Shown here: positions 1 to 46,022 of the stretch, piece by piece | Position numbering within the stretch: position 1 is the stretch's first letter | Layout of the letters: each line of letters starts with the position of its first letter | IMG/VR virus record: IMGVR_UViG_3300042691_018783 | Location: 1 to 46,022 of that record | Length of the DNA stretch: 46,022 bases | Source of the DNA: a virus | Strand: one strand, 5' to 3' | The notes under the pieces: model-generated | Databases searched by the model: none | What the model was told of the DNA's origin: nothing | What the model saw: the letters and a program-made list of their open reading frames with translations, nothing else | Translations under genes and position numbers: made by a program

Positions 1-2
1 TT

Positions 3-3000
3 ACTTTGAGGGTTGATGAATTAGACAATATGACCAACTATGACCACAGGTCCGTGTTGTTTAAAAGATATGAATCATCACCTGGTAGTGGAATCTACAC
101 TGAAGTTAGGGATAACGGTAACCCATCTATTGACAACATCCCAACATTTGATGTTGGTTGTTATAAAATACAAATGAACAATCTATATAACCCCGCAGGA
201 TATGGAGGATGGGGGTTTGTGTTACCTAATAATATATTTGGAATTGGTTGTAGAGATATTGTTACGGGAGATGACTTTTATAATAACACATTTGGTGACA
301 CTTGTTATTCTAATACGTTTGGTGAAAACTGCCATGACAATATTTTTGATAATTCGGCCTTTTTTAACGACATCGGTAATGATTTTTATAGTAACAGAGT
401 AGGGGGCGATTTTAAAAATAACCACATAACTAATGGATTTAGACAAAACTTTATAGGTGATTCATTTAAAGACAATCACATTTCAAGTGGGTTTAGAAAT
501 AACGTAATATCTAACGGTTTCCAAAGAAACACCATAGAATTTGATTTTACAAACCCTGGAATCACAATAGGGCTAAATTTTAGTTCAAATACAATTGGAA
601 ACTTTTTCCAAAATAATATTGCTATAGGAGATAATTTTCAAAACAATAATGTTGGTGATAATTTTATTGGTAATGATATTGGAGATGATTTTATAAATTG
701 GTTTTTACAAAACAATTTTACGGGTTCCACAATACCTTCATCAAGTCAAAATTATACCGTGATTGAAACTTTAGGTGATGGGTTTGTGACTTCGGATAAA
801 GGTTATTTAAAAAATACTGATATAATAACTGAAAGTGGTGGGACATTAACAGTTAATGGTAATTTAGATGTAACAGGTAATACAACATCAAATGGATTAA
901 CCGCCAATACAATATCGGCATCTACCTATCAAAATTTACCAATTGACCCTGACACATATGTAACAGGTTTTACATATTCTGATAATACTTTAGTAATTAA
1001 ACAAAATAATGGACAACCCGATTTATCTCAGACAATTAATTCTGTTACAGGGTGGACAGTTGATGGGGGTTTAACTGCGGATACGATTAATATTAATCAA
1101 ACACCTAATACAAATACCACTGAAGATGCTGTATTAGTTAGAAATTCAACTACGGGAGAAGTAGAACAAAGAACTATTGCTAGTTTAATTAACGCTAATA
1201 ACACCATAACAGTTGGGTTAACAGGTAGCTCAAGTGTCGATTTTAATTCAATAAAAGACGCGGTTGATAGTATTACAGGTGCAACGTCAGCAAACACGTA
1301 TACAGTACAAGTTGCTGGTGGTGTTTACTACGAAGACCCTTTTGTAATACCTTCTTGGGTTTCTGTTGTCGGAGAAAGCTCTATTTCAACTATAATACAG
1401 GCGAATGATTCTTCACAAACATTAATTAATTTAAGTGACCAATCGGCAATATTTGATTGTCAGGTACAAGGATGTACAGATACTAATGTTTCGGCAATTG
1501 TTTATTCATCATCCACCACCTCACAATCTGCGGCCATTTCATATGTTGAAAACGTAAGATTTGGGGAGAACTATACACATGCAAAAGTTGTAGCATATGG
1601 AGGAGCGAATATCATTATGCAATGTTCCAATGTTAAGTATGGTGGTTATCCGTTCACTATTGGTTTTTACGCAACAAATAGTGGTAGTGGTGTTGGTAGG
1701 ATGCAGTTAAGAAACGTCACATCAACAAATGGTGGGGTAGTTACCACACCTGGTTTAATATTTGCTAAAGCGGACGCCTCAAATTGTGGTTTCATTGTTA
1801 ATGGTTGTTTATTAACTAAAGCAACTGCGGGTGGGGCCGCTGGTACAGGGTTTTATGTAGAAAACGGTGGATTTTTAAGATTGACCGCAGTTAACTTCCA
1901 AAGATGGGCAGTAGGTATTGATGCCCCTCAAATTGGTTCGGCACCAAGTATAGATGCAATAGCTCTTAACTTTGAAAATAATACAATTGATGTTAATATT
2001 GCTCATTCAGGTGCGACAGGTAAAATACAAGGAACTGATAACTTCTTAAAAACATTAATTAATATTAATTCACCACTCTATGAAGTTAATCAAGACCCAA
2101 GAGAAATAACGGTTGCTAAAAAAGGTGGTGATTTTTCATCAATCTTTTCCGCGGTTGATTATTTAATAAATTCAGGAAATACTTCACAATCAAATAGATT
2201 TATAATTTCAGTAGGTCCAGGTGTTTTTATAGAACCTGAGATTGATTTAACAAGCACACCATATGTTAGTATTGTTGGTAGTAACATACAAACAACTCAA
2301 ATAGTACCTAAAAATAGTAGTCAACATATTATTAAAATAGGTCAAAATAATGAAATATCATTTCTTTCATTATCAGGTGCGGGTGCTGGATATGCAGCGG
2401 TTTACGCTTATGATATAGGTGATTTTGGACAACTTCATAAAATATCAATTTATGATTGTGATACAGGTCTTTGGATTGAATCTGATACTCAAGATACTAA
2501 AGTGTATGGTGAGTATGTTGATATGAATGGTGAATTTACTTATGGTACTAAGTCGATTGGTAATAATGGGTATTTGTCACTCGCCAACATGGAAAACTAT
2601 TATTTGTTTCCGACAAGTACAGGTGGAACTATAGGTAATTATGTTACAGGTACAGGTGCAACAATCAATGTTACATCATCAACAATAGAAGGTTTTGGTT
2701 CTTCTGGTTCCACCGCATTCTTATCACAAGACGGTGGTTTCTTTAATTGCTCCTCAACAGATGTCACTAATTGGGATTATGGTTTAAGATTATTAAATGT
2801 TGGGGACCCTTCTAAATTTGAATTTAATGGGGTTACATTTACGGATAATACTCAGGATATTAGTGTAGAACAGTCTTCCGCATTTGGATTATTCCAAGGA
2901 ATATCAAATCATGAAAAAGTAACAACAATAAGTGATAATGTTTATTGGTCATTTTTAGACGGTAATGATGGTGAATTGGATATTACAAGAAAAGCTTCGG

Positions 3001-5174
3001 TAACATTTACTGATGGTTCACATACTGATTTTACAACCTTGGTATTTGAGGGTGGTCCTATGGGTGTAATGAATGGTGGTCAGATTACCGTAGTTAGTGC
3101 GCTTACGATTAATACTGAAGCGGGTTATGGATATTTAACAAAATCTGATAATAGTGGTATTGTAAGAAGAATTGATTGGATTGACACAACGTTAACTTTA
3201 ACATCAAATTCTGATTTATATATTTTTATAAATGAAAATGGAATTTTAAGTAGTTCAGGTTCAAGACCAAGTTCAACATTTAACATTATAATGGGTAGGG
3301 TTGTAACAAATTCAACAACTGTTGAGTTTATTGATTTATCCCCTGTAAATGCTGAACATATGGCAAATAGATATGGCGGATTATTGAGAAATGCAATTGG
3401 CCCTATTTATTCTACAGGTTCAATTGTTACCGAAAATGTAACCCCATTTCATTTAAATGTATCCCAAGGAGAATATTATTATGCAAGTAATGAATTTATG
3501 CCTTCAGGTGGTACTGATATTACTTTTACACAATATTACAGAAACGGTTTGGGTGGTTGGATAACAAGTGCTACTACTCTTGTCAATAACACATCTTATG
3601 ATGGTAATGGGTCTTTATCTGCATTAACAACATCTTATTTTACTAAACATACTTTATATTTGGTAGGGCAAGGAACTTATGAAAAGTACTTCTTAGTGTT
3701 AGGTCAAAATGAGTACTCAACATTAGTACAAGCGGAAGACGCTTTATTACCAACACCACCAACGTTCTTTACTGACTCAGTAACTCAAGTTGCTAACATA
3801 TATATACAACAAGGAACTACAGGTATAACTCAAATTGAGGATATTAGACCTGTAATTGGTTTTAAAGCTGGAGGAGTAAACGCTTCTTCAGTACACGGTA
3901 ATTTATTAGGTTTGACCGCAGATGACCATTTACAATACCTAAGAGTAGATGGATTTAGAGCAATGTCAGGGAACCTTAATATGGGTGGTAATAACATCGT
4001 GAGTGCTGGAACAGTTAACGGTGTTACGGTTGAGTCACACGCTATGAGACACCAATTTGGTGGTTCGGACCCTGTTGGTACTGTAACACCATCTGCAAAT
4101 GCAATACCATTTGCTGACGTTAATGGTAAATTAGATTCATGGATTACACCTATAACAATAAGTGGTGGAACAGGAATTGTTACAGGAGGTACGTACCCTA
4201 ATTTCACATTAGTTAACTCATCTCCTGACCAAACTGTAACTATATCAGGTGGTACAGGGATTACAACAGGGGGTACTTACCCTAACTTTACTTTAGTTAA
4301 CTCATTACCTGACCAAACTGTGAGTATAAGCGGAGGAACGGGAATAACAACAGGTGGTACTTATCCTAATTTTACTTTAGTCAATTCGGCTCCTGACCAA
4401 ACGGTAACAATTAGTGGGGGTACAGGAATAGTAACAGGAGGTACATACCCTAATTTTACGTTAGAGAATACATCTCCTGACCAAACAGTTACTATATCAG
4501 GAGGTACGGGAATTGTAACAGGTGGTACTTATCCTAATTTTACTTTAGTCAATTCGGCTCCTGACCAAACGGTGGTATTAAACAACGGTACTGCAATTTC
4601 TACATCAGGAACATATCCTAACTTTACAATATCAAATACTGCTCCTGACCAAATTGTAACTATCAGTGGGGGGACAGGTATAACAACGGGTGGTACATAT
4701 CCTAACTTTACTTTAGTTAATTCAGCTCCTGACCAAACAGTGGTGGTTAATGCAGGTTCGGGTATTTCGATTAGTGGTACTTATCCTAATTTTACGATAA
4801 CTTATACAGGTACAAGTGGGGGAGCGGGTTCCTCAATATTTACCGCGTCAACAACAACTTTAAATTCCTCAGTCACAACACTTCAAACAATTACAGGTAT
4901 TACTGATAATGGAACATCTATTATTGAAGTTTATGTTAAGGCTTACCAATCTTCGGCAACAAATTGGGGTGTTTGGAAAAGAACATTATCAGTAACAAAA
5001 GTTTCAGGTACCGTAACAATACAAGAAGAAAATGCTGATGTTGATAAACAATCTTCGGGATTATCAGCGAATAGTTTAAGTTTTTCGGTTAGTGGTGGTG
5101 ATATTTTAGTTAGTGTTACGGGTATTGCGGCAACAACAATAAATTGGACATCAGCGTACGATATAGTTATATAA
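3..5174 (+). CDS. giant beta-helix tail fibre / adhesin (5' partial)
   Basis: Probable long tail fibre or spike that contacts the host surface. The frame is open to the left window edge and the first possible start is only a TTG at 6, so the gene most likely begins upstream; at least 1722 residues are present. Modules in order: residues ~75-245 hold Asn/Gly/Phe-rich beta-solenoid repeats of roughly 11 residues (N-x-I-G-x-x-F-x-x-N type); ~400-690 and ~699-1000 look like two pectin-lyase-type right-handed beta-helices, each opening with an ITV...DF.SI..AVD motif; ~1302 has the fibre motif GLTADDHLQYL followed by LNMGGNNI; ~1382-1602 is an array of 28-residue repeats (PDQTVTISGGTGI...TYPNFTLVNS); ~1610-1722 is a separate C-terminal tip. 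Three further fibre-like genes follow directly, which supports a host-recognition role. No catalytic residues could be assigned, so depolymerase activity is only a possibility. Confidence 0.8.
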   Translation, partial: TLRVDELDNMTNYDHRSVLFKRYESSPGSGIYTEVRDNGNPSIDNIPTFDVGCYKIQMNNLYNPAGYGGWGFVLPNNIFGIGCRDIVTGDDFYNNTFGDTCYSNTFGENCHDNIFDNSAFFNDIGNDFYSNRVGGDFKNNHITNGFRQNFIGDSFKDNHISSGFRNNVISNGFQRNTIEFDFTNPGITIGLNFSSNTIGNFFQNNIAIGDNFQNNNVGDNFIGNDIGDDFINWFLQNNFTGSTIPSSSQNYTVIETLGDGFVTSDKGYLKNTDIITESGGTLTVNGNLDVTGNTTSNGLTANTISASTYQNLPIDPDTYVTGFTYSDNTLVIKQNNGQPDLSQTINSVTGWTVDGGLTADTININQTPNTNTTEDAVLVRNSTTGEVEQRTIASLINANNTITVGLTGSSSVDFNSIKDAVDSITGATSANTYTVQVAGGVYYEDPFVIPSWVSVVGESSISTIIQANDSSQTLINLSDQSAIFDCQVQGCTDTNVSAIVYSSSTTSQSAAISYVENVRFGENYTHAKVVAYGGANIIMQCSNVKYGGYPFTIGFYATNSGSGVGRMQLRNVTSTNGGVVTTPGLIFAKADASNCGFIVNGCLLTKATAGGAAGTGFYVENGGFLRLTAVNFQRWAVGIDAPQIGSAPSIDAIALNFENNTIDVNIAHSGATGKIQGTDNFLKTLININSPLYEVNQDPREITVAKKGGDFSSIFSAVDYLINSGNTSQSNRFIISVGPGVFIEPEIDLTSTPYVSIVGSNIQTTQIVPKNSSQHIIKIGQNNEISFLSLSGAGAGYAAVYAYDIGDFGQLHKISIYDCDTGLWIESDTQDTKVYGEYVDMNGEFTYGTKSIGNNGYLSLANMENYYLFPTSTGGTIGNYVTGTGATINVTSSTIEGFGSSGSTAFLSQDGGFFNCSSTDVTNWDYGLRLLNVGDPSKFEFNGVTFTDNTQDISVEQSSAFGLFQGISNHEKVTTISDNVYWSFLDGNDGELDITRKASVTFTDGSHTDFTTLVFEGGPMGVMNGGQITVVSALTINTEAGYGYLTKSDNSGIVRRIDWIDTTLTLTSNSDLYIFINENGILSSSGSRPSSTFNIIMGRVVTNSTTVEFIDLSPVNAEHMANRYGGLLRNAIGPIYSTGSIVTENVTPFHLNVSQGEYYYASNEFMPSGGTDITFTQYYRNGLGGWITSATTLVNNTSYDGNGSLSALTTSYFTKHTLYLVGQGTYEKYFLVLGQNEYSTLVQAEDALLPTPPTFFTDSVTQVANIYIQQGTTGITQIEDIRPVIGFKAGGVNASSVHGNLLGLTADDHLQYLRVDGFRAMSGNLNMGGNNIVSAGTVNGVTVESHAMRHQFGGSDPVGTVTPSANAIPFADVNGKLDSWITPITISGGTGIVTGGTYPNFTLVNSSPDQTVTISGGTGITTGGTYPNFTLVNSLPDQTVSISGGTGITTGGTYPNFTLVNSAPDQTVTISGGTGIVTGGTYPNFTLENTSPDQTVTISGGTGIVTGGTYPNFTLVNSAPDQTVVLNNGTAISTSGTYPNFTISNTAPDQIVTISGGTGITTGGTYPNFTLVNSAPDQTVVVNAGSGISISGTYPNFTITYTGTSGGAGSSIFTASTTTLNSSVTTLQTITGITDNGTSIIEVYVKAYQSSATNWGVWKRTLSVTKVSGTVTIQEENADVDKQSSGLSANSLSFSVSGGDILVSVTGIAATTINWTSAYDIVI
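4149..4811 (+). repeat. tandem 84-bp (28-aa) repeats in the fibre gene
   Basis: There are eight in-frame units. The first is 75 nt; the next seven are 84 nt, starting at 4224, 4308, 4392, 4476, 4560, 4644 and 4728. The protein consensus is PDQTVTISGGTGI followed by TTGGTYPNFTLVNSA. Units at 4308 and 4476, with their 3' junctions, share a run of about 50 identical bases, while units six and eight have diverged (VVLNNGTAIS and VVVNAGSGIS). This fits a repetitive beta shaft that changes length by recombination. Confidence 0.9.
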
Positions 5175-5177
5175 TAA

Positions 5178-5798
5178 ATGGCAACATCTAACCTAATATC
5201 AAAATCATTAGGTGGTGTTTTGCAGGAAACAGGTAACGGTTCTCCTGACCACACATCACCAAGAGGGTCAACATATGTTGACCAATCAACGGGTATTTTA
5301 TATTACAATGTAAATGGTAGTAATACTTGGGTTGACGTTAATAAAAATTCATATGGTAATATGTATTTAAACACAACAACAGGTACTACAATAACTCCTG
5401 TGGTTGCTAATACTTGGTACGTATTAACGGGAGCTACTTGGTCAGGTTCAGTAATTAATGATGGGATTAGTTTTTCACCATCAACTAAAGTTTTATCTGT
5501 CAATAGTGGTAAAAGAGGTAAATATCTTGTTTTTGCTAGTGGTAGATTTATAAGGTCTGTAGGAGGTAATGGTAATTTCCAACTAGGTCTTTCGGTGAAT
5601 GGTTCAGTACCATCTGACGGGTTTTACCAAGGTAGTTCGGTGGGGGGTTCTGAGCAAAATTCTAGTGTATCGGTTATTGGGGAAATTAATTTAATAGACG
5701 GGGATACGGTACAATTGACAGGTAGGAACATTCAAAATACAAATCCATTAACTATTGGTCAATCATCATTAACATTAATTAAACTTGGTAACACATAA
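5178..5798 (+). CDS. short fibre protein, C1q/TNF-like
   Basis: A 206-residue virion fibre or fibre-tip protein, four bases downstream of the giant fibre. The N-terminus (ATSNLISKSLGGVLQETGNG) and the following SP.GS.Y.....G..Y.N.....W stretch form a short attachment module shared with the next gene. The rest is beta-rich with Gly/Ser turns (KVLSVNSGKRGKYLVFASG, then LSVNG..PSDGFYQG and a final SSLTLIKLG strand). This resembles the jelly-roll C1q/TNF-like heads that trimerise at the ends of phage fibres. The stop overlaps the next ATG (TAATG), suggesting coupled translation. The fold is inferred from pattern; no catalytic motif is visible. Confidence 0.6.
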   Translation: MATSNLISKSLGGVLQETGNGSPDHTSPRGSTYVDQSTGILYYNVNGSNTWVDVNKNSYGNMYLNTTTGTTITPVVANTWYVLTGATWSGSVINDGISFSPSTKVLSVNSGKRGKYLVFASGRFIRSVGGNGNFQLGLSVNGSVPSDGFYQGSSVGGSEQNSSVSVIGEINLIDGDTVQLTGRNIQNTNPLTIGQSSLTLIKLGNT

Positions 5799-6427
5799 TG
5801 GCAACTACAAACTTACAATCACAATCTTTAGGTAGTATTTTAATTGAAAGTGGTAATGGTACACCAAATCACATATCACCTATAGGAAGTTATTATACTA
5901 ATATTGATACGGGGTCATTATTCATAAACTCATCAGGTACGTCAACGGGATGGGAAATGATGAATAAAGTTGCTTGGGGAGAAATTTATTTACAATCAAA
6001 TGGTACTGATACTCCAGGAACAACTAATTGGGTAAGTTTATCAGGATTAAGTTGGAATTTTACAGGGGGTAATGGTGTTGAAATGAGTCCAAGAGGTAAA
6101 CTTAGGGTTAAATCGGGTAAAGGGGGATTATACCATCTGTTAGCGGTAGGGTCAATTCAAACACAATTGGTATCATCAAGTTGGGATTTCTTTTTAGGTA
6201 TTTCTAAAAATGGATTAACCCCCTCAGATGGATTTTTTCAAGGATGTCAACTTGATGGTAATTTAACCGCAACCGCCGCTGAAGAAGATGATAAAAGTTT
6301 AACAATAACTAACATAATATCATTATCCGCTGGTGACACTTTAGAAATGTCATTAAGAATGAGTAGTACAACTCCTACGGGAAGGTTAGAGAGTGGAAAT
6401 ATATTTATTTATAGAATAGGAGATTAA
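5798..6427 (+). CDS. short fibre protein, paralogue of the preceding gene
   Basis: A 209-residue paralogue of the upstream gene. It shares the N-terminal module (ATTNLQSQSLGSILIESGNG), the GTSTGWEMMNK/GSNTWVDVNK junction and the core strands (KLRVKSGKGGLYHLLAVGS, then GISKNGLTPSDGFFQG). It diverges most in the loops, as expected for host-range proteins after tandem duplication. Its ATG overlaps the preceding stop by one base, and it ends two bases before the next start, so the fibre genes form one tight operon. It is likely a trimeric, C1q/TNF-like receptor-binding head. No enzymatic residues are recognised. Confidence 0.6.
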   Translation: MATTNLQSQSLGSILIESGNGTPNHISPIGSYYTNIDTGSLFINSSGTSTGWEMMNKVAWGEIYLQSNGTDTPGTTNWVSLSGLSWNFTGGNGVEMSPRGKLRVKSGKGGLYHLLAVGSIQTQLVSSSWDFFLGISKNGLTPSDGFFQGCQLDGNLTATAAEEDDKSLTITNIISLSAGDTLEMSLRMSSTTPTGRLESGNIFIYRIGD

Positions 6428-6428
6428 T

Positions 6429-8276
6429 ATGGGAATTTTACAAAAAAAATCTGTTGGTGAAATAAATTACGTCTTAATTGATGATATGTATCCTGTCTTT
6501 AGTGGTGAAAACGGGACAGTTGTAATTTCTACTTTAGGTGGTGTATTTACATGTGATACAGGTTATACTTGGTCAACCTACACAAATAAAAATATTGCGG
6601 CCGAAATATATGCTTATAATCATAGTGATGGTGCAACATTTCTACCCCCATTAGATACTTGGCAAAATTTTAACGGTGTTGCTTCGGCAACAACTTATGT
6701 TTTAACAAGTAACTCATCAGGTTTTACATTAACATCGGCAACCTCAGCTCCAAGATTGAATATTTCTGATGATGGTGTTGGTAGGTACATGGCGGTTTCT
6801 AATAACACATTTAGGGCTACGGGAGCTCAATGGAATCAGATAAGATGTTCTCCAGCAAGAAACAACGTCAGTCCAATTAGATATCAAACCGCACATTTTG
6901 GTACTTTGGCCCAAAACGACTCAATGAATATATTAACACCTATTTTATTTACGGGTAGTGCCAGAAATAGTGATTACTTTTTTGCAGGATTTTATGTCGA
7001 TGCAAGAGAAACTGCAACCGCATATTTAAATAGACCATTAAATAAGGTATCTGTAGATTTAATAGAACAACCTGTTACTTTTAATGAAACAGGTAATAGT
7101 TTAAATTTTACAAAAAATGGTTGGGTAACGGTAAATGATACAATTAATCAATGGTACATGGGTGCGGGTACCACATTTAGTGGTGGCGGTACATCTATGT
7201 ATATATCTAGTGACGGTGGAATAACCCCTAGTTATAATAATGGGATTTCACAAGTATCTCATTTTTATAAAGATTTTACTTTTCCTAAAAATTTACAATC
7301 TAATGTTACAATAGAATTTTTTTGGGTAGGTAGTGGTCAAACAGGTTTAGATTACGGTAAAGTTTATTTAGCGACTACTGATACGACACCTGTTGCGGGA
7401 ACCCAAATATCACCCATATTTTCAATTGGGAATTCAAACTATCAAGGAGTAACTTCATTTACGGGGAATACGATTATAATCCCAAGGTATAACGCCATTG
7501 ACCAAACAAAAAGATTAATTTTTAGTTGGATAAATAATGGGGATTCTTTAGGGTCAACCCCGCCATTTTGTATTGATAGTTTTAGAATGTCTTATTATGT
7601 GGATGATAACTGGTATGAGGTTGTAACGGGAGATACTGAAACATTCAATCTAAACGGTTTTAGTGGTAATGGATGGACAGTGGTTAATAATGCGACTAAT
7701 ATTTGGACCGTTGGTGTTTCTGAATTTAGCGGGACTAACGATAATTATTCTGCCTATATTACTAATGCAAATAATACAACATATTATGGGTCCGAATTTA
7801 ACAATTCCGACAATAGAGCATTGGCGCAATATACAACAGGAACCGCACAAGTTTCACATTTTTACAAAGATTTTACATTTACAAGTGCATCAACATTAAC
7901 CTTTAATTGGAAGTGTTGGGGTGAGAATGGTACGGGTAATGCGATAAACTACGATTATGGTGCAATAGTTATAACAACCACGGGAACAACTCCCGTTGCT
8001 GGAACTGAAGTATCAACCGTACAGGCAACTGCGGGTGGAAATGGTAGGATAGGTGCAACAACAAATATAGGTAAATTCAATGAAGGATATGGTGGTTCGG
8101 ACAACAATTGGAGAACAGAAACTATAAATTTAGGTTCTTATTCAGGTCAAACAAAAAGATTAGTATTTACTTGGAAAAACGATGGTTCGGTTGGAGCCAA
8201 TCCTCCGTTTGTTGTTGACAATATAAGAATTACGGGTGTCGGTAATTGGGCAACAAGATTAAATAAAATAAATTAA
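6429..8276 (+). CDS. fibre/adhesin with two MAM-like (choice-of-anchor J-type) domains
   Basis: A 615-residue putative adhesin. Residues ~1-215 resemble the short fibre proteins just upstream: a YPVFSGENGTVVISTLGGVF leader, then a beta-rich head with GVGRYMAVSNNTFRAT. Two homologous ~170-residue beta-sandwich domains follow, at ~220-395 and ~405-615. Each has a GW.VVN..N.W..G opening, a QVSHFYKDFTF strand, a DYG...... T..TPVAGT segment, a QTKRL.F.W.N.G strand and a NPPF.VDN/TPPFCIDS terminus. This layout is that of MAM/choice-of-anchor J carbohydrate-binding or adhesin domains, common in Bacteroidota surface and gliding-related proteins. It is probably a receptor-binding fibre. Domain identity comes from remembered motifs and was not tested. 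Confidence 0.55.
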   Translation: MGILQKKSVGEINYVLIDDMYPVFSGENGTVVISTLGGVFTCDTGYTWSTYTNKNIAAEIYAYNHSDGATFLPPLDTWQNFNGVASATTYVLTSNSSGFTLTSATSAPRLNISDDGVGRYMAVSNNTFRATGAQWNQIRCSPARNNVSPIRYQTAHFGTLAQNDSMNILTPILFTGSARNSDYFFAGFYVDARETATAYLNRPLNKVSVDLIEQPVTFNETGNSLNFTKNGWVTVNDTINQWYMGAGTTFSGGGTSMYISSDGGITPSYNNGISQVSHFYKDFTFPKNLQSNVTIEFFWVGSGQTGLDYGKVYLATTDTTPVAGTQISPIFSIGNSNYQGVTSFTGNTIIIPRYNAIDQTKRLIFSWINNGDSLGSTPPFCIDSFRMSYYVDDNWYEVVTGDTETFNLNGFSGNGWTVVNNATNIWTVGVSEFSGTNDNYSAYITNANNTTYYGSEFNNSDNRALAQYTTGTAQVSHFYKDFTFTSASTLTFNWKCWGENGTGNAINYDYGAIVITTTGTTPVAGTEVSTVQATAGGNGRIGATTNIGKFNEGYGGSDNNWRTETINLGSYSGQTKRLVFTWKNDGSVGANPPFVVDNIRITGVGNWATRLNKIN

Positions 8277-8290
8277 GATACTTATAGAAA

Positions 8291-8914
8291 ATGGAACAAT
8301 TAAAAATAGGATATAGAATAGAACAACAAACGGTATTGGTTGGTACAGATAACCCATTACCTCCTTTATATGTTTTTGGAGAAACTATCGACACTTTAAT
8401 ATATAACGACATAACTTCAGTATCGTCTTGGATGAGTATTGGTATGTCTAAATATGATTATACATTTTGTAGGGTACAATCTTCTTTATATGTACAATCT
8501 ATTGGTTGGTCATCTTTAACTGAAAATGATAAATTTGTTGCGGCCTCAAATTTTGTGGTTGATAAACAATATAGAGATGAAGTATTAACTGAAGAAAAAC
8601 AAAAAATGTTTTGGGATTCGTTAGTTGAGAGTTCTTATGCCGCTAGATTAAATAGATGGAAAGCAGCAAAATCTTATATGTCTTATTATTTAACATTAAC
8701 ACAATCTGCAGATATTGCCACTACAACAAAATCATTAAGTGATGATTATGTAATTTATAATATACAATCATTAACCACCGATGGTGTTGATGGGTTATTT
8801 GATTGGATTACAAGTACTAATAATTTCACAACTAACGGTTTTAACTCGAAGCCTTATTGGACACAAACTCATCAAGATAATTTAATGAAAATCCTTAAGG
8901 ACGGTTTATACTAA
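8291..8914 (+). CDS. conserved hypothetical protein, last gene of the fibre operon
   Basis: A 207-residue protein that I do not recognise. The N-terminal third is beta-rich and compact (MEQLKIGYRI, LPPLYVFGETIDTLIYND). The middle is helical and charged (VVDKQYRDEVLTEEKQKMFW, RLNRWKAAKSYMSYYL), and the C-terminus is mixed (LFDWITSTNNF, ILKDGLY). There is no signal peptide or membrane segment. It follows the adhesin gene by 14 bases and is the last gene before the polymerase promoter. By position it could be a fibre-assembly chaperone or another fibre component, but nothing in the sequence proves either. Confidence 0.5.
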   Translation: MEQLKIGYRIEQQTVLVGTDNPLPPLYVFGETIDTLIYNDITSVSSWMSIGMSKYDYTFCRVQSSLYVQSIGWSSLTENDKFVAASNFVVDKQYRDEVLTEEKQKMFWDSLVESSYAARLNRWKAAKSYMSYYLTLTQSADIATTTKSLSDDYVIYNIQSLTTDGVDGLFDWITSTNNFTTNGFNSKPYWTQTHQDNLMKILKDGLY

Positions 8915-8943
8915 TTGACATTTAGGGAGATTTAAAATATACT
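8915..8943 (+). promoter_or_regulatory. promoter for the DNA polymerase gene
   Basis: TTGACA at 8915-8920 and TATACT at 8938-8943 are separated by exactly 17 bases. Read as a Bacteroidota promoter, it is TTG, 20 bases, then TATACTTA (two mismatches from TAnnTTTG). It starts directly after the preceding stop codon and lies about 60 bases before the polymerase ATG. The same arrangement precedes the gp32 gene. Confidence 0.7.
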
Positions 8944-8960
8944 TATAAAGGTAAGGTAAA

Positions 8961-8978
8961 TGTCGTCAGCGTACGGCA
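8961..8978 (+). promoter_or_regulatory. hairpin in the polymerase mRNA leader, possible translational operator
   Basis: TGTCGT (8961-8966) pairs with ACGGCA (8973-8978) with one G-U pair around a six-base CAGCGT loop, 26 bases before the ATG. It is a locally GC-rich island in an AT-rich leader. T4 and RB69 gp43 repress their own translation by binding a leader hairpin, so this is a candidate for the same role. That function is inferred only. Confidence 0.3.
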
Positions 8979-9004
8979 GCAAATAAACCAACTAAAAGTA
9001 TATT

Positions 9005-11800
9005 ATGATAAGTCAAGAAGAAATTAAATCCTTCCTAGAAGGTGGCGACCCTGAAGAATTTATAGTCGCAGTCGAGTTTGATTACGCGTCAAACTCAATT
9101 TATAAAATCAAAGAAATTCCTGGAAAAGGTAAAGAGATAAGGAAAGACACGTTCACCCCATTTGCTTGGGTTGGCGATTTACGAGGACTTAATTTTTATC
9201 AATCATCAAAGGCCCTACAGAAAGAGGCAATGACCAAATATGGTATTATGATTGAGAAGTTAGAGACTGGTGGTAATGATAGATTAGAACAAGGGCTTAA
9301 CTTTATGGTTAAGTGCCTCAAAGGATATCGAGAATTAATCCAATTTTTTAGAGATGGTGGAGTAGACCCTTGGGGAGAAAGAACTAAGGATAAAATACTA
9401 ATCTTACCCCCTGTAGAACAATATCTCATTCAGAAAGAAAAACGATTATTTAAAGGTTACGAAGAATATAATGACATTACGAGATTTGGATTCGACTTGG
9501 AGACGACCGCGTTAGAACCTAAAGACGGTCGTATCTTCATGATTGGAATGAAAACAAACAAAGGATTTAAAAAAGTAATCGAGTGTTCAAATGAAGATGA
9601 AGAAAGAAGGGGGTTGGTTGAATTTTTTAGAACAATTAATGAATTAAAACCAAGTATTATTGGTGGGTATAACTCATTTAACTTCGACTGGTATTGGATA
9701 TTTGAACGTTGTAAGGCTCTTAATTTAGATATTAAAAAAATATGTCGTACATTAAATCCTGACATTAATATCAAACAAAGTGAAAACCTATTAAAATTGG
9801 CCAATGAGGTTGAGCGTTATAACCAAGTTGGTATGTGGGGTTATAATATTATCGACATCCTACATTCAGTAAGAAGGGCACAAGCGATAAACTCGAGTAT
9901 TAAATCCGCAGGTTTGAAGTATATTACTCAATATATTGATGCCGAAGCTCCTGACCGTATTTACATTGACCATGATAAGATTGGTTCTATGTATAAAGAG
10001 AAAAATGAATATTGGTTAAATATTGAAAATGGTAAATATAAAAGAGTTGGGGATAGTGAGAAAGTTGATGAAATTTGTGAAAGAAGAAGTGACGTTTATA
10101 TAAAAACAACAGGTGATGATATTGTTGAGCGCTATCTTGATGATGACTTAGAAGAAACTTTATTGGTGGATGAGGAATTTAACCAAGGAACTTTCTTGTT
10201 GGCATCATTGGTACCAACAACTTATGAACGAGTATCCACAATGGGTACTGCAACATTATGGAAGATGTTGATGTTGGCTTGGTCTTACAAATACAAATTA
10301 GCAATACCTAAAAAACAAGAGAAAACAGAATTTGTTGGTGGGTTGTCAAGACTATTAAAAGTTGGGTACTCAAGAAATGTATTAAAACTTGACTACTCAT
10401 CACTTTATCCATCGATACAATTAGTACACGATGTATTTCCTGAGTGTGATATTATGGGTGGTATGAAAGGAATGTTATCGTATTTTCGTAATGCTCGTAT
10501 TATGTATAAAAACTTAGCGGCGGAATGGTATGATAAGGATAAGAAGAAATCTGTATCATATGATAGAAAACAATTACCAATTAAGATTTTTATCAACTCG
10601 ATGTTCGGTGCGTTATCGGCCCCTCAAGTATTTGCATGGGGTGACATGTATATGGGTGAACAAATTACATGTACAGGTCGACAGTATTTAAGACAGATGA
10701 TTAGATTCTTCATGAAAAAAGGTTACACCCCTCTTGTAATGGATACTGACGGTGTTAACTTTTCTAAACCTGATGGGTGGGAAAATCACAGATATATTGG
10801 TAAAGGTCTTAATTGGAAAGTTAAAGAAGGTAAAGAATATGTTGGTGACGATGCGGATGTTGCAGAGTTTAATGATACATTTATGAGAGGTGAAATGGCG
10901 TTAGATACTGACGGTACGTGGCCCTCTTGTATTAACTTAGCTCGTAAAAATTATGCGGTTATGGAAGCTAGTGGTAAAATCAAATTAACGGGTAATACGA
11001 TTAAATCTAAAAAGTTACCTTTATATATCGAGGACTTTTTAGATAAAGGGGTTAAACAATTATTAGAGGGTAAGGGTCAAGATTTTGTTGAGTGGTATTA
11101 TGAATACCTTGATAAGATTTATACCCAACAAATACCACTTATGAAGATTGCTCAAAGAGCTAAAGTAAAACTTTCAATGGAGGATTACGTTAAGCGTTCT
11201 ACCCAAAAGACAAAATCAGGTGGGGCGATGAGTATGATGGCTCATATGGAATTAGCGGCTAAACACAAATTAAACGTTAGTTTGGGTGATGTTATTTATT
11301 ATGTTAATAACGGAACTAAAGCGTCTCAAGGGGATGTTCAAAAAGTAACTAAACTTAAACGAGGTTGGAGTGATGAGCAATTACAATATTATTTTTCGAC
11401 TAATGGGAAATATCCTGATGATTCTGTAACATCAATGGTTCAGATTAATTGTTATATGTTAGACCCTTCAGAGATTGAAAACAATCCTGACATGAAGGGT
11501 GAATATAATGTAGCGAGAGCAATTGCTACTTTTAACAAACGTATCGAACCTTTATTGGTCGTTTTTAAAGAAGAAGTTAGAGATGGGTTATTAGTTACAA
11601 AACCTGATGATAGAGGTTTTTTTACTAAGGACCAATGTGAACTAATTAATGGTGTTCCATTTGAGGAAAAAGACCAAGATAAGTTGGAGGAAGTGTTATC
11701 TCTTTCCGATGGTGAGGTTAAGTATTGGGAAAAAAGAGGAATAAATCCTGAATACATTTATGATTTGGCGTCTGAAGGATGGGAGGAAAAGTTAATCTAA
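9005..11800 (+). CDS. 43: family B DNA polymerase (T4 gp43-like)
   Basis: Replicative DNA polymerase with 3'-5' proofreading, 931 residues (T4 gp43 is 898). Exo I is FGFDLETTAL (~residue 160), with Exo II in GGYNSFNFDWYW (~219). Polymerase motif A is LDYSSLYPSIQ (~461), motif B is IKIFINSMFGA (~525) and motif C is MDTDGVNFSKP (~579) with the catalytic Asp pair D-T-D. Exonuclease, palm, fingers and thumb are all present without interruption. The ATG at 9005 lies ~60 bases after a strong promoter and a leader hairpin, and has no Shine-Dalgarno sequence. The gene ends in a 9-bp convergent overlap with the minus-strand gene at 11792. It works with gp32, gp41 and RNase H encoded at the right end of this window. 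It sits alone between structural blocks rather than in a replication cluster. Confidence 0.96.
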   Translation: MISQEEIKSFLEGGDPEEFIVAVEFDYASNSIYKIKEIPGKGKEIRKDTFTPFAWVGDLRGLNFYQSSKALQKEAMTKYGIMIEKLETGGNDRLEQGLNFMVKCLKGYRELIQFFRDGGVDPWGERTKDKILILPPVEQYLIQKEKRLFKGYEEYNDITRFGFDLETTALEPKDGRIFMIGMKTNKGFKKVIECSNEDEERRGLVEFFRTINELKPSIIGGYNSFNFDWYWIFERCKALNLDIKKICRTLNPDINIKQSENLLKLANEVERYNQVGMWGYNIIDILHSVRRAQAINSSIKSAGLKYITQYIDAEAPDRIYIDHDKIGSMYKEKNEYWLNIENGKYKRVGDSEKVDEICERRSDVYIKTTGDDIVERYLDDDLEETLLVDEEFNQGTFLLASLVPTTYERVSTMGTATLWKMLMLAWSYKYKLAIPKKQEKTEFVGGLSRLLKVGYSRNVLKLDYSSLYPSIQLVHDVFPECDIMGGMKGMLSYFRNARIMYKNLAAEWYDKDKKKSVSYDRKQLPIKIFINSMFGALSAPQVFAWGDMYMGEQITCTGRQYLRQMIRFFMKKGYTPLVMDTDGVNFSKPDGWENHRYIGKGLNWKVKEGKEYVGDDADVAEFNDTFMRGEMALDTDGTWPSCINLARKNYAVMEASGKIKLTGNTIKSKKLPLYIEDFLDKGVKQLLEGKGQDFVEWYYEYLDKIYTQQIPLMKIAQRAKVKLSMEDYVKRSTQKTKSGGAMSMMAHMELAAKHKLNVSLGDVIYYVNNGTKASQGDVQKVTKLKRGWSDEQLQYYFSTNGKYPDDSVTSMVQINCYMLDPSEIENNPDMKGEYNVARAIATFNKRIEPLLVVFKEEVRDGLLVTKPDDRGFFTKDQCELINGVPFEEKDQDKLEEVLSLSDGEVKYWEKRGINPEYIYDLASEGWEEKLI

Positions 11801-11813
11801 CTTAATCCCATCC
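11777..11813. other. hairpin at the convergent gene junction
   Basis: GGATGGGA (11777-11784) pairs with TCCCATCC (11806-11813). Inside it AAGTTA (11889-free numbering: 11789-11794) pairs with TAACTT (11798-11803) around a three-base loop. It spans the stop codons of the polymerase and of the opposing gene. Neither strand has a following T-tract, so it is a structured 3' end or weak bidirectional terminator rather than a canonical one. Confidence 0.45.
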
Positions 11814-12145
11814 GATGAGGTTATATACCAATTATCATTTAAAAAAATTAATTCGATACAAGCTCTGTTATTGATTAATATTTCATCGTAATACTCGTCA
11901 ATACGACCTTGTTTAGATTTAATAATGGTGTCAGTTAATGATTTAATTTTAATTTCAGAAGTTGTTGTACCATCTAAGATTAATTCACACGAATCAACAT
12001 CTTTAACCACTAAAAATTCTTCACCATTTGTAATATAGTTAGGTAAAGATATAATTTTTTTTAACTCGATTACTTTTGCGGGTTCAAAATGAATATGTCT
12101 ATCACTAATTTTTTTTCTAACTAATGTTGATTTTTGTCCTGTCAT
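11792..12145 (-). CDS. small beta-rich hypothetical protein, possibly virion-associated
   Basis: A 117-residue protein without a recognised family. After a basic N-terminus (GQKSTLVRKKISDRHIHFEP) it is mostly beta: a KKIISLPNYITNGEEFLVVKD segment, an ELILDGTTTSEIKI segment and a closing ELIFLNDNWYITSSDG. The pattern 'LP...NGEEF.VKD...DG...ELIF..NWYI' recalls beta modules in phage fibre and decoration proteins, so a structural role is plausible but unproven. It is the last gene of the minus-strand cluster, four bases downstream of the neck-like gene, and overlaps the 3' end of the polymerase gene. Confidence 0.45.
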   Translation of the reverse strand: MTGQKSTLVRKKISDRHIHFEPAKVIELKKIISLPNYITNGEEFLVVKDVDSCELILDGTTTSEIKIKSLTDTIIKSKQGRIDEYYDEILINNRACIELIFLNDNWYITSSDGIKLD

Positions 12146-12149
12146 AAAA

Positions 12150-13271
12150 TTAAATTACATATATTTGTCTTGGCATTGCAGTAAATTTCTTTTGTTTATT
12201 TAAATTTTCTGCCAACAACGCTTCTCTCTCCATGACTTTCTCAGGTCTTAGTCTTGTAAGTCGACCTTCAGCACCAATCAATTCTTCGATTAGTTTTGTT
12301 TTTTCATCTTTACCTTCAGTTGCTAATGATTGGTAATCCATCGTTAATTCGCTATCAGGAGTTTTAATGTTACCACTAAATTTACCTCTAACTTTAGATA
12401 ATGCCTCTTTTGCAGACGCAAAGAAATATCTACGTACCCAAATCTGAGCTGGGTTATTTAAATCAACCCAAGAAATTTTATCAAAAGGAACGTCAGAAGG
12501 TAACTTGATTATATCAGGATTATCTTTTAAACACTTATCTCTATCTGAAGGGCCTACATCATAATACCAATACCAAACTTGACCCTTTCTTAAAGAACCA
12601 TTACCAAAATCAAATTTACCACCAGGTACATTCATTAAATGAACCGCCTTTTTACCATCAGGTAATGCGGTTATTCTATATGTCAAATCACCACCAATGA
12701 TTCTTCTTTGTATATTAATTTGTTGTAATCTAAGTAACATATCAAATGCAGGCATCATAAAATATGAACCTGTATATCCCATTTGAGAATATCCTGCTGG
12801 CCCCCCTAATCCTGCTCCACCTAAAGCCCCAAAAGACCACGGGTCAAAAAGGACGTTGTTTAGAGCGGTTGGAGTAAACCATAATAATTCATTGATTTCA
12901 CGACCTGCGGGAATTTCATAAATTTGTTTACCCCTTTCGATATTAAAGAAATCTTTTTTAAGTACATAATCACCCCCTGCTTGTAAACCAACAATTTTAG
13001 AATAAGCATATGTATATCTTTCTTCATAATCTAAACTTTTAGTAATAAAGGCTCTTGATAAAGATTGTGTGTCAAGATTTAAGTTATACAATGAGGTCCA
13101 TTGGGATTCTATAAGCCAATCTTGTACATATTGAGAGTAATCCTCTATAGAAAGAGCTAAAATAGAATCCAATTGTTCGTCTTCTAATTCTACCGACCTA
13201 AGAGGTGCTCCTAATGTATGTCTCAATCTTGTATAAAGTTGAGTTCTTTCTGGTTCTGCAATAATTGACAT
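12150..13271 (-). CDS. 13: neck protein, T4 gp13-like
   Basis: A 373-residue protein likely to close the portal vertex and dock the tail. The N-terminus (TRLRHTLGAPLRSVELEDEQ, followed by LDSILALSIEDYSQYVQDWL) matches the pattern I know from T4-type gp13 neck proteins: 'LGAP...E..DEQL......A...Y.EY'. A Gly-rich segment (FGALGGAGLGGPAGYSQMGY, ~residues 147-166) and a YEIPAGREINELLWFTP strand follow. It is longer than T4 gp13 (309 residues). It is on the minus strand while the gp14- and gp15-like genes are on the plus strand at 16.7-19.7 kb, so the usual 13-14-15 cluster has been broken by an inverted SOD/helicase block. The family call is from memory and moderately sure. Confidence 0.5.
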   Translation of the reverse strand: MSIIAEPERTQLYTRLRHTLGAPLRSVELEDEQLDSILALSIEDYSQYVQDWLIESQWTSLYNLNLDTQSLSRAFITKSLDYEERYTYAYSKIVGLQAGGDYVLKKDFFNIERGKQIYEIPAGREINELLWFTPTALNNVLFDPWSFGALGGAGLGGPAGYSQMGYTGSYFMMPAFDMLLRLQQINIQRRIIGGDLTYRITALPDGKKAVHLMNVPGGKFDFGNGSLRKGQVWYWYYDVGPSDRDKCLKDNPDIIKLPSDVPFDKISWVDLNNPAQIWVRRYFFASAKEALSKVRGKFSGNIKTPDSELTMDYQSLATEGKDEKTKLIEELIGAEGRLTRLRPEKVMEREALLAENLNKQKKFTAMPRQIYVI

Positions 13272-13281
13272 GTTGACTTTT

Positions 13282-13292
13282 TATTATAAATA
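13282..13292 (-). promoter_or_regulatory. late-type promoter element (neck gene)
   Basis: On the minus strand this reads TATTTATAATA, 10 bases before the ATG of the neck gene. It is one of a recurrent TATTTATAAATA-like set at gene starts in this window, resembling the T4 late promoter box TATAAATA. Confidence 0.45.
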
Positions 13293-14831
13293 TCAACTTA
13301 GTTCATAAATTAAATCTGATTCAGGTAATACATACTGACCACCAATTATTTTGGTGTCTTTGTTTTCAAATATTAAAACCCCTTTAATTTTATTAGAGAA
13401 TATAATCCAATCTGTTGGGTACATTTTTACTTGTCCGCTATCTATTAATGTTATTTCTCCGTTTTCTTTTTTAGTATCTGAATAAGGTTTTATTTGCGCG
13501 GTTTTAGTTACCCCATCTATTGTAACTTTACAATCGACACCACTTATCATGTCTTCTTTATTACCTAATTCACCAATCTGTTCAACGTTACTCTCACCAA
13601 ATTTTTTCTTTAAAAGGTCTACAACGTGATTTTCAGTTCTACTACCAATACCATGGGTTAACCCAAGCCCACTCATTAAATTTTTAAATGTTGGGGAATC
13701 TTCATTAAAGATTCTATATTTAAATTCATCTAAAATACTAACAAACTTTTTTGTTTCACTTATTTGGACGAATGGTGGTTGACCTATTAATTTAATTATA
13801 GGTCTATTCATACTTTTTAGGACTTTATTAACGTCAACTAATAGAATACAAAAACAAGAATAATTAGTATTAAGTTTATTTATTATTGACCTACCATTAC
13901 CCTCCAAATCATAGATACCCGACATTTGACCTTCTCCGTACTCGTCATTACCGTAATATTTATTACTAAAAACTTCTTTCAGAATTGAGTCGATAGCTTC
14001 TCGATATATTTTTTTAACTTTAGGATTAATGTTAAAAATAAATCTAATAGCATCTATTGCGGACTTACTACATTTTTGGGACGGTGATTTAACGTTAATA
14101 GGTGTATTTTCTACAGATTCATTTAATTTTTTACTTCCTTTAGAATTATATAATTTGTTAACAAAATCCCAGTTAACCGCCTTCCAAAAGTTTTTAATAT
14201 ATTCGTCTCGTTTGTTTCTATATTTTAAATAATAAGCGTGTTCCCACAAATCAAGTCCTAAAATTGGGTACCCTCCATCTTCTACAACATTCATTAATGG
14301 GTTATCTTGATTAGGTGTTGACGTTATTTTTAGTCTACCATTTTTAGTTATTACTAGCCAAACCCAACCTGAACCAAATCTATCTTTAGCAATTTCTTCA
14401 AACTTAGATTGAAAGTTCTTATAAGACCCAAAATCTTTATTAATTCTTGATAAAACTTCACCCGAAAGTTTTTGAGTTTTTGGTGACAACATCTTCCAAA
14501 ATAAAGCGTGATTAAATGCGCCTCCTGCATTATTTCTAACTGTTTTATCAAATTTATTAATTGATTTTATAATCTCTTCTAATTCTAAATCACCACCTTT
14601 CTTTTTAGATAAAGCTTTGTTAAGTTTATCAACGTAACCTTTATAATGTTTATTATAATGATATGACATTGTTTCGGCGTCTATAAATTGTTTTAGTGCC
14701 GAATAAGAGTAAGGTAATTTTTCGATACCTATTTTTTTCATCTCAAACAAAAAGAGTTTTTCATTTTCTTTTTGTTCTTGTAAGATTAAGGATTCATTTA
14801 ATATCTTAATCTTATTTTCAAATTTTTTCAT
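13293..14831 (-). CDS. Fe/Mn superoxide dismutase fused to a nuclease-like domain
   Basis: A 512-residue two-domain protein. Residues ~38-230 are a complete Fe/Mn SOD: metal ligands are H58 (ETMSYHYNKHY), H108 (FNHALFW), D194 and H198 (LDLWEHAYY), and Y66 sits at the active-site gate. G103/G104 (NNAGGAFNH) and Q175 (STPNQDNPLM) are of the Mn-SOD pattern. It should convert superoxide to O2 and H2O2. Residues ~240-385 are unrecognised. Residues ~390-512 hold E400, then GVD (431-433) and QIKP (446-449), an arrangement like PD-(D/E)xK nucleases with Gln in place of the usual Glu. The same domain ends the zinc-ribbon protein at 17208. The N-terminal ~35 residues (KIKILNESLILQEQ) resemble a cleavable targeting peptide. 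LNES recurs at the SOD/nuclease boundary (236-239). It lies between neck and helicase genes. Confidence 0.85.
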   Translation of the reverse strand: MKKFENKIKILNESLILQEQKENEKLFLFEMKKIGIEKLPYSYSALKQFIDAETMSYHYNKHYKGYVDKLNKALSKKKGGDLELEEIIKSINKFDKTVRNNAGGAFNHALFWKMLSPKTQKLSGEVLSRINKDFGSYKNFQSKFEEIAKDRFGSGWVWLVITKNGRLKITSTPNQDNPLMNVVEDGGYPILGLDLWEHAYYLKYRNKRDEYIKNFWKAVNWDFVNKLYNSKGSKKLNESVENTPINVKSPSQKCSKSAIDAIRFIFNINPKVKKIYREAIDSILKEVFSNKYYGNDEYGEGQMSGIYDLEGNGRSIINKLNTNYSCFCILLVDVNKVLKSMNRPIIKLIGQPPFVQISETKKFVSILDEFKYRIFNEDSPTFKNLMSGLGLTHGIGSRTENHVVDLLKKKFGESNVEQIGELGNKEDMISGVDCKVTIDGVTKTAQIKPYSDTKKENGEITLIDSGQVKMYPTDWIIFSNKIKGVLIFENKDTKIIGGQYVLPESDLIYELS

Positions 14832-14847
14832 ATGGCTATTATTAATA

Positions 14848-14858
14848 TACTATAAATA
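14848..14858 (-). promoter_or_regulatory. late-type promoter element (SOD fusion gene)
   Basis: On the minus strand this reads TATTTATAGTA, 16 bases before the ATG of the SOD fusion. It shares the TATTTATA core with elements in front of the tail genes, suggesting that the fusion is made late, with virion proteins. Confidence 0.4.
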
Positions 14859-14873
14859 AGCCGATATTTTAAA

Positions 14874-16655
14874 TTATCTCAGACTATTAATTCGATTCAT
14901 CATTTCCTCAACAATATCTCCCCTATCTAAATTGTCACCCATAACAGTCTCAAATATATTCTTCTTATTTGCCAATATATCATAGATTACTCCCTCGATA
15001 GTGTTTTCAAAAATTGGGTAATATACCGATACATTTGATTTTTGACCATATCTATAGGCTCTATCCTCAGCTTGTGAGTGGTCAGATGGTACAAATGATA
15101 AATCGTTCATAATAACCGCTTCACCCGCGGTTAAAGTTAAACCAACACCCGCAGCTTTTAAGTTACCAACAAAAACTTTAACTTTTTCGTTCTCTTGAAA
15201 TTGGTCAACCGCATATTGTCTTTGTGGTTTACTTGTACTACCATCTAATCTAACCGCTTGTTTACCAAAATGGTCGGCAATTTTATTTAGAGTGTCTGTA
15301 AAATTTGTAAAAATAATAACTTTTTTATCTTGGTCTAAAATATTTTGAGCCAATTCTATAGTGTTTGATATTTTTTCTTCAGCAATGACTTGTCTTACTT
15401 TCATTAACTTAGAAAATTGTACTGTTAGAGAATTTGATTCTTCTTTTTTGTTGTCGTACCAATCATAATATTCCCCCATTAATCCTTCATAGTGTTTGGA
15501 TTTTAATCTTAAATAGACGGGGGTTATGATTTTATCTGGTAAATCTAAAACATCAGTTTTTAATCTCCTCAAAACTTGTCTTGAGGTTCTATCTCGTAAT
15601 TCTTCTAAATTTGACGCTCCCGTAACATTCCACACCTTACGATTACCAGCTTTAAATTGATACCCTTGACAATATCTAATGGCATATGCCATCCAATTCT
15701 GAGCAACAGGACTTTCAATTAAACTTAGAAGATTAAAATAATTCATTGGTCTCGATGTCATTGGTGTACCTGTTAGTAACCATAATCTTTCGGCTCTTTT
15801 ACTAAAACTATTCACTAATTTAGTTCGTTGTGCTTGACCATTTTGGATATAGTGAGCCTCATCAATAATAATTAAATCAGGGTTAAATTGATAAATTAAA
15901 CTGTTTTCTTTTTCTTTACCTGTATCATAAAAGTTTCTCAAAATATCATAATTAACAATTACAAAATCATGCTCTAACGAAAAATTTTTACTTTCTGCAA
16001 TATAAACAGGTCTATCAGTGTAATTCGCGATTTCTCTTTGCCAATTTATTTTTAATGATGCGGGACAAACTATCAATATTTTTTTAGCCTTTGTTTCTAA
16101 TGCTGCAACTATTGTTGCGGTTGTTTTACCTAGACCCATATCATCAGCTAAAATAAATCTTTTTGAACCCGCAAGTTTCTCAACCGCAAGAACTTGGTGA
16201 TTTAGTAAAGGTCTGTGGGAATACTTAGAATAATCAATCTCGACTTTCTCAACCTTATGAGTTTTAATTATAGCACCTTTTGGTAACCAAAAATCATGTA
16301 ATACTTCGTTATCAAAAATTTTACCCCAAATATGATATGATTTTTCTTTTTCCGCCAATAATTTCTCTACCCAAACTTGTTCAGGAATTGTTGTGTATAA
16401 TTTTTCATCCGCAATTTTTTTTGCAAAATAAGGGTCTAATTCAACCCATTTTTTGGCGACTTTAGGTTGGGTTTCATGGAAAGTTAAAATGTAATCGGAT
16501 TGGGAACGAGTAGGATAAAATTTTTTATTATTTTCTTTTTTATGTTTTAAATTTAATATAAAATTATTACCTCCCGAATAAGTATCGAGAATTTCTAACG
16601 CCCTCATTTCAATTAATGATGAGGTATTACCTGTTGTAACTTTTACTTCTAACAT
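14874..16655 (-). CDS. SNF2-type DEAH-box helicase (UvsW-like role)
   Basis: A superfamily 2 ATPase of 593 residues. Walker A is DDMGLGKTT (171-179), motif Ia lies around ILIVCPASLKINW, the DEAH box is IIIDEAHYI (262-270) and motif III is LLTGTPMTSRP (~293-303). The C-terminal RecA lobe carries VIIFTNFTDTL, VRLDGSTS and a QAEDRAYRYGQ motif VI. The motif set is that of SNF2/SMARCAL1-like enzymes rather than the classical T4 UvsW. The role is probably branch migration or fork remodelling in recombination-dependent replication. The N-terminal ~150 residues, with a Trp-rich VWVEKLL...YHIWGKIF stretch, precede the ATPase core. It is the promoter-proximal gene of the minus cluster and is divergent from the gene at 16696. 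Confidence 0.9.
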   Translation of the reverse strand: MLEVKVTTGNTSSLIEMRALEILDTYSGGNNFILNLKHKKENNKKFYPTRSQSDYILTFHETQPKVAKKWVELDPYFAKKIADEKLYTTIPEQVWVEKLLAEKEKSYHIWGKIFDNEVLHDFWLPKGAIIKTHKVEKVEIDYSKYSHRPLLNHQVLAVEKLAGSKRFILADDMGLGKTTATIVAALETKAKKILIVCPASLKINWQREIANYTDRPVYIAESKNFSLEHDFVIVNYDILRNFYDTGKEKENSLIYQFNPDLIIIDEAHYIQNGQAQRTKLVNSFSKRAERLWLLTGTPMTSRPMNYFNLLSLIESPVAQNWMAYAIRYCQGYQFKAGNRKVWNVTGASNLEELRDRTSRQVLRRLKTDVLDLPDKIITPVYLRLKSKHYEGLMGEYYDWYDNKKEESNSLTVQFSKLMKVRQVIAEEKISNTIELAQNILDQDKKVIIFTNFTDTLNKIADHFGKQAVRLDGSTSKPQRQYAVDQFQENEKVKVFVGNLKAAGVGLTLTAGEAVIMNDLSFVPSDHSQAEDRAYRYGQKSNVSVYYPIFENTIEGVIYDILANKKNIFETVMGDNLDRGDIVEEMMNRINSLR

Positions 16656-16695
16656 TCTATATCTATAAAAATAATAATTATTTAGATATTTATCA
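16656..16695. promoter_or_regulatory. divergent intergenic region with late-type elements
   Basis: Forty bases separate the helicase (-) from the gp14-like gene (+). The minus strand contains TTTTTATAGATATAG just before the helicase ATG. The plus strand has TATTTAT at 16687-16693, almost touching the ATG at 16696. If that element is a -10 box, transcription would start inside the codons assigned here, so its role at this gene is uncertain. Confidence 0.3.
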
Positions 16696-17211
16696 ATGAT
16701 GAATAATAAAGTTCCAATAACAAGAGTAGGTAAATTTTTCGGTTCCGATGATTACAACTTAGATTTATCAATTGGTGAAGAGTGGTTGTATGGGGATATG
16801 AATTTTACTTTGGTATTATACAGAATAGACAGAATTAAGACTAAAACGGATGATGTTTATGGGGAATCTTTAAAAGATGGGATTAAATTTTTACCTCCTG
16901 TCGAATTTAAAGGGTATGTTCAAATAATGGCGCCTGAAAATAAAAATATCGGTACTTCTAAAGTAAATCAATTTGAGCCTGGTAATATTAAAGTTTCTGT
17001 GTATATTAAACAATTAGAGGAACTTGGTATTGATATAAGTCATGGTGATTATATAGGTTATTATGAGACTGAAGATAGGGTGAGATATTATGTTGTGAAT
17101 AATGACGGAAGGGTTGTATCAGACAACAAACACAATTACGCAGGATACAAACCATATTACAGAACAATTATGGGTTCTGCGGTAACTGAAAATGAATTTA
17201 GAGGTTTATGA
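16696..17211 (+). CDS. 14: neck protein, T4 gp14-like
   Basis: A 171-residue putative neck or head-completion protein. Key features are RIKTKTDDVYGES (~48-60), FLPPVEFKGYVQIMAPE (~66-82), NQFEPGNIKVSVYIKQLEEL (~92-111) and GIDISHGDYIGYYE (~112-125). The order 'DxxYGE, P.E.KG.V, .F....VSV....LEELGI....GDYI.Y' is what I associate with T4-type gp14 neck proteins, although this one is shorter than T4 gp14 (256). It is mostly beta, with no membrane segments. Its stop overlaps the next ATG (ATGA at 17208-17211), so translation is probably coupled. A tandem Met-Met start (16696/16699) leaves the exact start ambiguous by one codon. Confidence 0.5.
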   Translation: MMNNKVPITRVGKFFGSDDYNLDLSIGEEWLYGDMNFTLVLYRIDRIKTKTDDVYGESLKDGIKFLPPVEFKGYVQIMAPENKNIGTSKVNQFEPGNIKVSVYIKQLEELGIDISHGDYIGYYETEDRVRYYVVNNDGRVVSDNKHNYAGYKPYYRTIMGSAVTENEFRGL

Positions 17212-18725
17212 AAATAGTAATAACTGAAACACAAATATTAAATCTACTCGAAAAAATTAATTCAAGTAAAGTGTTGTGCGATAAATGTGGATGGTCTTGG
17301 AAGTTATCAGAAGGTGGTGACGACCCTTATATATGTCATAAATGTGGTCATAATAATTCTGACGAAGATTATCGAGGTAAAAATGTGATGGTTTATTATA
17401 ATTTACATAAACACACCTTTTCAGTAACATATAAATCAAAAGTTATTCTACATGCCGATTATATAAAATTAAAAGATGTTGAATTTAGAGTTAGGGGAGG
17501 AGGCAAAGAAAAAGTTAGGTCTGAAAAAAGGAAAAACGTACATGCGTTTGTTATTGGTAAATTAATAGATTATTGTGAATTTCCGTGTAAAGAGTTACCA
17601 AATGAAACTTCATCCAAAGTGATAACTTACGACCCATATAAATATGATTCTTTTGTTTATAAAGATAATAAAGAACCTGTTTATAAAGCTAAAGAGGTTG
17701 ATATGATTAATCATAAAAATAAAATTTTTGTTATCAATGAAATTAAATCCCATTTAATTAAAGAATCTGAGGAAAAACCTACAAAATATACGTACACAAA
17801 AATTGGTCTATTTGAGAAATTTAACACAAAAAGATTTTATTTTAATGATATTGTAGCCGTTGATGATGATTCCCCAATACCAAATAAAATTAAAATGTAT
17901 GGTGTTGATGGTGATTTTGAATTTAATGAAAATGAGATTTTTATAGATATGGATAAAAAAAGAGCCTATGTTGATAGGTTATCGTTAGAAAAGTATTATC
18001 CTTCTTTTGAATTAAAAAATCATAAAAAATTATCCGAAACAATTGGTATTACATCGTCCTCAGTTAGAGAAGCTTTAGAAAAAGCCTTCCCACAAAATTG
18101 GGTTAAACAAGATAGTGTTTATACACCAGGGTTACGAGGTATTTACACCATTGGGGAAATGATAGGGGATAAGTCAGAAGATTGGTCTATTATGAATTAT
18201 TTTGACACTAAAGACGAAATACATAGTTTAATTTATTTACAGTATTTTGAGGATTTAAAAAATGGTAAGGAAATAAATGATATTGTTGAGTGGATGTCGG
18301 ATTTATTTAAAAACAATACAAAATACACAAAACTATTAGTTAAAAGACAATGGGAATCTATTAAAAGAGGATTAAAATTAGAAAAAGATTCTGTTAATAA
18401 TTTTTTATATAGAATTGGTACAAATAATTTTATTTATTATCCACATGGGTCCATAATGGATAGATGGAAAGGTGTTGACGTTACCGTAGATGATGTTAAC
18501 TACCAAATTAAACCTTTAACAAATTATACAGAAGAAGATGGTAAGTATACTGTTAATACATATGGTATGAGAGATTATACATCTAAAAAGAGTGTAAATA
18601 AAATAGTGTTTGTAAATAAAAAAATGGCTTTAGTTTTTGATAACCAAAATTATAGTGTGGTAAGTAAAAACAAGGTAATTTTTAATGAAGAACCATTAAT
18701 ATTAAAAGAAGATGCCACTACCTAA
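17208..18725 (+). CDS. zinc-ribbon mosaic protein with GVD...QIKP nuclease-like C-terminus
   Basis: A 505-residue multi-domain protein. Residues 1-18 (MKIVITETQILNLLEKIN) form a short amphipathic leader. C24, C27, C43 and C46 make a CxxC-x15-CxxC zinc ribbon (CDKCGWSWK and ICHKCGH). Residues ~58-150 form a module with VYYNLHKHTFSV, KNVHAFVIGKL and TYDPYKYDSFV, which I recall as widespread in uncharacterised phage proteins. The centre (~195-400) is unrecognised. Residues ~395-490 carry GVDVTV (422-427), YQIKP (432-436) and KIVFVNKKMALVFDN, matching the C-terminus of the SOD fusion (GVDCKV, QIKP, WIIFSNKIKGVLIFEN). A PD-(D/E)xK-like nuclease is inferred. It lies between neck and tail-completion genes and overlaps both, so it may be packaged or injected; that is not shown by sequence. 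Confidence 0.6.
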   Translation: MKIVITETQILNLLEKINSSKVLCDKCGWSWKLSEGGDDPYICHKCGHNNSDEDYRGKNVMVYYNLHKHTFSVTYKSKVILHADYIKLKDVEFRVRGGGKEKVRSEKRKNVHAFVIGKLIDYCEFPCKELPNETSSKVITYDPYKYDSFVYKDNKEPVYKAKEVDMINHKNKIFVINEIKSHLIKESEEKPTKYTYTKIGLFEKFNTKRFYFNDIVAVDDDSPIPNKIKMYGVDGDFEFNENEIFIDMDKKRAYVDRLSLEKYYPSFELKNHKKLSETIGITSSSVREALEKAFPQNWVKQDSVYTPGLRGIYTIGEMIGDKSEDWSIMNYFDTKDEIHSLIYLQYFEDLKNGKEINDIVEWMSDLFKNNTKYTKLLVKRQWESIKRGLKLEKDSVNNFLYRIGTNNFIYYPHGSIMDRWKGVDVTVDDVNYQIKPLTNYTEEDGKYTVNTYGMRDYTSKKSVNKIVFVNKKMALVFDNQNYSVVSKNKVIFNEEPLILKEDATT

Positions 18726-19749
18726 AAAAATAAAAAAATATATACCATTAACAGAATCTAAAACTTTATTACCTAGACGACAAGAGTTATTAGATAAAAT
18801 AAATAAAGATGGAACTTATTTACCCAAATCAATTTTACATGCTGATTTGGATAAAGGATTTTTGGATTTTGTTAAGGACGAATTGAAATGTGTGGTTGAG
18901 GGTAAGGTTATACCTATGGTTGATATTATTATAACCACTCAAAATTGGTCTCAGTTTGTTGAGACATGGAATTTCCAAAACATTGATAAAAATGCGGAAC
19001 CTCCTTTTATTACGGTAATTAGAATACCTGAAGTAAAATTTGGTACTAACCCCGCGGTAATATATAACATTCCAAATAGGAGACAATATTTTTATGCTCA
19101 AGTCCCAACATGGGATGGACAAAGAGCTGGTATGGATATATATAAAATTCCTCAACCAGTTCCTGTAGATATTACATACCAAGTTAAAATAATATGTAAT
19201 AGAATGAGGGAACTTAACGAGTTCAATAAAAATATTCTTGAAAAATTCGCATCAAGACAGGCGTATCAAGTGATTAAAGGACATTATATTCCTATTATCA
19301 TGGGTAATATTTCTGATGAATCTGTAATGGATATTGAAAAAAGAAAATATTACATACAAACTTATGAGTTTACAATGTTAGGTTTTTTAATTGATGAGGA
19401 CGAGTTTGAGGTTTCTCCTGCGGTGACAAGATTATTACAGGTTGTTGAGGTTGACACTAAAACATCAAGAAGACAGATTAAAATGGTACAGAATATTGAG
19501 AAGGAACCAAGTGAGATTTTATTTATTATTGGTAATGATACAATATCTCAAGTGTTTGACTATATTGCAGATGTTAAAATTGTGGGGTCTGAGAATATTA
19601 GTAGTTATGATGTTTATATAAATAACAATTATTATGGTAGTGATATAACAGATATTCAAATAAACACAAACGATGTTCTTAAATTTGTAGTTACTAAAAC
19701 TAATATTAATTTAGAGTCTAAAATATTTTTATACGGAGTGTTAATTTAA
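18712..19749 (+). CDS. 15: tail completion / sheath stabiliser protein, T4 gp15-like
   Basis: A 345-residue protein likely to cap the tail and join it to the neck. The segment PQPVPVDITYQVKIICNRMR (~145-164), a long helix with EFNKNILEKFASRQAY, then YIPIIMGNISDES and YTFE-type strands (YIQTYEFTMLGFLIDEDEFE, ~219-238) match what I know of T4-type gp15 proximal sheath stabilisers. It is longer than T4 gp15 (272). The extra ~70 C-terminal residues (FIIGNDTISQVFDYIADVKI onwards) are beta-rich and could be an added domain. The ATG at 18712 overlaps the preceding gene by 14 bases. Its stop overlaps that of the convergent regulator gene by four bases. The gene ends the neck block immediately before the tail sheath. 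Confidence 0.55.
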   Translation: MPLPKKIKKYIPLTESKTLLPRRQELLDKINKDGTYLPKSILHADLDKGFLDFVKDELKCVVEGKVIPMVDIIITTQNWSQFVETWNFQNIDKNAEPPFITVIRIPEVKFGTNPAVIYNIPNRRQYFYAQVPTWDGQRAGMDIYKIPQPVPVDITYQVKIICNRMRELNEFNKNILEKFASRQAYQVIKGHYIPIIMGNISDESVMDIEKRKYYIQTYEFTMLGFLIDEDEFEVSPAVTRLLQVVEVDTKTSRRQIKMVQNIEKEPSEILFIIGNDTISQVFDYIADVKIVGSENISSYDVYINNNYYGSDITDIQINTNDVLKFVVTKTNINLESKIFLYGVLI

Positions 19750-19910
19750 TTTTCACCGTATATATCTTTTTTATCTTTACATTTTTCTATTATCATCTTT
19801 TCCAAAAACCTGTACATTTTAATACCGTTTTTATCACAGTATTTTTTTAATAGGTCATGAACCTCAACTGATATCTTTAAATTCTTTATTTTTTTAACCT
19901 CTTGTCCCAT
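19746..19910 (-). CDS. ribbon-helix-helix-like small DNA-binding protein
   Basis: A 54-residue protein read from ATG at 19910 to TAA at 19746. After MGQEVKKIK comes a short strand NLKISVEV (10-17), helix 1 HDLLKKYCDKNGI (18-30) and helix 2 KMYRFLEKMIIEKCK (31-45), then a polar tail DKKDIYGEN. The strand-helix-helix layout, with alternating residues in the strand and 'K.G.K.Y.F.EK.I' in helix 2, is that of MetJ/Arc (RHH) regulators found in many phages. It would dimerise and bind DNA through the strand. Five bases upstream of its start are repeated GGTAGAA half-sites that could be its operator. It is the only lone minus gene between two plus-strand structural blocks. Function is inferred; the reading frame is clear. 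Confidence 0.7.
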   Translation of the reverse strand: MGQEVKKIKNLKISVEVHDLLKKYCDKNGIKMYRFLEKMIIEKCKDKKDIYGEN

Positions 19911-19939
19911 GGTAGAAAAAAGGTAGAATTTATTCTACC
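19911..19939 (-). promoter_or_regulatory. three GGTAGAA half-sites at 11-bp spacing, candidate RHH operator
   Basis: GGTAGAA occurs at 19911-19917 and 19922-19928, and inverted as TTCTACC at 19933-19939. Each element starts exactly 11 bp after the previous one. The last two form a perfect 7-bp hairpin with a four-base loop, followed on the minus strand by TTTTTT. The array lies between a TATTTATAAATT element and the start of the RHH gene. Confidence 0.5.
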
Positions 19940-19940
19940 C

Positions 19941-19952
19941 AATTTATAAATA
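19941..19952 (+). promoter_or_regulatory. late-type promoter element (tail sheath)
   Basis: AATTTATAAATA contains a perfect TATAAATA (19945-19952), the T4 late promoter box, 80 bases before the sheath ATG. The core is near-palindromic and could also serve the RHH gene leftwards. A second variant, TATTTATCAATA, lies at about 19990-20001, closer to the ATG. Confidence 0.5.
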
Positions 19953-20032
19953 CTTGCAAGAAAGTAAAGTATTTTGGTTTTTTAGTGAATATTTATCAAT
20001 AAAATAAATTAACAAGCTAAATTAAAAAAATA

Positions 20033-23000
20033 ATGGCATCTAACAACAAAGTATTCGTATCTCCTGGAGTGTACACATCTGAGGTTGATTTAAGTTTCGT
20101 AGCTCAAAGTGTTGGAGTTACAACGTTAGGTATCGTTGGTGAGACTTTAAAAGGACCAGCATTCGAACCAATCTTTATAAGAAACTTTGATGAATTCACT
20201 ACATATTTTGGAGGGACATCCCCTGAAAAATTCATTAATACACAAATACCTAAATATGAATCAGCATATATCGCTAAATCATATTTACAACAATCTAACC
20301 AATTGTTTGTAACAAGAGTTTTAGGTTTATCAGGTTATGACGCAGGACCTTCTTGGTCAATATCGACTAAAGCAAATGTTGACCCATCAACAGTTGACTT
20401 TTACTGTTTGGACCCTGTGATTGAAAACTGTGAACCTAAATGTAACTCTTATTACACAATAGATTATGCTATTAGTTTTACAGGTTGTAATAATAATACG
20501 GACAGTATTAAATTTACAATACCTTCAGAAATTCCTGATGAATTATTAGAGAAATTAAATTTACCATATGAAAAATTTGATGGTAGTACATCAACAATTT
20601 ATAATGATTTAACAAGTCAAATTTTAGATTGTTTAAACGATACTGACTTGCAATTTACTAATATCGATTACTTTGGAGCTATTCCAAAAGAAGATTATAA
20701 TATCTTATCACCAATCTTTACGGCAGAAACAAATGTATTTGGTGTTGATAATGTAAACGCTGAGAATATTAATTTTGCCGCTTCAGTAAATGACCCTTGG
20801 TATTATGCAACTTTTGATAATATTGGAAACGCTGCTTATACAGGGTTTTCTTTTTGGAATATTGTTACTAACTTAGAATTAATACCTGTAACTCCGACAA
20901 CAACCGCAGCACCTCAACCAACAACTACAACAACTACAAATCCTTGTACTAGTCCTACGGCAACAACTACAACATCAACAACAACTGTTAAACCTGTTGA
21001 TTGTTATACAGGTCAAATAGTTGGTAGAATTTTTGTTTATTCAGGAACTGCCTATACAGACTACGATGATTTAGTAATTGCAACTTTACGTTCAAGAGGT
21101 TTAGCAACATATGGAACTGATGATGGTGCGGTATATGAAGTATCAGGTTTAACTGATGTTGAAATGGTTTGTGACAAGGAATATTCTGGAGTTAGTAAAA
21201 ACCCTTATTCTACGTTTGGATTAAACATTACAAACAAAGACGGTGAAAAACTATTTTTTGAAACATCGTTTTCAAATTCAGATAGTAAGTACTTAACAAA
21301 AGTATTTGGTACATCAAACTTTGCAAAACCTAAAGATGTTGTTCCGTTATTTGTTGAGGAAAGATTCCAAGCGTTATTAAATTTTGCATGGAGAAAAGGT
21401 TATATTAGAGGTTTAAATTGTGAATTAACGGCTTTACCAAATGCGAGACAAGGAAATGACCCGACATCAATCGCTTGGTATTTAGAAAAATATCAATCAC
21501 CTATGTCACCATGGGTTGTGTCTGAATTAAGAGGTAATAAAGTATACAAATTATTTAAATTTACTACAATCGCTGACGGTAATGCGGCAAATACTGAAGT
21601 AAAAATATCAATTGCGAATATATCATTTGGTAATGGTACGTTTGACGTTATTGTTAGAGACTTCTTTGATTCTGATGCGGCACCTGATGTAATTGAGAAA
21701 TTCACTAACTGTTCTATGGACCCAGGTCAAAATAACTTTATAGCTAAAAAGATAGGAACTGTTGATGGGGAATACGCATTAAATTCTAAATTTATAATGG
21801 TTGAAATTAATGAGGATGCTCCTGTAGACGCATTACCTTGTGGTTTTGAAGGTTACCAATTTAGAGAATACGCGGGAGTTAGACCCCCGTTCCCAATTTA
21901 TAAAACTAAATATGATTTCCCTGGTGAGGTAGTATATAATCCTCCATTTGGTTTATCATCAGGAGCGGACGATATAGTTAGAAGTGCGGGTGATAATATT
22001 AGAAGAACTTATTTAGGTATTTCAGATACTGTAGGATTTGACGTTGACTTCTACTCTTATAAAGGTAAACAACTTCCATTAGACGTTTGTACAGATGTTA
22101 GTGGTGATGATTGGTTCTACAAATCAAGAGGTTTCCACATGGACATTAACGCATCAGGTATAACGATTGGTAATGGATTTATAACTAGTGGTACTCCAGC
22201 GTTCTTTGTAGGTTCAGCACCATTTACTACAGACCCTGAAGATTCATCAAATCCATATTTCAGATTATTTGCTCGTAAATTTAGTTTACTATGTGCGGGT
22301 GGTTTTGATGGATGGGATATCTATAGAGAAAGTAGAACTAATGGTGATAGATTCTCTTTAGGTCAACCTGGATATAGAAAAGGAGCATGTCCTTCATTTA
22401 AATACCCTACCGCAACAGGATGGGGAGCGTTTAAACAAATTACAGTTGGAGATAATACTCAAGATTGGGCGAACACCGACTATTACGCATACTTATTAGG
22501 TCAAAGAAGTTTTGCAAACCCTGAAGCGGTTAATATCAACGTGTTTGTTACACCTGGTATTGACTATGTTAATCACTCAAACTTAGTTGGTGATGCGGTT
22601 GACATGATTGAAAACGATAGAGCGGATTCAGTTTATATCTGTACAACACCTGACTATAATATGTTTGTACCTTCAACAGGAGACCAATTAGATTTCATCT
22701 ACCCACAAGAAGCGGTTGATAATCTTGAGGAGGCAGGTTTAGATTCAAACTACACCGCTACTTACTACCCTTGGGTATTAACAAGAGATACTGTTAATAA
22801 CACTCAGATTTATATTCCAGCAACTGCAGAGGTTACGAGAAACTTAGCGTTAACAGATAATATCGCATTCCCTTGGTTCGCTGCGGCGGGTTACACAAGA
22901 GGTATTGTAAATGCAATTAAAGCGAGAAAGAAGTTAACTCAAGAAGATAGAGATGTGTTATATAAAGGTAGAATCAACCCAATTGCAACTTTCTCAGATG

Positions 23001-23365
23001 TTGGAACTGTAATTTGGGGTAACAAAACTCTACAAATTAGAGAATCAGCACTTGACAGAATTAATGTTAGAAGATTATTATTACAAGCTCGTAAATTAAT
23101 TTCAGCGGTTTCTGTAAGATTATTGTTTGAACAAAACGATGAGAAAGTAAGACAAGATTTCTTAGATGCGGTTAACCCTATCTTAGATGCTATCAGAAGA
23201 GACAGAGGTTTATACGATTTCCGTGTAACAGTTTCTTCAGACCCTGCGGATTTAGATAGAAACCAATTAACAGGTAAAATTTATGTTAAACCAACTAAAT
23301 CTTTAGAATTCATAGATATTACATTCTATATTACTCCGACAGGAGCATCGTTTGATAATATCTAA
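20033..23365 (+). CDS. 18: contractile tail sheath protein (gp18)
   Basis: Forms the contractile sheath around the tail tube. The N-terminus VSPGVYTSEVDLSFVAQSVG, the GIVGETLKGPAFEP loop and YFGG.SPE are diagnostic of Myoviridae sheaths. The C-terminus (RRLLLQARKLISAVSVRLLF, RDRGLYDFRVTV, GKIYVKPTKSLEFIDITFYI) is the conserved sheath fold with the handshake strands. At 1110 residues it is much longer than T4 gp18 (659). The extra length is in the middle and includes a Thr-rich linker at ~286-320 (TPTTTAAPQPTTTTTT type) that joins surface domains. It is followed by a strong hairpin terminator. Start chosen at the ATG after an A-rich leader. Confidence 0.95.
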   Translation: MASNNKVFVSPGVYTSEVDLSFVAQSVGVTTLGIVGETLKGPAFEPIFIRNFDEFTTYFGGTSPEKFINTQIPKYESAYIAKSYLQQSNQLFVTRVLGLSGYDAGPSWSISTKANVDPSTVDFYCLDPVIENCEPKCNSYYTIDYAISFTGCNNNTDSIKFTIPSEIPDELLEKLNLPYEKFDGSTSTIYNDLTSQILDCLNDTDLQFTNIDYFGAIPKEDYNILSPIFTAETNVFGVDNVNAENINFAASVNDPWYYATFDNIGNAAYTGFSFWNIVTNLELIPVTPTTTAAPQPTTTTTTNPCTSPTATTTTSTTTVKPVDCYTGQIVGRIFVYSGTAYTDYDDLVIATLRSRGLATYGTDDGAVYEVSGLTDVEMVCDKEYSGVSKNPYSTFGLNITNKDGEKLFFETSFSNSDSKYLTKVFGTSNFAKPKDVVPLFVEERFQALLNFAWRKGYIRGLNCELTALPNARQGNDPTSIAWYLEKYQSPMSPWVVSELRGNKVYKLFKFTTIADGNAANTEVKISIANISFGNGTFDVIVRDFFDSDAAPDVIEKFTNCSMDPGQNNFIAKKIGTVDGEYALNSKFIMVEINEDAPVDALPCGFEGYQFREYAGVRPPFPIYKTKYDFPGEVVYNPPFGLSSGADDIVRSAGDNIRRTYLGISDTVGFDVDFYSYKGKQLPLDVCTDVSGDDWFYKSRGFHMDINASGITIGNGFITSGTPAFFVGSAPFTTDPEDSSNPYFRLFARKFSLLCAGGFDGWDIYRESRTNGDRFSLGQPGYRKGACPSFKYPTATGWGAFKQITVGDNTQDWANTDYYAYLLGQRSFANPEAVNINVFVTPGIDYVNHSNLVGDAVDMIENDRADSVYICTTPDYNMFVPSTGDQLDFIYPQEAVDNLEEAGLDSNYTATYYPWVLTRDTVNNTQIYIPATAEVTRNLALTDNIAFPWFAAAGYTRGIVNAIKARKKLTQEDRDVLYKGRINPIATFSDVGTVIWGNKTLQIRESALDRINVRRLLLQARKLISAVSVRLLFEQNDEKVRQDFLDAVNPILDAIRRDRGLYDFRVTVSSDPADLDRNQLTGKIYVKPTKSLEFIDITFYITPTGASFDNI

Positions 23366-23375
23366 TAAAAAAATG

Positions 23376-23405
23376 TGGTGAGTCGGTTAAAAAATCGGCT
23401 CACCA
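23376..23405 (+). terminator. hairpin terminator after the sheath gene
   Basis: A 13-bp stem (two G-U pairs) from TGGTGAGTCGGTT pairs with AATCGGCTCACCA around an AAAA loop, ten bases after the sheath stop. It is followed by ATT-rich sequence rather than a pure T-tract. The sheath is made in large amounts, so separating its transcript makes sense. Confidence 0.7.
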
Positions 23406-23406
23406 T

Positions 23407-23417
23407 TATTTATAATA
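23407..23417 (+). promoter_or_regulatory. late-type promoter element (HAD gene)
   Basis: TATTTATAATA directly after the sheath terminator and four bases before the ATG of the HAD gene. It matches the element in front of the neck gene on the other strand. Confidence 0.4.
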
Positions 23418-23421
23418 TAAT

Positions 23422-24243
23422 ATGTTTAGAGATAGAAGATACATAGTAGAAGGTATTGACGAAACAGGTACACCTGATATGAAATATTATGCCTTTGATT
23501 GGGACGATAATATTATGACAATGCCAACAAAAATCATTTTAAAAGATGATAACGGAAAAGAGGTTGGGATGTCAACCGAAGACTTTGCAGAATATCGAAC
23601 TCAAATAGGTTCGGAACCTTTTGATTATGAGGGACACAAAATAGTTGGATTTGCTGAAGACCCTTTTAGATATTTTAATGTTAAGGGAGATAAACAATTC
23701 GTTGTTGATTCTATGATAGCTAAAACAGGTCCTGCATGGGGAGACTTTGTAGAAGCGATTAACAACGGGTCAATTTTTTCAATTATTACTGCTAGAGGAC
23801 ATACCCCAAGTATATTAAAAGAAGCGGTATATAATTTAATAGCCGCTAATAGAGACGGGATTAACTCCAAAGAACTAATCAAAAATCTTAAAAAATATAG
23901 AGATTTAGCTGATGAGGATAATTTATCGACAAGAGAATTAATAAATAATTATTTAGACCTTTGTAGATTTCATCCTGTAAGTTATGGTGAGGGTTCTGCA
24001 ACCAATCCTGAAGAGGGTAAGGTTAAAGCGATGAAAGATTTTATTCAGTATATTAAAGATGTATCAGAACATATTCGTAAAAAGGCATATTTAAAGAATA
24101 AAATATCTAATAATTTTAAATTACCTAGTATTGGATTTTCTGATGATGATATTAGAAATGTTGAGAAAATTAAAAGTCATTTTGAAGATGAACCTATGTT
24201 AAAGACTTACTCAACTGCAGGAGGAATTAAAAAAAGATATTAA
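23422..24243 (+). CDS. HAD-like phosphatase-fold protein
   Basis: A 273-residue protein with HAD superfamily signatures. Motif I is YYAFDWDDNIM with nucleophile D26 and general acid D28. Motif II is SIITARGHTP with T123. Motifs III/IV are not clear, although lysines and acidic residues follow (~145-215). The substrate could be a nucleotide, a sugar phosphate or a polynucleotide 5'/3' end; sequence does not decide. A charged helical C-terminus (IRNVEKIKSHFEDEPMLK) follows. It stands between sheath and tube genes behind its own promoter element, an unusual place for an enzyme. It could process a virion component or nucleotides. Confidence 0.65.
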   Translation: MFRDRRYIVEGIDETGTPDMKYYAFDWDDNIMTMPTKIILKDDNGKEVGMSTEDFAEYRTQIGSEPFDYEGHKIVGFAEDPFRYFNVKGDKQFVVDSMIAKTGPAWGDFVEAINNGSIFSIITARGHTPSILKEAVYNLIAANRDGINSKELIKNLKKYRDLADEDNLSTRELINNYLDLCRFHPVSYGEGSATNPEEGKVKAMKDFIQYIKDVSEHIRKKAYLKNKISNNFKLPSIGFSDDDIRNVEKIKSHFEDEPMLKTYSTAGGIKKRY

Positions 24244-24309
24244 TTAAAGGCTCTAGAAGAGATTTAGATAAAAAAAAAGAAAAGTAAAGAGAAAAAATTT
24301 AACTGAATA

Positions 24310-24321
24310 TATTTATAAATA
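24310..24321 (+). promoter_or_regulatory. late-type promoter element (tail tube)
   Basis: TATTTATAAATA, containing perfect TATAAATA, 38 bases before the tail tube ATG in a strongly A-rich leader. The 116-base gap from 24244 to 24359 holds nothing else recognisable. Confidence 0.6.
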
Positions 24322-24359
24322 AAAAAAACAAATAAACAAAAAATTAAAAAGAAAACACA

Positions 24360-24848
24360 ATGGCTGATTTATTAATGAAAATGCCGATACCTTATGAACC
24401 GAAAAGACAAAACAGGTTCATTCTTCGTTTCCCATCTACTTTGGGGATTAACGAATGGTTCGTAGAAACTGCATCAAGACCACATATAACAGTTAACCCA
24501 GTTGAGATTCAATTCCTTAATACGTCAACCTATGTTGCAGGACGTTTTACTTGGAGTACAATTAACGTTAAGTTCCGTGACCCTATTGGTCCTTCGGCAT
24601 CTCAAGCGTTAATGGAATGGGTTCGTTTATGTGCTGAGTCTGTTACAGGTCGTATGGGTTACGCGGCGGGTTACAAAAAGAACGTTGACTTAGAAATGTT
24701 GGACCCAACAGGAGTTGTTGTTGAGAAATGGATTATGGAAGGTACATGGTTATCTGATGTTAACTTTGACTCATTAGCTTATAACTCTGACGCAATCGCA
24801 TCTATCACGGCAACTTTAAGACCTGACAGATGTATCCTTGTTTACTAA
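24360..24848 (+). CDS. 19: tail tube protein (gp19)
   Basis: Major subunit of the inner tail tube through which DNA passes. Its 162 residues are almost the length of T4 gp19 (163). Recognisable features are the N-terminal YEPKRQNRFILRFPSTLGI, FVETASRPHITVNPVEIQFL, TWSTINVKFRDPIGPSASQA and the C-terminal TLRPDRCILVY, all typical of T4-like tubes. The whole protein is one tube domain with no insertions. It has its own late-type element upstream and a strong terminator downstream, so it forms a single-gene transcript as expected for a high-copy subunit. Confidence 0.95.
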   Translation: MADLLMKMPIPYEPKRQNRFILRFPSTLGINEWFVETASRPHITVNPVEIQFLNTSTYVAGRFTWSTINVKFRDPIGPSASQALMEWVRLCAESVTGRMGYAAGYKKNVDLEMLDPTGVVVEKWIMEGTWLSDVNFDSLAYNSDAIASITATLRPDRCILVY

Positions 24849-24871
24849 TCCAATAAAAAACAAATATTTTT

Positions 24872-24902
24872 ATCCCACATATTTGATTATGTGGGATTTT
24901 TT
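24872..24902 (+). terminator. intrinsic terminator after the tail tube gene
   Basis: A perfect 10-bp stem ATCCCACATA/TATGTGGGAT with a six-base loop, followed by TTTTTT. It is the most canonical rho-independent terminator in the window. Confidence 0.88.
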
Positions 24903-24951
24903 ATTTAAAAAAAAATGATATACCGTATATTTTATAGTAAAAGATAATAAT

Positions 24952-25710
24952 ATGGAACAAAATGCTTATACAGTAGGTCAAGAAAATTTTAATTTACCTC
25001 ACGATGTTGTTGAGTTACCTTCTAAGGGACTTTTCTACAAATCAAAAAAGAAATCAGTTAAAGTAGGTTATTTAACGGCTAATGATGAAAATTTTATCGT
25101 CAGTGCTTTTAAAGGTGGTTCAGGGAACATTGTTCTTTCACTTTTAAGGAATAAATTATATGAACATGATTTAAGACCTGAAGAATTACTTGAAGGTGAT
25201 GTTGAAGCAATTTTAATATTTTTAAGAAATACTTCTTTTGGTCCTGAATACAATATAAATTTAACTGACCCTGTAACAAATAAACAATTTAGCGCGACCA
25301 TTGTTTTAGATGAGTTAAATATTAAAAAACCAAATCATCTACCTGATGATAACGGGTTTTTCGTCACTAAATTACCTAAGAGTGAAGCCGTTGTTAAATT
25401 AAGAGTTTTAACATATTCCGAACTTATTGAGTTAGACAAACAAGCAGAACAATACCCACAAAACTTAACACCACCAAAAATTACATGGAGGTTAAATAAA
25501 CAAATTGTTGAACTAAATGGGGTTCAAGATAGAGAACAGATTTCTAAGTTTATCGAATCAATGCCAATCATGGATTCTAAATATATTAGAAATTTCCTAA
25601 GAGAAAACCAACCGTCTTTAGACCTTAAAAAAAATGTTCAAGCCCCGTCAGGAGAATTGGTATCTTTCGAGATAGCCTTTGGGGTTGAATTTTTTCGGCC
25701 TTTCTTCTAA
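24952..25710 (+). CDS. 26: tape measure chaperone / baseplate hub assembly protein (gp26-like)
   Basis: A 252-residue protein, likely the T4-type hub assembly protein that chaperones the tape measure. Features include VVELPSKGLFYKSKKKSVKVGYLTA (split here as VVELPSKGLFY and KVGYLTANDENF), an acidic EELLEGDVEAILIFLRN helix and a C-terminal IRNFLRENQPSLDLKKNVQ segment before the final GVEFFRPFF. Its position between tube and tape measure is the usual one for such chaperones. The last codons (GAA TTT TTT CGG) sit on a T-run at which a +1 (or -2) shift would continue into the downstream frame ending at 25855. An ATG at 24952 follows an A-rich leader containing TATTTTATAGTA. Confidence 0.7.
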   Translation: MEQNAYTVGQENFNLPHDVVELPSKGLFYKSKKKSVKVGYLTANDENFIVSAFKGGSGNIVLSLLRNKLYEHDLRPEELLEGDVEAILIFLRNTSFGPEYNINLTDPVTNKQFSATIVLDELNIKKPNHLPDDNGFFVTKLPKSEAVVKLRVLTYSELIELDKQAEQYPQNLTPPKITWRLNKQIVELNGVQDREQISKFIESMPIMDSKYIRNFLRENQPSLDLKKNVQAPSGELVSFEIAFGVEFFRPFF

Positions 25711-25855
25711 TTACAGACAATATTTAATTGACGAGTATTATTTATTAGCAAAATTTTTAAGAGTATCCTACTCAGATTTTAATCTCATGCCAACATATAT
25801 GAGAAGATATTTGATTGACAAAATTATTGAATATAATAAACCTAAAAATAATTAG
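25685..25855 (+). CDS. 51: overlapping chaperone C-terminal domain (gp51-like), probably made by frameshift
   Basis: A 56-codon open frame, +1 relative to the upstream gene and overlapping its last 26 bases. It encodes FGLSSNYRQYLIDEYYLLAK (from 25691), then FLRVSYSDFNLMPTYMRRYL and IDKIIEYNKPKNN. The pattern 'L..E...L.....SY.D...MP...R..LI.KI' matches the short gp51-like proteins that follow gp26 in T4-type phages. No ATG occurs before the conserved part. The first is the internal Met in NLMP; only TTG at 25685 could start it. A shift on TTT TTT C (25690-25696) would instead yield GVEFF joined to GLSSNYRQYL. Lambda G/GT and Mu chaperones use such frameshifts. Confidence 0.7.
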   Translation: MNFFGLSSNYRQYLIDEYYLLAKFLRVSYSDFNLMPTYMRRYLIDKIIEYNKPKNN

Positions 25856-25864
25856 TCTAATCAC

Positions 25865-25876
25865 TATTTATAAATA
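25865..25876 (+). promoter_or_regulatory. late-type promoter element (tape measure)
   Basis: TATTTATAAATA with perfect TATAAATA (25869-25876), 11 bases before the tape measure ATG. If it acts as a -10 box, the mRNA leader is only a few bases long. Confidence 0.55.
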
Positions 25877-25887
25877 AAACATATCAC

Positions 25888-27834
25888 ATGGCAGGACAGG
25901 CGGATGGTAATTTATTAATTAATCAATTTAAAGAAGTCTTAAAGAACATGACCAGCGCCGATGGTCTTCTTAAAACTATTCAAGAAGTTGAGGAAGCGGC
26001 TTATGGGATGGCTCAACAATTTGGTTTAGGGGCTCAAAATATCGATTTAATGAGGGCGGGTTTAGCAGACGCCGCTTCGGACGTTAAAAGATTAGGAGGT
26101 ACATTCCAAGACGTTGTTAAAATGCAAGAGTCTGCATATTCTAATTTAGGTAGAAGTATAACATTAAGTTCTGAAGGTATTGAACAATTATTTGCAACTA
26201 CTAAAGCGACTGGCCAATCGGCGGACACATTAATATCTAAATTTAAAGATATTGGTACAGGTGTCTATGATATTGGTAAAAATATGGAAACGGTTGTTGA
26301 TGCTGCAAGGTCTATCGGTGTAAATGCGAAGGCGGTTAGTGACCAAGCACTATCCAATATGGATATGATGAATAAGTACAACTTCGAAGGTGGAGTACAA
26401 GGTCTTGCTAAAATGGCGGCTCAGGCGGTTAATTTAAGGGTTAATGTTTCAGACATGAAAGGTATGATGGATAAAGCATTTGAACCTGAAGGAGCAATTG
26501 AGTTGGCTGCAACAATGCAAAGATTAGGAGCGACTCAATCTGACTTATTAGACCCATTAAGATTAATGGATTTGGCTCAAAACGACCCTGCTGAATTGAT
26601 GAATCAAGTGGCTGAATTAGGAAAACAATTTACACAATTTAATGAAGAGACGGGTAAATTTGAGATTGCACCTGGAGGAAAACGACAATTGATGGAATTG
26701 GCTAAAGCCATGAACATACCATATGAACAAATGACTAAAATGGCTCTTGCGGGGTCTGAACTTGATGATAAGTTAAGTAAAATATCATTCCCGAGTGGTG
26801 ATAAGTTTGCTGATGAAGATACCCAAAAGATGATTGCTAATATGGCCGAAATGAAAGACGGTCAATATATTATTAAGTTTAAAGACGAACAAGGAGTTAC
26901 TCAAGAAAAGAATGTAACTGAATTAAAAGACTCTGATATTGAAGCAATCGCTAAGGCTCAATCCGAAGCCCCAAAAACAATGGAAGAAATTGCGGAATCA
27001 CAATTAAGTACATTAGACTCAATCAAGGCGGAGTTAGAAAGTATGAACAGAGCGGGTTACGCACTTGCGGGTAGTAAAGCCGTTGGTGATGCTGCTAAGG
27101 CTCTAAGAACAGGGGCGGGTGTTGTTGCTGGAGGTATTAGAGACATGCAAGGTGAAACAGGTGATATTAGAAAAGGTGTTGATAAAACATTAATAAATAA
27201 TTTAGATGCGGTAAATAAAGCTTTAAATGGTGAAGGTTCACTTAATGACGTTATAAAAACCGCTACAGGTTCATTAGGTGACATGACAACGGCTTTAAAA
27301 GATAATTTTAAAGTTGCATTAGAAAATGCAACAACTGAACTTGACAAGTTTTCAAAAAGTGGGAATATGTTCGGGTCTTTAATTGAAACAACTGTTAGAG
27401 AAAGTCTTAAAAAAGTCCAAGAACATGAACAGTTAAATAAAATAGGTGTAAATATAGTTCCTGAAGAACCTAAAAAAAGTGTTAACGAAACAATTAAAGT
27501 TGGTGATTTTACCATTCAAACACATCCTGAAGATACCTTTAAACATATTATGGGAGGTATTATGGGAGGAACAGGGTTGGATAGTGGTAATATGGGTTCA
27601 TCACAAAACCAAGGACCTGTACAAGTAGAATTTACAGTTAATGTAAAATCGGATAAACCAATTAATGAAGACCATATTTCACAAATTAAATCCGCTATTA
27701 AAGATACTGGATTACAAAAAGAACTACATGCAGCAGTTCAAAACGCGGTAACTGAAGGCGGTATGACAGGTTCTAATAATACTTATTCGAGACAATTAAA
27801 CACAATTAATAAATCATTAGAAACATTTGCGTAA
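25888..27834 (+). CDS. 29: tail tape measure protein (gp29-like)
   Basis: A 648-residue, largely helical and Ala/Met-rich protein that sets tail length inside the tube. Long heptad-like helices (for example QFKEVLKNMTSADGLLKTIQ, MAQQFGLGAQNIDLMRAGL, IELAATMQRLGATQSDLLDP) and repeated Gly/Ala hinges are typical. The region at ~290-310 is more charged, and the C-terminus (QVEFTVNVKSDKPINEDHI, then LHAAVQNAV) has a small mixed domain. T4 gp29 is 590 residues, so a tail of roughly T4 length is predicted. It directly follows the chaperone frames, the classic arrangement. No murein hydrolase motif is visible in it. Confidence 0.8.
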   Translation: MAGQADGNLLINQFKEVLKNMTSADGLLKTIQEVEEAAYGMAQQFGLGAQNIDLMRAGLADAASDVKRLGGTFQDVVKMQESAYSNLGRSITLSSEGIEQLFATTKATGQSADTLISKFKDIGTGVYDIGKNMETVVDAARSIGVNAKAVSDQALSNMDMMNKYNFEGGVQGLAKMAAQAVNLRVNVSDMKGMMDKAFEPEGAIELAATMQRLGATQSDLLDPLRLMDLAQNDPAELMNQVAELGKQFTQFNEETGKFEIAPGGKRQLMELAKAMNIPYEQMTKMALAGSELDDKLSKISFPSGDKFADEDTQKMIANMAEMKDGQYIIKFKDEQGVTQEKNVTELKDSDIEAIAKAQSEAPKTMEEIAESQLSTLDSIKAELESMNRAGYALAGSKAVGDAAKALRTGAGVVAGGIRDMQGETGDIRKGVDKTLINNLDAVNKALNGEGSLNDVIKTATGSLGDMTTALKDNFKVALENATTELDKFSKSGNMFGSLIETTVRESLKKVQEHEQLNKIGVNIVPEEPKKSVNETIKVGDFTIQTHPEDTFKHIMGGIMGGTGLDSGNMGSSQNQGPVQVEFTVNVKSDKPINEDHISQIKSAIKDTGLQKELHAAVQNAVTEGGMTGSNNTYSRQLNTINKSLETFA

Positions 27835-27864
27835 CGTTTAATGATTAAAAAATAACTCAATATC

Positions 27865-27876
27865 TATTTATATAAA
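27865..27876 (+). promoter_or_regulatory. late-type promoter element variant (tail tube cap gene)
   Basis: TATTTATATAAA, 10 bases before the ATG at 27887. It is a weaker match than the neighbouring TATTTATAAATA elements. Confidence 0.35.
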
Positions 27877-27886
27877 AAAATAATAA

Positions 27887-30800
27887 ATGTCTGATAGTAC
27901 TTTATCTTTTTCATCATCCGCAACTTTTAGGGATACTTTGATGGCGAGAAATCTCCCACCTTATGATGTACCTGGTGTTTATACACCACCATCGGGACCG
28001 TTAAATTATGAAGTAGTACAGACAGTATCTAATGTTATTGATTCACCTGATGAATTAATAGCTAACGACCCATTTGCACAACAGTTATACCCTTTAAATG
28101 AATATGGACCTGAAGGAGGTTATAATTTAAATATAACATATAACGGACCCCCATTACCTGTCGACTCAAATAAAGGTGAGTACGACCCAACCGATACAGT
28201 ATTAGATTTAGTAAATGAATTCTATATTGATGCTGCTTATATTGAAAATAAATTTGGACCTGAAGGAGGGTTTAAAGATATGGTTGTTATCGATAATATC
28301 CAAAACAACAATAAATTATACCTACCTTATTGGAATCCACCTATTTTTACTCCTGCAGTTTATACCCCTTACGAGATATTAATTAATAACAATCCCGCAG
28401 GATTATCTCAGGATTCATTCATCGCTAAATTAGGAGCTCAACAATTAAGGTTCTTATTCCAAGAAAGAATTGCCGCAGAATTATTCCAAAATACAGTAGG
28501 GTTAGTCAATTTAGAATCGTTATCAGACCCTTTTGAAGCGAGTCTTATTGTTACGGGTCAAGAACCTTTAATATACAAAAATTGGAGAATTACCGTTGCT
28601 GAGAATCCGATTGTTGCGGCGGCGGATTTTGCAACAAGATTGACGGGGGCTTATTGGCCTGTATCACCAATACCTGGAGATTACTTTGAAGAGAACGAAC
28701 CTAATGCAGGGGCGTCCGCTCAAATATCAGGAGCGTTAAATGTTGTTAACCAATTAACAGGAGGGTTCTTAGGACCTATCTTAAATAAGACAAGAAACCC
28801 TTCTGAAATATTTTTAGCCAATACAGGTAATGGTCAAAGGTCAGCATTATTTGCAAACATAAATTATAACAGATATAAACCTGATTACAATAAAAACTTT
28901 GGTGGTTTATTAGGTGTTGCCCAAGCGGTAGTTAATTTGGCGGTTAATTTAATTAACCCTGATAACGGTACTTTAGTTGGTGGGTATTATGTTGGTAGTA
29001 GAAACGCTGAACCATCGACAATTACTTCACCACCTAACCAAGTTCCTGTTAACCCATTTGGTAAACAAGAACAAGCACCTGTATATGGTCCTTCAGAACT
29101 TGGTATTTTATATGAAGGTAATGAGAATAAAATTAATTTTGGTTTAGCGGGTAAATCTTCATCTGATGGTGGAGGTATTGACGGTCAGTTCGTTTGGACA
29201 TCACCAAAATATAAAGGAGATGCAGGATTTAAAGCAACTGTCGGAGGAGGTTCAGGAAGTTTAGACCAAGAGTTTAATCAAATATCTTCACAATATAGTA
29301 AATCTGAATCGACTAATATAACCTTCAAACAAAGCTCAATATTAGACCAAACACAAAGACTTGTTGACTCTGCCGATAATGTTTCAGGTATTAATAGACT
29401 TAAACATGTTGGTAATGCAATAAATCAAGTTAGTAAAGTATTCAATGATGGTTATAAAGAAATGACTAAAGGTTCTCAAGTGGTTAGTTATAAAGATAAT
29501 ACTACGGGAGAACAAGTTGGTACTGAATATTGTAGAGTCTTTACAAAAGATACTCCATATTATACATATGCGGATTTACAAAAAACAGATGGTATTACCA
29601 CATCAGGAAGAAGATTTACAAATTCTGTTTTTGATAATACATATAACTTAAACATTGCTCCACTTAAAAACCCTGGCTCGACTAACATACAACCAAATGC
29701 TAAGGGTGATTTAGTTGCTAAAAAATACATGTTCTCAATAGAGAACTTAGCTTGGAGAACATCAAGTAGACCTGGGTTTACTTATGATGAACTACCTGTT
29801 TGTGAGAAAGGACCTAACGGAGGTAGAGTTATGTGGTTCCCACCTTATAATTTAAGTTTTAGTGACTCAAGTGCTCCTAACTTCTCATCTACCAATTTTA
29901 TGGGTCGACCTGAACCAATTTACACTTATAATAACACAAGTAGAAGCGGAACACTTAGTTGGAAGATAATTGTTGACCACCCGTCAATAATGAATGTGTT
30001 AGTTGAAAAACAATTAAAAGGTCAAAACAACGAAAGAATAAATTCAATCATCGATTCATTTTTTGCGGGATGTGTTAAATATGATATATATGAATTAGCG
30101 AAAAAGTTCAATACAATTCCGACTAAAGATTTATTCACATATCAGGAAATATTAAATAACCCAAGATTAACACCTGAAGAATTGGCGGGTATTAATAAAG
30201 AGATACCTAAAGCAAACACTGGAGACGGTGGTGCGGGTTCTAGTACGACAGGTAATCAAGACACAGGTACAGATAAATCTTCAACCCCTGATACGTCAGC
30301 CAAGGATTTTGAGGGTAAGTATCAAGATTTGGCGTTTTATTTCCATAATGACAGACCCGACCCTAATTCAAGTAACACAGTTGCAAGTCAACCGTTTAAT
30401 GTTTGGTATGACTCATATATTGCACCTGATTTTATTCAAAAATACGTAAATAACGCAAATGCAACATTTAAATCTGATTCTAAAAGTAGAAACGTAAAAG
30501 AGTTTTTCGATACGGTTATTATTCCAAACTTTAATGCTATAGCTAAAAATGAGAAAAATTTTATAGTTGAAGCTTATAATTTAATTAAAGAAAAAAAGGC
30601 AAAAATTACTGTTGAAATGGTCGGGTCAGCTTCTGCACCTGCAAGTAAAGACTATAACGTAAATTTATCAAAAAGAAGAAACGATTCTGTTATTAAATTT
30701 TTAAGGGCGACAACTATTGGTGACGCTAATTTATCTAAGTATATTGATGACGGCAGTTTAAAATTCACATTATCAAGCGAAGGGGAAACAATTGTAATAC

Positions 30801-32953
30801 CTAAAGCCCCTGATGACGCGCCAGCTAAAGGACCTGGATTTGACGTTAATTGTACTACAGACATTAAAGATAAGAACGGAGTGGTCACCACGTTATCCCA
30901 AATATTTTCTGTTGACGCAATGGCATGTAGACGGGTTAAAATCGGTAAAATAAAAGTTGACATTAGCCCTGCCCCAACTACAACTACAACCTCAACCGCG
31001 GCTCCCCCACCGCCAGTCGTTGAGCAACCTAAAACAGAAAACATTCCTGTCACAAAACCAAAACCAACTGTTGAGGTGATAAAAAAATTAAAAGAAGGTA
31101 TTGCTAAAAAAATATTAAGAAACTTATTAACTGAGTGTGACTACTTTGAATTAATTAAAGAAGAAAACCCAATGGTTTATAATTCATTTAAAGAAAAGAT
31201 TAAATATTTTAATCCTACCTTCCACTCAATAACACCTGAAGGTTTAAATGCTCGTTTAACATTCTTAAATCAATGTGTTAGACCTGGTGAAACAATTCCG
31301 ACTATTGGTGCTGATGGTAAACCAAAATATAATGATGCGGTAAATACCTCATTTGGAGCTCCACCTGTATTGGTATTAAGAATTGGTGATTTCTACCATA
31401 CTAAAATAATACCAACAGGTTTACAATTCCAATACGAACCTATCACTTTTGATATGAACCCTGAAGGTATAGGAATCCAACCAATGATGGCCAATGTAAC
31501 ATTGAGTTTTAATATTATTGGAGGAATGGGTCTTGCAAAACCTGTAGAACAATTACAGAACGCATTGTCATTTAACTATTATGCAAATACTGAAATTTAT
31601 GATGAGAGAGCGGTTGCAACTGAAGATACCTCAGCGTTAGATAAAGAAGTTGTTGATGCAATATTAGCTTCAGAAATACCTGCAACAGTTAATAATGTGG
31701 ATACCCAACAAACAAATGATGGTGGCTCAACTATTGGTACAATAATAACTAATATTCCTGTACCTAGTGGACAGACAGGTGAAATTAGTTATGCTGAGAT
31801 TATGGATAAATTATTAACTGAAACTAAAAATTATTTTGAAACTGTTGTTAATAAATTAGAAAGTACTAATTTACAATATTCATATCCTGTTGTTGGGATG
31901 TTGGCTAAAGAATCAAAATATAATTTAGGAACTATATTTGAAGGTAATACAACTGATAATACTCCAGGGCCCTCAAACAGTGGTCAAACATCAACAATTG
32001 CAATATACGGTAAATCTGAAAAATTCCAAGACTATATTATTGAAGAATTTAAAAAAGGTATTAGTGATATTGATAGCGGTGCAAACCCTATTTTAGATAA
32101 ATTATTAAATAAATTTAAGTTTAGTCAAACACCTGAAAAACTTAACGGGGTTAAAACTAATATGAAAGAATATATTTCTAATTTAGAAAAAACATTCACA
32201 AATGGGGTATCAACAATAATGCAGGATTTAACCCTATTCCAACAAAATTACGTACAGTTAATTAGAAAAGTAAATTTAGTTGTAACAAAAACTGATGGTA
32301 AACTTTTGGACACTAATTTACCTAGAGTGTATAGCATTGCGGGAATACCAATTGATGGTGGTGATAATACATACGTTGAATTAACCAATGATTACAAAAC
32401 TTTAGATAAAGTACATGGTAAATTTGAGCTTCTGTTAAAAGATAACAAATATGCCCTAGCTTTTACGGATGATATATATGTCGGTACGGGAGATTTTAAA
32501 TTAAAAAATGTAAATGATTTTAAAACATCGGCAGATAAAACATTTTATTTAATAATGGCTAGAATATTAAGTGATAAAAATAAAAAAGATGAATTTATTA
32601 ATTATGTGATTAAAGGTGATTTATTAAATGTTAAAGACCCTGTTAACCTAAAAAATAAATTTGAAAATATAGTTGACGATTTAGGTAAAGATTATCAAAA
32701 AGAACTAAAAGAAGAAGAAAAAGTATTTGATAAATTAAAAAAAGATTCAATTTATAAAGACTTAACTGAAGGTATTGAAGATGAAATGTATAAGTCAAAA
32801 AAGACTAGAAAATTTAATTATACGACAGTACCAAACCAAAACCAAGAAATTGTGCAATTCCAAACTGACGAGATTAGAAATTTGTATAAATCGGTTAATG
32901 TTAACCCAAAAGAAGATACCTTTGACGGTAAAGTTAAATTTAGTAAAACATAA
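27887..32953 (+). CDS. large baseplate / tail-tube-cap protein (gp48/gp54-like) with OmpA-like insert
   Basis: A 1688-residue baseplate protein. Residues ~684-760 (SRSGTLSWKIIVDHPSIMNV) and ~1161-1241 (LRIGDFYHTKIIPTGLQFQY, PMMANVTLSFNIIGGMGL, LQNALSFNYYANTEIYDE) carry the patterns of T4-type tail-tube initiator proteins gp48/gp54. Between them, at ~818-968, is an OmpA C-terminal-like module with VEMVGSASAPASKDYN and LSKRRNDSVIKFL (~909-940). It keeps the NxxLSxxR segment including the peptidoglycan-contacting Arg, but lacks the usual Asp of TDxxG. A Thr/Pro linker (TTTTTSTAAPPPP, ~1027-1045) follows. The C-terminal ~300 residues are helical and Lys/Glu-rich. It ends in TAATG shared with the gp53-like gene. 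The baseplate role is fairly sure, the exact T4 equivalent less so. Confidence 0.65.
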   Translation: MSDSTLSFSSSATFRDTLMARNLPPYDVPGVYTPPSGPLNYEVVQTVSNVIDSPDELIANDPFAQQLYPLNEYGPEGGYNLNITYNGPPLPVDSNKGEYDPTDTVLDLVNEFYIDAAYIENKFGPEGGFKDMVVIDNIQNNNKLYLPYWNPPIFTPAVYTPYEILINNNPAGLSQDSFIAKLGAQQLRFLFQERIAAELFQNTVGLVNLESLSDPFEASLIVTGQEPLIYKNWRITVAENPIVAAADFATRLTGAYWPVSPIPGDYFEENEPNAGASAQISGALNVVNQLTGGFLGPILNKTRNPSEIFLANTGNGQRSALFANINYNRYKPDYNKNFGGLLGVAQAVVNLAVNLINPDNGTLVGGYYVGSRNAEPSTITSPPNQVPVNPFGKQEQAPVYGPSELGILYEGNENKINFGLAGKSSSDGGGIDGQFVWTSPKYKGDAGFKATVGGGSGSLDQEFNQISSQYSKSESTNITFKQSSILDQTQRLVDSADNVSGINRLKHVGNAINQVSKVFNDGYKEMTKGSQVVSYKDNTTGEQVGTEYCRVFTKDTPYYTYADLQKTDGITTSGRRFTNSVFDNTYNLNIAPLKNPGSTNIQPNAKGDLVAKKYMFSIENLAWRTSSRPGFTYDELPVCEKGPNGGRVMWFPPYNLSFSDSSAPNFSSTNFMGRPEPIYTYNNTSRSGTLSWKIIVDHPSIMNVLVEKQLKGQNNERINSIIDSFFAGCVKYDIYELAKKFNTIPTKDLFTYQEILNNPRLTPEELAGINKEIPKANTGDGGAGSSTTGNQDTGTDKSSTPDTSAKDFEGKYQDLAFYFHNDRPDPNSSNTVASQPFNVWYDSYIAPDFIQKYVNNANATFKSDSKSRNVKEFFDTVIIPNFNAIAKNEKNFIVEAYNLIKEKKAKITVEMVGSASAPASKDYNVNLSKRRNDSVIKFLRATTIGDANLSKYIDDGSLKFTLSSEGETIVIPKAPDDAPAKGPGFDVNCTTDIKDKNGVVTTLSQIFSVDAMACRRVKIGKIKVDISPAPTTTTTSTAAPPPPVVEQPKTENIPVTKPKPTVEVIKKLKEGIAKKILRNLLTECDYFELIKEENPMVYNSFKEKIKYFNPTFHSITPEGLNARLTFLNQCVRPGETIPTIGADGKPKYNDAVNTSFGAPPVLVLRIGDFYHTKIIPTGLQFQYEPITFDMNPEGIGIQPMMANVTLSFNIIGGMGLAKPVEQLQNALSFNYYANTEIYDERAVATEDTSALDKEVVDAILASEIPATVNNVDTQQTNDGGSTIGTIITNIPVPSGQTGEISYAEIMDKLLTETKNYFETVVNKLESTNLQYSYPVVGMLAKESKYNLGTIFEGNTTDNTPGPSNSGQTSTIAIYGKSEKFQDYIIEEFKKGISDIDSGANPILDKLLNKFKFSQTPEKLNGVKTNMKEYISNLEKTFTNGVSTIMQDLTLFQQNYVQLIRKVNLVVTKTDGKLLDTNLPRVYSIAGIPIDGGDNTYVELTNDYKTLDKVHGKFELLLKDNKYALAFTDDIYVGTGDFKLKNVNDFKTSADKTFYLIMARILSDKNKKDEFINYVIKGDLLNVKDPVNLKNKFENIVDDLGKDYQKELKEEEKVFDKLKKDSIYKDLTEGIEDEMYKSKKTRKFNYTTVPNQNQEIVQFQTDEIRNLYKSVNVNPKEDTFDGKVKFSKT

Positions 32954-33276
32954 TGGCAAGAGAAAGTTACAATAGGTATGTAGATTTTTTAATTGATGGA
33001 CAACAAACAGTTGTTCCCTACATTACATTACCATCCAAGTCTACAGATAAAAGATATATCTACAAGGTAGGTCAATCTAGAATGGATAAAGTTTCACAAC
33101 AATATTACGGTTCACCAACTTTTGGATGGTTAATTATGATGGGTAATCCTATATATGGAGGACAAGAATGGAATATTCCTGATGGAACAATATTGACAAT
33201 TCCATTTCCTTTAGTAGCTTCTTTACAGGACTATAAAAATCAATTAGATAACCACTTCTTCTATTATGGTAGATAA
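32953..33276 (+). CDS. 53: baseplate wedge protein gp53-like, LysM-like
   Basis: A 107-residue protein with the compact gp53/LysM-type pattern: YIYKVGQSRMDKVSQQYYGS (~35-54), PTFGWLIMMGNPIYGGQEW (~55-73), then IPDGTILTIPFPLVASLQDY (~75-94). T4 gp53 is 196 residues; this is the conserved core alone. LysM-like folds in tail proteins (gp53, protein X) hold baseplate subunits together. It overlaps the preceding stop by one base (TAATG) and the next gene by 11 bases, so the three baseplate genes are probably translated together. Confidence 0.75.
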   Translation: MARESYNRYVDFLIDGQQTVVPYITLPSKSTDKRYIYKVGQSRMDKVSQQYYGSPTFGWLIMMGNPIYGGQEWNIPDGTILTIPFPLVASLQDYKNQLDNHFFYYGR

Positions 33277-36200
33277 AAATGAAAATATATTAGTTGAATT
33301 CGACTATAACAACATAACAATCATTGACCCAAACAAAGTTATTGATGAACAAGGTAATGCTAAAGAACGTTTAGTTCGTCATGAAGATTTAGTAATGTAT
33401 GCCAATTTAGAATGTAAAGTTATTCCTAGAACTAAATTAGCAGTTGGTGTTGCGAGTAACGATGCGATACAAACAATTTCTTTGGCGTCTATTAATTTTT
33501 TAAAACCTGGAGGTAAAACATTCTTAGATAACGCATATACAGATGAGATAACAGGTAAAGACTCTATAAAAGGAGAAGGCGTTAACCAACCCGTAACTAA
33601 AGCAGTTAGAAACCCTCAGAATAGCCAAGATACATTTTTAAGACAAAGTATTAATTCAAACGGTAAACCTGGGTCTGTAGACAACGGATTATTAGGGATA
33701 ACCTCAATCAGTATTAGCCAAAATTTATCTTTTATGTCAACAATTACAATAAAATTAGTTGATGTAAAAGGTAGAGCACTTTTTGAATCGGGAGATAATT
33801 CCCCATACGCGGCTTTCTTTAATTTACCATACCCTATGTTTTATTTGACATTAAAAGGTTATTATGGTAAAGCGGTTAGATTACCTTTAATGTTACATAA
33901 ATTTGATGCAAGTTTTAATTCATTTACAGGTAATTTTGATATCACATTACAATTTTTTACCTATAAATTCACAATTTTAAGTGAATTATCAATGGGTTAT
34001 TTATTGGCCGCCCCTCACATGTATCAATCAAGAGTTAAGATTGAAACTAAACAAGGAACTGCAAGTCAGTTTGTTTCTGTTGAGGATAGTGTAGTTGAAC
34101 GAGGATTCCAAAAAGTAAAAGAAATGTACAGTGAATATAAATCAAAAGGTTTAATTCCTGATGATTTTCCTGAGATAACATTGATGCAAATGAAAGACAG
34201 GCTTGAGTTATTCATTAAAAATGTTATGGAATCTTTTACAAAACAAAATTTAGACCCCATAACGGATATTGAAACCTATGATAGACAATTAAAAGAATAT
34301 AAAAAAGGTGTTTATTTAGGTAAAGGTAATTCTTGGTTTGATAAATACATGGACTCTAAAAATTACTATGTATTAAATGATAAAGAAAATACTAGAATTT
34401 ATACATTTAAAAGTGAATATAATACTGAAGCAAAAAGAGAAGAAGGTATTACGGCACTTAAAGGTATTATTGCAGAAAAAAATGATTTATTAAATAAAAA
34501 TCCCACAGTAGGTACAAATGGTAAGTACACCATTGATAATAAAACTAAAAATGTGTCGATACCAAATAAAATAACATATGAGATTTTCCCAAAAACAATA
34601 ACAAGTACTGATGACATAAATTTGGTAGAAACTTATAGACAAAGAAAGAAAAGTAAAAAAGAACCGACAAGTGCTCAGTTAACGGAGTTAAGTGCTGAAT
34701 TGGCCAAATCAAATCAATTTAATGCTGGGTCAATAAAAAATAAAGACGGAAGTACTAATCCTGTCTATACTTATTTTGTGTTTGAAGGAGCGAATACTTT
34801 TTTAGATTTGGCTGATAAAATGAGTAAGGATTTATTAGCTATTAGAGAAGAAGTTGAAGTCGCTTTAACTGAGGCTTTATCAAAATTATTGCAAGATAAA
34901 AATTCGGGTATAGGATTTGTACCAAGTATAAGAAATGTTTTAGCCGTTATTTTTGCTAATGGAGAAGCCTTTTTAAGAATGATGGATGATGTCCATACCG
35001 CGGCTTGGGAACAAAGAGATAACAAATATAGAAAGGCGGTAATTTTTGACAAACAAATTGCGGGGGCGTCTGCCGATGCGATTTTATCTGGTGATGATAG
35101 TAACACACCTGTCTATCCTTGGCCACAATTAATTGTTGAGACTTCAGGTGAAAACGGACAAGAAAAATATGAGATTAGATATCCTGGAGACCCGTCAATT
35201 GTGAATAGAACCAAAGGTTATCTTTTTGACGTTTGGCCTGAAATTGAATTTGTTGAAGAATTTATTAAAGGGTTAACAGAAAGAAAAAGTCCCCCACCTA
35301 ATCCTTCTGAAAATAATAATGAAGTAACTGACCCTAAACGAATTTCTTTTGATGTTATTGAATTTCCCGTTACAAATGAAGTTTATGGTAATAAAGAAGA
35401 AGTTAAGTTTTTCTATGAAATCTATGAAAGAGTATTATTAGTTTCAAATTACTCTAAATTATCAAGAAGTAATAATAAAACATCTGAAGGTGATATAATA
35501 ACTAATATTATTGCTGAAGCCGAAAGTTTGAACATAACTAAAAGTTTATCAAATGAAAATCCATTTTTAATTCAAAAGTTAAAAAATTATGGAATCAATG
35601 CTAGTAATTTTACAATTATTTTAAGACAGTTCTCCAATGGAGGAACTGGAGAAAGTTGGCAAAATTTTATTAGGGGTGAATTTAACACAAAATATATTAA
35701 AAACGATATTAAAAATTCTAGTTTTGAATTTATCGATGTTGAAATACTTAACAAATCTTTATCACAACCATTAGTTTCTTTGGAAAATGAGGATGCTGCG
35801 GTTGAAATTATTACAGGCTCAACTAATACTAATAAATTTGATACTACGGACACATTTCCATTTACAAATAAACAATGGGATAAGACTTATTTAGCTAATG
35901 GTACAACAATTATTGACGCAAACGCTACTTTAGATACAAGAAAAGTTTTAAACTATAATAAAAACAAAAAAGTAATTACAAATTTTTTAGATACTACGTC
36001 AACAGATAAAATTAGACCGATAACTAATTTTAATTATTTAAATGTTGAGGTACCTAATATAATAAATTTTAAAGATAATTTAAAATCTTTTTATGACACT
36101 AGAACTTTTGATAAACAATTACCTACAGAAGGTAATTTAAGATATAGTCTTAGTGGTAATGTAAGTGACTTACAAACAACATCTATTTTTAATACCCCTT

Positions 36201-39200
36201 ATTTTGTTAATTCAATTCAAGAAGGAGTAAAAAATTTCAGAAATAATAACCAATACCCATTTGTATCTTCAGCATATTATTTTATTAACAGTTTACCTTT
36301 ATCTACTTTAAGAGAAAAATATAAAACATATGAAAATAATGTTGCAAGTGATTTAGATTATATTTTTGCATCATTTAAGAAATACGGAGCTTTACACAAA
36401 GTACCATACGCGTGGATTTTGAAAATAGGTTCGGTATGGCATCGTTATAAAAAATTTATTGAGGATGGTGTTGATATATTAGATGGTTCTTGGAAACCAT
36501 TTGATTATACTTTAAATTTTGACCCTGTAACTACTGCGAATACAAGAAATTACGCATTAATAATTGACGGTGCTCCTATAGATATTGTCTTACAAAAAGA
36601 TACCACAATTGGTAGTGAGTTATCCTCACTTATTAATGTCGGATTTTACCCACAATTAATCAACGATTTTAATGTGTTTTATCAAGGGTATCAAATATTT
36701 GCTGGTTATTCAGATTCTGAAATACAATCGGGTATTACATCAGGGACCTCAGTTTATTATGTGGATAGTGCGATAATAAATGAGGCTGAAGGATTTGACC
36801 CTAATAATAATATGAGAGATTTAAGGTTGATACCATGGTCTGTTACGGTTAATGAGGTTAATCAAAAATTTACATATATAATGCCATCACATGGTTCAGA
36901 TATAAATCAAACAAAAAATGAATGTTTTAAAAACGGGAAATTAGATATTGAAGTTAACTCAAATCAGGCGATATATGATGGGTCCGTAAGATTATTTTGG
37001 GCGGCACCTCAATATGGTTATTTTGACCACACTAAATTAACTAGACCAACTCCGTTTGATTACATGAAACAAGTTTTTTCAGGACAATCATTACAAGAAA
37101 ACTTCTCAATTAACGGAACCCCTAGTAAATATTCTAAATTTAGTGAGATGTTATCCGTTTTCCAAAAAGACATTTTAGACGGGTTTGAAACCGAGTTTTT
37201 AAAATTTTCAAAATCTATCTATGATTATAATGATTTTCCACCTAATGCAGATGAAACAACAAAATCATTTAAAAATTTCCAAATGTTGTTTAGGTCTATG
37301 ATGAAAGTACCTGTTTATACAGGAACGACAGATAGTGAAATAGTTGATAAAATCCAAGACGAACAAACAAGTAACATTACTAATAAAATAAAGGCGTTTT
37401 TAAATTATGATGTAGTTTTTAAATATGGTAATCCATCCTCATACGATAGAAAATTATTTTTAACTTTCTCATCTTTACCGTTAACCGACCCATATACTTG
37501 GGAAAGTTATAAAAGTGTAACACCTAACGCGTTACCAACTAATGGTGGAGGAGTTACATTAGCAAATTCACAATCTACTTTTAATTTGGCTTGGGACGCT
37601 TTATATTTGTATGTTGGATTTTCAGAAATACCACAATTAGCTTATGGAAACAATGGTTCTTATATAACTGATTTCTTTGTTGATTTAGACGTTGCTTTTA
37701 CACCTGATAATGTAAAACTTTTTGCCCCAATCATTAAAATTTATGCGACACAAAAGTTAAATCAATTTCAACCTGAAACTATACCACCCGCAGACCCACC
37801 TGTTACTAATCCACCTAATATAGTTGCCTTTGCAACATTGAAAAACGGAAGTACGGTTAGTGTGGTTAAAACAGGACCATTTAAAAATGCTATTTTAAGA
37901 AATAATGCTGGGGTCGTTTTATTTACAAGTAACGACTCGGCCCAACCTAACAATCAAATTTTAATTGATGAGGCAATTATTGCGGTGTATCAGACAACTA
38001 GTGCAAACCCTAATGATGGTCAATACATTGTTGAATTAATAAATCCTGCTCCACCGTCATATCCTCAAGTACCAAACCCACAATCAAAACAAGGTTTGAA
38101 TGCTTTTTATGAAGTGATGACAAATTATTTATTAGGTGTTGAAAACTTCCAAGGAAAAATAATTAATAATCTAATGATTAAATTACAAAAAGCCTTGCCA
38201 GATGTTAATAATACACCTGAAAGTCAAATCGAATCTAAGTTAGATAGTGACCAAAGTAAGGTAGAATATTGGGAAACATTTAAAGCGTTAAATGATAAAT
38301 GGATTTCAGGTAATGATTTTAAAAATAAAACGTTGTTTGAAGATATTCTTTTATTAGATAGGGCTAGTAGAAATATAGGGGATAAAGTATTGATTGATAT
38401 TTTTAAACTTAAAAATCGACTATTAAACATTAATGTTAAAGCATCAATGTTAACATTTGTCCAAACTATTTTGGTGGAAAATCATTTTGTTGTTATGAAT
38501 ATACCATCATATGTTAATTTTTATAATGTACAAGACGCAGTTAAAAACCCAAAACCTAAGCCTGAAGGTACTTTAGAATTTGCGAATACGTTATTTGGAA
38601 CATTTTTAAATGTGGATTATAGAGATTCATCTGCAAAGATGGTTTGTTTTTATTCGGGAAAACCAAGTGAACAATTAGATTTAAAAAACAATGTTGATTT
38701 TAGATATAGAAATGATGCCTTTGATTTAAGAAGGTCAAGTGATAATCCATTAGTAGAAAATCAGATTAATAAAAATGATTGGGACAAATCAAATAAAGTA
38801 GTTGGTTTTAATATTGATATTGGACCTCAAAACCAAGGAGTGTTTAAATCGTTTACTGTCAGTCAAAATGCTGGACAAGCGACCGCAGAATCATTACAGA
38901 TTAATAATGATATGGCTAACCAAGGAGGGGGTAGAGGAGGTTCGACACAAAATGTTTCATTATATAATTTATATAAGAATAGAAGTTATGAATGTAGTGT
39001 AGCTATGTTAGGAAACGCTTTGATACAACCTACAATGTACTTTAATTTAAGATACGTCCCGATGTTTAGTGGTCCATATATGATTACCTCAGTAAATCAT
39101 ACAATCACCACTTCAGATTTTGAAACGACATTTACAGGTATTAGACAACCGACCGCTTCATTACCTAAAATAGATAAATTTTTACAATCTTTAAGAAATA

Positions 39201-40309
39201 ATTTATTAAAACCTGTCTTAGAAAAAAATAAAAAGGCAAAAACAAGTGAAACCAAAGACGCCAAAGGAAACGTTATTTCAGAAAAAGATAAAGTAACTTC
39301 AAACGCTAATGGAGGGAAAGAATTAGTCCAAACTCAGGCTTGTACAACTGCTAATGAATATAATACATATACTACATTAACCGCACCTTCAGAAAAACAA
39401 ATTTCATTAAAAGATGGTTATGAAAGTATAATGAATCTAATAAGTGGTTTAAGTATTGCTGACGATAATAAATTAAAATATGCGGTGTATGCGGCGATGT
39501 ACCTTGAATCAGGTAGTTCGACAGGATTTAAATCATATGAAAGTAATTATTCAGGGGTAGACCTATCAAAATCTTGGGGTAATTCTAAAGTATATTTTGA
39601 GACGAGTAAAAATTATTTTTGTCTTAAAAATGACGATAGCGGATTAACTCTCCCATACGCAGTTTTTGAAAGTAGTTCTAAAAATATTGAAATGCTACTA
39701 CAAAGGTGGAAAGGTAGAATGGTAAATGTTCCTAATAATGACGCAAAATCAATTAGTAAATTTTTAATATTAAATAGTGGGGCTGAAATATTGGCGGATA
39801 ACGTATATACAACAATGGACCCAACCCAACTATCTAATTACGAGTCCAAAGTTCAAACCGCTATTGATAAGTTCAATAGTTTTAATCAAATAACAACTCC
39901 AGTAACACCACCTGAACCAAATCCACCAATATTTTTGATTGAACCAACATATACTGTTAGTACTCGACCTTTATTGGAATCATACACTATTAAATTAAAT
40001 CCTGCGGCGGACAATAGAAAAATATTTAACGCGGAAATGTATCTACTACAAACATCTAACGCTCCTTGTGTTGATACTAGCGGATTAATTGATGTAAGAG
40101 ATAAAATTATAAATAAGGATACATTTACCATGGATTTACAAGAAATATTAAATGAATTTGGATGTACAACAGGAAAACCAACAAATGATTATAAAGGAAC
40201 CTATAATGCTAAGTTTACGATGTACTCGGCACCAATATTACCAAATGGTGACCGTGACAATACTAGACAAGATTATTATAGAACATTTTTATTAACCTTT
40301 TCTTTTTAA
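33266..40309 (+). CDS. giant baseplate hub protein with C-terminal hydrolase-like domain
   Basis: A 2347-residue structural protein, the longest in the window. Residues ~140-270 (LGITSISISQNLSFMSTITI, LVDVKGRALFESGDNSPYAA, FYLTLKGYYGKAVRLPLMLH) resemble gp27/VgrG-type hub beta-barrels. ~1900-1970 (MLGNALIQPTMYFNLRYVPM, FSGPYMITSVNHTITTSDFE, FTGIRQP) is the paired second hub element. The middle ~1500 residues are unassigned and may contain wedge- or fibre-attachment modules. At ~2065-2190, YAVYAAMYLESG (E2081), GVDLSKSWGNSKVYF and LLQRWKGRM suggest a lysozyme/glucosaminidase-like fold, as in hub lysozyme T4 gp5; this is tentative. ~2210-2347 is a beta-rich tail. The ATG at 33266 overlaps the previous gene. 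Confidence 0.65.
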   Translation: MVDKNENILVEFDYNNITIIDPNKVIDEQGNAKERLVRHEDLVMYANLECKVIPRTKLAVGVASNDAIQTISLASINFLKPGGKTFLDNAYTDEITGKDSIKGEGVNQPVTKAVRNPQNSQDTFLRQSINSNGKPGSVDNGLLGITSISISQNLSFMSTITIKLVDVKGRALFESGDNSPYAAFFNLPYPMFYLTLKGYYGKAVRLPLMLHKFDASFNSFTGNFDITLQFFTYKFTILSELSMGYLLAAPHMYQSRVKIETKQGTASQFVSVEDSVVERGFQKVKEMYSEYKSKGLIPDDFPEITLMQMKDRLELFIKNVMESFTKQNLDPITDIETYDRQLKEYKKGVYLGKGNSWFDKYMDSKNYYVLNDKENTRIYTFKSEYNTEAKREEGITALKGIIAEKNDLLNKNPTVGTNGKYTIDNKTKNVSIPNKITYEIFPKTITSTDDINLVETYRQRKKSKKEPTSAQLTELSAELAKSNQFNAGSIKNKDGSTNPVYTYFVFEGANTFLDLADKMSKDLLAIREEVEVALTEALSKLLQDKNSGIGFVPSIRNVLAVIFANGEAFLRMMDDVHTAAWEQRDNKYRKAVIFDKQIAGASADAILSGDDSNTPVYPWPQLIVETSGENGQEKYEIRYPGDPSIVNRTKGYLFDVWPEIEFVEEFIKGLTERKSPPPNPSENNNEVTDPKRISFDVIEFPVTNEVYGNKEEVKFFYEIYERVLLVSNYSKLSRSNNKTSEGDIITNIIAEAESLNITKSLSNENPFLIQKLKNYGINASNFTIILRQFSNGGTGESWQNFIRGEFNTKYIKNDIKNSSFEFIDVEILNKSLSQPLVSLENEDAAVEIITGSTNTNKFDTTDTFPFTNKQWDKTYLANGTTIIDANATLDTRKVLNYNKNKKVITNFLDTTSTDKIRPITNFNYLNVEVPNIINFKDNLKSFYDTRTFDKQLPTEGNLRYSLSGNVSDLQTTSIFNTPYFVNSIQEGVKNFRNNNQYPFVSSAYYFINSLPLSTLREKYKTYENNVASDLDYIFASFKKYGALHKVPYAWILKIGSVWHRYKKFIEDGVDILDGSWKPFDYTLNFDPVTTANTRNYALIIDGAPIDIVLQKDTTIGSELSSLINVGFYPQLINDFNVFYQGYQIFAGYSDSEIQSGITSGTSVYYVDSAIINEAEGFDPNNNMRDLRLIPWSVTVNEVNQKFTYIMPSHGSDINQTKNECFKNGKLDIEVNSNQAIYDGSVRLFWAAPQYGYFDHTKLTRPTPFDYMKQVFSGQSLQENFSINGTPSKYSKFSEMLSVFQKDILDGFETEFLKFSKSIYDYNDFPPNADETTKSFKNFQMLFRSMMKVPVYTGTTDSEIVDKIQDEQTSNITNKIKAFLNYDVVFKYGNPSSYDRKLFLTFSSLPLTDPYTWESYKSVTPNALPTNGGGVTLANSQSTFNLAWDALYLYVGFSEIPQLAYGNNGSYITDFFVDLDVAFTPDNVKLFAPIIKIYATQKLNQFQPETIPPADPPVTNPPNIVAFATLKNGSTVSVVKTGPFKNAILRNNAGVVLFTSNDSAQPNNQILIDEAIIAVYQTTSANPNDGQYIVELINPAPPSYPQVPNPQSKQGLNAFYEVMTNYLLGVENFQGKIINNLMIKLQKALPDVNNTPESQIESKLDSDQSKVEYWETFKALNDKWISGNDFKNKTLFEDILLLDRASRNIGDKVLIDIFKLKNRLLNINVKASMLTFVQTILVENHFVVMNIPSYVNFYNVQDAVKNPKPKPEGTLEFANTLFGTFLNVDYRDSSAKMVCFYSGKPSEQLDLKNNVDFRYRNDAFDLRRSSDNPLVENQINKNDWDKSNKVVGFNIDIGPQNQGVFKSFTVSQNAGQATAESLQINNDMANQGGGRGGSTQNVSLYNLYKNRSYECSVAMLGNALIQPTMYFNLRYVPMFSGPYMITSVNHTITTSDFETTFTGIRQPTASLPKIDKFLQSLRNNLLKPVLEKNKKAKTSETKDAKGNVISEKDKVTSNANGGKELVQTQACTTANEYNTYTTLTAPSEKQISLKDGYESIMNLISGLSIADDNKLKYAVYAAMYLESGSSTGFKSYESNYSGVDLSKSWGNSKVYFETSKNYFCLKNDDSGLTLPYAVFESSSKNIEMLLQRWKGRMVNVPNNDAKSISKFLILNSGAEILADNVYTTMDPTQLSNYESKVQTAIDKFNSFNQITTPVTPPEPNPPIFLIEPTYTVSTRPLLESYTIKLNPAADNRKIFNAEMYLLQTSNAPCVDTSGLIDVRDKIINKDTFTMDLQEILNEFGCTTGKPTNDYKGTYNAKFTMYSAPILPNGDRDNTRQDYYRTFLLTFSF

Positions 40310-40319
40310 TATGGTAAGA

Positions 40320-40331
40320 TATTTATAAATA
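40320..40331 (+). promoter_or_regulatory. late-type promoter element
   Basis: TATTTATAAATA with perfect TATAAATA (40324-40331), eight bases before the ATG at 40340. It drives the two small genes that follow. Confidence 0.55.
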
Positions 40332-40339
40332 AAAGTATT

Positions 40340-40564
40340 ATGAACACAAAAATGTTATTGGATAGTTATTTAGGTAAGAACACTAAAACTACCGAAAAAG
40401 ATATGGGAGACGGAACTAAACAAGTTTGCGACTTAGAAACAGGAGATTGTTATACTGTAAGAATGAAAGACGGTCTTATAGAGAGATTTGACAATACTCT
40501 TAAAACAAATAAAAAAATCCAAGTTGAAACTACAACAGGAGTTAAACAATTATTAAACGGTTAA
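40340..40564 (+). CDS. small hypothetical protein
   Basis: A 74-residue protein that I do not recognise. It is polar, with an N-terminal helix (NTKMLLDSYLGK), a CDLETGDCYTVRMKDGLIER hairpin with two Cys seven residues apart, and a final VETTTGVKQLLNG. It has no membrane segment or signal peptide. It lies four bases before the proline-rich gene and shares its promoter. The late-type element suggests a virion or assembly role, but this is context only. Confidence 0.6.
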   Translation: MNTKMLLDSYLGKNTKTTEKDMGDGTKQVCDLETGDCYTVRMKDGLIERFDNTLKTNKKIQVETTTGVKQLLNG

Positions 40565-40568
40565 TAAA

Positions 40569-41273
40569 ATGGGTAAGGTAGATAGTAAAATCATAAGTGA
40601 AATTAAAAGATATAGAGAAATTAATAACTATATTTTTGAACAAGACGCGGCATTACCGCCACCTCCACCACCTGCAGACCCTGCTGCGGGAGGAGCATTA
40701 CCGCCACCACCTCCAGGGGGAGACGTACCACCACCTCCAGGGGGAGACCCTGCGGCGGCGGGAGGAACACCACCCCCACCACCTGCAGCACCTGTAGATG
40801 TTGCTAATGACCCTGACGTTGAAAAACTTGGGGATAAAGATAAAGAAGAAGGTGGTAAAAAAGGTAAAGAACTTGAAATAACAGACTTAGTTAAGTCTCA
40901 AAAAAATGTTGAAACTAAACAAGAAGAATATTTCGATAGTTTATTTAAACATTTAACGGATTTGGAATCTAAACTTTCTGATATGGATAATATTATGAAT
41001 AAGTTAAATGATTTAGAAAGTAAAATTGAGAAAATGAGACCTAAAACACCTGAAGAAAAACTTGAATTAAGAAGTTTAGATTCAGGACCATACAACCAAA
41101 AACTTAGCGATTTTTTTGATGATAAGATGGATGATATGGAAAAATCAGGTAAAAATGAATATGTTTTAACTCAAGATGACGTTGAAAATTATTCATCAGG
41201 AGATATTAAAAAAAGTTTTAGAGACTTTGGTTCTGATACACCCGAACCAGATGATTTTAAACAAGTAAGATAA
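40569..41273 (+). CDS. proline-rich, acidic coiled-coil protein (possible head core or virion protein)
   Basis: A 234-residue protein, not recognised as a family. Residues 1-25 (SKIISEIKRYREINNYIFEQ) form an amphipathic leader ending in IFE, which fits the (L/I)xE cut site of T4-type prohead protease gp21. Residues ~29-75 are poly-Pro/Gly/Ala (PPPPPP and PPPPPGGD runs). ~100-160 is a Lys/Glu coiled coil (FKHLTDLESKLSDMDNIMNK). The C-terminus is acidic and disordered-looking. The composition resembles internal scaffold or core proteins, an inference only. The gene ends just before a perfect 14-bp terminator hairpin. Confidence 0.55.
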   Translation: MGKVDSKIISEIKRYREINNYIFEQDAALPPPPPPADPAAGGALPPPPPGGDVPPPPGGDPAAAGGTPPPPPAAPVDVANDPDVEKLGDKDKEEGGKKGKELEITDLVKSQKNVETKQEEYFDSLFKHLTDLESKLSDMDNIMNKLNDLESKIEKMRPKTPEEKLELRSLDSGPYNQKLSDFFDDKMDDMEKSGKNEYVLTQDDVENYSSGDIKKSFRDFGSDTPEPDDFKQVR

Positions 41274-41305
41274 ATTTAAGGTCGAAAAAATCGACCTTAA
41301 ATTTT
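41272..41305 (+). terminator. perfect 14-bp hairpin terminator
   Basis: AAATTTAAGGTCGA (41272-41285) and TCGACCTTAAATTT (41291-41304) around AAAAA, followed by T-rich ATTTT. It begins inside the stop codon region of the proline-rich gene and separates it from the gp32 promoter four bases downstream. Confidence 0.85.
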
Positions 41306-41307
41306 AT

Positions 41308-41338
41308 TTGACAAAACCACGGCTGACACTTATACTTG
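41308..41338 (+). promoter_or_regulatory. promoter for the gp32 gene
   Basis: TTGACA at 41308-41313, 17 bases, then TATACT at 41331-41336. As a Bacteroidota promoter it is TTG, 20 bases, TATACTTG, one mismatch from TAnnTTTG. It has the same hexamers and spacing as the polymerase promoter. The A/U-rich, apparently unstructured leader to 41367 is the type of sequence to which T4 gp32 binds to control its own mRNA. Confidence 0.78.
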
Positions 41339-41367
41339 TAATAAACAATAAATAAATATAATCAATT

Positions 41368-42225
41368 ATGGCGACAAACAGTTTAGACGCAGTACTTGCA
41401 CAGTACGAAAAATCACAACAAGGTAGTCAATCCTCTACCTCAAAAATGTCTCAAGACGAAAGGATGAAAAAATACTTTGCGGCAATCCTCAAAGACAATG
41501 AAAAACAAGGTCAGAAACGACTAAGAATCCTCCCAACAAGTGACGGGTCTTCACCATTTAAAGAAGTATGGTTTCATGAAATCCAAGTAGATGGTAAATG
41601 GCAAAAATTCTACGACCCAGGAAAAAATGACAATGAACGTTCACCACTTACTGAGGTATATGAAGAATTAATCTCAACAGGTAAGGAGAGTGATAAGAAG
41701 TTGGCCGCAACTTACAAACCTCGTAAATTTTACATTGTTAAAGTTATCGACCGTGATAACGAACAAGATGGTGTTAAATTTTGGAGATTCAAACACAATT
41801 ATAAAAACGAAGGTATCTTAGACAAAATTATTCCTATTTGGAGAGCTAAAGGAGATATTACAGACACTGAAAAAGGTCGAGATATTATCCTTGAATTAAC
41901 TAAAGCAAAAACTCCTACAGGAGCGGTTTACACAGTTATCCAAACTGTTATGTATGACGACCCAACATCAATCCATGAAAATAAAGAAACCGCAGATTCT
42001 TGGGTTAACGATGAGTTAACTTGGGAGGATGTATATTCTAAAAAACCTGTAGAATACCTTGAGGCTATCGCTCGTGGAGAAACACCAAAATGGGATAGTG
42101 AAAAAGGTGGTTACGTTTATGGAGATTCATCAGAAAGTGAAACAAGTATTGGAGGTAGTTCCGAAACCCCCAAATACGAAGACCCACAAGCAGAAGCTGA
42201 AGTGGATGAAGAATTACCATTCTAA
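41368..42225 (+). CDS. 32: single-stranded DNA-binding protein (gp32-like)
   Basis: Coats ssDNA at forks and recombination intermediates. The 285 residues compare with 301 in T4. The OB-fold core runs over ~48-165 (RLRILPTSDGSSPFKEVWFH, YKPRKFYIVKVIDRDNEQDG, VKFWRFKHNYKNEGILDKII), aligning with T4 'KYSLVKRKT...VVKDP...KVFKYRFGKKIWDKI'. Unlike T4 gp32, which binds zinc through Cys/His, this protein has no cysteine; SPLTEVYEEL replaces the CPVCQ region. The acidic C-terminus ends in EAEVDEELPF, like bacterial SSB tips (DDDIPF), not like T4 gp32. It is first in a replication operon behind its own strong promoter and terminated by a perfect hairpin, as fits a protein needed in stoichiometric amounts. 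Confidence 0.88.
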   Translation: MATNSLDAVLAQYEKSQQGSQSSTSKMSQDERMKKYFAAILKDNEKQGQKRLRILPTSDGSSPFKEVWFHEIQVDGKWQKFYDPGKNDNERSPLTEVYEELISTGKESDKKLAATYKPRKFYIVKVIDRDNEQDGVKFWRFKHNYKNEGILDKIIPIWRAKGDITDTEKGRDIILELTKAKTPTGAVYTVIQTVMYDDPTSIHENKETADSWVNDELTWEDVYSKKPVEYLEAIARGETPKWDSEKGGYVYGDSSESETSIGGSSETPKYEDPQAEAEVDEELPF

Positions 42226-42240
42226 TTAATTAAATAGACA

Positions 42241-42277
42241 AAAGCATGGACAATGTGTCCATGCTTTCTTATTTTTT
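42241..42277 (+). terminator. terminator after gp32
   Basis: A perfect 12-bp stem AAAGCATGGACA/TGTCCATGCTTT with a three-base ATG loop, then CTTATTTTTT. It overlaps apparent in-frame ATG codons at 42246 and 42261, showing that the next gene starts downstream of it. Confidence 0.85.
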
Positions 42278-42290
42278 ATTAAAAAATATT

Positions 42291-42515
42291 ATGAACAAAG
42301 AAAACAAAATTACATTAAAAATGTATGAGGCTTTATGTAAAAAATATGAGGCTGAAATGGCAGATGCTGAAGCATCATTATTAGTTTATTTTTCATCACC
42401 TGTTGGAATTGGAGAACACCCACAACATATTGAAGAAATGGATAAATTAGTTGAAAAAATCGCAAATGCTAAAGACAAATTAGAAACAATTAAAGAATTT
42501 TTTAAATACAATTAA
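42291..42515 (+). CDS. small helical hypothetical protein between gp32 and uvsX
   Basis: A 74-residue protein, start set at ATG 42291 because the longer frame from 42246 would read through the gp32 terminator hairpin. It is two helices joined by a short loop: ITLKMYEALCKKYEAEMADA and ASLLVYF, then SSPVGIGEHPQH, then IEEMDKLVEKIANAKDKLET and IKEFFKYN. It is charged, with coiled-coil character. Its position between the ssDNA-binding protein and the recombinase suggests a mediator or accessory role like UvsY, but length and sequence do not match T4 UvsY (137 residues). The product is unknown. Confidence 0.6.
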   Translation: MNKENKITLKMYEALCKKYEAEMADAEASLLVYFSSPVGIGEHPQHIEEMDKLVEKIANAKDKLETIKEFFKYN

Positions 42516-42517
42516 TT

Positions 42518-43525
42518 ATGGCAATTAAGAAAAACGACTTTAGTTCTATAAAGAAAAAGTTTTCATCTGATGCGAAGTATAAACCACAAAGGTTTTTTGA
42601 TTTAGGTCCTGATTTTTTAGATGCCGTTGGACTACCAGGTCCTGCCATTGGTCATTTAAATATGTTTTTAGGTCACTCTGATACAGGGAAAACTACCGCA
42701 CTTATCAAAACTGCGGTGGACTCACAAAAGAAAGGAATTCTTCCTGTTTTTATTATTACAGAACAAAAATGGTCATTTGAACACTCAAAAATAATGGGGT
42801 TCGAATGTGAAGAAGTTGTTGATGAAGAAACAGGTGAATTAACTTGGGATGGATTTTTCTTATTTAACAACAACTTTGATTATATTGAACAGATTACTGA
42901 TTATATAAATAGTTTGTTGGATGCACAAGAAAAAGGTGAACTAGATTATTCATTATGTATTATGTGGGACTCAGTTGGTTCTGTACCATGTAAAATGACT
43001 TACGAAGGTAAAGGAGGTAAACAACACAACGCAAGTACATTAGCGGATAAGATTGGAATGGGTATTAATCAACGTATTTCAGGTTCACGTAAGGCTGATT
43101 CTAAATATGAAAATACACTAATCATTGTTAACCAACCTTGGGTTGAACTACCTGACAATCCATTTGGTCAACCTAAAATAAAAGCTAAAGGTGGGGAAGC
43201 GATTTGGCTAAATTCATCATTGGTATTTTTATTTGGTAATCAAAAAGGTGCGGGGACAACTAAGATTACCGCAACTAAAGATAAGAGAACTGTAAAATTT
43301 GCGTCAAGAACAAAAGTATCAGTATTAAAAAATCACATTAATGGATTAGGTTTTGAAGATGGTAAAATTATTGTAACACCACACGGATTTTTACCTGGTA
43401 AAGACGCTACAGAAGAGAAAAGTTCTATTGAACAATATAAGAAAGATTACGCAGAATATTGGAAAGAAATTATCGGAGTCGATGGAGACTTTGATTTGAA
43501 AACAGAAAAAGAAGAAGTTGAGTAA
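42518..43525 (+). CDS. uvsX: UvsX/RecA-like recombinase
   Basis: Strand-exchange ATPase that drives recombination-dependent replication. Its 335 residues compare with 391 in T4. Walker A is GHSDTGKT (52-59). The catalytic Glu region is IITEQKWSFEH (~79-89). Walker B is YSLCIMWDSVGSVP (~144-157, D151). An L2/DNA-binding-like segment follows around QHNASTLADKIGMGINQRIS. The C-terminal part contains LKNHINGLGFEDGKIIVTPH. It follows the small helical gene by two bases and precedes RNase H, so gp32, mediator candidate and recombinase form one functional cluster. No intein or interruption. Confidence 0.92.
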   Translation: MAIKKNDFSSIKKKFSSDAKYKPQRFFDLGPDFLDAVGLPGPAIGHLNMFLGHSDTGKTTALIKTAVDSQKKGILPVFIITEQKWSFEHSKIMGFECEEVVDEETGELTWDGFFLFNNNFDYIEQITDYINSLLDAQEKGELDYSLCIMWDSVGSVPCKMTYEGKGGKQHNASTLADKIGMGINQRISGSRKADSKYENTLIIVNQPWVELPDNPFGQPKIKAKGGEAIWLNSSLVFLFGNQKGAGTTKITATKDKRTVKFASRTKVSVLKNHINGLGFEDGKIIVTPHGFLPGKDATEEKSSIEQYKKDYAEYWKEIIGVDGDFDLKTEKEEVE

Positions 43526-43543
43526 CAATTTAATTTTAAATTA

Positions 43544-44551
43544 ATGACAAAGACTTTATTGGTCGATGGAAATAACCTTATTAAAATAGGATTTCACGGT
43601 GTAAAGGACTATTATCACGAAGGTAAACATATTGGAGGTATTTGGCATTTTTTAAATACTTTACGTAGGTTTATTGAAGAACAAAATTATGACAAAGTGG
43701 TTGTATTTTGGGATGGAGATGATAATGCGGTACACAGAAAATTATTATACCCAAGATATAAAGAGAATAGGAATCAAGAGTTAAACGAACACAAAGTCAC
43801 ATCATTTAACTACCAAAAAGATAGAGTTAAACAATATCTTGAAGAGTTATTTATTAGACAGGTTAACATCCAAAATAATGAGGCGGATGATTTAATCGCT
43901 TATTATTGTCAAATAGCATCTGATGAACTAATAACTATATTCTCAGGAGATAGAGATTTAACACAATTAATTTCAAAAAACGTATCAATTTATTCACCAA
44001 ATACAAAACAAATGTATAAGATTGGTGACAACATTAAACTACATGATATTGAAGTTCCACACACAAATGTAAGAACTTGTAAAATAATCATGGGTGATAA
44101 ATCAGATAATATTGATGGAATCTATTATTTGGGTGAAAAAACTTTAATAAAGTTATTTCCTGAGCTACTTGACAAGACCGTATCTGTCACCGATATTTTA
44201 ACAAAGGCCGAGGAATTATTTAAAGAAGATAAAGATAATACGGTCTTAAAAAATCTTTTAACAGGTAAAACAAAAACAGGAATCTACGGTAACGAATTTT
44301 TTGAAATTAATGAAAAAATTGTCGACTTATCAAACCCACTTATTACTGAAGAAGGTAAAGAAATCGTTGAATTGTATTATTCTGAAACATTAGACCCTGA
44401 TGGTAGAGGTCATAGAAATGTTATACGAATGATGATGGATGATGGTTTCTTTAAATTCCTGCCAAAAGGAGACAATAATTGGGTTAATTTTTTAACCCCA
44501 TTTTTAAAATTAACAAGAAAAGAAAAGAAAAAATTTAAAACAAATAAATAA
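43544..44551 (+). CDS. rnh: 5'-3' exonuclease / RNase H (FEN family)
   Basis: Removes RNA primers and flaps during lagging-strand synthesis. Its 335 residues compare with 305 in T4 RNase H. Metal-binding acids are in the FEN order: D8 (LLVDGNNL), D57 (VVFWDGDD), E113/D115/D116 (NNEADDLIAYY), D136/D138 (FSGDRDLTQL) and D185/D188 (IMGDKSDNI), followed by the helix-hairpin-helix-like GIYYLGEKTLIKLFP. The basic bridge (HRKLLYPRYKENR) that contacts DNA is intact. It lies 18 bases after uvsX and next to the gene of unknown function before gp41. Confidence 0.92.
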   Translation: MTKTLLVDGNNLIKIGFHGVKDYYHEGKHIGGIWHFLNTLRRFIEEQNYDKVVVFWDGDDNAVHRKLLYPRYKENRNQELNEHKVTSFNYQKDRVKQYLEELFIRQVNIQNNEADDLIAYYCQIASDELITIFSGDRDLTQLISKNVSIYSPNTKQMYKIGDNIKLHDIEVPHTNVRTCKIIMGDKSDNIDGIYYLGEKTLIKLFPELLDKTVSVTDILTKAEELFKEDKDNTVLKNLLTGKTKTGIYGNEFFEINEKIVDLSNPLITEEGKEIVELYYSETLDPDGRGHRNVIRMMMDDGFFKFLPKGDNNWVNFLTPFLKLTRKEKKKFKTNK

Positions 44552-44558
44552 AGTGAAT

Positions 44559-45011
44559 ATGAAAGACCAAGAAACAACAAAGCTTGAATTTTTGATGATG
44601 GTTAACGACAACATCATTGTACAAAGATTTTTTAATGTTAGGGATTTTAACCCTCTTGCTAAAAATTCTTTAAATCTTTATGAGTATCTATCCGACTTTA
44701 AAGACGGTTTAGAGAAAGAATTAAAGATGAAAACTGTATCATATATGTTGGACAACTCTTATGAGATTATGAGCAATCCTAACATACTTGAAACATCGAA
44801 TACTGAGGGTCCTGAAAAATTTAACATTTTTATAAAGTCGGGAGATACGACAATTTGTCATAGACAATTTGATGCGAAAGTATACCCACCTAAAATAAGA
44901 TACACCGTAGATATACGTCCGCACATAAAAAGTGTACTTTCCACTTTGACTGACATTTTTTCATCTAAAAAATTAACTTATGACTATATTGGAATTAGTC
45001 TAAAGGGGTAA
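44559..45011 (+). CDS. hypothetical protein in the replication operon
   Basis: A 150-residue protein with no family that I can name. ATG 44559 is preferred over an in-frame GTG two codons upstream. The N-terminal half has a beta strand pair (TKLEFLMMVNDNIIVQRFFN) and helix (LNLYEYLSDFKDGLEKELKM); the C-terminal half alternates strands and helices (FNIFIKSGDTTICHRQFDAK, IRPHIKSVLSTLTDIF). It sits between RNase H and the gp41 helicase, where T4-type phages carry replication accessories. A role at the fork is an inference from position only. Confidence 0.6.
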   Translation: MKDQETTKLEFLMMVNDNIIVQRFFNVRDFNPLAKNSLNLYEYLSDFKDGLEKELKMKTVSYMLDNSYEIMSNPNILETSNTEGPEKFNIFIKSGDTTICHRQFDAKVYPPKIRYTVDIRPHIKSVLSTLTDIFSSKKLTYDYIGISLKG

Positions 45012-45040
45012 TATTTATCTAAAACAAAAGAGAAAAAAAT

Positions 45041-46022
45041 ATGGCGTCGAACAAAAATTTTGATTATTTAGGAAGTACATTTCAGATTCAGTTATTAAAC
45101 CAAATCATTGTTGATAAAGAGTTTGCAAGAACAATAATTGATGTTATTGAAACAAATTATTTTGAAAATAAATACTTTAAGTTAATCATCCAAATGATTA
45201 AAGAGTATTATTTAAAGTATGAGTATGTCCCTACGTTTGATACCTTAGAACAAATCACAAAATCAGAATTCCAACAAGAAATGGCGTCTAAGATTATTTT
45301 AGATACTATAACTAAAATAAAAGACGCTCCACTTGAAGGAGGTGATTTTGTACAGGAAAAGGCTTTAAAATTCTGTAAACAACAAGAATTACAAAAGGCT
45401 ATATCTAAAGCACAAAAAGTAATTGATGGAGGTGAATTTGAAAACTACGATAAATTAGAAACTTTAGTTAGAGAAGCTCTTCAAGTAGGAGAAAGAGAAG
45501 ATGGTATGGCAGATGTCTTTGCTAATTTAGATGATGTTCTAAATGAAGACTATAGACACCCAATCCCAATGGGAATACCAGGAATTGATAGATTACTTAA
45601 AGGTGGATTGGCTAAAGGGGAAATCGGTGTAGTTTTAGCACCAACAGGAGTTGGTAAATCAACATTACTTACAAAAATCTCAAACCACGCATTTAATTTG
45701 GGGTATAATGTTTTACAAATATTTTTTGAAGACAATCCAAAAATTATACAAAGAAAACATTTTACACTCTGGACTAAAATCCATCCCGATGAACTTTCAG
45801 TTAAGAAAGATGATGTTATGTTAAAAGTTAAAGAAATTAAAGAAACTATGACTAACAGATTGATTCTTAAGAAATTACCATCGGATACAATGACCATGTT
45901 GCAAATCAAAAATCAAATTAGAAAAATGATTGCGGATGGTATTAAAATAGACATGGTTTTATTAGATTATATTGATTGTGTTGTTCCTGACAAAAACTTA
46001 GGTGATGAATGGAAATCTGAAG
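45041..46022 (+). CDS. 41: DnaB-like replicative helicase (gp41), 3' partial
   Basis: Replicative 5'-3' helicase; the first 327 residues lie in the window and the frame continues past the right edge. Residues ~10-150 are the helical N-terminal domain (STFQIQLLNQIIVDKEFART). The RecA core begins at GIPGIDRLLKGGLAKGEIG (~178-196), with Walker A APTGVGKST (200-208), the catalytic Glu in LQIFFEDN (E230) and Walker B IDMVLLDYIDCV (~303-313, D309). T4 gp41 is 475 residues, so roughly two thirds is visible. A TATTTAT element (45012-45018) lies 22 bases before the ATG. It would act with the polymerase and a primase not in this window. Confidence 0.93.
   Translation, partial: MASNKNFDYLGSTFQIQLLNQIIVDKEFARTIIDVIETNYFENKYFKLIIQMIKEYYLKYEYVPTFDTLEQITKSEFQQEMASKIILDTITKIKDAPLEGGDFVQEKALKFCKQQELQKAISKAQKVIDGGEFENYDKLETLVREALQVGEREDGMADVFANLDDVLNEDYRHPIPMGIPGIDRLLKGGLAKGEIGVVLAPTGVGKSTLLTKISNHAFNLGYNVLQIFFEDNPKIIQRKHFTLWTKIHPDELSVKKDDVMLKVKEIKETMTNRLILKKLPSDTMTMLQIKNQIRKMIADGIKIDMVLLDYIDCVVPDKNLGDEWKSE

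Follow-up and report, generated by a model that had tools for sequence, protein, structure and literature searches.

The window analyzed, i.e., the entire 46,022-nucleotide stretch of the IMG/VR virus record IMGVR_UViG_3300042691_018783, harbors a minus-strand ORF (14831→13293) encoding a protein of 512 amino acids in which a superoxide dismutase (SOD) is followed by a C-terminal nuclease-like domain. Judging from the conserved prohead-protease-type sites found before the SOD and in the linker, this protein is probably a capsid-targeted cargo precursor, from which the prohead protease would release SOD and nuclease separately for packaging and injection.

Genomic setting and distribution of the fusion

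The initial annotation had placed a fusion of SOD with a nuclease-like domain at 13293–14831. The interval was right; the gene itself lies on the minus strand, and a plus-strand reading was ruled out by the many stops in the interval. The continuous frame claimed for the fusion was recovered as one uninterrupted frame in independent contigs, and the number of these rules out an assembly or frameshift artefact as its source. The 46-kb record carries genes for sheath, tube, baseplate hub, DNA polymerase, a UvsX-like recombinase, and an SNF2-type helicase, i.e., it belongs to a T4-like myovirus, and most of its genes are collinear with two phage contigs of ∼322 kb (L041/G001 and L044/G002). The tail sheath encoded in the window (20033–23365, plus strand) is 1110 amino acids long, with the known sheath domains confined to the last ∼300 residues; its homologue has 1238 amino acids in G001 and is spread over two ORFs in G002. 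The SOD gene adjoins tail/neck and helicase genes, outside the head cluster. The conserved upstream neighbor is the SNF2-type DNA helicase gene (14874..16655, minus strand), and the conserved downstream neighbor is a neck/head-tail adaptor-like gene (12150..13271, minus strand), which matched phrog_211, head-tail adaptor Ad2 (6.1e-09). The window contig itself carries no head genes, the prohead protease and capsid genes being present in the relatives only.

A first scan of IMG/VR retrieved at least 80 full-length relatives of the fusion showing 52–81% identity, which excludes a chance origin. Further scans brought the number of distinct ORFs with this SOD plus C-domain architecture to at least 99, nearly always located at the helicase–SOD–neck gene locus of T4-like jumbo phages. 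The SOD module was flanked by both the helicase and the neck gene, a virion-gene context, in 179 of 229 loci; the remaining loci mostly lacked one neighbor within the set distance, often at a contig end. The carriers of the fusion are a family of giant freshwater phages that are uncultured. No record searched in the annotated phage collection held a SOD–nuclease fusion, and the sole match to the C-domain in that collection was a standalone copy, found by profile, in the 735-kb metagenomic phage LR756501 (L133). The viral structure library contains a 501-amino-acid “superoxide dismutase” of an uncultured phage, matching at 52% over 483 columns; the fusion has thus been deposited previously. Neither a description of it nor a virion proteome or cleavage assay for such phages was found in the open-access literature. 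Several records of the phage collection (OR850395, OR845917, OR844989, OR846594, and others) carry host-like SOD genes with 45–50% identity to the window SOD, and several such SOD-bearing “phage” records look like mislabelled bacterial contigs.

Superoxide dismutase and nuclease-like domains

The Fe/Mn SOD domain occupies residues 36–230 (14142..14726, minus strand). The HMM search that had been suggested for this part of the protein matched Sod_Fe_N at residues 36–116 (3.4e-23) and Sod_Fe_C at residues 123–226 (1.9e-40), both exceeding the curated cut-offs, and the best matches in the PDB include MnSODs (E 9e-60, about 200 bits). The earlier description of a complete Fe/Mn SOD is borne out by these Pfam domains and by the full ligand set: H58, H108, D194, and H198, the gate residue Y66, and the Mn-type residues G103, G104, and Q175 had all been named correctly and show 100% conservation across 68 distinct sequences. 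Like the Mn-type members of the Fe/Mn SODs, the phage ORF has four metal ligands, the gate Tyr, and the Mn-type Gly/Gln; unlike them, it adds a presequence and a nuclease module. A dead SOD was ruled out at the level of sequence, every ligand being invariant, and the domain 36–230 would be expected to be enzymatically active.

The C-domain, comprising residues 250–512 (13296..14084, minus strand), matched nothing in PHROGs or Pfam, and the search proposed for the PD-(D/E)xK clan accordingly returned no Pfam family. The sole match of its profile among PDB sequences was a meaningless one, a retinoic acid receptor, and a scan of GTDB genomes, a weak, single-pattern test, gave 264 pattern matches with no relative of the domain among them. 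An Mrr-like assignment, to which the D...GxD...QxK spacing pointed, was confirmed by no library. The AlphaFold2 model of the C-domain showed a pLDDT of 88.7, and the top 12 Foldseek matches in the PDB were all I-Ssp6803I (a homing endonuclease) or Hjc resolvases, i.e., PD-(D/E)xK enzymes, with modest E-values from 7.9e-3 upward. The predicted fold is PD-(D/E)xK and hence not unrelated to nucleases. The E...GVD...QIK pattern pointed out earlier corresponds to E400, D433, Q446, and K448, which, together with D427, show no variation across a 45-row alignment including C-domains outside SOD fusions; these copies are only ∼21–25% identical, yet all five residues are retained. The D...QxK arrangement is the catalytic site of the nuclease DREN, which itself resembles I-Ssp6803I (PMC12205087). 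The C-domain shares the predicted fold and the E...D...QxK site with I-Ssp6803I, Hjc resolvases, and DREN of SPARDA; unlike these, it has no sequence-level family match and carries in addition an N-terminal part of ∼130 residues that is mostly helical. The nuclease-like character first proposed for this half is thus supported by the structural matches and the DREN-type site, and the assignment of a PD-(D/E)xK nuclease fold to the C-domain is supported by the predicted model.

In the (D/E)xK motif, Gln takes the place of the customary D/E, which, along with the missing match to a Pfam nuclease family, could point to a catalytically dead PD-(D/E)xK fold serving in DNA binding or core targeting, a role that would be compatible with packaging. 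Such a loss of catalysis is unlikely in view of the invariance of E, D, D, Q, and K across fused and standalone copies at that low identity, the presence of the same residues in tandem copies, and the catalytic role of D-QxK in DREN (PMC12205087). The C-domain would be expected to cleave DNA.

Other copies of the nuclease domain were found. A second, diverged nuclease-like copy is encoded in the window (18015..18722, plus strand) in the C-terminal half of a 505-amino-acid protein (17208–18725); it was detected by BLASTP (E 2e-4) and by profile, and it keeps the same E..D..GVD..QIKP residues. Apart from this copy, the 505-amino-acid protein has the presequence MKIVITETQILNLLE, a zinc-ribbon-like CDKCG..CHKCG, and a Phage_L5_gp82 domain, and its orthologue in G001 consists of just 144 amino acids, the L5_gp82 part. 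In G002 (L097), a standalone nuclease gene with the presequence MKITISEGQYKILSE is located near and downstream of the prohead protease gene, the S77 protease being encoded at L097:1342–2064.

Prohead-protease-type sites and presequences

Homologue conservation and a motif list delineated an N-terminal presequence, residues 1–30 (14742..14831, minus strand), which is putatively capsid-targeting and shows (I/L)xE at E13, E19, and E30. It ends in putative prohead-protease site 1, L28-F29-E30/M31 (14742..14750, minus strand; the slash marks the candidate cut), assigned by conservation and by the gp21 specificity (PMC9026906). The linker, residues 231–253 (14073..14141, minus strand), is predicted to be disordered from its pLDDT and shows a two-site pattern of putative protease sites; site 2 is L236-N237-E238/S239 (14118..14126, minus strand). 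E30 was found in 81 of 81 homologues, sequences that are related and do not represent 81 independent events, with residue 28 being L/I in 78 and V in 3 and residue 29 variable. Within the same set, E238 is present in 81/81, with L/I/V/M at residue 236 in 81/81, and E248 of the third site in 80/81 with I/L at −2, the window being the exception (K248). Most positions around E30, E238, and E248 are variable among the 81 distinct fusions. The AlphaFold2 pLDDT falls below 50 over residues 19–45 and 232–249, and these long low-confidence segments hold the sites. The density of (L/I)xE per 27 amino acids was 2.0 at the junction as against 0.26 in the SOD and 0.34 in the nuclease, and the two-site pattern occurred in 71 of 72 distinct linkers as compared to 3.7% of windows taken within the domains and 6.3% of linkers after shuffling. 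As the (I/L)xE motif is short and [LIV]xE occurs 14 times in the window protein, the sites are singled out solely by conservation and disorder. The T4 prohead protease gp21 cleaves after L/I-X-E, and a short capsid-targeting propeptide is all that foreign proteins need to enter the head and reach the host (PMC9026906). The putative sites at E30, E238, and E248 match this published specificity.

The corresponding protease and its presumptive signals were found in the relatives. Both 322-kb relatives carry a Peptidase_S77 (gp21 family) gene, and an S77 homologue is also present on seven further contigs bearing the SOD locus or the standalone nuclease gene; most contigs without S77 are shorter and could be incomplete. 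The capsid protein of the relatives is a Gp23 homologue (2e-73), and a LINE/A site occurs in 10/10 of their Gp23-type capsid proteins. Presequences such as MKIIITESQY..LxE start 19 of the 325 proteins of G001 and 25 of the 321 proteins of G002 (about 6–8%), the same pattern being found in ∼0.8–0.9% of internal windows. This excess indicates that these phages generally share an N-terminal signal centered on the motif of the putative protease sites, and the MKIIITESQYxxLxE presequence is probably a capsid-targeting signal. Among the presequence-bearing proteins of G001 and G002 (L099–L132) are some with Glyco_hydro_19 and PG_binding_1 domains.

An ordinary auxiliary metabolic SOD that acts inside the cell, is synthesized in the course of infection together with its fused domain and a functionless N-terminal extension, and is never packaged would accord with the position of the gene outside the head cluster. 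Phage SODs lacking such an extension also exist, e.g., that of Vibrio phage 2.275.O, in which no comparable presequence was found. This explanation is highly unlikely, as it would account neither for the conservation of E30, E238, and E248 in disordered, otherwise variable segments nor for the presequence family of these genomes. The PA5oct protein gp223 (L232:1450–1998) is a diverged standalone SOD-like protein whose record bears an ESI-MS/MS note; this note was discarded as evidence because ribonucleotide reductase and thymidylate synthase bear the same one.

Module exchange, the proposed precursor, and known systems

The modules attached at the SOD slot vary among the relatives, the variants including HExxH plus SOD and HExxH plus SOD plus one of several tails. 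L171 encodes an 873-amino-acid protein with SOD and two nuclease copies, whose linkers, SKLME-SIRIIKE-E and KKLTE-STRKNRLLLE-G, have the same layout as KLNE-S...IISE-G of the SOD–nuclease linker; the nuclease profile matches both L171 copies as well as the tail of L238. In L208, L209, and L242, SOD and nuclease are two adjacent genes, the nuclease beginning with MKKLFVINE/EK or similar. Protease-type sites lie at the module borders of the swapped modules. Since the modules fuse, duplicate, swap, and split with the site pattern kept, a precursor to be cut is favored over a bifunctional enzyme. A packaged protein that loses its presequence at E30 and otherwise stays joined, e.g., with the nuclease-like domain anchoring the SOD on DNA, would fit the retention of the fusion in at least 99 distinct ORFs and the loss of one linker site in the window (K248). 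Such an uncut protein appears quite improbable, given that the linker sites are kept to the residue while the remaining linker is variable and that the modules also occur as adjacent separate genes (L208, L209, and L242) and in other combinations.

In L188:4581–5678, L205:1521–3614, and related sequences, the SOD follows an N-terminal HExxH (HEWVHEYQ) domain of ∼130 amino acids, which showed no significant Pfam family and is a possible zincin peptidase. The module after the SOD in L205, L235, and L236 (residues ∼375–697) contains E..FDV..SxK and is possibly an unrelated nuclease in the same slot; the C-terminal module of L205, which by eye resembles an E..D..xK nuclease, gave no match with the nuclease profile.

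In the favored cargo precursor, residues 1 to ∼30 would act as the capsid-targeting sequence and bring the precursor into the prohead core, and the S77 (gp21-type) protease would cut after (I/L)-x-E, both ahead of the SOD and within the linker. Cleavage would free the Fe/Mn-SOD and the PD-(D/E)xK nuclease as separate proteins, which would remain in the head alongside the DNA and enter the host together with it. The SOD would most plausibly clear superoxide encountered at entry, and the nuclease would most plausibly cut host or competitor DNA. This benefit, removal of superoxide together with cutting of host or competing DNA, is the likeliest and yet the weakest step of the proposal; a protective effect against oxidation of the packaged DNA in sunlit water is likewise possible. 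The entire course, from prohead targeting, cleavage, and packaging to injection and benefit to the phage, is inferred from sequence features. Of the functions envisaged in the initial annotation, a role in the infecting particle gains weight from the prohead-protease-type sites, whereas a joint enzyme of two halves lost ground: the halves are probably cut apart, given the sites on either side of the SOD and throughout the linker and the swapping or separation of the modules in the relatives. Redox chemistry directed against host or competitor DNA found no supporting evidence. For the locus as a whole, it is fairly likely that it encodes an interchangeable cargo polyprotein, built of HExxH, SOD, and one or two nucleases with a standard two-site linker and processed by the capsid-maturation protease of jumbo phages; one targeting sequence would thereby load several effectors at a fixed ratio, freed only in the head.

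The proposed precursor resembles the T4 internal proteins (IPI-III) and Alt in that the phage ORF begins with a short presequence with (L/I)-x-E at its end, the relatives encode a gp21-family protease and a Gp23-family capsid protein, and the cargo is proposed to be injected. The precursors of the T4 internal proteins give one mature protein each, whereas the phage SOD precursor would give two or three enzymes. SOD is not known to be among the T4 internal proteins. For the polyvalent proteins, which likewise unite disparate domains in a single phage polypeptide, packaging and injection have been predicted (Iyer et al., 2017, PMC5512222). Here too, two or more disparate enzymatic domains share one polypeptide, and one variant has a zincin-like HExxH domain. 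Superoxide is not mentioned in the text of the polyvalent-protein paper, and release was proposed to occur via embedded metallopeptidase domains (PMC5512222), whereas in the present case it would occur via the prohead protease at conserved linkers. In SPN3US, the identified cleavages, those of the protease itself excepted, all remove an N-terminal propeptide (PMC10052503). The redox proteins of poxvirus lateral bodies are likewise packaged by the virus for delivery at entry (PMC9282662); the viruses and proteins are unrelated to the phage SOD, and the likeness is an analogy only. What looks new is SOD as cargo, as well as a prohead protease that would free several enzymes from a single precursor.

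If the proposal is true, widespread uncultured giant phages enter the cell with a nuclease and an antioxidant enzyme of their own, both ready-made, which would imply that superoxide is hazardous just when a phage enters. The locus would then also represent a phage polyprotein strategy driven by the head-maturation protease. The MKIIITESQYxxLxE presequence could serve to list injected cargo, and the presequence together with the [IL]xE linker would provide a sequence rule by which metagenomic jumbo phages could be searched for further injected effectors.

Follow-up and report, generated by a model that had tools for sequence, protein, structure and literature searches.

Genes and domains at the locus

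The window analyzed here is the whole 46,022-nucleotide stretch of the viral record IMGVR_UViG_3300042691_018783. It encodes two multidomain proteins, referred to as A and B, on either side of a helicase gene, which is a neighbor and does not belong to the shared module described below (Table 1). The initial annotation had placed the feature at positions 14874–18725. This interval contains the helicase, a conserved 171-aa gene and the zinc-ribbon protein B, but the superoxide dismutase (SOD) protein A lies just outside it. The start of a conserved gene that adjoins the tail sheath gene lies within the gene of protein B.

Table 1 Features of the locus and their coordinates in the window.
Feature	Position	Strand	Evidence
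Protein A, 512 aa: tag, Fe/Mn superoxide dismutase, linker, nuclease module (predicted)	13293–14831	-	ORF; Pfam SOD N + C
A, N-terminal tag, residues 1–31; L/I-x-E: LNES 11–14, LQEQ 17–20, LFEM 28–31	14739–14831	-	
A, SOD domain, residues 36–226	14154–14726	-	Pfam PF00081/PF02777; ligand-motif check
A, SOD-nuclease linker, residues 235–253	14073–14129	-	
A, shared module, ~residues 251–512: N-terminal helical subdomain and predicted PD-(D/E)XK core	13293–14081	-	
A, predicted PD-(D/E)XK core, residues 390–512	13293–13664	-	
SNF2-type helicase between genes A and B; outside the module	14874–16655	-	Pfam 1.2e-30, PHROG 62
Conserved 171-aa gene	16696–17211	+	
Protein B, 505 aa: tag, zinc ribbon, L5-gp82-like domain, linker, beta domain, nuclease module (predicted)	17208–18725	+	ORF; Pfam PF25735, PHROG 586
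B, N-terminal tag (MKIVITETQILNLLE), two L/I-x-E motifs	17208–17255	+	
B, zinc ribbon (CDKC...CHKC)	17277–17354	+	Weak Pfam double zinc ribbon match
B, Phage_L5_gp82-like domain, residues 57–170 (PF25735 / PHROG 586)	17376–17717	+	Pfam E 3.5e-29
B, fusion junction (IKSHLIKESEEKPTK) with I-K-E|S	17736–17783	+	
B, small beta domain	17784–18002	+	
B, shared module, ~residues 283–505; predicted PD-(D/E)XK core, residues 386–505	18054–18725	+	
345-aa gene; borders, with the 171-aa gene, the insertion slot holding protein B	18712–19749		

As initially proposed, the N-terminal parts of the two proteins differ. Protein A is an Fe/Mn superoxide dismutase with both SOD domains (Pfam 1.9e-40 and 3.4e-23) and four metal-ligand motifs, whereas protein B starts with a zinc ribbon and a Phage_L5_gp82 domain (3.5e-29). 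All 60 of the fused SODs that were checked have the His, His, Asp and His motifs, which we take to be the SOD metal ligands from what is known of SodA and SodB, and orthologues of protein A with 512–519 aa occur in dozens of viral contigs. The zinc ribbon of B is partial in the orthologue L059 and absent from L062 and L063. Members of the Phage_L5_gp82 family, joined to the shared module in protein B, are solitary, tagged proteins in many relatives, and these free-standing forms stop just short of the junction IKSHLIKESEEKPTK. The small beta domain also precedes the module, again with a tag, in the proteins L204 and L205, and is found in the truncated ORF L166.

The shared C-terminal domain and its predicted fold

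The segments on which the initial annotation had based a shared domain occur exactly as quoted, namely GVDCKV...AQIKPY...WIIFSNKIKGVLIFEN in protein A and GVDVTV...YQIKPL...KIVFVNKKMALVFDN in protein B. The similarity of the two tails is above chance, because their Smith-Waterman score of 76 was reached by only one of 2000 shuffles (40 ± 6.2) and BLASTP gave a pair E of 3e-5. Profile-profile comparison (96.4%, E = 1.2e-9) and hhalign with deeper alignments (97.4%, E = 1e-11) were significant as well, both alignments being shallow (Neff ~2.3). Judged by these comparisons, the tails of A and B are homologous. The shared domain is real, but its length had been understated, as the homologous stretch comprises ~220 residues and reaches beyond the last 85. 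Conservation includes the D and QIK positions: the aspartate of GxD was found in 50/50 and 13/13 sequences of the two tail families, and Q and K of QxK in 49/49 and 13/13 of the sequences covering the site. E, GxD and QxKP are invariant in both families, and E, D and QxKP also across paralogues in a mixed alignment (A5).

AlphaFold models of the tails (pLDDT 85.5 for A and 87.4 for B) both resemble PD-(D/E)XK nucleases, i.e., Hjc, I-Ssp6803I, NhoI, DpnI and the DREN domain of SPARDA. The structural matches were Hjc (Z 9.0), I-Ssp6803I (8.7), SPARDA (8.6) and NhoI (8.5) for tail A, and I-Ssp6803I (7.6), SPARDA (7.4), NhoI (7.4) and Hjc (6.9) for tail B. About 100 residues were aligned at Z 6–9, and nearly all top rows belonged to this superfamily; Foldseek against the PDB gave no E below 1e-3 (best 8.4e-3), and the helix between strands 3 and 4 was not clear by DSSP on either model. 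Both tails have a conserved acidic residue behind strand 1/2 and (D/E/Q)-x-K on the strand that follows, with E400, D433, Q446 and K448 (tail A) and E392, D424, Q433 and K435 (tail B) as predicted catalytic residues. Sequence-profile searches of the PDB with the tails returned nothing significant, with chance matches only; the agreement is one of fold and motif alone. In the tail, no Pfam match exceeded the cut-off, no PADLOC match was obtained and PHROGs matches were weak and partial, and the N-terminal helical subdomain, searched as part of the tail models, had no convincing fold match. The best reading of the models is a previously uncatalogued PD-(D/E)XK family with a predicted metal site D...Q-x-K, a helix glutamate and a conserved N-terminal helical subdomain. 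The undescribed nuclease family suggested initially is supported by the modeled fold, which is itself well supported, by the invariant E/D/QxK and by the lack of a covering Pfam, PHROGs or PADLOC family; nuclease activity is a prediction.

SPARDA DREN (9qcc, 9jsz) and I-Ssp6803I (2ost) share with the tails the predicted alpha-beta core and the order of helix Glu, D and Q-x-K, at 11–19% sequence identity over the aligned core. In DREN, catalysis was attributed to D41, Q60 and K62 (PMC12205087), so that D/QxK is a working site there. Unlike these two enzymes, the phage tails have an extra N-terminal subdomain of ~130 residues and no Argonaute partner or intron context, and they occur in tagged proteins together with SOD or L5-gp82. 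Archaeal Hjc (2wcw), the best single match of tail A (rmsd 3.2 over 103 residues), has the same core fold, and the likeness is confined to this fold; Hjc resolves Holliday junctions as a small stand-alone dimer with E-x-K rather than Q-x-K. It is highly improbable that the module is a degenerate PD-(D/E)XK scaffold that does not cut but binds protein or DNA, for example to block host defense. T4 IPI, which is injected and inhibits a restriction enzyme (PMC9958956), sets a precedent for such a role, but every sequence that spans the site retains all four of the putative catalytic residues, which would be unusual for a pseudo-enzyme.

Architectures and distribution of the module

At least six architectures were observed. 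The module follows SOD singly or as a tandem pair, occurs in a version lacking SOD, sits C-terminal to a phage-L5-gp82-like domain or to a small beta domain, and also stands alone. These architectures strongly support the earlier suggestion of a reusable module with different front ends. The clearest case is L202. Its SOD shares 72% identity with that of the window and precedes two modules, which have 37–38% identity to the head-cluster paralogue but only 33%, and this across shorter alignments, to the tail in the window; these identities point to a domain swap. The structure of UniProt A0A6J5L953, an uncultured-phage superoxide dismutase of 501 aa, matches tail A (query TM 0.87, 41% identity). 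This entry is very likely the same SOD-nuclease fusion, already deposited under a name that covers the SOD only and leaves the nuclease half nameless.

All ten of the large related phage records that were examined contain the module, as does the 735-kb phage LR756501. No separate SOD gene was found in the SOD-less relatives G003 and G004. A pattern search of sequenced genomes of bacteria and archaea gave 78 matches, none of them a relative of the module. The carriers found so far are uncultured phages. The Maribacter phages Colly_1 and Molly gave weak tblastn matches (E 3–8) and were rejected as isolated carriers because their annotated protein did not match the A5 profile.

A solitary copy, paralogue C, is encoded with the prohead protease gene on one side and the scaffold gene on the other; each of the two tail profiles matched it (E = 2.5e-10 and 2e-8). 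DNA packaging employs PD-(D/E)XK-like and other nuclease folds, and the position of C would suit a DNA-handling enzyme or DNA-binding component inside the head, which trims or clears DNA at packaging or binds the genome without cutting. We regard this explanation as rather improbable, since C was found in some relatives only, whereas an A-type copy is located elsewhere in all ten records and fused to SOD in eight. SOD and L5-gp82 would also be ill-suited partners of a packaging enzyme, and genome G001 has a separate terminase-like gene (assigned by position and sequence appearance).

Tags, junction motifs and a possible role as head cargo

The proteins A, B, C, L204 and L205 carry a short N-terminal tag with L/I-x-E, and such a tag was also found on about two dozen unrelated small ORFs. 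In phage T4, the prohead protease gp21 cleaves after L/I-X-E, and internal proteins have N-terminal targeting propeptides of 10–19 residues (PMC9026906). L/I-x-E is a short motif and by sequence alone weak evidence, and the folded parts of both A and B contain it, too. It occurred in 43 of 43 SOD linkers (7.4 ± 2.4 expected) and 14 of 14 L5-gp82 junctions (1.7 ± 1.2 expected by shuffling), and the tag was enriched in G001 (27 ORFs versus 8.9 ± 2.8; 57 versus 22.5 ± 4.2 in another count), with z-scores that overstate independence because the shuffle tests draw on related sequences. The linker of protein A in the window, modeled with pLDDT below 50, has kept LNE|S (236–239) and lost a second L/I-x-E (E14 column) that most relatives possess.

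Peptidase_S77, a gp21-type prohead protease, was detected in seven of the ten large relatives; the window's own protease and capsid genes are out of view because the window is a 46-kb fragment. The capsid protein of G001 contains INE|A at residues 58–61, comparable to the 65-residue propeptide of T4 gp23. A tblastn search of isolated phages with the tag peptide, a weak query of 23 residues, gave no match, and literature searches yielded nothing related to the tag ('LTES') and nothing relevant on virion SOD or virion-packaged nucleases in huge phages.

With moderate confidence, we favor the reading that the module is an undescribed QxK nuclease family, which is sent into the head as tagged, protease-processed cargo and delivered to the host. 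The virion cargo proposed in the initial annotation has circumstantial support from the tag, the junction motif, the gp21-type protease of the relatives and the paralogue between protease and scaffold genes, from which we infer packaging; the comparison with toxin-like proteins gained no direct support. An intracellular, unpackaged early or middle nuclease for host-DNA breakdown, recombination or junction resolution, with ordinary gene fusion and tags that serve otherwise, appears unlikely to us. Such an enzyme would fit the Holliday-junction resolvases among the closest folds, the helicase gene adjoining that of protein A and the untagged homologue in the 735-kb phage, but not the recurrence of the tag motif at junctions and on unrelated small ORFs, the paralogue within the head operon, or the overlap of B with the neighbor of the tail sheath gene.

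T4 IPI–IPIII and Alt resemble the module proteins in having a short N-terminal tag that ends near L/I-x-E, and the module-bearing lineage shares a gp21-type protease and a T4-like capsid protein with T4. Unlike in the T4 internal head proteins, the putative cargo consists of a predicted nuclease and SOD, and tags also occur between domains. The Dar proteins of phage P1 (DarB) are packaged in the head and delivered to the host, with an N-terminal packaging signal located in residues 1–30 (PMC9024508). DarB acts against restriction, and P1 has no reported consensus tag, whereas many ORFs here share one.

Large T4-like-headed phages use the predicted nuclease as a movable module. The tag with L/I-x-E most likely steers each cargo protein into the prohead core and serves as a substrate of the gp21-type protease that the phage itself encodes. 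Because the fusions keep tag-like L/I-x-E linkers, cleavage into SOD, L5-gp82-like and nuclease parts is expected, and the SOD-nuclease, L5-gp82-nuclease and SOD-nuclease-nuclease fusions would be split at their junctions during maturation. The separated parts may enter the host along with the phage DNA, where early cleavage of host or competing DNA would be the most likely role of the nuclease, and the SOD would scavenge superoxide. A restraint on a nuclease packed beside phage DNA would be needed, and none was found. More tentatively, and with somewhat less than even confidence, we propose that head cargo is encoded as polyproteins: dozens of proteins would share a tag with prohead-protease sites, and its repeats between domains would allow one gene to supply several proteins, among them the new QxK nuclease and SOD.

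Based on sequence and structure prediction, a domain present in ten of ten large related records and in a phage that ranks among the largest known gains a name and a probable activity; databases have so far named the SOD half only. Should the tag prove to be a signal for capsid targeting and cleavage, the injected proteins could be listed directly from genomes and tested. Polyprotein cargo, if confirmed, would represent a modular system for packing and release on a larger scale than in T4 and would allow sequence alone to predict which proteins many uncultured giant phages eject. A nuclease and an antioxidant enzyme delivered with the genome would amount to a first-minute weapon or shield of a new kind, and one would then have to ask how the phage keeps its own DNA safe from the nuclease.

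Homology and predicted fold of the shared tails

The initial annotation had proposed that protein A, a superoxide dismutase (SOD) fusion, and protein B, a zinc-ribbon protein, end in a common domain, and had quoted a span that does not contain the gene of protein A. The likeness of the two tails was borne out by a Smith-Waterman score of 76 (40 ± 6.2 in shuffles) and a profile-profile comparison (probability 97.4%, E = 1e-11, 204 aligned columns). As the alignments of tail A and tail B are shallow (Neff ~2.3), more weight is placed on conservation, fold, modularity and tags than on the profile-profile score. In the alignments of both tail families, started from 56 (tail A) and 13 (tail B) viral contigs and later extended, the invariant positions include GxD, QxKP and one helix glutamate; the D and QxK previously named as decisive are thus invariant, and the glutamate had gone unnamed. 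Upstream of the core, the homology takes in a helical subdomain in which S-x-x-N is conserved.

Features and architectures of proteins carrying the shared domain, with the prohead protease gene near one of them
Feature	Location	Strand	Length	Remark
Protein A, tag-SOD-nuclease	window 13293-14831	minus	512 aa	
SOD domain (Fe/Mn superoxide dismutase)	protein A residues 36-226			followed by ~280 unannotated residues
Protein B, tag-zinc ribbon-L5gp82-beta-nuclease	window 17208-18725	plus	505 aa	ribbon partial or missing in some
Phage_L5_gp82 (L5gp82) domain	protein B residues 57-170			zinc ribbon in same protein, plus ~330 unannotated residues
Tag-nuclease without SOD	L025, L094, L119 and others			
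Tag-SOD-nuclease-nuclease	L202		873 aa	
Tag-beta-nuclease	L204, L205			
Peptidase_S77 prohead protease	G001 117086-117811			Pfam
Head-cluster form	G001 118104-119060		318 aa	

The AlphaFold models of tail A (pLDDT 85.5) and tail B (87.4) were searched separately. Residues 156-278 of tail A matched the PD-(D/E)XK proteins Hjc (Z 9.0), I-Ssp6803I (8.7), SPARDA (8.6), NhoI (8.5) and DpnI (7.0), and residues 215-334 of tail B matched I-Ssp6803I (7.6), SPARDA (7.4), NhoI (7.4), Hjc (6.9) and DpnI (6.4). Foldseek E-values were modest (best 8.4e-3, probability 0.99-1.00) and Z-scores of 7-9 are borderline if taken alone; the assignment is made because one superfamily fills the match lists of two separately modelled proteins and the D/QxK motif is present. 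The tails are very probably PD-(D/E)XK nucleases, and the predicted enzyme is likely to be active. Its fold and motif suggest that it works like the QxK nucleases of this superfamily; the SPARDA DREN nuclease, which resembles I-Ssp6803I, has a reported catalytic set of D41/Q60/K62 (PMC12205087). No Pfam, PHROGs or PADLOC family so far described spans the module, which by all libraries searched is a new family within the superfamily.

Architectures and genomic setting

The proposal of a reusable module on varied front ends was upheld by at least six architectures, including the head-cluster form. L202 is syntenic with the window and its SOD shares 72% identity with the SOD of protein A, whereas both of its modules have the head-cluster paralogue as their closest match (37-38% identity); by sequence comparison, the front end is kept and the back end exchanged. 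All ten large relatives carry one or two module copies. SOD was found solely as a fusion in eight of them, and not found in the other two. A structural search also turned up a UniProt entry labelled SOD alone, very likely the SOD-nuclease fusion, and a marine phage protein of 1113 aa that contains the module. One homologue, in the 735-kb phage LR756501 (L226:9743-10615; profile E = 4e-21), is tag-less and has the E, D and QxK residues, as E, GVD and QCK. A pattern scan of sequenced bacterial and archaeal genomes found no relative.

In the 322-kb relative G001, which was read in pieces, both tail profiles matched the 318-aa protein (E = 2.5e-10 and 2e-8). The gene order is terminase-like, portal-like, two small genes, Peptidase_S77, a 69-aa gene, the module protein, scaffold-like and T4-like capsid, with the protease identified by Pfam, the capsid protein by tblastn, and terminase, portal and scaffold by position and sequence appearance only. 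Therefore, one family member is encoded within the head-assembly cluster.

The slot between the 171-aa and 345-aa genes (window 17208-18711) measures 0-2.4 kb across ~60 relatives and contains almost exclusively tagged ORFs starting MK(I/V)(I/L)(I/L)TE, with B-type genes and shorter L5gp82 proteins among them. The L5gp82-like domain (window 17376-17717) also lies inside annotated terminal redundancies of Bacillus phages, e.g. phiNIT1. At L166:5950-6270, in an ORF interrupted by the contig end, protein B's small beta domain follows a different tag (MRELIKRILKES). Elsewhere in the window, two proteins had no PHROG match: a 273-aa protein (23422-24243) containing YYAFDWDDNI, whose gene lies between those for tail sheath and tail tube, and a 1688-aa protein of the tail/baseplate region (27887-32953).

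Putative protease-site motifs and a proposed head-cargo system

T4 gp21 cleaves after L/I-X-E, and the targeting propeptides of T4 internal proteins comprise 10-19 residues (PMC9026906). Variants of the tag MKK-I-R-LTES-D-L..LVKR-I-I-x-E begin about two dozen otherwise unrelated G001 ORFs (27 matches, against 8.9 ± 2.8 when N-termini are shuffled and 6.2 ± 2.3 for internal windows), and 57 of 355 ORFs have two L/I-x-E motifs within their first 30 residues (22.5 ± 4.2 expected). A series of small, otherwise unrelated ORFs in L172-L173 (G001 ~26-45 kb), many with the MKKxIRLTES tag, provides a candidate head-cargo list.

The disordered SOD-nuclease linker bears a tag-like motif (LNES...VLSE|G, predicted cut point marked). 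At least one L/I-x-E site occurs in 43/43 such linkers and two sites in 32/43, compared with 7.4 ± 2.4 and 2.8 expected from shuffling; the shuffles preserve composition and not relatedness among sequences. The linker glutamates are conserved at 100% and 96% while adjoining residues drift; protein A retains LNE|S and has lost the second site. The motif evidence is clearer still in protein B. In relatives, the L5gp82 proteins that stand alone finish at or just past ...FVINEI or ...FITKQ, and fused ones reach the same point and continue into a linker with L/I-x-E in 14/14 cases (1.7 expected), the sites varying in their letters (LSES, IKES, IRES, LNES, ITEQ, LREA).

A head-cargo system is the most economical reading. 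The tag would direct entry into the prohead and the protease would release the cargo, and each fusion gene would give rise to several products. Soon after injection the nuclease would act upon DNA, and oxidative damage would be kept in check by SOD. Packaging together with processing of the tagged proteins seems somewhat favoured, and host or competing DNA as the nuclease target is a tentative suggestion. Phage DNA might escape through modification, sequence preference or a nuclease inactive until cleaved. If packaged, the module proteins would resemble the internal proteins of T4 and the Dar proteins of P1 (PMC9024508).
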